DNA of 34,681 nucleotides from Nitrospira sp. GTDB taxonomy: Bacteria; Nitrospirota; Nitrospiria; Nitrospirales; Nitrospiraceae. Numbering within the stretch: the stretch's first letter is position 1; each line of letters opens with the position of its first letter. The position numbers were made by a program, and so were the translations under genes. Under the pieces are notes generated by a model, which worked only from the letters and a program-made list of their open reading frames with translations, searched no databases and was not told the DNA's origin. Below, in pieces: positions 1 to 34,681 of the stretch. The stretch is from the NCBI GenBank assembly GCA_029879905.1, contig JAOUPN010000008.1, positions 1-34,681 on the forward strand, written 5' to 3'.

Positions 1-1
1 G

Positions 2-265
2 GAATTCGTGATGATGTGTGGAGAGTTATATCCGGAGGCAGCGAAGGTGTTTGCGCTCAAAGGATGGCAGCGGCGGCGGTTGGTTCCGCTGCAATACACA
101 GAGCCGGAGCTCCGCCACATAGCAAAAGGTGTGCATGCTACGCTCACGAACCTCATTGAACACCTGTCCACAGCGATTGGGTGCGAGAGTGACGAGGTTT
201 CCCGCAAGGCAAATTGTGTGAACGCTCTTCCGAAATCGCAGAACACCTCGTTGCATGCAAGGTGA
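2..265 (+). CDS. Partial reading frame at the left edge, function unknown
   Basis: The frame is open from the first bases of the window to a TGA at 263-265, so it could be the C-terminal end of a gene beginning outside, or a short gene starting at the GTG/ATG/ATG cluster at 8-16. The roughly 85 residues contain a segment rich in Leu, His and Arg and no motif I recognise. The minus strand is open across the same stretch, which weakens the case. No ribosome binding site can be judged because the upstream sequence is missing. It may be non-coding; I keep it only because it is the sole long plus-strand frame here. Confidence 0.3.
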   Translation, partial: EFVMMCGELYPEAAKVFALKGWQRRRLVPLQYTEPELRHIAKGVHATLTNLIEHLSTAIGCESDEVSRKANCVNALPKSQNTSLHAR

Positions 266-682
266 GCGGAGGGGAAAAGGACAAGAGAAAGAGCACGAGA
301 TCATGTGGGGGAATTATCCGAACTCCTGCGTCCGATGGCGGCTGAGGGAGTTGCCAAGAATCACAAAGAGAAGATGCGAGCAGCCCGGTCACTCGTTCAC
401 CCACCTTCGCAGGAAGCCACGGCTAGAAGGCCGTGGAGGAATGCGCAGCGGGTGTCCTCCGAAGCCTTGGCGAAGGAGGACATGTTTCCAGCCTTCGTAG
501 CCTGCGGCTACTTCGGCGGAGTAGGCTCGGCGAGGTGTCGCCGAAGACTCAAAAGGAGCCACGGCTGGCAGGCCGTGGGGCTCCACGACATGCTACAGTT
601 TGCGAGGTGATACGAGAATTCTCGGTTGCGTCGTTCTCGCTGTCCCGTGCCGTTATATATGAAGAGTGCTGATGCGTGAGTC
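266..682. other. Spacer before the MHYT/PP2C gene
   Basis: Apart from repeat copy A (399-586), this stretch holds the perfect 12-bp palindrome CGAGAATTCTCG at 613-624 and an AT-rich TTATATAT run at 653-660, about 25 bases before the start at 683. Either could belong to the promoter or operator of the downstream gene, but no clear -35/-10 pair is seen. Confidence 0.4.
399..586 (+). repeat. Multi-hairpin dispersed repeat, copy A
   Basis: This 188-bp element starts with ACCCACCTTCGCAGGAAGCC and ends with GGCCGTGGGGCTCCAC. Near each end is a hairpin of the form CCACGGC-N6-GCCGTGG. The centre carries GTAGCC-tgc-GGCTAC and CTTCGGCG...CGCCGAAG inverted pairs. Related copies lie at 4160-4284, 12272-12494 (inverted) and 27902-27947 (shortened, inverted). 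No convincing protein is encoded. The copy fills most of the spacer before the signalling gene at 683. Confidence 0.85.
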
Positions 683-3508
683 ATGAGCTCCGATACGCTC
701 ATTGGTGAAAATCCAGACCGAATGTTCACATTACCGGGAATTTGCGATCCATGGCTTGCTCTCTGTTCGATGCTGCTGGGTGGCGCGGCTGCTTACGTCA
801 TTCTCAGTATTGCCGAGCGCATGCGCGCGACCGAACAAGGATCCTTCAAAATGCGATGGCTCTCTGTCGGAGCCGTCGCAGGCGGACTTGAGATATGGGC
901 GATCCACTTCGTTGGTAACCTGGCCTTCTGCCCGCCGATTCCATCCACGCAGGATGTTGGCTTCGCCGTTGTTTCCATCCTATCCGCTGGGCTGGCAGGA
1001 GCTGTGGCGGTCTACCTGATCAGCACCCATGACGGGAACCCCCTTCGACTGGTGTCAGGTGGTTTGTTGATGGGTGCATGCCTGCTGGTGACGCATTTCA
1101 CGAGCCTGATGGCGATACATCAGGTGGCAGATATTCAGCACAGCCTGCCTCTTCTTATCTTTTCCGTCGTAGTGATCGTGGGATCGGGTATTGCCGTACT
1201 CCTGGTCGGCGGATGGAATATTCAGTACGGGGATTGGCGGGTAACGGAAAAGGCCAGCGCCATGGGGGTTGCTCTGTCCACCTCCCATTTAGCCGGGATG
1301 ATTCCCGCGTACAGCTTTCCGGGCCTGAGGCCAGGTTCGTCGCCGCCCGGCATTGAAGTGGAGCTCCTTGCGATCGTCGCCGTTTCTCTCTCGACGCTTC
1401 TGGCCATCATCGATCGGCAAGTGACAAGGGCATCACGTCTGGCACGTCACAGCCATGCTCGGTTGTTGGACGCTATCGAGAGTGTTCCCCAAGGATTTTC
1501 GCTCTTCGACGCAGACGACCGTCTGGTGATTTGTAATCGCAAATATCGCGAAGCGGTATCCCAAGCCGGTGTCGCCGTTCAGCCCGGTGAGTCGTTCGAA
1601 TCGATTATCCGTCGTATCGCTGAACGAGGCGACATCCCCGCAGCGAGTAGGAATGTTGAGTCATGGGTGAAAGAGCGGCTTGAGATGCACAACAACCCCC
1701 AAGGACCATACATTCAATACCGCTCCAGCGGTGACTGGCTCCAAATTAATGAGAGAAAGACCCATGACGGCGGTATTGTGGCCATTACCACGGACATCAC
1801 GGCGTTGAAAAAAGCCGAACAGGCCGCTGAGGATGCCAAGGCACGCTTGGCGGATTCGTTAGCGCTGGTAGAAGCGGCAAAAGCCCGCATGCAGGAGGAG
1901 CTCAATGTCGGTCGGGATATTCAGAGGAGTATGCTCCCGAGGGTATTTCCGGCCTTCCCTGATCGGAAGGATCTGGAACTGTATGCGGTACTTGAACCGG
2001 CGCTGGAGGTCGGTGGTGATCTCTATGATTTCTTTCTGCTCGATGAACATCGACTGTGTTTCGTGATCGGCGATGTCTCGGGCAACGGGGTTCCTGCCGC
2101 CCTGTTCATGGCGATGACGAAGATCATGGTGAAAACCAGGGCGATGTCCGATCCCTCGCCCGCGAGTATCGTCACCTATGTGAACGACGCACTCAGCACG
2201 GATAACGACAGCTGTATGTTCGTGACCCTGTACCTGGGCATCCTGAATCTCCGCGATGGGACACTTCTCACGACGAACGCGGGGCATAATCCTCCCTTGT
2301 TGAAACGACGAGACGAACCATTCGAGTGGTTGACGGCTCGGGACGGCCCCATGGTCGGTCCCATGGAAGGGATCGTCTTCAAGGAGAGCACGATTCAATT
2401 GGACCCGGGGGATGAGCTGTTCTTCTACACCGATGGGGTGACCGAAGCCGAAAATGTCCGGCTCGAATTATTCGGTAACGATCGGCTGAAAACGATTCTT
2501 GACCGATCCCGGGCCTCCTCAGTCGTCGACCGCATCGGAGAGGTCATGAACGCGGTAAAGGGCTTTGCCGGTGCGGCTCCGCAGGCGGACGACATCACCA
2601 TGCTGGGGTTGCGGTACCATGGCGTTACCCTGTCAGACGCCTCGGCCGTGGTCTTCCGCCAAACGATGCCGAACCAATTGATGGCCATTCCTGTGCTGCA
2701 GACGGCGTTCGAACAGTATGTGGCCCAATGGGAATGGGCCAAACCACTCATCCCCAGAATCAATATGGCTCTGGATGACCTGCTCAACAATGTCGTGCAG
2801 TATGCGTTCCCCAATGATCCGAGGGAGCATCGTATTGAAGTGACAGGAGAAGTGCGTGACAGATGCGTCATGTTGACCATTACGGACGATGGTATTCCCT
2901 TCAACCCCGTTACGGTTGCGCCTCCGGATTTGTCATTGCTGCTGCATGAGCGTGAGATCGGTGGCTTGGGGATTCACTTGGTGCGTTCCATGTTTGACGA
3001 GGTGGTATATCGTCGCAATGTGGGACGTAACGTCCTGACGTTAAAGAAGAAGCTGGTACCTGAGGCGTCCGCGCCGGTCGGTCGCGACGATGAGGCGGGG
3101 ACCCAAGCATTCGAAGTTCGGCGGTATCCGCAACCACCACGCCAAGACTCAAGGGGGGGAGAGACGAGCGTGAAATCTCGTCAGAGTGGTGCCGTGGTGA
3201 TCGTCACTCCGGAGGATCGCTTCGACACGAACAGTGCATCCGAGATTGAGCGCGTCCTTATGGACCACATTGAGCGTGGGGTAAGGCAGATGGTGTTGGA
3301 TCTCTCTCACATTTCATACATTTCATCGATCGGGCTGCGGGTGATCCTCAGAGTCATATTGACGATGACCCGGGTAGGCGGGAGGATGATGCTTTGTGGG
3401 GGGACCGACCAGGTCTGTACGGTGATCCAATTGAGTGGTGGGCTGATGGTGAGTCTCCATGTTCCCACGCTAGAAGAAGCTCTCTTGAAGGTGCAAGCGG
3501 CAAACTGA
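683..3508 (+). CDS. MHYT-like/PAS/PP2C phosphatase/HATPase/STAS signalling protein
   Basis: This 941-residue protein probably sets the phosphorylation state of an anti-anti-sigma (STAS) partner. Residues 20-245 are hydrophobic and carry degenerate MHYT-type motifs (IWAIHFVGNLAF at 71-82, HFTSLMAI at 138-145, SHLAGMIPAY at 201-210), a proposed metal or gas sensor in the membrane. A PAS domain spans about 255-375, then a short helical linker. The SpoIIE/RsbU-type PP2C domain (about 408-645) keeps its metal-binding acids in EVGGDLYDF (442-450), GDVSGNG (463-469) and ADDITML (635-641). A GHKL ATPase domain (about 660-790) has an N-box at 695-709, DDGIPFNP and GGLGIHLV. A STAS domain (about 833-938) keeps a Ser-Ser pair at 881-882. 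The start has a weak ribosome binding site. A second STAS gene follows 200 bases downstream. Domain calls are secure; the signal sensed and the final target are unknown. Confidence 0.93.
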   Translation: MSSDTLIGENPDRMFTLPGICDPWLALCSMLLGGAAAYVILSIAERMRATEQGSFKMRWLSVGAVAGGLEIWAIHFVGNLAFCPPIPSTQDVGFAVVSILSAGLAGAVAVYLISTHDGNPLRLVSGGLLMGACLLVTHFTSLMAIHQVADIQHSLPLLIFSVVVIVGSGIAVLLVGGWNIQYGDWRVTEKASAMGVALSTSHLAGMIPAYSFPGLRPGSSPPGIEVELLAIVAVSLSTLLAIIDRQVTRASRLARHSHARLLDAIESVPQGFSLFDADDRLVICNRKYREAVSQAGVAVQPGESFESIIRRIAERGDIPAASRNVESWVKERLEMHNNPQGPYIQYRSSGDWLQINERKTHDGGIVAITTDITALKKAEQAAEDAKARLADSLALVEAAKARMQEELNVGRDIQRSMLPRVFPAFPDRKDLELYAVLEPALEVGGDLYDFFLLDEHRLCFVIGDVSGNGVPAALFMAMTKIMVKTRAMSDPSPASIVTYVNDALSTDNDSCMFVTLYLGILNLRDGTLLTTNAGHNPPLLKRRDEPFEWLTARDGPMVGPMEGIVFKESTIQLDPGDELFFYTDGVTEAENVRLELFGNDRLKTILDRSRASSVVDRIGEVMNAVKGFAGAAPQADDITMLGLRYHGVTLSDASAVVFRQTMPNQLMAIPVLQTAFEQYVAQWEWAKPLIPRINMALDDLLNNVVQYAFPNDPREHRIEVTGEVRDRCVMLTITDDGIPFNPVTVAPPDLSLLLHEREIGGLGIHLVRSMFDEVVYRRNVGRNVLTLKKKLVPEASAPVGRDDEAGTQAFEVRRYPQPPRQDSRGGETSVKSRQSGAVVIVTPEDRFDTNSASEIERVLMDHIERGVRQMVLDLSHISYISSIGLRVILRVILTMTRVGGRMMLCGGTDQVCTVIQLSGGLMVSLHVPTLEEALLKVQAAN

Positions 3509-3708
3509 TGCCTCATCAGAGTCGCCGGTACTGTATAGGGATGCCGAACGAGGCCGCCGTTGCAGTATCGACATGCGCGATTTCATCCATAAGAGAGCGG
3601 CGGTTGCGAATAGGACGGCTGATTGAGAAAGAGGTTCTGTCGTCTTCTCGTAGAGTAACGTTCGATTAAACGAGAAAGCCAATCTTTTAAGAAGAAAGGA
3701 GCCGAAAC

Positions 3709-4092
3709 ATGGATCAAGGGACTCGACACACGTTGACGGTCACTGCACAGGAGAAAGACGGAATCACCCTCGTCAAGATGCAGGGGAGCCTTGCGGCCAC
3801 CACTGCCGAATATGGCATGCAGGAAATGAGAAAGATTATAGACGCAGGTGCCAAAAAGATCGTCATCAATCTGGCAGACATCGACTACATTAGTAGCGGA
3901 GGCATACGTGTGCTTATGATGGTGCACAAGGTGCTCAGGCCTTTGAACGGGGAGGTCAAGATTGCCGCCGCCAAGGGGATGGTAAAAGAAGCTCTTGAGA
4001 CCAGCGGATTTGATCTGCTGAATCGGGTTATCGGAGGCCACATTCAGCTGTGCAATACGGACGAAGAGGCGGTGGCAGCCTTCAACCCGTGA
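3709..4092 (+). CDS. STAS-domain anti-sigma factor antagonist
   Basis: The 127-residue protein is a single STAS domain of the SpoIIAA/RsbV class, normal length for the family. The core motif INLADIDYISSGGIRV lies at about 53-68, with Ser62-Ser63 where these proteins are phosphorylated. Members bind an anti-sigma kinase when unphosphorylated and release a sigma factor or other client. The start is backed by a strong AAAGGAG about seven bases upstream. Directly upstream lies the large phosphatase/kinase/STAS protein at 683-3508, its natural candidate partner: the PP2C module could dephosphorylate this protein and the HATPase module phosphorylate it. No sigma factor gene is adjacent, so the output is unknown. 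Confidence 0.92.
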   Translation: MDQGTRHTLTVTAQEKDGITLVKMQGSLAATTAEYGMQEMRKIIDAGAKKIVINLADIDYISSGGIRVLMMVHKVLRPLNGEVKIAAAKGMVKEALETSGFDLLNRVIGGHIQLCNTDEEAVAAFNP

Positions 4093-4159
4093 AACGCGAA
4101 AGGTGAAACGTCAACGGTGGTGCCAAGAATAGCCGATGCGTGACGGTCTGATCCTGTTC

Positions 4160-4284
4160 GCCCGCCTTCGCAGGACGCCACGGCTGCTTGGCCTTCGAAG
4201 CCGGACGGCTTCCAGCCTTCGTAGCCTGTGGGCTACTTCGGCGGAGTAGGCTTGGCGAAGTAGGCGAAGGCCGTGGGGCTCCAC
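4160..4284 (+). repeat. Multi-hairpin dispersed repeat, copy B (shortened)
   Basis: A 125-bp relative of the element at 399-586, in the same orientation. It shares the CGCCTTCGCAGGA-type left end, the central TTCCAGCCTTCGTAGCCTG segment and the GGCCGTGGGGCTCCAC right end, but it lacks the stretch matching about 431-488 of copy A. It lies after the free STAS gene and before the urease operon. Confidence 0.8.
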
Positions 4285-4492
4285 ATCTCACGGGTCGAGA
4301 ACGGCCTTTTGAACATCCAGCGGGAAATGAGGTGCTGTCTGTACCGATTTGTTCATGCCTGTAAAAAGATAGTCCTCGGGTTTGCCGTCAATCTGATAGG
4401 AGGAATTTGAGATCATACAGCTGTACGTCTAACTCACTCCTCCCCCCGTCCATCCATTGTTTGCGGTATTTCGGTATATTCCATGAATTGTC

Positions 4493-4529
4493 TCAGGGAT
4501 ATTTCCCTCTGTTCTCAGGATATCCCTGA
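4493..4529. promoter_or_regulatory. Tandem palindromes upstream of ureA (candidate operator)
   Basis: TCAGGGATAT (4493-4502) and ATATCCCTGA (4520-4529) form a perfect 10-bp inverted repeat with a 17-base gap. Each arm also lies in a local palindrome: GGGATATTTCCC at 4496-4507 and GGATATCC at 4518-4525. The site is about 120 bases before ureA, a plausible place for a repressor or activator of the urease operon. The regulator is not identifiable from sequence. Confidence 0.45.
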
Positions 4530-4649
4530 TAGGACTAGGCGATCTCCTTCCTTATGGTACAGCCAAAAACAGCCTGATGTCGGTATGACAAGGATTTATC
4601 AGGTGAAATAGGAGAGTCGTCGTTGTAGACGCGAGGAAAGGATGGCTGT

Positions 4650-4952
4650 ATGCATCTGACTCCAAGAGAGCAGGAGAAACTGTTGATTTACACTGCCGGG
4701 CAGCTCGCGGCTGATAGAAAAAAACGAGGCCTCAAGCTGAACCATCCTGAAGCGGTGGCCTATCTGACTGCTGCCGTTCTTGAGGGGATTCGAGACGGCA
4801 AATCTGTGGCAGACCTGATGACCTATGGGACGACGTTGCTTTCACGTAAAGACGTGATGCCTGGTGTGCCGGAGATGATTCATGAGTTTCAAGTCGAAGG
4901 CACCTTCCCGGATGGAACCAAGCTCGTCACGGTTCATGATCCGATTAAGTGA
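4650..4952 (+). CDS. ureA: Urease gamma subunit
   Basis: This 100-residue protein matches the full length of bacterial UreA, the smallest structural subunit of urease, which hydrolyses urea to ammonia and carbamate in the cytoplasm. It has the family start [20 protein letters not shown], the NHPEAVAYL segment around residues 36-44, and the typical C-terminal [27 protein letters not shown] ribosome binding site lies about nine bases before the ATG. It is the first gene of ureABCFGD. Its stop overlaps a GTG in the ureB frame, but ureB more probably starts at 5033 beyond a hairpin. In Nitrospira, urease supplies ammonia and CO2 from urea. Confidence 0.97.
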
Positions 4953-4988
4953 GCCATCGATCCCGTGTTGAATCTTCGGGTTTCGTCG

Positions 4989-5015
4989 TCGGAGGTCTTG
5001 GGGCCTCCGAACTTT
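4989..5015 (+). terminator. Terminator-like hairpin between ureA and ureB
   Basis: TCGGAGGTC...GGCCTCCGA (4989-5010) forms a stem of about nine pairs (one G-U) with a short TTGG loop, followed within two bases by TTTTT (5013-5017). It lies between the ureA stop and the ureB ATG at 5033, just before that gene's ribosome binding site. It resembles a weak intrinsic terminator or an attenuator setting the UreA:UreB ratio; an mRNA-processing or stability role is equally possible. Confidence 0.5.
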
Positions 5016-5032
5016 TTACGGAGATTGAAGAC

Positions 5033-5499
5033 ATGAAAAAGAAAACCGCAAAAGCAAAGGCCGCTCCCGCAAAGAAGGGAAAGTCCTTGGCCGCTCTCAT
5101 CAAAACTGAGTTGATGAAGCCGGTTATTCCGGGACAGGTTCTCTATGGAGAGGGTGATATTGAGGCAAATGCCGGTCGCCCTACAAAAGAACTGTCGGTG
5201 GTGAATACGGGTGACCGTCCGATACAGGTGGGGTCTCATTGCCATTTCTTTGAAGCCAACCGGGCGCTTCGATTTGATCGGGAAGATGCATTCGGCTATC
5301 GCCTGTCGATCCCGGCCGGAACGGCGGTTCGATTTGAACCGGGAGAAGAAAAACGGGTGACGGTTGTGGCGCTTGCCGGCAAGCGCGTCGCACATGGCAT
5401 TAATGCATTGACCGAGGGGGCATTGGATGACCCCCAGGTTAAGGTGAACGCCGTCGCACGGGCGATGGAACTCAGATTCGCCAACGAAGGAGGGACACG

Positions 5500-5503
<4 letters not shown>
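5033..5503 (+). CDS. ureB: Urease beta subunit with Lys/Ala-rich N-terminal extension
   Basis: The 156-residue product is the beta subunit of urease. The conserved core begins near residue 28 with [20 protein letters not shown] and includes the [19 protein letters not shown]-type motif that contacts UreC, then [21 protein letters not shown]. The first 27 residues are an added Lys/Ala-rich stretch ([18 protein letters not shown]) absent from short UreB proteins. I chose the ATG at 5033 because GGAG sits about nine bases upstream; a GTG at 4949 overlapping the ureA stop would add 28 residues and place the intergenic hairpin inside the gene. The stop overlaps the ureC start as GTGA, so the two are probably translationally coupled. 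Confidence 0.93.
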
Positions 5504-7224
<1,721 letters not shown>

Positions 7225-7237
7225 AGAAAGGGATTGC

Positions 7238-7370
7238 TGACAGGTTGTAGGCTGACAAGAGCAGGCGGGGACTTCATCCAATCCTGTCAACTTGCCGGCC
7301 TGAGACTTGTCAGCCAGGTGAGGAGTGGGGTCTGGTCCCCTTCTCCGCGCTTCGCGTGGGACCTGACCCC
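7238..7370. repeat. Intergenic hairpin repeats between ureC and ureF
   Basis: This spacer holds GCTGACAGG and GCTGACAAG followed by CTTGTCAGCC in inverted order (about 7237-7316), a pattern seen again at 34450-34541. Next is a strong hairpin at 7327-7370, GGGGTCTGGTCCC paired with GGGACCTGACCCC (12 of 13 pairs), with a GCGCTTCGCG inner palindrome. It could partly separate expression of the structural from the accessory urease genes, but no T-run follows. Confidence 0.6.
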
Positions 7371-7432
7371 TTAGCCGGGTAAAAGACAAGGTCGCGGGTT
7401 CAAGGAACAAGGTTCAAGGGGGAAATCGTCGG

Positions 7433-8119
7433 ATGGAGACACGGGCGTTGCTGGAAGGCTTGCGATTTACCGATACGTTTTTCCCTGCAGGGGGGTACGC
7501 ATTTTCTTCGGGATTAGAAGCGGCCATACAAGGCGGCGCGGTGAAGGACTCGGAGCAATTGGCCTGCTATGTCGAAGATCTCCTGCGCGGTGGGATGAGC
7601 CGCCGCGAGGTGGTGGCTGCAAAAGTCGCAAGTCATGCGGGGGCAACGGGTATTGTGTCTGAGGCGATCACGATCGACCGCGAGTTGGATGCGACAAAGC
7701 TCAGTCGCGAGTCTCGATCGGCGAGTCGCCAGATGGGGCGCCAGATTATCAAGGTTGCTGTGGATCAAATCAGAGGCCATGCCGTGCTGATTGAGTATCG
7801 CAATGCAGTAGAAGGCGATCAGACGCCGGGTCATGTGGCGGTGAGTTTTGGGCTGACCATGGGCGCTTGTGGGTGGAACGGAGAAGAGACCGCTGCCGCG
7901 TTCCTCTATCAAACGGCTGTCGGATGTGTATCCGCCGCGATGCGATTGAGTCCTGTGGGACAACGGGAGGGGCAGCGTATGCTCGGTCAATGGTTTCCAC
8001 TGATCGATCGTATCAGCCGTGAAGTCGATGCTCGGATCCCCATGTCTTCATGGTCGCCGATTCAGGATATTTATGCCATGCGTCATGGTCAGCTGGAGTG
8101 GAGACTGTTTCGGTCATAA
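7433..8119 (+). CDS. ureF: Urease accessory protein UreF
   Basis: The 228-residue protein is normal length for UreF, the all-helical chaperone that with UreD and UreG forms the complex inserting nickel into apo-urease. The N-terminus shows the diagnostic FTDTFFPAGGYAFSSGLE (about residues 12-29), and the C-terminal half contains the SAAMRLSPVGQREGQRM segment involved in UreG/UreD contacts. AAGGGGGA lies about nine bases before the ATG. It follows ureC after a 208-base repeat-bearing spacer, the widest in the operon, and precedes ureG by 39 bases. Confidence 0.96.
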   Translation: METRALLEGLRFTDTFFPAGGYAFSSGLEAAIQGGAVKDSEQLACYVEDLLRGGMSRREVVAAKVASHAGATGIVSEAITIDRELDATKLSRESRSASRQMGRQIIKVAVDQIRGHAVLIEYRNAVEGDQTPGHVAVSFGLTMGACGWNGEETAAAFLYQTAVGCVSAAMRLSPVGQREGQRMLGQWFPLIDRISREVDARIPMSSWSPIQDIYAMRHGQLEWRLFRS

Positions 8120-8158
8120 GGGCGTAGAGCAGGAAGGAGGAGAAGAGCGGCGCGCCGT

Positions 8159-8866
8159 GTGAGCAATCGCCCATCAGCTCTTCATATTCATATGCACGAC
8201 ATCAATAGGCAACAGCAGTACGGTGATATGCATCCGACGCAGGCCAGGATGAAAGGGATTCCTGTCATCGGAGTCGGCGGACCCGTCGGATCCGGCAAGA
8301 CTGCCCTGGTCGAAGCACTCTGCCGAAATTTGCGTGACCGGTACAGTCTGGCGGCTGTGACGAACGATATTTTTACAAAAATCGATGCCGAAATTCTCAC
8401 GCAACGAGCGGCCTTGCCTATTGACCGGATTGTCGGCGTAGAGACAGGGGGATGTCCCCATACGGCGATTCGGGAGGATGCGTCGCACAATCAAGAAGCC
8501 ATCGATGACTTGCTTCGGTGCCACCCTGACGTCGAGCTCATCTTTTTAGAAAGCGGCGGAGATAATCTTGCAGCGACCTTCAGTCCTGAGCTTGTCGATT
8601 ATGTGATCTACGTGATTGACGTGGCCGGGGGAGACAAAATTCCGCGTAAGGGAGGACCGGGAATTACACGTTCCGATCTCCTGATCATCAATAAGATGGA
8701 CCTGGCTCCGTTCGTTCGTGCAGACCTGTCCGTGATGGATCGGGACACCAGGCGCATGCGTGGCGACCTGCCGTTTGTCTTCACGAATATACTGACCGGG
8801 GAGGGCTTGGAGAGGGTTGTGGCGTGGATCGAGCAACGTGTTCCTCAACAGGCCAGGAAGGCGTGA
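8159..8866 (+). CDS. ureG: Urease accessory GTPase UreG
   Basis: UreG is the SIMIBI GTPase that powers nickel delivery to urease. The 235-residue frame shows the P-loop GPVGSGKT (41-48), [11 protein letters not shown], the metal-binding ETGGCPH motif with Cys99 and His101, [15 protein letters not shown] and the NKMDL guanine-specificity motif. Before the usual family start (around [11 protein letters not shown]) lies an extension with four histidines (HIHMHD and MHP), which may bind nickel. The start is uncertain: GTG at 8159 is about 17 bases past an AGGAGG, and ATG codons at 8228 and 8249 would shorten or remove the extension. Its end overlaps ureD. No ureE is seen in the operon, so a His-bearing UreG could matter. 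Confidence 0.94.
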
Positions 8867-9759
8867 TTGCCTCGCCGGTTGTCCTCTCACGAAAACGAAC
8901 AGACGTGAGATCTGTCCCGACAGAATCGGTCGGCCGTGTCGGAGAGTTGAGGCTTGAGTATGCCAAGCGCGACGGCCGGACGATCATTACGCGTTCCCAT
9001 TGCACCAGCCCGTGGCATCTGCTTCCTCCCATCTACCTCGATGATACAGGGGCGGTCTATACGCTTCTCGTGAACCCCTCAGGCGGCTTGGTCGGCGGCG
9101 ATCAGTTGTCCATCGGGATGAAGGTCCATGATGGTGCGCATGTGCTCATCTCTGCTCCGTCCGCCAACCGGGTGTATCGGTCGGAGGGCGAGGTGTCGGT
9201 ACAGGATATCGAGCTGACGGTAGGGGCCGGTGCGGTGTTGGAGTGGTTTCCCGAACACACCATTCCGTTTGCCGGATCCCGGTTTCGGCAAAAGCTCCAT
9301 GCCACACTGGCGCCTGGTTCCGTCATGCTGTTATGGGATGCCGTTGCCGCAGGCAGAATTGCCAGAGGGGAACGCTGGGCGTTTGACGATTTGGAGAATG
9401 ATATCCGTATCACGACGGCTTCGAGCGGGGTGCTCACGGAGCGATATGTTCTTGATCAGAAGACTGACTTGGGTCGTGTCGGACTTGCAGAAGCATGGAA
9501 CTATATTGCGTCGCTCTATGTGGTGGGCGATACGGTTTCTGATGAGGTCTGGAGTCTGCTTGAGCGGAAGATCGCTGCGATCTTGGACGAACGTCCCGGG
9601 TTGGTATTGGGCGGAGTCTCTACCCCTGCCGTACCCGGGCTTGCGATCAAGTTGCTGGCCAAGGCCGGCCCGGATTTGACGGACATGCTTGAAGCGATAT
9701 GGGCGGCAGTGCGCCAAGCACTCTGGAATCTTGAACCGGCGATCTTGAGGAAGTACTAA
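8863..9759 (+). CDS. ureD: Urease accessory protein UreD (UreH)
   Basis: UreD is the scaffold of the UreDFG maturation complex on apo-urease. The product (298 residues from the GTG at 8863) shows the family pattern: [28 protein letters not shown] near the N-terminus, then [10 protein letters not shown], the [10 protein letters not shown] segment, [15 protein letters not shown] and the RGERWAFD motif. I prefer GTG at 8863 because it overlaps the ureG stop as GTGA, like the ureB/ureC junction, and has AGGAAGG just upstream; a GTG at 8824 would add 13 unlike residues. It is the last gene of the cluster. Confidence 0.95.
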
Positions 9760-10055
9760 TTCCATGAGATAAGGGTGTGACATGGGGGATAGCTTTGCCG
9801 ACGCAGGGATATCGGAGAAGCAGCCGTGAAGAAAGCATGGAGGCAGGGAATGCATGGCAATTCATGCGAGGTTCGAGATAAGGCTTCTGTCTAATCACAT
9901 GGATCCCATGTAATCATTCCGTTGGATTTTGGCCTCAAGGGAGGGCAGCGGTTCTCGTCATCCATTATTCCGTTGTGTGTGCATCAATGAGAAATGCTCT
10001 CGCCGTGCTCAGGTCGGTTGCAGTATGATAGGACACCTGATCGGAGCATGGAGGG
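9760..10055. other. Spacer after the urease operon
   Basis: No gene is seen. Two small palindromes occur, GCATGgcaattCATGC (about 9852-9867) and ACATGG-ATC-CCATGT (9897-9911). The 14-mer CATGGGGGATAGCT at 9781-9794 recurs at 13223-13236, again shortly after a gene end. The ureD terminator is not obvious. Confidence 0.4.
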
Positions 10056-10454
10056 ATGGCTGTGTTGGAACAACGTATTGAAGAGGTCACGAAAGCCAAC
10101 AAGGCATTTTACGAGGCGTTTGAAAGCCTGGACATTGCCAAAATGGATACGGTCTGGGCGCATCAGGAATATATCACTTGCATTCATCCCGGCTGGACTA
10201 TTCGTTCCGGCTGGCCTGCCGTTCGCGACTCCTGGGTACTGATCTTTAATAACACCTTTTCCATGAAGTTTGAGCTGACCGATGTGATGGTGCAGGTGGC
10301 GGGGGATGTCGCCTGGGTCATCTGCATCGAGAATCTGACGACTCAACAATCCGATGAGCCGCAGCAGGCTAGGGTGCTGGCGACGAATCTCTATGAGCGC
10401 ATCGGTGATGAGTGGCTGCTGATTCATCATCATGGGTCGGCGGTGATGGGATGA
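10056..10454 (+). CDS. SnoaL/NTF2-like small protein
   Basis: The 132-residue product has the length and pattern of the SnoaL-like/NTF2 fold: an N-terminal helix (EEVTKANKAFYEAFESLDIAKM), then WAHQEYITCIHPGW, a helix containing GWPAVRDSW, and beta strands ending in YERIGDEWLLIHHHGS. These cone-shaped domains act as enzymes, binding proteins or subunits, so the substrate cannot be given. The ATG follows CGGAGCATGGAGGG; the closest Shine-Dalgarno-like bases directly abut it, so GTG at 10062 is an alternative start. It stands alone between the urease operon and a repeat-rich spacer. Confidence 0.82.
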   Translation: MAVLEQRIEEVTKANKAFYEAFESLDIAKMDTVWAHQEYITCIHPGWTIRSGWPAVRDSWVLIFNNTFSMKFELTDVMVQVAGDVAWVICIENLTTQQSDEPQQARVLATNLYERIGDEWLLIHHHGSAVMG

Positions 10455-10815
10455 GAATGCCGGCGGCAAGGTAGTGTTCTTTGCTCGCTCCCCGCGCATG
10501 CGGGAATTGATCGTATAATCGATTAAGGTCGATGCTCGGTGAATGCGCGCAGGAGAACACCACCCCAGCACCGGCTTGGTGAGGGGAAGAGCAGAAGAAA
10601 AAGGCGGTGCTCGCTCAATGCGCGCAGTAGAAACATCCCCATCCCCTAGCCCTTGGTTATTAGGGGAGGTGGGCTACCTGGGAGTCTCCTGTGCTCGCCC
10701 AACGCGCGGCCTCGGAAGGCCCTCGTTGGATGCGCGCAATAAGGAGACCCCCAGGTTGCCCACTTGATGAGAGGTAAGTGGAAGTCAAAGGTAGTGCTCG
10801 CTGGATGAGGCGCGT
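10455..10815. repeat. Cluster of GTGCTCGCTCAATGCGCGC-like repeats and hairpins
   Basis: At least five degenerate copies of a unit like GTGCTCGCTCAATGCGCGCA occur, near 10480, 10532, 10606, 10691 (with an inverted-like partner to 10739) and 10794. One pair sits in the loop of a long imperfect hairpin, GTGGGCTACCTGGGAGTCTCCT (10669-10690) against AGGAGACCCCCAGGTTGCCCAC (10742-10763), with 20 of 22 pairs. A further stem TCCCCTA...TAGGGGA lies at about 10642-10667. The last unit runs into the start codon of the next gene. The function is unknown. Confidence 0.75.
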
Positions 10816-11031
10816 ATGAAAAAACAGCAGCGCACAAAGTTGGTTCATGAAGGGAAGTATCTTGCAGAAGTGGATATCGAGTTGATGATGACCGATGACG
10901 ACTGGTCTCCCTATCTCTCAACCGAAGATGCTTACAAGCTGGATGATGTGAGGGAAGCCTTAAAGAGAGGAGATACCAAAACGGCAGCTCGCTATGGCCG
11001 TGTGTACTCACTCACTCCAATTGCCGTATAG
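10816..11031 (+). CDS. Small uncharacterised protein (71 aa)
   Basis: The 71-residue product is acidic in its middle (EVDIELMMTDDDWSPYLSTE) with a helical second half (DAYKLDDVREALKRGDTKTAARYG) ending in VYSLTPIAV. No signal peptide or membrane segment is present. The balanced composition, defined ends and a TGAGG five bases before the ATG make it look like a real gene. I do not recognise a named family. Its start codon lies at the very edge of a repeat unit, so the repeat cluster forms its leader. There is no partner gene within 300 bases that would suggest a toxin-antitoxin pair. Confidence 0.7.
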   Translation: MKKQQRTKLVHEGKYLAEVDIELMMTDDDWSPYLSTEDAYKLDDVREALKRGDTKTAARYGRVYSLTPIAV

Positions 11032-11347
11032 CACTTCAACGTGCAGACATGATCTATATAGTTGTGCCAAGAGATAGGGCATATGGCGCCCCCAAACCGT
11101 TTATGCTTCATGATACATATCCGCTAGCATTCTCGGTTATGATTCCCATCGTACGCTGAGTGGCCTTGTAAGGTCTTGATCGACTGGCTCCATTCATCGA
11201 TACCTCCCGTCAATTCTACCAACAAGGTCTTGATTTCTCGTTGGCCCGGCCACTACATGATTGTCTGCAGTCGAGCGAGTCGATTGCGGTGCTTGTGAAT
11301 AACGGTTGAGATGCACACATGATCTATATGGATAACCGGAGTAGGCA
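11032..11347. other. Spacer before the BtuF-like gene with a spaced direct repeat
   Basis: An 18-base sequence, TGCAGACATGATCTATAT at 11042-11059, recurs with one change at 11312-11329 (TGCACACATGATCTATAT), 18 bases before the BtuF-like start. AAGGTCTTGAT also occurs twice in between (about 11170 and 11223). No cobalamin-riboswitch-like sequence was recognised by eye. Confidence 0.5.
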
Positions 11348-12265
11348 ATGAGAATCGTATCGTTGTTGCCGAGTGCGACGGAGATGGTCTGTGCATTAGG
11401 GCTTGAAGACCATTTGGTCGGGGTGACGCATGAGTGTGATTATCCGCCGTCGGTGCAGCGGCTGCCCAAAGTCACGCGTACTCTTATCCCGGCTGATGCC
11501 ACCAGCAGTGAGATTGATCGGTTGGTGAGTGAACGGTTTAAGACGGTACGGGCGCTCTACGCGCTTGATGTCGAGATGTTGAAAGAAGCGCGGCCGGATG
11601 TGATTGTGACGCAGTCCCTCTGCGAGGTCTGTGCGGTGGCGCCGAACGAGGTGCAGGCGGCGATAGGACAGTTGCCGGGGCAACCGCGCGTGGTGACATT
11701 GGAACCCCAGTCGTTGGAAGGCCTGTTCGAGGCAATCCAACAACTCGCCTCTGTGGTTGAGGTGTCCGCGGACGAGATGCTGCGAGGACTACAGGCGCGC
11801 GTGGATGCCGTTGCTACCCGGTCCGCCACGCTCACCACCAGGCCACGTGTTGCATTGTTGGAGTGGCTTGATCCACCCTTTTCATCCGGTCATTGGAGTC
11901 CTCAATTGGTCCGGTTGGCCGGCGGAGCCGAAGGGCTCGGCAAAGAAGGCCAACCGTCGCGGCGGCTTCGTTGGGACGAGGTGTCCGCCTGGAATCCGGA
12001 CGTCATCGTCATCGCCTGTTGTGGCTTTCCTGTGGAACGGGCGCTGCAAGATGTCGCTCTGGTACAGTCGGTTGAGGAGTGGTGTGAGTTACCCGCCGTC
12101 CGATCAGGACGGGTGTATGTGGCGGATGGGTCGCAGTATTTCAATCGGCCGGGACCGCGCCTTGTCGACAGCCTCGAACTCTTGGCCCATACGCTCCATC
12201 CGACGGTACATCCCTCGCCTGATGGTGTGTCTGTGTTCCATCGGTTATCAGGGGATGGTATATGA
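11348..12265 (+). CDS. BtuF-like cobalamin-binding protein (no signal peptide)
   Basis: The 305-residue protein belongs to the helical-backbone periplasmic binding family (BtuF/FecB type). The start MRIVSLLPSATEMVCALG with LVGVTHECDYP is the signature of proteins usually annotated as cobalamin-binding. Further marks are RPDVIVTQSLCEVCAV, LLEWLDPPFSSGHWSPQLVRLAGG and PDVIVIACCGFP. Unlike transport BtuF there is no signal peptide: the conserved core begins at residue 1, so it may be cytoplasmic. CGGAG lies about nine bases before the ATG. The next gene is a DUF71 ATPase; comparative genomics has linked bacterial DUF71 proteins to B12 salvage, which fits. No BtuC/BtuD transporter genes are here. 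Confidence 0.85.
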   Translation: MRIVSLLPSATEMVCALGLEDHLVGVTHECDYPPSVQRLPKVTRTLIPADATSSEIDRLVSERFKTVRALYALDVEMLKEARPDVIVTQSLCEVCAVAPNEVQAAIGQLPGQPRVVTLEPQSLEGLFEAIQQLASVVEVSADEMLRGLQARVDAVATRSATLTTRPRVALLEWLDPPFSSGHWSPQLVRLAGGAEGLGKEGQPSRRLRWDEVSAWNPDVIVIACCGFPVERALQDVALVQSVEEWCELPAVRSGRVYVADGSQYFNRPGPRLVDSLELLAHTLHPTVHPSPDGVSVFHRLSGDGI

Positions 12266-12271
12266 AAGGGT

Positions 12272-12494
12272 GTGGAGCCCCACGGCCTGCCAGCCGTGGC
12301 CCCTTTTGAGTCTTCGGCGACACCTCGCCGAGCCTACTCCGCCGAAGTAGCCGCAGGCTACGAAGGCTGGAAGCATGTCCTCCTTTGCCAAGGCTTCGGC
12401 ACGCCGCCCATAGGCTTTGGCCGACGGGTCGGAGGACACCCGCTACGCATTCCTCCACGGCCTTCTAGCCGTGGCTTCCTGCGAAGGCGGGTGA
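12272..12494 (-). repeat. Multi-hairpin dispersed repeat, copy C (longest)
   Basis: An inverted copy of the element at 399-586, about 223 bp. It matches copy A along almost its whole length, including both CCACGGC-N6-GCCGTGG hairpins, but has about 35 extra bases (roughly 12398-12432) in the centre. It occupies the whole spacer between the BtuF-like gene and the DUF71 gene and ends 18 bases before the latter's start. Confidence 0.85.
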
Positions 12495-12512
12495 AGTGAA
12501 AGTTGCAGGACT

Positions 12513-13205
12513 ATGACTGTACGTCGTGTATGGCTCGCCTGGAGTTCCGGAAAAGATTGTGCGTGGGCTTTGCACGTGTTGCGGCAGCAACCCGATGTGG
12601 AAGTTATTGGTCTGCTGACCACATTGAATGAAGCTGCCGACCGTGTCGCCATGCATGCGGTGCGGCGAACATTGCTCGAAGCGCAGGCCTCGGCGGTAGG
12701 GCTTCCTCTCCGGTTGGTGTATCTACCCTGGCCCTGTTCCAACGAGGAGTACGAGCGTCGAATGTCTGAGGTGATCGCACAGGCAAGGGAGGCCGGTGTG
12801 ACGCATATGGCGTTCGGTGATCTGATGCTTGAAGATATTCGGGCCTATCGGATTCGTCAGCTTTCAGGGACCGGTATTGAACCGCTCTTTCCTTTATGGA
12901 AACCGTCCGGCGGGACTGCGGCCTTGGCCAAACAGATGATTCAGGGTGGGGTGAAGGCGGTGCTGACCTGTGTTGATCCAAAACAGCTTTCGGAGTCGTT
13001 CATCGGCTGGTCGTATGACGACCTCTTGTTGTCGGAGTTGCCCGCTGCTGTTGATCCCTGTGGTGAGCATGGTGAATTCCATACCTTTTGTTTCGATGGA
13101 CCGATGTTTACCCATGCCATCCCCATTCAGGTCGGCGAGATTGTTATGCGCGACGGATTCTGCTTTGCCGATGTGATACAGGCATTGCCGACGGAGACGA
13201 GTTAA
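12513..13205 (+). CDS. DUF71/ATP_bind_4 PP-loop ATPase (diphthine-ammonia ligase-like)
   Basis: The 230-residue protein has the PP-loop ATP-binding motif SSGKDCAWAL (about residues 11-20, related to SGGKDS) and the family features HAVRRTLLEAQASAVGLPL, HMAFGDLMLEDIRAYR, EPLFPLW and CGEHGEFHTFCFDGPMF. In eukaryotes and archaea the family amidates diphthine; bacteria lack diphthamide, and bacterial members were predicted from gene context to act in B12 salvage. Its position behind the BtuF-like gene supports that role. A weak AGGA precedes the ATG. The spacer to the upstream gene is filled by repeat copy C, so co-transcription is uncertain. Confidence 0.88.
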   Translation: MTVRRVWLAWSSGKDCAWALHVLRQQPDVEVIGLLTTLNEAADRVAMHAVRRTLLEAQASAVGLPLRLVYLPWPCSNEEYERRMSEVIAQAREAGVTHMAFGDLMLEDIRAYRIRQLSGTGIEPLFPLWKPSGGTAALAKQMIQGGVKAVLTCVDPKQLSESFIGWSYDDLLLSELPAAVDPCGEHGEFHTFCFDGPMFTHAIPIQVGEIVMRDGFCFADVIQALPTETS

Positions 13206-13279
13206 CGGAGGCAATCCGTACGCATGGGGGATAGCTCTCCATGATACGTGCCGGAAGGGGATAAAGGGTATGTGGGCGA

Positions 13280-13519
13280 TTAGGAGTTGGATTCAGAGGC
13301 ACCAGGTACTTCTTCGATGCGGATGGTCTTGATCCATTCGGCCACGACGATGTCTCGGTCGCTCATCGGCATCCCGGCGTACTTGTGAAACATCTGCGTG
13401 CCTCGGCGGCGGCGCCAGGTGAGGAACTGCAGAAAATGGTTTCGACATACGGATTGTGTCCCGGCCGGGGCATAGGGTTTGGCTTGGCAATTGGGAACAC
13501 GGCAGTTAGTGTCTTGCAT
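13280..13519 (-). CDS. Small Cys-rich protein, putative zinc-binding
   Basis: The 79-residue product starts MQDTNCRVPNCQAKPYAP and has Cys6, Cys11, Cys25 and His28 (C-x4-C-x13-C-x2-H), a spacing that could hold one zinc ion. A basic patch (TWRRRRGTQMFHKYAG) and a helical region (MSDRDIVVAEWIKTIRIEEV) follow. I chose the ATG at 13519 because AGGAG lies about ten bases upstream; longer starts at 13600 or 13627 lack a good site and add unconvincing sequence. It reads away from the PhoD-like gene. A nucleic-acid-binding or regulatory role is a guess; the family is not recognised. Confidence 0.65.
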   Translation of the reverse strand: MQDTNCRVPNCQAKPYAPAGTQSVCRNHFLQFLTWRRRRGTQMFHKYAGMPMSDRDIVVAEWIKTIRIEEVPGASESNS

Positions 13520-13632
13520 GGGGCGGCTCTCCTCAGGGTCAGCAGTATGCCGGTCGCCATCCGAGATTTTCAAGCCCTGAGAGACTCCCGTGTTTGTCAT
13601 GGTTTCTTGTATATGAGCGTGGGGCACCCCTG

Positions 13633-15102
13633 ATGCGCCGTATCGTGTGTTTTGTCTTCTGTGCTCTCATATCCTCAGTCTCGACCGGCTGTGTCTTGCC
13701 CTCGCGTGACGGGCTTCCGGCTGAGAGCCCCTTCCGAGAACCGGTCGTTCTGTCGAACGATCTCTTGCCTCAAGGCATTGCGGTCGGTGACGTCAGTGCA
13801 ACGGGCGCTGTGCTTTGGCTGAGAACCAATGGCGCGGCAGCGGTGCGGGTTGAATGGGCGACGCCTGCTGTGTGGGATGCCGCTTCGAGGTCGGAGACGG
13901 TGGGGGCAGAGGTATCGCGAACGGCGCAGTTCACGATGACCGAGGAGTCGGATTATACGTTGTCGATTCCACTCGGAGGATTGGCTCCTGCCGCTCGGTA
14001 TCGTTATCAGGTTGTTATCGAACGACGTGAAGACCCTGGCCCTTCAGGACAGGCAAGACTTGCAGCAAGAGGGGAATTTACGACGCTGCCGGATATCATC
14101 AGCTCGGCATCGGTCACCTTTGCCTGGAGTGCGGATCTTGGGGGGCAGAGCCGGTGTCGGCAAGGAACGGTCGGTTATCCGATTTTTGATGTGATGCGGA
14201 AGCAGAATCTCGATTTCTTCCTCTTTCTGGGGGATACGATTTATAGCGATTATGCCTGCCCTTCGCCGCCGAACGAGCCTGGTGCGGATTTTGTTGCGAC
14301 GACATTGGACGAGTATCGTGCGCGGCACCGATATCAGCGGGGTGCGGTCTCGCTTCGCCGATTGTTGGAAGTCGTTCCGGTGTATGTGACGTGGGATGAT
14401 CACGAAGTCCGGAACGATTTTTCCGGACCCTTTGATGATCGGATGCCGAACGGCCTGCGAGCCTTGCGGGACTATTGGCCGATCACGTCCCCTTCGGACG
14501 ATCCGAACCGCCTGTATCGGTCGGTTCGCTATGGTGCGGACGTGGAGCTCTTTATTCTGGATACCAGGCAATATCGGAGTCGTAATGTCGATCGCGACGG
14601 GCCGGACAAGACGATGTTGGGGGCTGCGCAACGGCGGTGGTTGATCGAGAGCCTCACGCATTCTTCGGCGACATGGAAAGTCATCGCTACGTCGGTGCCC
14701 CTGTCTATTCCGAAAGGTGGCCCCGCGTATAGCGACGGCTGGGCCGCAGGCCCCGATGCCCCGGGATTCGAACAGGAGCGACAGGTCATCGTCGATGCGA
14801 TACTGCGTCGCAAGATCCGCAATGTCGTGTTTCTGGCCGGCGACGTCCATTACACGCAGGCCAATGCCTATGATCCTGATGCCGACGGGGTGATCGACTT
14901 TCATGAATTTGTGGCTGGACCGCTTTCTGCAGGGCCCGGACGAGAAACGCCGGCCAACGATGACTTGCATCCGACGCGGTTGATCAATGAGGGGGGCTAC
15001 GACAATTTTGGGCTTGTCCATGCGAACAAAGATCTGTTGACGATCACGATTATCGATGCCGCAGGGGGTGCGCGATTTTCACATCGTCTGAGAGCCCGAT
15101 AG
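13633..15102 (+). CDS. PhoD-like metallophosphatase, predicted lipoprotein
   Basis: This 489-residue protein belongs to the PhoD/alkaline phosphatase D family, metal-dependent phosphomonoesterases or phosphodiesterases acting outside the cytoplasm. From the ATG at 13633 it opens with a lipoprotein signal peptide, MRRIVCFVFCALISSVSTGC, lipidated at Cys20. An N-terminal fibronectin-like domain (VGDVSATGAVLWLRTNG to RGEFTTLP) is followed by the metallophosphatase core: FAWSADLGGQ, FLFLGDTIYSDY, VTWDDHEVRNDF, LDTRQYRS and FLAGDVHYTQAN, carrying the expected Asp, Asn and His ligands. Upstream in-frame starts would spoil the signal peptide. The first metal motif reads SADLGGQ, a variation to check. 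The substrate is unknown. It is transcribed divergently from the small Cys-rich gene. Confidence 0.92.
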   Translation: MRRIVCFVFCALISSVSTGCVLPSRDGLPAESPFREPVVLSNDLLPQGIAVGDVSATGAVLWLRTNGAAAVRVEWATPAVWDAASRSETVGAEVSRTAQFTMTEESDYTLSIPLGGLAPAARYRYQVVIERREDPGPSGQARLAARGEFTTLPDIISSASVTFAWSADLGGQSRCRQGTVGYPIFDVMRKQNLDFFLFLGDTIYSDYACPSPPNEPGADFVATTLDEYRARHRYQRGAVSLRRLLEVVPVYVTWDDHEVRNDFSGPFDDRMPNGLRALRDYWPITSPSDDPNRLYRSVRYGADVELFILDTRQYRSRNVDRDGPDKTMLGAAQRRWLIESLTHSSATWKVIATSVPLSIPKGGPAYSDGWAAGPDAPGFEQERQVIVDAILRRKIRNVVFLAGDVHYTQANAYDPDADGVIDFHEFVAGPLSAGPGRETPANDDLHPTRLINEGGYDNFGLVHANKDLLTITIIDAAGGARFSHRLRAR

Positions 15103-15204
15103 CTGAGGGATTCTCTTGCCGCCCCTTGCAATCCATGCCGATTGCCGGTTACGGTACATGTTCATTTTTGCGATGTTGATGCGATGTTGAAAGGGGAGCA
15201 CGTC

Positions 15205-15687
15205 ATGTCAGGATTGATGTCAGCGGATGATATTTTTTCCAAAGCCGAAAGTGCCGCAGTGGCCGCTACAAACCCGGATGAAAAGGCCATGCAGATAGAT
15301 TATACGGCGTTGAAAGCCAACATTCGGGCGGCGCTGGGAGAGCGGAAAGTCGCGTTCTGTCATGTAAACAAGTTTTTGCCGGAAGGGTATGAAGATCAAG
15401 GTCGGTTCAACATGGTGCTGTTGACGGCGGGACATGTTGTCTTCGACATGGTGATCGGTGATTCATATTTTCGGTACGATGTCGTATCGGTCGGCCAATT
15501 GGACAAGGTGCAATTGATTGATGCCGTGTGGGACAACCGGGAGAAGCGGCGGGAAGACCCGTTCATGAGTCTGCGGTTGATGCATGGTGAGGAAGCGCAC
15601 CTCTTGCTGGCGTTGGACAATGAGGAGCGCGCCAGTGTGGTCGCGTTTGCAGGGGCTATCGCGGCGGCAAGAAATCCGGAGAAGTAG
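15205..15687 (+). CDS. Uncharacterised soluble protein (160 aa)
   Basis: From the ATG at 15205, preceded by AAAGGGGAG at good spacing, the product has 160 residues, no signal peptide and no membrane segment. It reads as a mixed alpha/beta protein: a helical N-terminus (SADDIFSKAESAAVAATNPDEKAMQI), then strands (RFNMVLLTAGHVVFDMVIGDSYFRYDVVSV) and a helix at the end (ERASVVAFAGAIAAARN). The strand-rich middle resembles small PH-like or lipid-binding folds, but I recognise no family. In-frame upstream starts (TTG 15142, ATG 15184) are less well supported. It follows the PhoD-like gene by about 100 bases and could share its transcript. Confidence 0.75.
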   Translation: MSGLMSADDIFSKAESAAVAATNPDEKAMQIDYTALKANIRAALGERKVAFCHVNKFLPEGYEDQGRFNMVLLTAGHVVFDMVIGDSYFRYDVVSVGQLDKVQLIDAVWDNREKRREDPFMSLRLMHGEEAHLLLALDNEERASVVAFAGAIAAARNPEK

Positions 15688-16439
15688 CAGTATGTCTCTC
15701 GCGGCGGTAATTGGGTCAATCAGTTGCCGTCGCGTCTCTCTTTCTCTCTTCCCCCACGATGAATAGTGTTGTTTCACCGGCACTGAAGTCTTTCAGCCGA
15801 AATGTACATGTCATGATGCCCCTCTGATGGGTAGCGTCATTCACTTATTCCATTCCCGCCCCGCCGACACGCAGAGTGCTTCCTTTCTCGAACACAGTAG
15901 AGTTCTGTCGCAGGCAGCGGAACAACTCAATAAATATACGTAGTCAGGCTCGCACGAACAGAATGCTCCGGCAATCGCACGAGCGATCCCGTTTGTCCTG
16001 ACTTCGTTGACTTTGTTGAGCACACGTTTTTCAAGGTTCGCGTTCAGTCCATCGAACCGGATGACGGATGGTTTCCCCGCAACCTGGTAGGAGCAACCGG
16101 ATCGTGCGCCGTCGTATGGCATCGAAGGTAACCTCCCGCTCCGTGAGTTTTTCTCCGGAATAGCGGTTCCGTCTCAAGACAGGTCGGATTCGTGTGTTTT
16201 CACTCTACATGCCAATCAATTTCCGGACGGGCCAGGGTCTTTCGTCCAAGGTCGGCTGGTACCTTGCCACTACCTGCCCCATAGCATGTGGCTGCCGCAT
16301 TGGTGCTGATGTGATCGAGATGTGCAGATGCCGAGTTTCCAGGAGGAATTAAGTAATCCATGCTCAAACCGATAAGGAGATGGTTGACCTGTGTCGGCGG
16401 TTCAGTCGGCCGGTACTTGAATGCAGCCGAGGAGGGGGT
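15688..16439. other. Spacer before the first outer-membrane paralogue
   Basis: The stretch contains a possible small minus-strand gene (15841-16122) and a possible leader ORF (16360-16443), listed separately. An AAATATACGTAG motif lies at 15934-15945. The interval 16130-16340 shows nothing I can name; it should include the promoter of the gene at 16440. Confidence 0.4.
15841..16122 (-). CDS. Possible small Cys-rich protein (93 aa)
   Basis: This minus-strand frame has a good GGGAGGT about eight bases before its ATG. The 93-residue product has eight cysteines, mostly in the C-terminal half (GCSY, FCSCEPDYVYLLSCSAACDRTLLCSRKEALC), suggesting metal binding or disulphides if real. There is no classical signal peptide. 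No family is recognised and no neighbour supports a role; it lies alone between two plus-strand genes. The ribosome binding site is the best argument for it. Confidence 0.4.
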   Translation of the reverse strand: MPYDGARSGCSYQVAGKPSVIRFDGLNANLEKRVLNKVNEVRTNGIARAIAGAFCSCEPDYVYLLSCSAACDRTLLCSRKEALCVSAGREWNK

Positions 16440-16443
16440 ATGA
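16360..16443 (+). CDS. Possible 27-aa leader ORF overlapping the outer-membrane gene
   Basis: An ATG at 16360, preceded by AGGAGGAATT some 13 bases upstream, opens a 27-codon frame (MLKPIRRWLTCVGGSVGRYL...) whose TGA at 16441-16443 overlaps the ATG of the next gene as ATGA. Such an arrangement could couple translation. The paralogue at 20863 has a comparable 24-codon frame before it (20775-20849). It could be chance. Confidence 0.35.
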   Translation: MLKPIRRWLTCVGGSVGRYLNAAEEGV

Positions 16444-17615
16444 CGGAGCGAATTGCGTACAGACCTGTAAATACGGTTGGAGCATGCTTGATTGTCATTG
16501 TAACGGTGCTTGGAGGGGCCGTCATGGTCGAGGCGGCTGACCCGACTGTGAAGCCGTCATCGTCGACAACAACCGATGCCCTTAAGAAGAAGAAAACAGG
16601 GAAAGCGCAAGGGAAATCCAACGTGCAGCCGACAAAGCGTCGACAATCCAAATCGAAAGGGACGGCAACGGTTACCCCTATGGAACCGGGTAAAGATGGG
16701 AATAAGCCGGCGGCATCAGTTCGCAACCAGGATTCAGTTGGGCCGACTGCCGCGCCGATAATTGTTCCGGCTCCGAGTGATGCCGACCACGTGTCGCCGG
16801 TGCATCGATATGGCTCTATGGATCGTGAAAAAGCAGTCATCACGGGTCAGGCCTCAGAAGAGAATCGGGCGGTGCCGGTGGGCAATGAACAGCTGTCTCC
16901 TTACAGTAATCGTGCGGCAGGGATGGCGTCTTCCATAACAATGGAAGGCCAGGGAGTACAGCAAATGCCTGCCGCCATCCTCAAGCAGTTTATAGAACTG
17001 CTTGAGCGTAATGAACAATTGCCGGATGAGATGAGCAACAGCGATCTCTACAAGGGAAATCGGGTGTTCTTCCGCGGCGGCTATGTCGGCATGATGAGTG
17101 ATCGAAAAGGAGAAATTTTCACCGATACGCTGACACGAACCAATCCGGCCGACAAGGGGTACTATGTCGGGGCCGGACTCGACCTGTTGCTCGCCCGCAA
17201 TCTCTGGGGATTGCTGAAAGGGGCGTCGGTCTTTGGGGAAATCAATGTGGAATATAAATGGCTTCAATCGGCGCGGACAACCGTGGCAGCGCCGGCCCTG
17301 CTAGGTGATACGACGCCGAACAAGGTGAATGTGACCATGTTGACGGTCAGTGTGGCGCCAAAGCTCAAGTTCAACGAGGGGAAAGCCTTTCGTCCGTGGA
17401 TTATTCCCGCCGGATTGGATGTCCATGTCATCAGCCCTCCGTCGAATCGCACACAATATCTCGATGTGGGAGTACAGTTTGCGGCCGGTTTTGAGTACCA
17501 AGTCTGGAGAGAGTTCAAGGTCGGCGTGGAAGGCCGGTATCACCTGGCTGCAAACCACACGCAAACCGTCAATAGTTTTTGGAATGCCGGCCCCTATGTG
17601 AGCATTGGATTCTGA
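16440..17615 (+). CDS. Outer-membrane beta-barrel protein, paralogue 1
   Basis: The 391-residue product starts at the ATG at 16440, directly after a GGAGGGGG ribosome binding site, and has a signal peptide ending near VEAAD (residue 33). A Lys/Ser/Pro-rich, low-complexity region of about 140 residues follows (for example PTKRRQSKSKGTATV), then a helix (AAILKQFIELLERNEQLPDE), and a C-terminal beta-rich domain of about 195 residues with alternating strands, ending in VSIGF. A terminal Phe is the signal of outer-membrane barrels. Length suggests an 8- or 10-strand barrel. The paralogue at 20863-22029 has an almost identical barrel and a diverged linker. A perfect hairpin follows at 17633-17658. 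Function unknown; a porin, adhesin or envelope-anchoring role is possible, since the basic linker could bind peptidoglycan or polymers. Confidence 0.85.
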   Translation: MTERIAYRPVNTVGACLIVIVTVLGGAVMVEAADPTVKPSSSTTTDALKKKKTGKAQGKSNVQPTKRRQSKSKGTATVTPMEPGKDGNKPAASVRNQDSVGPTAAPIIVPAPSDADHVSPVHRYGSMDREKAVITGQASEENRAVPVGNEQLSPYSNRAAGMASSITMEGQGVQQMPAAILKQFIELLERNEQLPDEMSNSDLYKGNRVFFRGGYVGMMSDRKGEIFTDTLTRTNPADKGYYVGAGLDLLLARNLWGLLKGASVFGEINVEYKWLQSARTTVAAPALLGDTTPNKVNVTMLTVSVAPKLKFNEGKAFRPWIIPAGLDVHVISPPSNRTQYLDVGVQFAAGFEYQVWREFKVGVEGRYHLAANHTQTVNSFWNAGPYVSIGF

Positions 17616-17632
17616 GGCTCGCCTCTTCTTCT

Positions 17633-17658
17633 CGCGCCCCCTTGAAGAAGGGGGCGCG
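17633..17658 (+). terminator. Hairpin terminator after outer-membrane paralogue 1
   Basis: CGCGCCCCCTT-GAAG-AAGGGGGCGCG is a perfect 11-bp stem with a tetraloop, 17 bases after the stop codon. A short TTGTCTAT follows instead of a full T-run. The paralogue at 22029 is also followed by a perfect hairpin of different sequence. Confidence 0.75.
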
Positions 17659-17725
17659 TTGTCTATAACAAATACGACCCTTACTTCGTGTAGTCTGGTA
17701 TCGCCTCGTTGCGATCAGTAAATTG

Positions 17726-17785
17726 GAAAAGAAAAAGGGGACATTCTTCTTTTTTGTTGAGCTGTCCCGTCCGCGCGGGCAGTGA
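17726..17785. repeat. Short repeats of the type linked to REP-associated transposases
   Basis: AAAAAGGGGACATTCTTCTTTTTT at about 17733-17756 resembles a motif found near REP-associated tyrosine transposase genes in many genomes. It is followed by TGTCCCGTCCGCGCGGGCAGTGA-type sequence (17763-17785), which recurs at 28005-28027 with two changes. No transposase gene is present here. Confidence 0.5.
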
Positions 17786-17812
17786 GTCGTGTGGGCGCGA
17801 TTCGCGTGGTCG

Positions 17813-18916
17813 TTACTCCTCACGCATCAACTCCCATCCTTCATCGCTCGTCTTGACGGCCTTGCCGACGATTACAAGGTGATTGAGAATTCGCACGGTT
17901 GTTTCTTCAGTACCGCCTGTTTCGGCTGCAACTTGCTCTGAGGTACGTGATTCACCGCTCTGTGTGAGAGCCTGGAGAATAGGGGCTTCATCTGCAGGGA
18001 GTATTTTTCGTAACGATACGGTTCCCTTCTTCAAGCTTGCGGGTGCGCCGAATTGTTGTGTGCTGTACCCTTCCCAGGTACCGCTAAGACCTAACCCCGT
18101 ACCGTCATCGTGCAACAAGACAACTCCGCAATACTGAATGGCAGCCGCACTCCAATAGGAGAAGGTGATCCATCCATTCGAAGACACCACACCCTCCATG
18201 GGATAAAACTTTGCGATGTCACCGATCCGGTCAATGCCTGTTTTGGTGTTGTATCCGACGGCTCTGATTCGGTCATCGGTTGTCCAGAAGTATAATTCGT
18301 CCCGTTCGTACGGATGCGGCTTGCCGGCTTCATCATAAAAGTCCCAATCTGCGAGCCAATAGCCATCGAGCATCTTCGCGCGATCGTGGTTGTGAAAATG
18401 GTGATTGAAGAGCCCGCGAGTTTGAGCCACGACCTTGTGGGAGGCTACGACGCCCTCATACCGTTGAAGGAGAGCATCAAGGAGCGCTTCGTCGGTCTCG
18501 GACAAGTTCTCGTTAGGGTAAAATAACTCTTTGCACAGATCGGCGACCGCCGCGCTCTTCGATACATCGCGTGCTTGAAACCTCGAAAAGACCGGGTTAA
18601 TGGCGTCTTTTTTTAAGTAGCAGAAGACGGGAATGAATTTCTTGTCCATTCCGTAGGCCACGCCGGATTCCCACAAGACCCACGGCCGATCATTGGAGCT
18701 TGGTGTGAGTATCGCAATGGTCGTATGCGCCTCGGTCAATGCCCTGTCGATCTTGTCCGCCCACTTTTCTCCTGACTGAATGCCGCGTCGACTGTCTTCA
18801 GCAAGAAAGGGGACTTCGGTCTTGCCCGGGAGCGATCGAATGATGTCCATCCATGCGCGAGCAAGTGGTTCATCTTCAGATGCATGTGAGATGAACACCG
18901 TGACTTTCTCTTCCAT
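17813..18916 (-). CDS. TIR-domain protein with beta-rich middle and winged-helix-like C-terminus
   Basis: The 367-residue protein opens with a bacterial TIR domain (about 1-135): VTVFISHASEDEPLARAWMD, the DSRRGIQSGEKWADKID segment, TTIAILTPSSNDRPWVLWESG and FIPVFCYLK. Glu83 in WESG is where TIR NADases carry their catalytic glutamate. Residues 180-300 form a Trp- and Tyr-rich beta region (GYWLADWDFYDE, LYFWTTDDRIRAVGY, GTWEGYS) like small beta-barrel domains that recognise ligands. Residues 305-365 resemble a winged helix (ILQALTQSGESRTSEQVAAE, WELM). GGAGG precedes the ATG. Bacterial TIR proteins of this build often act as NAD-consuming defence effectors set off by a linked sensor; that role is inference here. 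No partner nuclease, cyclase or Argonaute gene is nearby. Confidence 0.85.
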   Translation of the reverse strand: MEEKVTVFISHASEDEPLARAWMDIIRSLPGKTEVPFLAEDSRRGIQSGEKWADKIDRALTEAHTTIAILTPSSNDRPWVLWESGVAYGMDKKFIPVFCYLKKDAINPVFSRFQARDVSKSAAVADLCKELFYPNENLSETDEALLDALLQRYEGVVASHKVVAQTRGLFNHHFHNHDRAKMLDGYWLADWDFYDEAGKPHPYERDELYFWTTDDRIRAVGYNTKTGIDRIGDIAKFYPMEGVVSSNGWITFSYWSAAAIQYCGVVLLHDDGTGLGLSGTWEGYSTQQFGAPASLKKGTVSLRKILPADEAPILQALTQSGESRTSEQVAAETGGTEETTVRILNHLVIVGKAVKTSDEGWELMREE

Positions 18917-19009
18917 GATGTTCCTCCCTGTGCCTCATGGCGCTCGCCCGTGCCGTTCTGTGGTTTCAGAGGTATCTATTGGGAGCCGGGAGTATGTGGT
19001 GTCGGCCTA

Positions 19010-20056
19010 TCACCGTACGCCTGTGAGCAAATTGGGCGGCGGACCGATCGGCTCGAAATTCCTCAGCAACGGCACATCTTTTTTGTGCAACCACATGACA
19101 TCATGGTTATATGAGTCGCGCGGTCCTGACCCTCCGGTGAATGTTGCGCCGTCAGGCATAAACGTCCAGCACATATCCTCGCCGGAGGTATTGATGGTGT
19201 CGCCGAGGTTCAACGGCTCTTGCCATTCGCCTTGTGGGTTTTGGTGAGAAATCCACTCGTCATGCCCGCCTCGCGATCCCATGTCAGGACGAGTGCTGGT
19301 GATAATCAGGCTCTTCCCGTCCTTTGACAGGCCGGTCCAGTGGAGATGGTCACGGTAGGGGGAGTTGATGCGCGGGCCAAGGCTCTCGGGCTTCTGCCAC
19401 TGGCCGTTCTTTTTCTCGACTTTCCAGATGTCGCTGTCCTGCGTCACCCCCGGTTGCTGATAGCTGAAGTAAATGAGGCTGTCTGAGACGATAATCGGAC
19501 AATGTTCTTCACCGGTGGGCGTGTTGATGTGCGGAAGTTCCGGTACATCGTTCCAGTTTCTGGCCGACTGCCAGACCCCGTTGACCTTCTGGGTCACATA
19601 GAGGTCGCCGGTGGACATATTGCCTGGTTCGTAGCGGGTGAAATAGATGACATTGCCGTCGTCCGAAAAGCTCGGCTCCAATTCCCAGGCTGCGGTATTG
19701 ATATTCGGTCCGACGGTCGGATCAATACCGGGTCCTAAGTGGATCGGGGTTTGCCATGCTCCGTTCACCTTGTGCGCCATCCAGATGTCGAAGTTGTAGG
19801 GCACTCCCGGTGAGGGAATACTGCCTTGACGGCCTGAAACAAAGATGGCTGTGTTCCCATCGGTACTGTATGTGATCTCGATTTCCGACTCCGATGAGTT
19901 GATCGGCTCCCCCATGTTTTTCGTGAGGGCCGATGTGACGTGTCCCTGTCCGCCAGATGATGTCTCAGTGCCGGACATGGCATGGGCGCCGGTTGAAGCC
20001 AGGAGAAGCGTGAGTAGCGTCAAACGATGAATGGACTGAAAGACATATGCGTTCAT
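19010..20056 (-). CDS. Exported PD40/TolB-like beta-propeller protein
   Basis: The 348-residue product has a signal peptide (MNAYVFQSIHRLTLLTLLLASTGAHA, cleavage near residue 26), then about five repeats of the WD40-like PD40 type: SDDGNVIYFTR, DLYVTQKVNGVWQ, SKDGKSLIITSTR, and DIWKVEKKNGQWQKPESLG. Such propellers are found in TolB and in many periplasmic binding proteins; no enzyme domain is attached. I chose the ATG at 20056 because AGGAGGGGG lies just upstream and the signal peptide starts there; a longer frame to 20125 is less likely. It precedes the TIR gene by 93 bases on the same strand and could be co-transcribed, though one product is exported and the other is not. Confidence 0.88.
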   Translation of the reverse strand: MNAYVFQSIHRLTLLTLLLASTGAHAMSGTETSSGGQGHVTSALTKNMGEPINSSESEIEITYSTDGNTAIFVSGRQGSIPSPGVPYNFDIWMAHKVNGAWQTPIHLGPGIDPTVGPNINTAAWELEPSFSDDGNVIYFTRYEPGNMSTGDLYVTQKVNGVWQSARNWNDVPELPHINTPTGEEHCPIIVSDSLIYFSYQQPGVTQDSDIWKVEKKNGQWQKPESLGPRINSPYRDHLHWTGLSKDGKSLIITSTRPDMGSRGGHDEWISHQNPQGEWQEPLNLGDTINTSGEDMCWTFMPDGATFTGGSGPRDSYNHDVMWLHKKDVPLLRNFEPIGPPPNLLTGVR

Positions 20057-20127
20057 GTGATTTCCCCCTCCTGTCATCGTGAGTGACATATATAACCGCA
20101 CGCGATGGTCAGCAGGTTTCAGCAAGG

Positions 20128-20221
20128 GCTCTGAAAAGGCTAAGGCTAAGGTCGAGGTTAAGGTGAAGGGGAAATTTGAAGTCGCTCAGCCTTAGCCTCA
20201 GCCTTGACCTTTTCAGCACCC
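20128..20221. repeat. Imperfect inverted repeat rich in CTAAGG/CCTTAG
   Basis: TCTGAAAAGGCTAAGGCTAAGGTC near 20131 pairs imperfectly with GCCTCAGCCTTGACCTTTTCAG near 20193-20214, with short CTAAGGCTAAGG direct repeats inside. It lies between the truncated-haemoglobin stop and the PD40 start, about where a terminator or mRNA stem would sit. Confidence 0.6.
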
Positions 20222-20223
20222 TG

Positions 20224-20643
20224 TCAGATTTCTCCTGCATTGAATTGCCTGACTCGTTCTGCCGGGATGCTGAGCGCGGCTAAGAGGTAATCTTTTAGCT
20301 CTTGGCTGAACGGCTGAACCGCAAGGGCATGCTGCATACAGAGCAGCCAGGCATCCCGTTCCTCGTAGCCGATTGGAAATCGTTTATGTGCGACGGGAAT
20401 ACTGATCGGGCCGTAATGCTGATGAAACAACCGTGGCCCACCTAGCCATCCACTGAGAAAATACGTCAGTTTCCTGCGTGACTCGGTGAGATCTTCCGGA
20501 TGCATCGCTCGGATGATCTTTGCCTCCGGCAGCGTATCCATCTTGACATAAAATTCATCGACTAACTTCGTGAGGCCCTCAAGCTCGCCTGCCGCTTGGT
20601 AGGGGGTCATCTCGACGCGATCTTCCTGCTCGGTACTGTTCAT
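20224..20643 (-). CDS. Group II truncated haemoglobin
   Basis: The 139-residue product has the length and motifs of TrHb2 (GlbO-type) haemoglobins: LTKLVDEFYVKMDTLPEAK with Tyr32 at the B10 position, the helix E/F region YFLSGWLGGPRLFHQHYG, the proximal-histidine motif VAHKRFPIG (His86) and DAWLLCMQHAL with Trp99 at G8. These cytoplasmic haem proteins bind O2 or NO and may detoxify nitrogen or oxygen species, useful in a nitrite-oxidising or ammonia-handling cell, although that is inference. The ATG at 20643 has AAGGAT upstream; a frame to 20811 would add 56 unlike residues. It is divergent from outer-membrane paralogue 2. Confidence 0.9.
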   Translation of the reverse strand: MNSTEQEDRVEMTPYQAAGELEGLTKLVDEFYVKMDTLPEAKIIRAMHPEDLTESRRKLTYFLSGWLGGPRLFHQHYGPISIPVAHKRFPIGYEERDAWLLCMQHALAVQPFSQELKDYLLAALSIPAERVRQFNAGEI

Positions 20644-20774
20644 ATGAATCCTTTTTGGTGTTTCGTGAACATCTGTATATGTGACGGGTAGAAGATAGCT
20701 CTGTGAGGTGTTCTTTTCAACCGATGTGGAGGACTGGGGTTTGTGTGTTGAAAGGGTATCTGGTGCAGAAACTG

Positions 20775-20849
20775 ATGAAAACCTGGCTAAAGAGATACGT
20801 AAGTGATTCACTTAATTCGACCATTCAAAAGGCCGGTAAAGGAATGTAG
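20775..20849 (+). CDS. Possible 24-aa leader ORF before outer-membrane paralogue 2
   Basis: ATG at 20775 opens MKTWLKRYVSDSLNSTIQK..., closing with TAG at 20847-20849, 13 bases before the gene at 20863. Its position matches the 27-aa frame before the paralogue (16360-16443), and both contain a Trp-Leu pair near the start. There is no good ribosome binding site here, so it may be chance. Confidence 0.25.
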   Translation: MKTWLKRYVSDSLNSTIQKAGKGM

Positions 20850-20862
20850 TCAAGGAGGCGAC

Positions 20863-22029
20863 ATGATAGAGCGAATTACACGCAGGCAAGAGTTGGTGAT
20901 GTGTGCGGGGTTGATGATGGCAGTGCTCGGAGGGGGTGTCATGGTTGAGGCTGCGGACACGTCTTTAAAGCCGTCGGTGTCGGCAACGGGTGATAGCGTG
21001 AAAAAAAACAAGGCAAGAAAATCTCAACGCAAGTCCGGTTCGCAACCGACAAAGCGGCGGCAATCGAACGCAAAGGGGACAGCAACAGTGACCCCTTCGG
21101 GATCAGGGGACGGGGTGGCACCGGCGTCGTCAGCCCGCAGCCAGGTTCCTGGGGAGCCGACTGCGGCGCCGATGACTGTTCCAGCTCCGAACGGTGCCGA
21201 TCAAGCGGCACCGGTGTATCGGTATCGTCCTATGGATCGAGAAAAGGCGACGGTCTCGGGTCAGGCTGCAGAAGGCAATCGGGCTGTGCCGGTGGGCAAT
21301 GAACCGCTTTCTCCATACGGCAATCGAGCGGCGGGGGCGATGCCCGCTATCACAATGGCGGACCAGGGTATCAAACAACTGCCGGCCACGATGTTGAAAC
21401 AGCTTATGGAATTGTTGGAGCGCAATGAACAATTGCCGGACGAGATGAGCAACAGCGATCTCTACAAGGGAAATCGGGTGTTCTTCCGTGGCGGCTATGT
21501 CGGCATGATGAGCGATCGCCGGGGTGAAATCTTCACCGATACTCTGACGAGAACTAACCCCGCCGACAAAGGATACTACGTCGGAGCAGGGCTTGATCTG
21601 TTACTCGCCCGCAATCTCTGGGGATTACTGAAGGGGGCTTCGGTCTTTGGGGAAATCAATGTGGAATATAAATGGCTCCAATCGGCGCGGACAACCGTGG
21701 CAGCGCCGGCGTTGCTTGGTGATACGACTCCGAACAAGGTGAATGTGACTATGTTGACGGTCAGTGTGGCGCCAAAGTTGAAGTTTAATGAGGGGAAAGC
21801 CTTCCGTCCGTGGATTATTCCGGCCGGGCTTGATGTCCATGTCATCAGCCCGCCGTCGAATCGCACCCAATATCTCGATGTCGGGGTGCAATTTGCCGCC
21901 GGCTGTGAGTACCAAGTGTGGAGAGAGTTCAAGGTGGGCATAGAAGGCCGCTATCACCTGGCTGCCAATCAGACACAAACGGTCAACAGTTTCTGGAATG
22001 CCGGTCCCTATGTGAGTATCGGGTTTTGA
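20863..22029 (+). CDS. Outer-membrane beta-barrel protein, paralogue 2
   Basis: The 388-residue product has the same plan as the protein at 16440-17615: signal peptide ending near VEAAD, a Lys/Pro/Ala-rich linker (PTKRRQSNAKGTATV), a helix (ATMLKQLMELLERNEQLPDE) and a C-terminal barrel ending in VSIGF. From NEQLPDEMSNSD to the end, about 197 residues, I count four differences from paralogue 1 (Lys/Arg after MSDR, Phe/Cys in AAG[F/C]EYQ, Val/Ile, His/Gln), while many codons differ silently, so protein selection rather than recent copying keeps the barrels alike. AAGGAGG lies just before the ATG at 20863. The upstream 40 bases also resemble those of paralogue 1. The added Cys in a barrel is unusual. 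Confidence 0.85.
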   Translation: MIERITRRQELVMCAGLMMAVLGGGVMVEAADTSLKPSVSATGDSVKKNKARKSQRKSGSQPTKRRQSNAKGTATVTPSGSGDGVAPASSARSQVPGEPTAAPMTVPAPNGADQAAPVYRYRPMDREKATVSGQAAEGNRAVPVGNEPLSPYGNRAAGAMPAITMADQGIKQLPATMLKQLMELLERNEQLPDEMSNSDLYKGNRVFFRGGYVGMMSDRRGEIFTDTLTRTNPADKGYYVGAGLDLLLARNLWGLLKGASVFGEINVEYKWLQSARTTVAAPALLGDTTPNKVNVTMLTVSVAPKLKFNEGKAFRPWIIPAGLDVHVISPPSNRTQYLDVGVQFAAGCEYQVWREFKVGIEGRYHLAANQTQTVNSFWNAGPYVSIGF

Positions 22030-22074
22030 AGCGTGCCTGATTGGAATAGTTGGGCCGCGGATTCGTTCCTGTCT

Positions 22075-22107
22075 TCACAGGTCCCCTTTCTTCAAGGGGA
22101 CCTGTGA
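22075..22107 (+). terminator. Hairpin terminator after outer-membrane paralogue 2
   Basis: TCACAGGTCCCCTT-TCTTC-AAGGGGACCTGTGA forms a perfect 14-bp stem, about 45 bases after the stop. There is no T-run. Confidence 0.7.
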
Positions 22108-22906
22108 GACGGTGTCAGAGTTCGTTGAAATTGTTAAACGGTGGCCGGAGTACCATTTCCGCGCGAGCCATTTTTGTCGGCGACCCTCTTGTCTCCTCGT
22201 TCAAGTGTCTTTCGGTCGGGGTATCAATTTCTTCTCAAAGAAATTGTACTCTGACCCCTATTTAGGGAGTACTCTTCCTCAATGCAAGATGTGATGGCGC
22301 TGGGCATAAGAAACGGCCCTAATATTGGAGCTCACATAGGGGTGACAACGCAAGCATAAAGCCTGTCGGATGTAACGACGGGCTTGATCTCGCGGGCCAC
22401 AAATCAATGGCCATGGTTGACACCGACTTGGTTGATCAAGATTTGAGTGTGCGAACCGTCGTGTATGGTAAGCGTATCACGCGAGGAGAATATATCAGGC
22501 CTTTTGTGAGTTTGCGGACATGCTGTAGTGAAAGGGCGGGTATGGTTCCCGTGTGAAGAAGGGAGGGGTGTTATTTTACAGACGAAATGGCTAAAGGCCC
22601 CACCTTTTCAGATATTCATCATGGGACGAATTGTCCAGCCGTCCTGGTAGGCATCACGTTCGTTCTCGGAGGTAAGTCAATAGTCAGGTCAGGCCTCAAA
22701 ATTGTGAGCCTCCGCTAATTCGTCGGGGAATTCGGCATCAACCCAATTGTCATGTGGAACGCATCCTTGCGGGCGAAAATCCCGATGGGTTAGCTCCCAT
22801 CGCTGATTTAGATAATCGTTCATACTATCAGGCGAAGATTCGATGTGTGGCTAATTCAGAATAGCAGAGTGAAAAGTAGGGCGTGAGTTTGGTGTAACTG
22901 TGAGCC
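22108..22906. other. Long gene-free spacer
   Basis: About 800 bases without a convincing gene. CTCAAAGAAATTGTACTCTGACCCCTATTTAGGG at about 22234-22268 resembles short motifs seen next to REP-associated transposases. A short plus-strand frame at 22112-22294 has no family likeness. Composition is mixed and the stretch may be decayed sequence. Confidence 0.5.
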
Positions 22907-22952
22907 AAGAGGGCGGAGTTCGGTAGAATCGTCAATTGAACTCCGCCCTCTT
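22907..22952 (-). terminator. Hairpin terminator after the nitrobindin-like gene
   Basis: AAGAGGGCGGAGTTC (22907-22921) and GAACTCCGCCCTCTT (22938-22952) form a perfect 15-bp stem with a 16-base loop, about 12 bases beyond the minus-strand gene's stop. A pyrimidine-rich tail lies on the plus-strand side. Confidence 0.75.
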
Positions 22953-22963
22953 TCCTTTCCAGG

Positions 22964-24076
22964 TCAGCCCGCGTAGTCTGAAGAGCCTGGCACCTTTTCT
23001 AGCGTGTTGATGCTGATATGCGGCCACCGGGCACGATCAGGATGTCCGTCTTCACGTGGACGGAAGAAGTCCATAATCACAACTTGGGAATACTGCAGGC
23101 GCAACTTGGGATGACCGTACTTGTCTTTCTGTTTCAATTCTTGAATCCAGAACGTCGACTTCATGCTCACCGGCTCCGCTTGCTTTGTAACGAATGGAGC
23201 GTTGACGATGCCGGCGCTTTGTCGCGTGGTATCGACAGTGAGGACTGTCGTCCGCTCAATATCAATGCCTTGGTTTGCAAAGCGGAGAATCTCATTCATG
23301 TCTCGCGGATTGAATCCGGGAAATCCCGGAACACCGGCTGCTGTTCCCTTAAACGGGCTTTCGATATAGTGCTTATACGGTGCCAAATACGGATCGGGTG
23401 CGCCGTTGCCGTTATCCGTTAAGACATCGTAACCGGGTGAGGCAAGGTCCTCAAAACGGCCGATGGGGAGACCGCTGACTGGTGGGATTGTTGGCATGCC
23501 TTTCACTTCGCTGGCCGTGCCGAGTGCCAATACGGCATTCCCGTGCGGAATGTTTGCCAAGCGGGCAACTTCAAGCACTGATTCCACAACCTCTATGCCT
23601 CCTTTTGCTATCCCGCCTCCCTTCACAGGGGCTAAGTCTTTATCCACGGCCCGTAAGTTCTTCATGTAGAGCCAAAGGCCAGGTTCGTGGTGTATCGGTT
23701 TTCCGGGGTCTCCCGCAAGACCGCCGCTATCCGGATTGTCCTCAGCCGCTACTTGGGTTATCGATTGTTGATAATCGAGTGCCACGACGAACTGATCATT
23801 CTCCGGGCTCCCTGGGGGGTTGTGGGTGTTGTCGACCACTTCCTCTAGGCCACGGTTTTCAACGTTGTCACCGACAAACGTGAAATCCAGAGTTTCATTA
23901 TATTGATTCATGAGAATCCGATACTTAAATAGACCTCCATCGAAAGGAAGGGCAATCATGTTCCATCCGGTTCCTTTTCCCTCCCACGTCCCGGGAAGCA
24001 ATCCCAGCGGCCCTAATTCCTTTGAACAGGTCTTTGCCTTTTCACGACGTCGTGGATATTGTGTTTTACCTTTCAT
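22964..24076 (-). CDS. Nitrobindin/lipocalin-like putative haem-binding protein
   Basis: The 370-residue protein begins with a short basic stretch and then LGPLGLLPGTWEGKGTGWN (about 21-39), the opening motif of nitrobindin/THAP4-type beta-barrels, where G-x-W-x-G-x-G starts the first strand. Other beta-barrel-like segments are FKYRILMNQYNETLDFTFVGD and LRLQYSQVVIMDFF near the end. At 370 residues it is about twice the usual nitrobindin length; the middle (about 110-300) is rich in Gly, Pro and Asn and probably forms long inserts. No signal peptide is seen. The ribosome binding site AGGAGG is rather far (11 bases). A haem-binding role is inferred from the fold; the ligand is unproven. Confidence 0.65.
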   Translation of the reverse strand: MKGKTQYPRRREKAKTCSKELGPLGLLPGTWEGKGTGWNMIALPFDGGLFKYRILMNQYNETLDFTFVGDNVENRGLEEVVDNTHNPPGSPENDQFVVALDYQQSITQVAAEDNPDSGGLAGDPGKPIHHEPGLWLYMKNLRAVDKDLAPVKGGGIAKGGIEVVESVLEVARLANIPHGNAVLALGTASEVKGMPTIPPVSGLPIGRFEDLASPGYDVLTDNGNGAPDPYLAPYKHYIESPFKGTAAGVPGFPGFNPRDMNEILRFANQGIDIERTTVLTVDTTRQSAGIVNAPFVTKQAEPVSMKSTFWIQELKQKDKYGHPKLRLQYSQVVIMDFFRPREDGHPDRARWPHISINTLEKVPGSSDYAG

Positions 24077-24584
24077 TGGAAAATGAACCTCCTTTTATTG
24101 ATAAATATGCGAGTCGACTGTTCCAGTGTGCGTTCTTCTGCCAGTCTTCTCCGCATGGGTGTGTAATGTCTGGCAAATTCATGTTTGTCTCTTCAAGATG
24201 GGCACTCTGGTCTACTCTTTACAGCCTGGACCAACGGATCAAGACGCGATTGTGTCGCAGGCTCTTTACGTAGAAGCTGTGGTGTAGCACGTCAAGAAGA
24301 GGCTCAGCGTTGTTGAGTCTCCTTTGAATGCCGCCAAGACATTGCGTGTTCGATACTGCTTGATATATTTCCGTATAAGACGGTTTCTCTTCTCCCATCT
24401 GCGTACGCAAAGAGCGGGCCACATTAAGATCGTTTCAGCTGGTATAACTTACAAAGACTTACAATGTAATCTAGGGTGAAGTAAATATACGTAGTGGATC
24501 ATTTGGATTCTAGGTGAATCAAAACAGATTCAGTTGAGATGTGGTGATGGGAGAATGTGCGGTACGAAGAGAGTCTTGCGGGCA
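24077..24584. other. Spacer between the nitrobindin-like gene and the IS30 element
   Basis: Nothing firm is seen. AAATATACGTAGT lies at 24483-24495. A minus-strand frame of 67 codons (24219-24422) has no recognisable family and no good start site. Promoter signals for the minus-strand gene at 24076 should lie in its first 150 bases. Confidence 0.4.
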
Positions 24585-25692
24585 TCGCGGATTCATACAA
24601 TAAGTGCAATTTCTCATCGTCGGCGACTGGACTAAGATGACGGCGTCCAGCCGACTCACTCAACAAAAGGAATTGCACGATGATCCACTACCAGCATCTG
24701 AGCCATGAGGAACGATTCTATATCCACCAGGCGGTCCGCGAGGGCAAATGCAATGTGGAGATTGCCCACGCGCTGGGGCGCCACCCCTCCACGATCAGCC
24801 GAGAGAAGAAGCGGAACATGTGGCCCAGCGCCCATCTGTACACCTATGACTGGGCGAAGTATTTTCACCACCAGCGGCAACGCCGAGCCCAGGCCTGCAA
24901 ACACCGGAAAGTTACCGGACAGACTGAGGCGTTGATGGTGGCATTGCTCAAGCGGTATCTGAGTCCGGAGCAAATCAGCGCCTATCTCGAGACGCATCAC
25001 GCGATCCCCCTCAGCCATGAAACCATCTATCGGTTTATCGACGCCAACCGACACACCCATGGAACCTTGCGCGGATACTTACGCCATGGTGGAAAGCAGC
25101 GGCGCAAACGGTATGGTTCGGGGGCGCGGGCCTCGCGGATTCCCAATCGGACACCGATTGAGGCTCGCCCGCTCATCGTGGCCCAGCGGAAACGAATCGG
25201 GGACTGGGAATGCGATACCCTTGTGGGAGGTGATCGCAAAAGTGCCCTCGTCACCGTGGTGGAGCGCAAGTCCTTGTTCACCCTCTGTGCCCCGGTCCCC
25301 CAGAAAACGGCGGAGGCAGTTCAGGAGGCAATCGTCCGACTTCTTGCGCCGGTGGCACACCAGGTGAAGACGCTGACGTTCGATAACGGGTCCGAATTCA
25401 TGCAGCATGAGCAGATGGCCGCCGCGCTGAAGGCCAGGACCTACTTTGCCACACCGTATGCGTCCTGGGAACGAGGGATCAACGAGAATACCAACGGCCT
25501 GTTGCGCCAATTCTTCCCGAAGCGCACCAACTTCAAGACGGTGACACGCCCGCAGATCGAGCAGGTGCTCTCCCTGCTGAACAACCGGCCGAGAAAAACG
25601 AGGGGCTACAGCACACCCAATGAACTCTTTGCAAAGACGTTTGTCCCCATAATTTCACCCGCAGAAATTGCACTTCTGAGTTGAATTCGCGA
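24585..25692 (+). mobile_element. IS30-family insertion sequence
   Basis: A 1,108-bp element with one transposase gene. The ends form an imperfect inverted repeat: 24585-24614 against the complement of 25663-25692, 24 of 30 bases alike and the inner 13 (AAGTGCAATTTCT) identical. The right end overlaps the last codons of the transposase. No target-site duplication is obvious (GCA before, GTA after), so exact boundaries are uncertain. Confidence 0.85.
24680..25684 (+). CDS. IS30-family transposase
   Basis: The 334-residue protein is full length for an IS30 transposase. The N-terminal helix-turn-helix (YQHLSHEERFYIHQAVREGK, IAHALGRHPSTISRE, residues 4-42) binds the element's ends. The RNase H-like catalytic core has Asp179 in DWECDTLVGG, Asp235 in TFDNGSEF and Glu269 in ERGINENTNG, with the RQFFPK motif that follows. 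No frameshift or early stop is present, so it looks intact. AAAGGA precedes the ATG, and an AATTGCAC directly before the start is the complement of GTGCAATT in the terminal repeats, a possible site for autoregulation. Confidence 0.97.
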   Translation: MIHYQHLSHEERFYIHQAVREGKCNVEIAHALGRHPSTISREKKRNMWPSAHLYTYDWAKYFHHQRQRRAQACKHRKVTGQTEALMVALLKRYLSPEQISAYLETHHAIPLSHETIYRFIDANRHTHGTLRGYLRHGGKQRRKRYGSGARASRIPNRTPIEARPLIVAQRKRIGDWECDTLVGGDRKSALVTVVERKSLFTLCAPVPQKTAEAVQEAIVRLLAPVAHQVKTLTFDNGSEFMQHEQMAAALKARTYFATPYASWERGINENTNGLLRQFFPKRTNFKTVTRPQIEQVLSLLNNRPRKTRGYSTPNELFAKTFVPIISPAEIALLS

Positions 25693-25808
25693 GTAGCCAG
25701 GCCTTCATCACCATGCCATGACACGAAAACCTGGCCATTGAGTAGTGCGTCTATTTAAACCGCACCGCCACTGCACTTGTGGACGTGAATCTTGGCTAAG
25801 GAGACCGT

Positions 25809-26432
25809 TTAGTTCATTTTTCCCGTCGGCATATCACGGGTCTTCTGGTTTTTGGGTGGCTCGGTCATGGCGCCGGTCGGCATGTCTCCACTCCCTGCGG
25901 CGAAGCCGGTACGAATTGCCTTGGCTTTGGTCGCAGACCCTCTTGCCTTCTTTGCGCCACCTTTCTTTGTCATAGCCATGCTCCTGTCTCGTAGGGACTT
26001 GTCCACAGTCATTGCGCGTACTGCTACTGTCATCCGCTTGCTGGCTGTCTTTGCCTTCATGCTCAACCGTCTGTCGGATAGGCGAGATGCCGCTCGGGTT
26101 GCCAGCTTCAGCACGCCGACGTCTCTATCGTCGAGAAGCTTGCTGACGACCCGTGCGGCTTGTGGGCAATCCGGCAACATCGTTGCGGCATGTGCTGCGG
26201 CAACGCGGACAAGCATTGCACGCGACTTCGACGCATCCCCCACAATAGTAATGCCGTCGGTATCACCCATCATACCGGCAAGTGATACCGCTTTGGATGC
26301 CAGTGACACATCAGGGGATGCAGCAAGTTTGCGCAGATGCTGCATGGCGCCGGCTGCCTTCTCGACGAGGGACATATAGTCGGGTTCGTCAACATCGAGC
26401 ATCGCCTTCAGTTTTGTATAGCTAATCGGCAT
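25809..26432 (-). CDS. HEAT-like helical protein with basic, repeat-containing tail
   Basis: The 207-residue product (from ATG at 26432; an adjacent ATG at 26435 is less well spaced from AAAGGAG) starts with MPISYTKLKAMLDVDEPDYMSL. Residues 20-125 are Ala/Leu-rich helices arranged like HEAT or armadillo repeats (LASKAVSLAGMMGDTDGITIV, VRVAAAHAATMLPDCPQ, ARVVSKLLDDRDVGVLKLA). The last third is rich in Lys, Ala and Thr (MTKKGGAKKARGSATKAKAI) and ends with a doubled motif, DMPTGAM and DMPTGKM. No signal peptide. It starts 24 bases after the lectin-protease stop on the same strand, so the two are probably an operon. Function unknown; the helical part may bind the partner protein. Confidence 0.7.
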   Translation of the reverse strand: MPISYTKLKAMLDVDEPDYMSLVEKAAGAMQHLRKLAASPDVSLASKAVSLAGMMGDTDGITIVGDASKSRAMLVRVAAAHAATMLPDCPQAARVVSKLLDDRDVGVLKLATRAASRLSDRRLSMKAKTASKRMTVAVRAMTVDKSLRDRSMAMTKKGGAKKARGSATKAKAIRTGFAAGSGDMPTGAMTEPPKNQKTRDMPTGKMN

Positions 26433-26459
26433 CATCGTCTCCTTTTGGGAACAGCCCAG

Positions 26460-27773
26460 TTACCCGATATTTTGTGTGAACGGGCTGTTGTCCATCGTTT
26501 GTACTTCGCTGGTAACGAGATCGGGAGGTGGGTTCGTAATATTGTTGGTGCCGCTGCCCATCATCAACCTGTCAGTTGGGCTCACATGCGGAAGCCCCAG
26601 GACATGACCGATTTCATGTCCGAGCGTCCATTCGCTCGCAATGGATGCTACCACCGCAGATGGCTGGTTGGCCGGGTGGGCGGCACAACCGTTGAAGCTT
26701 GGATTCGTCGAGCGCACGAAGTAGGCGACGACGTCGTTGGTCCCGACACTGTTGCGGTTCGCCATCAGCTGTGTTTGCTCAGTCGTCACGCTCCCCATCG
26801 TGCAGGCACCCACGTCGAGATCGTTGAGCAGGGGGAGATTCAGCGTTTGGTCGCTCACTCGATGCACGCGTATCCCGTACGTGGCGTAGACATCGATCAT
26901 ATTGTCGACCATCCTGTCGATAGAGAACCTCGTAGGTTGACTGAGTACTTTGACATGTAGCCGCACGGTTGGACGACTCTCCGTCCACCATTTATGCCAG
27001 AGCGCATTGTTCATGCCACGGGCAAATACATCGATCCGACCAAGACTCCAGGACACTGCCGCGGGTGTATTGTCGATGACTCCACCGAGCGAGTCCCAGC
27101 CGCTCCATGCCCCGTTGAACCATTTGTGCCAGAGCGCGTTGTTGGTGCCTTTGACGAAGACATCGAGCCGTCCCGGGGCCCACGAACTTGCCGCCGGACC
27201 GGCGGTCAGTGTGCCGCCAAGGGATTCCCAGTTGTGCCATGTACCGTTAAACCACTTGTGCCAGAGCGCATTGTCCATGCCACGGGCAAAGAGATCGATA
27301 CGCCCCGACGACCACGACACCGCGGACGGCGTGTTGTCGATGACCCCACCGAGTGATTCCCAGCCGCTCCAAGCCCCGTTGAACCACTTGTGCCAGACGG
27401 CATTATTGGTGCCTTTGACGAAGACATCGAGCCGTCCAGGGGCCCATGAACACACAGCTGGACCGGAGGTCAGCGTACCGCCAAGGGATTCCCAGCTGTG
27501 CCAGGTACCGTCGAACCATTTGTGCCAGAGCGCATTGTCCATGCCACGGGCAAAGAGATCGATGCGCCCTGATGACCAGGACACTGCGGCAGGGGGACTG
27601 TCAATCACTCCCCCGAGCGATTCCCAGCCGCTCCATGCGCCGTTGAACCACTTGTGCCAGACGGCGTTGTTGGTGCCCTTGACGAAGACATCGAGTCTCC
27701 CTCCTGCCCATGAACTGACTGCCGGTCCGGCGGTGATGACGCCACCAAGAGATTCCCAGTTGCTCCACGCCAT
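26460..27773 (-). CDS. Lectin-type beta-propeller fused to a metzincin-like zinc protease
   Basis: The 437-residue protein has two parts. Residues 3-266 are six tandem 44-residue blades of the type [20 protein letters not shown], matching PLL/DUF346 lectin-type propellers that bind sugars. Blades alternate between a VKGTNNAVW and an ARGMDNALW form, making three copies of a 264-bp two-blade unit (26976-27767). The C-terminal 170 residues are a protease domain with [11 protein letters not shown], the HExxHxxGxxH zinc motif of metzincins, followed by a Met-turn (DRLMMG). There is no classical signal peptide, so export would need another route. I chose ATG 27773, seven bases after AAGGAG; a GTG at 27779 is too close to it. 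Next gene in the operon: the HEAT-like protein. It may target glycosylated proteins; substrate unknown. Confidence 0.9.
26976..27767 (-). repeat. Three tandem 264-bp units coding six propeller blades
   Basis: Six 132-bp repeats, each coding one 44-residue blade, alternate in an A-B-A-B-A-B order. Units differ at few positions, a sign of recent expansion or homogenisation. The array lies wholly inside the lectin-protease gene. Confidence 0.9.
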
Positions 27774-27901
27774 GCTCACGCTCCTTGTTGAGTTGACCTC
27801 TGTGCCGGTCGTTGCCTCAACGCTGAGGAAGAAAGGTGCCGAGGCAAAAATATACGTATTAGATAGGCTAATTACTCCAGATGAGGGGATTTGTCAAATG
27901 T

Positions 27902-27947
27902 AGAGCCCCACGGCTTACCAGCCGTGGGTTCCTGCGAAGGCGGGTGA
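27902..27947 (-). repeat. Multi-hairpin dispersed repeat, copy D (internally deleted)
   Basis: A 46-bp remnant of the element at 399-586, inverted. It has one hairpin, CCCACGGC-TTACCA-GCCGTGGG, joined directly to the outer end TTCCTGCGAAGGCGGGTGAA, with the whole centre missing. Confidence 0.8.
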
Positions 27948-27970
27948 ATCCGCGATAGAATTTGCACCGC

Positions 27971-28027
27971 GCAAATAGGGTCAAGTCTTGCAACAGAACA
28001 TTTGTGTCCTGTCCGTGCGGGCAGTGA
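27971..28027. repeat. Short repeats of transposase-linked type
   Basis: CAAATAGGGTCAAGTCTTGCAAC (about 27972-27994) and TGTCCTGTCCGTGCGGGCAGTGA-type sequence (28005-28027) resemble motifs found near REP-associated transposases. The second matches 17763-17785 with two changes in 23 bases and can form a CCCG/CGGG-type hairpin. Confidence 0.45.
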
Positions 28028-28478
28028 CGGTGATGTGGCACGTCGCTGCCGGATTTTGTGAGCCATCCCGTCTTAGCGAGCTATCGTGACCGGAATGATT
28101 TTCGTGTTTGAGTGATTTTTCCGCTGTTTCCCGTCAGGCACTCCTTCTTCGCTGCGCTCGCGGGGTGCTGGGCCTGTTCATGCGACAGGACTAAGGACCG
28201 CTTTAGAGCGATGCAGTCTCGGCGACGAACTCCGCTCGTGGCCGGATACTGACGGTCGCAAATGGCCCATTTCCCCGGCCCCTATGGTTTCGTGAAGAGT
28301 CAACCGTTCTGTGCGATAACCGGTCGGTCATTGTACGGGCGAAAGAAGGGGCGGCGAGGACTGGTCTTACTCGTTCAGCATAGGGCGTTACGAAAGTGAC
28401 GGCTCTATCACGAGAGGGATCAGTCGATGCCTTGGAATGTCAACGGCACCGCACTGTTGTGCGTTCTTCCGGCGGCGC

Positions 28479-29798
28479 TTATTCCACGGATTGTTCCAGC
28501 GGAGTCGTGGAAATCATGATCAAGTCACGCACGAAACTCACAATGTGGTCATGCCAAATATCGTTATGCCCTGCGATTAAATGCGTGTCCACCTGGATAT
28601 TGAGGTAGGGGTTGTTGGGGACGGTTTTCCCCAGGTGAATGAGTTCCGTATTTTCAAAGAGGAATGACCCTGATGCCTGTTGCTCCGCCCAGAGGGTTTG
28701 CAGGGAGCGATAATTAAAATCCTTACTGCGTTTGGTGGAAGCGGTGAGCGGAATAAGGCGGTGTGTGAGATAGGGAGAAAAGTGGCCGACGGTATGTCTG
28801 TCGGCTTGGCCCTCTGCAATGTCCATCGGAATGTCTTTCCCTACCTTCTCGCATGTATGCCGATGAATGGTCGTATGTGTTTCAAAAAATGTGGAAAACA
28901 ATCGCCCAGCTGGAAAAGCCCAGCCGGTTGCTCGATCGGTTTCGGATGTGAGAATAGCCAGTTTCGGCAATTGAGTTCGGAAATAGCCGCGGCAATAGTC
29001 TTGAGAGATGTCGTACAGTGTTGCGTAGCGGAGTGCCTCAAATGCCGGGTTCATCAAGACCACCAGATCGCCCAGGCCATTGGCATTTCCGGTCGATGTT
29101 TTGTGTGTGCGGCTATCGATAAAGCGATCTTCGAGGATTTGTTGGAGTGCCGTATATAAAATCGCACCGCCGAAGCTGTGCCCAATAGTGACAAAGCGAC
29201 TCTTGAGCGGTTGGGGTTTCGCGGCATCCATGCCGGCTTTCGCGTTGACGATTTCTTCCAGCCTCAACAAGACCTCTGTCACGCCTTGTTGCCCAACTTT
29301 ATGGGCCGTGTTCTTCCGGTCCCAGAACGTGATGTGTTTCATTACCGGAACGGTCAGAGATTCTCCCCGCCAGCCGATATATACCCCCAGCACTTTACGC
29401 TTTGTATCGTTGTCTGTTTCAGCCTGAGAGAGATCGGCAAGCAGGTGACGAAAGTCCTGAATGTTGCCGTCTTCAGGGGACGCATTGTGGTGCCAGCCGT
29501 GGATAAAGGTCACAAGCAGCACGTCGTCGACTCCGGCTATCGGTCGATAGGTGTCGAGCATGTTGTGTAATTGTTTGCGATCCCACAATTGCCCCTGATC
29601 ATCAAACTCAATGAACGAGAGATAATATTCCCCTGGCTGTCCCGGTGCATGGTGCTGTACTGCATGATTCGCGCAATCGCCGGATTGGGTATAGGTGCAT
29701 GATTGATAGTTCGTGCGGTAGGGGGAGTTTTGTGCGCATGCAGAAAAGGTCAGTGCGGACAAGACGGTGACAAGGAATAGGCTGCGGGAGATCTTCAT
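28479..29798 (-). CDS. Alpha/beta-hydrolase lipoprotein
   Basis: The product (439-440 residues; two adjacent ATG codons at 29801 and 29798) starts with a lipoprotein signal peptide ending in LTFSAC, with the lipid cysteine at about residue 21-22. The hydrolase fold is marked by VTFIHGWHHNA (oxyanion-hole region) and IGHSFGGA, the G-x-S-x-G nucleophile elbow with Ser near residue 209. A likely acid is the Asp in LTSETDRATGW; the histidine is in the C-terminal third. It is probably an envelope-anchored esterase or lipase. AAGGCGATC lies just before the start. It shares strand with the larger hydrolase at 30155-32419 but is 350 bases away, so they are likely separate units. Confidence 0.85.
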   Translation of the reverse strand: MKISRSLFLVTVLSALTFSACAQNSPYRTNYQSCTYTQSGDCANHAVQHHAPGQPGEYYLSFIEFDDQGQLWDRKQLHNMLDTYRPIAGVDDVLLVTFIHGWHHNASPEDGNIQDFRHLLADLSQAETDNDTKRKVLGVYIGWRGESLTVPVMKHITFWDRKNTAHKVGQQGVTEVLLRLEEIVNAKAGMDAAKPQPLKSRFVTIGHSFGGAILYTALQQILEDRFIDSRTHKTSTGNANGLGDLVVLMNPAFEALRYATLYDISQDYCRGYFRTQLPKLAILTSETDRATGWAFPAGRLFSTFFETHTTIHRHTCEKVGKDIPMDIAEGQADRHTVGHFSPYLTHRLIPLTASTKRSKDFNYRSLQTLWAEQQASGSFLFENTELIHLGKTVPNNPYLNIQVDTHLIAGHNDIWHDHIVSFVRDLIMISTTPLEQSVE

Positions 29799-29801
29799 CA
29801 T

Positions 29802-30154
29802 ATGATCGCCTTATGTGAATTGAGTGATATGCGATGTTTTCACATGTGTTCGAGCGTGACCGACGTGTGTCTCTATGGGTGTCACATGTTTGCGACGCCG
29901 GATTCTCAAGAGAGCCACCTCATGACATCAAGAGGTGTTACGTAATTATCCCTGGGGCAAAAGATGCCTCAGTATCCCTATGGTTCTTGATGATGTCAAG
30001 CGTCCATGCTCGTCATAGGGTATTAGGCGTGATGTGCGCGTGAGTTGTCGGCTCAAAGGATGTCGGATGGTACGTACGTATGGAGCGGCTACCTGGAAGT
30101 TGTCATCTCACAAGACTTATCGTGTTTGAGGCCAAGGTCATTTTGAGCGGTCCG
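29802..30154. other. Spacer between the two hydrolase genes
   Basis: Nothing firm is seen. TGACATCAAGA (about 29922-29934) and TTCTTGATGATGTCA (about 29983-29997) form a loose inverted pair, a possible regulatory site for the minus-strand gene starting at 29798. A promoter cannot be assigned. Confidence 0.35.
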
Positions 30155-32419
30155 TCATCTTTTCGAGTCAATCGTTGAGGACATATTCTCAACAGCATGT
30201 CCGTTTTCAAACAGCGCCCGATACTTCATGTGGTTAAAGCAGTAGGTGACATAGGCCATCGTGAGAAGGTAGCAGGCGGAGATGGTGATCCCTGCACAAC
30301 CGACAATGGTTGCCTTGTCTGCAATCCAAGCAGCCTGTTTGATGTCTAACCATTGGATGCGTTCTGCGTTCCGAACGTACTCGGGAAGATTCAACCCCGT
30401 GAACACTGAGAACGCAAGCCCTATGCAGCCTCCCGCGAGTCTCGGCCATGCTTTTCGACGGAACCAGCCTTCGGTTTTAAGAGAGAGGCGCCTGCCCTCT
30501 TTTTGTGCCGACTCAAGATCGTAATAGTCTCCTTTGTACTGATCGTCTTGTTTCCCCTCTCTGGTTACCGGAACGTGAAGGGAGAAGAAAGGGGTTTCTT
30601 TGACACGATATTCCCGTTTCTCGTTCAACCAAATCAGAATGCGACGCCAGGCCACCATGCCGCGCACAAGGTTGGCGAATAGGCTCGGACGAGGTTTCCA
30701 TCGACTCCAAAATCCACTTTTGACTCGCTGGCTATTGCGCTGCTCCGTTACAATCATTTCTTGCTGATACGCATGGCCCGGGTTCGGCGCAAGCCAGAGA
30801 AGGATGGCGGCAGCAATGGCGGAGACATAGGAGAGCGCAAATCCGTTCGTCCATAGGCTGATCCAGCCATAACTCAAGAGAATACCGGTCAGTATTGCGG
30901 CTAGGAATGGAATCCGGAAGTAGGCCCATATCAGAGCCGTTTCGTAGACCCCCGGTTGTTGAATAAACGTGGGGTCGAGGAACGTGCCTTTTTGACCGTC
31001 GTCAATGACTTCTTTCACCAGTCGTGTGAAGAGCTCGCGGTCTTTCCAATATTGGACATGTGCAGCTCCTGGTACGGGATAGCGACGGAACACGACATCC
31101 CGAAAGGCGACCTGGGTGGGTTCGTACTTGAATATCTTTCGGTAGTTTTGGGATTCACAGGCAGTATCAAGGTGATGTCCGACCGGGTCCTGTTCGTCGC
31201 ACAGGTTATAGTGCAGGATTTTTTGATCCAATTTGTCCAGCTCAGATTGGTCGAGCCAATTGTCGGCCCAGCTTGGGTCAATGCCGGAAAGTGGCTTCCC
31301 GTTATGTACGTGTTTGCAATCATGAAAGTGGAGTCCCATGTGGCGGTAGTTGTGATGCCAGAGGACATGATACTTGTCGATCGGGGACCCCAGCGAGATA
31401 AAGTGCTTCACATGGTGACGCCAGAGCAGCGGCGGAATCGAAGGCGGATCAGCTGATAAATGGGAAAACCGTGATCTCAGTGTCTCCCAATCCTTCGTTC
31501 CATCAGGAAGGTTCTGTCGAGGTTTGTCACGAATATCGTGAACCAAGCTTCGCCAATTGGTTTCCTCGTCCTGGTCAGGACAACTATCTCGCTCGATATA
31601 GCCAGGAAAGGGAATGGAGTGTGCCGCAGGTCGGATCAGTCCCTCGCGAATATGCTGCGTGGCAAAGGCATAGACCAAGGCATCGAAGCTCAACACCGTA
31701 CCAAGGCTGTGCGCGAGGACGGTAAAAACCGGTGGAGTATAGGGCTCGTTCGCGGTCTTACGTTCAAACCGGCACCAATTCGCATAATCTCGCAGATAAA
31801 TTTCATCCAGCATCCAGTGGAAGCGTCGAACGGCTTGACCTCGCGTGCGTGCGTAGTCGCCGTAGAGATGGATATCGCCGATCACGCGATTAAACACCAG
31901 ATCTTCAAGCTCCGGGGAGATGCGCTTCATGAGCGCCTTGATGGGGATGATTGAGGCATCGATTTCTCGAAGGAGCGGCATGGCCCAAGCCGGCAGCCAG
32001 TTGTCCCCGGTAAAGGGTGACCTCATGCGTTTGACGCGTGCGTTGGCCCATTGCTCAGGGGGGGAGCTAAAGGCTTTTGCATGATCTTGCAGAATATCCG
32101 CCCAATATAGGTCGACAAAACGGAAATTACGGCCGGCCGTACGCGCGGCACGCGTGCCGTCAAAGATGCCCGTATTGCCGGTGGGATCCACAGGGATACC
32201 GCGAAACTCTGACCAGCTGTGTCCTCCGCCGGATTCCCGAATTGATTGGGAGGAGAGATCGGCAGGCATAAGGCCTGCCAGGTCCGGTGAATCGCCCTTT
32301 CGAACCTCTGCAAAACGATGGACAACCTCAACGGTCGTTTCATTGTGGCGTTGTTCTCCGATGCCATGGACCACGACAATGTAGTGGCGAGGGAAGGCGG
32401 ACTGTACGGATGTTGCCAT
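30155..32419 (-). CDS. Large serine-hydrolase-like protein with C-terminal membrane segments
   Basis: The 754-residue product starts with an alpha/beta-hydrolase part: IVVVHGIGEQRHNE (14-27) gives the oxyanion region, and VLAHSLGTVLSFDAL (234-248) carries Ser238 in the nucleophile elbow, A-H-S-L-G instead of the usual G-x-S-x-G. Asp408/Asp411 (NLCDEQDPVGHHLD) and His454 (GAAHVQYW) are candidates for the rest of the triad. Residues about 493-520 and 527-546 are hydrophobic helices, with two more near 668-688 and 712-738, placing the C-terminal region in the membrane and probably leaving the hydrolase in the cytoplasm. GAGG precedes the ATG. Substrate unknown; lipids are plausible. No operon partner. 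Confidence 0.85.
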   Translation of the reverse strand: MATSVQSAFPRHYIVVVHGIGEQRHNETTVEVVHRFAEVRKGDSPDLAGLMPADLSSQSIRESGGGHSWSEFRGIPVDPTGNTGIFDGTRAARTAGRNFRFVDLYWADILQDHAKAFSSPPEQWANARVKRMRSPFTGDNWLPAWAMPLLREIDASIIPIKALMKRISPELEDLVFNRVIGDIHLYGDYARTRGQAVRRFHWMLDEIYLRDYANWCRFERKTANEPYTPPVFTVLAHSLGTVLSFDALVYAFATQHIREGLIRPAAHSIPFPGYIERDSCPDQDEETNWRSLVHDIRDKPRQNLPDGTKDWETLRSRFSHLSADPPSIPPLLWRHHVKHFISLGSPIDKYHVLWHHNYRHMGLHFHDCKHVHNGKPLSGIDPSWADNWLDQSELDKLDQKILHYNLCDEQDPVGHHLDTACESQNYRKIFKYEPTQVAFRDVVFRRYPVPGAAHVQYWKDRELFTRLVKEVIDDGQKGTFLDPTFIQQPGVYETALIWAYFRIPFLAAILTGILLSYGWISLWTNGFALSYVSAIAAAILLWLAPNPGHAYQQEMIVTEQRNSQRVKSGFWSRWKPRPSLFANLVRGMVAWRRILIWLNEKREYRVKETPFFSLHVPVTREGKQDDQYKGDYYDLESAQKEGRRLSLKTEGWFRRKAWPRLAGGCIGLAFSVFTGLNLPEYVRNAERIQWLDIKQAAWIADKATIVGCAGITISACYLLTMAYVTYCFNHMKYRALFENGHAVENMSSTIDSKR

Positions 32420-32895
32420 GTCGGGTCCTCAAGAGAAGCGAAGTTCTAGAAGATCGGAGTCCTATCAGTATGATGGTGGAAAGTCAACGAGGCAAAATCG
32501 CAAAATCAGCGAGGAGAGTAAGGGGTCTGTGGACCTGTGGGTTCTACGTAAGAGGGATCCCATCGCCCTTGTCTTCAAACCGTATTACGCAGTTGGCCAT
32601 TGTGTCTCTTGTCATTCCTGCGTGTTTCTTGCGGGAATCCAGGAAATCCGAATCCCTGGATGCCCGCTTTTGCGGGCATGACCCACTGTTCTCCGTCACC
32701 GCGTTATGTTCCCATCATACAAAGGGGATTGACCGGTCACTCACAAGCCCACCGTTGAACTGCGGAAGTCGGGTGAAGTGCATATACAGAACGAGAGGTG
32801 AATGTCGCTGGAGAAGGTGAATCTATTGTGTCGGTGTTGGTGAGGAAGGGTGGAGATTTGGCCGGAGGGTGGAGGCGGGAGTGGACGGATGGTGT
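32420..32895. other. Spacer between the large hydrolase and the YgfZ-like gene
   Basis: Contains one dispersed repeat (32611-32682, listed separately) and otherwise no gene. A plus-strand frame at 32287-32820 crosses the hydrolase start and the repeat and is not convincing. Confidence 0.5.
32611..32682. repeat. GTCATTCCTGCG/GCGGGCATGAC palindromic repeat
   Basis: GTCATTCCTGCG...GCGGGAATCCAGG is followed by CCCTGGATGCCCGC...GCGGGCATGAC in inverted order. This type, with GTCATTCC-like ends and GCGGGAATCCAG inner arms, is a widespread intergenic repeat in many bacteria. It can form one long hairpin or two short ones. Confidence 0.8.
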
Positions 32896-33987
32896 CTATG
32901 ATCCGGTGTAAAAGGGCAATGCGTGCACCTTGGCCTCATGCCGTATTCCGTCGATGTCCACGGTCAATGTGGTGTCGGGCGCAGAGAAGTCACGCAGGGG
33001 AAAGCCGAACGCGATCACGTTGTTCAGTTGCGGGGAGTATGTCGCGCTGCTGACCCAGCCGACTTCGCGGTCTCCGCTGAAGAGCTTGGCGCCTTTGAGG
33101 GGTACGGTGGAGTCTTGCAGGACGAGGCCTACGAGATGGCGCCGGACGTTGCCGTAGGTGTCCATCCGTGCAACCACTTCTTGGCCGGGGTAACAGCCTT
33201 TGCTTAAACTAAAGGCTTTGTCTTCCAGATGGGCCTCCGGCGGAACAATTTCTTCGTTGAGATCCGGTCCTGCTTTGGGAATGCCCGCTTCCATGCGTAA
33301 CGCTTCCAATGCATGTCTGCCGATCGGCTTGATGCCGAATTTGGCACCGGCCTCCAGCAGACTTGTCCATGCCGCTACCAGACCGGAAACCGGCAGGAGA
33401 ACTTCAATGTCGATTTCCCCGGTTTCCTCTGTGCGTACAAGCAAAGCATGACTGCCGCCGATTTGTCCCGTCACGAAGTTCACGGGAATCAGGTCCGTGA
33501 CGTCCACGCCGAACGCCGATTGAATCACCTGAGCAGCTTTGGGCCCGCTGACCAGCAGCGCCCCCCAGGTCTCGGCACAGTTTTCCATTTTGGCCTTGGT
33601 GCCGTAGAGGAGAAACTTGCGCAGGGTATGAAACGTCGTGTCGCCGATTTCACCGACATCTTCCAGCATGACGGTATCCGTCTGCATGTACACCCGGAAA
33701 TATGTCAGCATCTTTCCCTTATGGGTCAGGAAGCTTGAATATCGGCCTTGGCCTGGTGTGAGCGGAAGGATGTCGTTGCTGATAATGCTTTGCAGCCATT
33801 TTACACGATCCTCGCCGGTCACTCTGATCTTGCCGCGATGGGAGAGGTCGGCAAGTCCGACCGCCTCGCGCACGGCTCGATGTTCCGCCGCCACGTCTCC
33901 GTACTGGACAGGGACTTCCCATTCGGCGACCTCTTCAAACGTGGCGCCCAGCTGCGTGTGATGCGTATGTAAAGGGGATTGTTTCAT
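32896..33987 (-). CDS. ygfZ: YgfZ/GcvT-like folate-binding protein
   Basis: The 363-residue protein is related to glycine-cleavage T-protein and carries the YgfZ signature KGCYPGQE (263-270) followed by VVARMDTYGNVRRHLVGL. YgfZ uses tetrahydrofolate and the conserved Cys265 to support iron-sulphur enzymes and tRNA modification in the cytoplasm. Other family features are GLADLSHRGKIRVTGEDRVKWLQ (44-66) and the domain-2 ALRMEAGIPKAGPDLNEE. The ATG at 33987 is preceded by ACGGA. Downstream the minus strand runs into the spacer at 32895; upstream lie a degraded receiver and a TPR protein on the same strand, with no obvious functional link. Confidence 0.93.
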   Translation of the reverse strand: MKQSPLHTHHTQLGATFEEVAEWEVPVQYGDVAAEHRAVREAVGLADLSHRGKIRVTGEDRVKWLQSIISNDILPLTPGQGRYSSFLTHKGKMLTYFRVYMQTDTVMLEDVGEIGDTTFHTLRKFLLYGTKAKMENCAETWGALLVSGPKAAQVIQSAFGVDVTDLIPVNFVTGQIGGSHALLVRTEETGEIDIEVLLPVSGLVAAWTSLLEAGAKFGIKPIGRHALEALRMEAGIPKAGPDLNEEIVPPEAHLEDKAFSLSKGCYPGQEVVARMDTYGNVRRHLVGLVLQDSTVPLKGAKLFSGDREVGWVSSATYSPQLNNVIAFGFPLRDFSAPDTTLTVDIDGIRHEAKVHALPFYTGS

Positions 33988-34065
33988 TGGTAATCCGTAA
34001 GGGGTGAAAGGTAAGGGGTAAGGTGACCGATTCGGAATGTTCTAAGACTTTTCACGCCGTATCTC

Positions 34066-34431
34066 TTACGCCAAGAGTTCCTCGACTAACTCCTTCGTGC
34101 GGGCGGACATTTCGTTTCTGGTGACGATGGTGTTGACCCCGAGCGCTCTTGCCTTGTTCCAGGTAGCGACATCCTCATGGCTCGCGTAGGCGAGTACCGG
34201 AATGGCTGTAAACCGTGGGTCTGTTTTCAAGGTTTCGAGTGCCTGAAAGGCATCAACGGCACGGTCATTCATGTCGAGGAGTACGGCGGCCGGGGTTTCG
34301 CTCGCGGCCTTCTCCGCAATGTCCGGCTGTGTGCGTGCTTTCTCCAGCCGATATCCCTGGGGGAGCAGGGCATCGCGGACTTTGGTGTAGAAAAAGATAT
34401 CGTTGACGGCAACGAGAATGGTTTTATTCAT
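34066..34431 (-). CDS. Single-domain receiver protein with incomplete active site
   Basis: The 121-residue product has the length and fold pattern of a CheY-like receiver. The phospho-acceptor Asp53 is kept in AVLLDMND and the acidic site near the N-terminus is Asn10-Asp11. However, the Thr/Ser after strand 4 appears as Ala83 (VLAYAS) and the switch Lys after strand 5 is Arg105 (IVTRN). Such domains may still be phosphorylated weakly or act without phosphorylation. AGGAG lies seven bases before the ATG. No output domain and no histidine kinase gene is adjacent; the TPR gene upstream is on the same strand, about 110 bases away. Confidence 0.82.
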   Translation of the reverse strand: MNKTILVAVNDIFFYTKVRDALLPQGYRLEKARTQPDIAEKAASETPAAVLLDMNDRAVDAFQALETLKTDPRFTAIPVLAYASHEDVATWNKARALGVNTIVTRNEMSARTKELVEELLA

Positions 34432-34449
34432 AGTGTTACTCCTGGGCTG

Positions 34450-34540
34450 ACAAGAACCAGGCTGACAGGTGTCCGAATCGATAACGAACCCTTTAACCTC
34501 TGCGGGAACTTGTCAGCATGGTAGTTTGTCAGCCTGTCAG
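34450..34540. repeat. GCTGACAAG/CTTGTCAGC inverted repeats
   Basis: GGGCTGACAAG and GGCTGACAGG are followed by CTTGTCAGC and CCTGTCAGC in inverted order, able to form a hairpin about 90 bases long. A similar arrangement lies between ureC and ureF (7237-7316). It follows the TPR stop on the minus strand and could be its terminator. Confidence 0.55.
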
Positions 34541-34681
34541 CTAATTGAGCGAGCTAATCAACCTCCCCAAGGCTTTTCTCGCCAGCGTGTAGTCGGGGTT
34601 GAGGGTGAGGGCCTGTTTGTATGAATCAATCGCTTCCGTCCAGTTTCCTTTTCGCTCATACACCCTGCCAAGATTAAGGTG
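34541..34681 (-). CDS. C-terminal end of a TPR-repeat protein (partial)
   Basis: The minus strand is open from the window's right edge to a TAG at 34541-34543. The 46 visible residues, HLNLGRVYERKGNWTEAIDS and YKQALTLNPDY, form a classic tetratricopeptide repeat, followed by a short tail ending LISSLN. TPR proteins are scaffolds for protein contacts. The start and total length are outside the window, so the role cannot be judged. Confidence 0.85.
   Translation of the reverse strand, partial: HLNLGRVYERKGNWTEAIDSYKQALTLNPDYTLARKALGRLISSLN

What the first reader, a model, noticed from the sequence alone, without database searches (positions are those of the whole stretch)
26460..27773. Lectin propeller fused to a metzincin-like protease
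A sugar-binding-type propeller in front of a [11 protein letters not shown] protease suggests a glycan-guided protease. There is no classical signal peptide, yet the target should be outside the cell or on other cells. I know of no standard system with this exact layout.
Basis: partly seen in the sequence, partly recalled or inferred. Interest (0 to 1): 0.7.

Follow-up and report, generated by a model that had tools for sequence, protein, structure and literature searches.

The report
Lectin-guided protease with cognate HEAT partner
The gene really encodes a sugar-binding propeller fused to a zinc protease, but it is half of a mobile two-gene unit found from Nitrospira to Streptomyces: the same protease, with interchangeable cell-surface-binding heads, is nearly always followed by a small HEAT-repeat protein that probably keeps it silent inside the cell that makes it.

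Summary
Confirmed and extended. The gene at 26460-27773(-) encodes 437 aa: six PLL-type lectin propeller blades plus a complete metzincin catalytic domain, with no signal peptide or propeptide. Loci fetched with the protease as query had this HEAT gene directly downstream in 87 of 87 close relatives, across ten bacterial phyla and one archaeal bin. In the window's family, strong HEAT partners occur only in the six protease-bearing genomes. Between three congeners the two genes are the only extended shared DNA, so the pair is a mobile cassette. The propeller is one of about 14 interchangeable N-terminal heads. One Sec-secreted relative lacks the HEAT gene. HEAT partners of PLL-type proteases carry Met-Pro-Gly-Glu or Met-Pro-Thr-Gly repeat tails (11 of 14, against 0 of 74 others), and methionine side chains are known to occupy PLL sugar sites in crystals. 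Best reading: a polymorphic-toxin-like targeted protease whose HEAT partner inhibits it in the producer, and whose tail may plug the lectin. Pairing and mobility are shown; inhibition, plugging and toxicity are inferred.

The parts
26460..27773 (-). Gene 1: PLL-propeller/metzincin protein, 437 aa, start ATG at 27773, stop 26460-26462
   Evidence: orthologues L003, L004 at 83-84% identity over the full length
26976..27773 (-). Six PLL/DUF346 propeller blades (residues 1-266); the residue at the PHL Thr194 sugar-site position alternates T-M-T-M-T-M
   Evidence: Pfam PF03984; PDB lectins PLL2/PHL; blade residues; site definition from PMC5584973
26463..26975 (-). Metzincin catalytic domain (residues 267-437), no propeptide
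   Evidence: A5 alignment; AlphaFold2 pLDDT 96.3; Foldseek E 6.8e-8 to fragilysin; VIA Z 14.5 to adamalysin-type venom protease
26586..26618 (-). Zinc site [11 protein letters not shown] (H386, E387, H390, H396); Met-turn Met at residue 404 lies just downstream
   Evidence: H, E, H, H and Met each identical in 87 of 87 relatives
26685..26804 (-). Stretch holding the invariant cysteine pair Cys324 and Cys363 (probable disulfide)
   Evidence: 87 of 87 sequences; also present in remote relatives L130, L131, L160, L170, L015
26434..26445 (-). Ribosome-binding site region (AAAAGGAGACG) of gene 2, within the 24-bp gap
   Evidence: sequence
25809..26435 (-). Gene 2: HEAT-repeat partner, 208 aa, no signal peptide; invariant Glu17 and Tyr20 in the first inter-helix loop
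   Evidence: Pfam HEAT_2 E 1.3e-4; AlphaFold2 body pLDDT mostly above 93; HEAT fold Z 13.7; loop conservation
25812..25961 (-). Disordered C-terminal tail of gene 2 (about residues 159-208) with two MPTG motifs at 25872-25883 and 25821-25832
   Evidence: sequence; pLDDT 50-69; tail/module table

Best explanation
A mobile two-gene, polymorphic-toxin-like module. Gene 1 is a leaderless metzincin protease with an interchangeable N-terminal recognition head, here a six-bladed PLL-type lectin propeller that probably directs it to fucosylated or O-methylated glycans. Gene 2 is its dedicated HEAT-repeat partner. Because gene 1 has neither signal peptide nor propeptide, it would be active as soon as it is made in the cytoplasm. 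The HEAT protein replaces the missing propeptide by binding the catalytic domain in trans; the invariant acidic-Glu-x-x-Tyr loop is a candidate plug for the zinc cleft. In PLL-type systems the HEAT protein also carries a tail of Met-Pro-Gly-Glu or Met-Pro-Thr-Gly repeats, whose methionines would occupy the propeller's hydrophobic sugar pockets, so head and warhead are both silenced until the complex leaves the cell (by lysis or an unknown route) and meets multivalent glycan. Shown: domains, predicted fold, invariant active site, pairing, mobility, head swapping, raw tail-head association. Inferred: proteolytic activity, inhibition by HEAT, tail plugging, target and release.
For: All 87 loci of the close family have the HEAT gene directly downstream on the same strand. 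In 172 family genomes, HEAT partners above 200 bits occur in exactly the six protease-bearing genomes; the next best is 45 bits. No other gene is conserved next to the pair outside Algoriphagus. Distances of the two proteins correlate (Mantel r 0.50, maximum of 2000 permutations 0.26). Between three congeners the only extended shared DNA is the two genes. Heads swap while protease and HEAT stay: 15 classes, 18 changes on the tree, including an Rhs/YD-repeat protein (L068). L062 and L087 are the bare catalytic domain almost from the start codon, still with HEAT. L170, with a Sec-type signal peptide, has no HEAT gene. HEAT repeats are known immunity proteins (PMC3482391). Tail: 11 of 14 PLL-type against 0 of 74 others, Fisher 7e-11 without the window. 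Met occupies PLL-family sugar sites in crystals (PMC5584973, PMC12203525). DUF5648, one of the heads, occurs in Bacteroidales toxins that target O-antigen (PMC12853789).
Against: No experiment shows activity, toxicity or inhibition. No secretion or lysis genes are linked, so the exit route is unknown. The protease is unusually conserved (mean 60% identity) while HEAT is not (34%), unlike a fast arms-race toxin. The HEAT protein has no signal peptide, so it could not protect kin from a protease that acts outside cells. The tail-head association rests on few independent events: the phylogeny-aware test has only 3 pairs on well-supported branches and is not significant, and L093 and L080 lack the repeats. 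The contrast between Sec-secreted and HEAT-less is a single case, and two remote leaderless relatives (L015, L016) also lack HEAT.
Confidence: 0.5

Rival explanations
1. The HEAT protein is a dedicated folding or export chaperone for the leaderless protease rather than an inhibitor, as CpaB is for the glycan-specific adamalysin-like protease CpaA of Acinetobacter.
For: CpaA/CpaB is a real precedent: adjacent genes, glycan-specific adamalysin-like protease, partner needed for folding or secretion (PMC6299215); a chaperone-substrate complex (6o38) is among the structural matches (Z 13.3). The Sec-secreted relative L170 lacks HEAT, which a non-classical export chaperone would also explain.
Against: No secretion machinery is linked. 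The HEAT gene is kept from Bacteroidota to Paenibacillus and an archaeal bin, which share no obvious export system. CpaA leaves through the T2SS, whereas these proteases have no signal peptide.
Confidence: 0.2
2. Toxin-immunity pair in the strict sense: the protease enters the cytoplasm of a target bacterium and the HEAT protein protects kin recipients.
For: One homologue is the C-terminal domain of an Rhs/YD protein (L068), the classic polymorphic-toxin carrier; Imm-HEAT is a described immunity class; strict one-to-one pairing.
Against: Most heads are surface or glycan binders without translocation parts. The invariant Cys pair suggests action in an oxidising place. L170 is Sec-secreted without HEAT. 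The constant C-terminus with variable N-terminus is the reverse of the usual polymorphism.
Confidence: 0.2
3. An ordinary glycan-targeted scavenging or host-interaction protease whose neighbouring HEAT gene serves an unrelated housekeeping role.
For: PLL-type propellers are fused to many enzymes in the Nitrospira family (papain-like, subtilase, tyrosinase-like), so a propeller alone says little.
Against: 87 of 87 linkage across phyla, one-to-one presence in the family, and cassette boundaries that include both genes.
Confidence: 0.07

Closest known systems
PLL-family seven-bladed propeller lectins of Photorhabdus (PLL, PLL2, PHL)
   Same: W-motif/DUF346 blades; Trp-lined hydrophobic sugar sites; no signal peptide (PMC12203525)
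   Different: Six repeats here, fused to a protease; loops forming the polar (galactose) sites are shortened; the Thr site residue is replaced by Met in blades 2, 4 and 6
Fragilysin (BFT) and adamalysin-type metzincins
   Same: HExxHxxGxxH zinc site, Met-turn, overall catalytic fold
   Different: About 12-20% identity; no propeptide or signal peptide; dedicated HEAT partner gene
CpaA/CpaB of Acinetobacter
   Same: Adamalysin-like glycan-specific protease with a dedicated partner encoded with it
   Different: CpaA is exported by the T2SS; CpaB is described as a chaperone (PMC6299215); nothing read there calls it a HEAT-repeat protein
Polymorphic toxin systems with metallopeptidase toxins (Tox-MPTase1-5) and Imm-HEAT (PMC3482391)
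   Same: C-terminal effector, adjacent small partner gene, an Rhs-carried member, horizontal mobility
   Different: Effector constant and N-terminal head variable; no metzincin/HEAT combination is listed in the passages read
Bacteroidales secreted antimicrobial proteins (BSAPs)
   Same: Glycan-receptor-binding domain joined to a toxic domain; the DUF5648 head is shared (PMC12853789)
   Different: BSAPs are MACPF pore formers, not proteases; no HEAT partner is mentioned in the passages read

Membership tests
Metzincin metallopeptidases | HExxHxxGxxH/D zinc motif with three His and the catalytic Glu | tested here: met
   [15 protein letters not shown] each 87 of 87; the Gly in 80 of 87 relatives
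Metzincin metallopeptidases | Met-turn and metzincin fold | tested here: met
   Met 87 of 87; predicted fold Z 14.5, rmsd 3.1, 158 residues aligned to 6x5x
Metzincin metallopeptidases | Zinc-dependent proteolysis | not testable with these tools
   needs an enzyme assay
Matrixin family M10 (Pfam PF00413) | Score above the curated family cut-off | tested here: not met
   18.5 bits against 24 for the window protein; a metzincin, but not filed as M10 (a few relatives score slightly above 24)
PLL-type lectins / DUF346 (PF03984) | W-motif blade repeats above cut-off | tested here: met
   75 bits against 22, six stretches; PLL2 E 3.7e-134
PLL-type lectins / DUF346 (PF03984) | Seven blades | tested here: not met
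   six repeats; a six-bladed variant; the propeller itself was not modelled
PLL-type lectins / DUF346 (PF03984) | Hydrophobic sugar-site residues (Thr plus two Trp per site) | tested here: inconclusive
   both Trp present in the blade sequence; Thr in blades 1, 3, 5 and Met in 2, 4, 6
PLL-type lectins / DUF346 (PF03984) | Sugar binding | not testable with these tools
   needs a glycan array or ITC
Polymorphic toxin system | C-terminal effector domain with an adjacent partner gene | tested here: met
   87 of 87
Polymorphic toxin system | Constant N-terminal delivery part with variable C-terminal toxin | tested here: not met
   reverse polarity: constant C-terminus, about 14 N-terminal head classes
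Polymorphic toxin system | Toxicity neutralised by the partner | not testable with these tools
   needs co-expression experiments
HEAT-repeat proteins (Imm-HEAT as a functional class) | HEAT helical-repeat fold | tested here: met
   HEAT_2 E 1.3e-4, below the Pfam cut-off as a single sequence; profile E 3.8e-31 to alphaRep; predicted fold Z 13.7
HEAT-repeat proteins (Imm-HEAT as a functional class) | Neutralises a cognate toxin | not testable with these tools
   needs binding and inhibition assays
CpaA/CpaB-like protease-chaperone pair | Partner required for folding or T2SS export | not testable with these tools
   no signal peptide on the protease and no linked secretion genes, but export was not assayed
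Known anti-phage defence systems (PADLOC) | Match to a PADLOC model | tested here: not met
   no hits for either gene

The most novel reading that the evidence does not exclude
A previously undescribed, phylum-crossing mobile weapon class: one highly conserved leaderless metzincin warhead with interchangeable surface-recognition heads, paired with a bifunctional HEAT inhibitor whose body silences the protease and whose repeat tail is matched to, and plugs, the particular head (Met-repeat peptides as sugar mimics for PLL propellers).
Probability: 0.3. Interest if true: 0.85.

Novelty: new variant of a known kind. Interest (0 to 1): 0.62.

Why it matters
If right, it defines a widespread but rare (about 1% of sampled genomes) protease module that bacteria retarget by swapping heads, supplies a trans-acting inhibitor in place of a propeptide, and offers a testable case of peptides acting as glycan mimics for a lectin. 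The heads would be candidate probes for surface glycans, and the HEAT partners would be natural metzincin inhibitors.

Tried and rejected
Viral contigs with the protease domain: none; phage records with the whole protein: none, so not a phage-borne system in those collections. PADLOC: no match. NCBIfam: nothing above cut-off. Conserved neighbours: no secretion-type gene recurred among the clusters listed. The idea that the propeller is essential to the system was rejected, because heads are swapped or absent. The idea that MPGE repeats are common in these genomes was rejected: in 15 genomes the repeats were found in the HEAT tails plus two sites elsewhere that look like chance. Full-text searches found no description of the pair, but subscription papers are not held.

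Full report
What is there. The reading frame at 26460-27773 on the minus strand is real and correctly bounded. ATG at 27773 follows AAGGAG; the product is 437 aa. Residues 1-266 are six PLL-type propeller blades: Pfam DUF346, six stretches, E 3.7e-21, and solved Photorhabdus lectins PLL2 and PHL. Residues 267-437 form a complete metzincin catalytic domain. The window protein scores below Pfam's matrixin cut-off. The structure predicted with 42 aligned sequences has pLDDT 96.3; Foldseek's best matches are fragilysins (E 6.8e-8), and VIA-align gives Z 14.5, rmsd 3.1 over 158 residues to an adamalysin-type venom protease. The three zinc histidines, the catalytic Glu, the Met-turn Met and a cysteine pair are identical in all 87 relatives. 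The cysteine pair is also kept in remote relatives, which suggests a disulfide and thus work in an oxidising place.

The missing half. Twenty-four bases downstream, with its own ribosome site, lies a 208-aa HEAT-repeat gene (25809-26435). It first drew attention because plasmid relatives of the protease in Streptomyces avidinii and Spirosoma, which have no PLL propeller, also had a HEAT gene next door. A scan of 84,980 species genomes using only the protease domain as query found 109 relatives; 80 were kept. With seven loci from other searches, 87 of 87 have the HEAT gene directly downstream on the same strand; two of these 87 are the same genomes seen twice (L028/L010 and L046/L018). By the record titles the carriers span Actinomycetota, Pseudomonadota, Bacteroidota, Bacillota, Nitrospirota, Cyanobacteriota, Chloroflexota, Acidobacteriota, Myxococcota, Planctomycetota and one Methanoperedens bin (contamination of that bin was not tested). 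In the reverse direction, in 172 genomes of the window's family the HEAT profile scores above 200 bits in exactly the six genomes that carry the protease, and at most 45 bits elsewhere. Remote relatives L130 and L160 also have a HEAT gene downstream.

The unit is mobile. Comparing the window with the homologous regions of two congeners, the only extended shared DNA is 25811-27773 in one and 25809-27834 in the other, that is the two genes, at about 75% identity; the flanks are unrelated (a 60-bp repeat elsewhere in the window also matches one of them). Outside Algoriphagus, where synteny is vertical, no other neighbour recurs in a way that suggests a functional link, and no secretion genes stand out. 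The module is rare: 5 of 396 Nitrospirota by strong match, 4 of 395 genomes of the Streptomyces class, 5 of 295 in an Arthrobacter-containing family, 4 of 393 in a Streptomyces genus sample.

Heads are interchangeable. The 87 loci carry LGFP repeats (32), PLL propellers (13), DUF6623 (11), FG-GAP-like propellers (8), other propeller types, B-lectin (2), and single cases of BTRD1, DUF5648, a Cys-rich repeat, an Rhs/YD-repeat protein of 2110 aa, and others; four have no head or only a short stub. Some of these classes come from motif rules rather than Pfam hits. The tree of protease domains needs 18 head changes. The window's PLL clade is separate from the actinobacterial PLL clade, inside which one member is Rhs-headed and one has another propeller. 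DUF5648 was recently proposed as a receptor-binding domain of Bacteroidales toxins that target O-antigen (PMC12853789). In other Nitrospira-family genomes, PLL-type propellers sit on papain-like, subtilase-like and tyrosinase-like enzymes (read from the sequences), so the propeller is a generic module.

What the HEAT protein probably does. The protease has no signal peptide (crude hydropathy check) and no propeptide; in two Paenibacillus species the whole protein is the catalytic domain (L062, L087). A metzincin made this way would be active in the cytosol. The only Sec-type relative found, L170 in Streptomyces, has a signal peptide and no HEAT gene within the 1.5 kb fetched: one case, but the direction expected if HEAT is a cytosolic safety catch. 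Two remote PG-binding relatives (L015, L016) lack HEAT without a signal peptide. HEAT repeats are a recognised immunity scaffold in polymorphic toxin systems (PMC3482391). In 41 aligned partners, a loop between the first two helices has an acidic residue, an invariant Glu (17) and an invariant Tyr (20), a candidate for entering the zinc cleft; this is inference.

The tail. HEAT partners of PLL-type proteases carry disordered tails with repeated MPGE (Actinomycetota, one Chloroflexota) or two MPTG motifs (Nitrospira): 10 of 13 plus the window, against 0 of 74 for other heads (Fisher 7e-11). Of the three exceptions, L042 has the MPGE codons in another frame, L080 has a different Gly-rich tail, and L093 has none. 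The two members nested in the actinobacterial PLL clade that lost the propeller also lack the tail. The phylogeny-aware test has too few independent pairs to be significant, so this is an association with a plausible mechanism, not proof. The mechanism comes from the lectin literature: in PHL crystals, two fucose-type sites are filled by methionine side chains (Met60 of a neighbour; Met1 followed by Gln-Pro), and in PLL3 the N-terminal Met sits in a site (PMC5584973, PMC12203525). A tail of Met-Pro repeats is therefore a credible multivalent plug for the propeller.

Commitment. Most likely the pair is a polymorphic-toxin-like, glycan-directed protease with a HEAT partner that silences it in the producer (0.5). 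An export chaperone on the CpaB model (0.2) and a strict toxin-immunity pair acting in recipient cytoplasm (0.2) remain open. That the two genes form one heritable unit I hold at above 0.95.

Noticed in passing
L170 (Streptomyces genome G1363), 1501-3552 minus strand: Related protease with a Sec-type signal peptide and a propeller-like repeat head, but no HEAT gene within 1.5 kb: a natural control for the role of HEAT.
   Followed up: partly
L015, L016 (other genomes of the window's family): Remote relatives with a PG_binding_1 head and no HEAT gene; a different 259-aa open frame lies downstream in L015.
   Followed up: partly
L099, HEAT gene 7523-8326: The HEAT partner of the BTRD1-headed protease has its own acidic repeat tail (two FDDR-TE-SDQAEDPDEFG units), perhaps another head-matched tail.
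   Followed up: no
L005-L007, L008, L011, L017, L019: In related genomes, PLL-type propellers are fused to papain-like, subtilase-like and tyrosinase-like enzymes; L017 and L019 appear to have signal peptides.
   Followed up: partly
window 24680-25684 (+): Apparently complete IS30-like transposase gene (HTH_38 plus rve) just beyond the HEAT gene, consistent with a mobile neighbourhood.
   Followed up: no
window 527-586 and 12271-12331: A roughly 60-bp repeat that also occurs twice near the cassette in congener G108 (L162), in inverted orientations.
   Followed up: no
window 28479-29801 (-) and 30155-32419 (-): Lipoprotein-like alpha/beta-hydrolase candidate and a large protein without any Pfam hit, upstream of the cassette; not part of the shared two-gene block.
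   Followed up: no
L038: An FG-GAP-headed copy of the module in a Candidatus Methanoperedens bin: a possible transfer to archaea, or a binning error.
   Followed up: no
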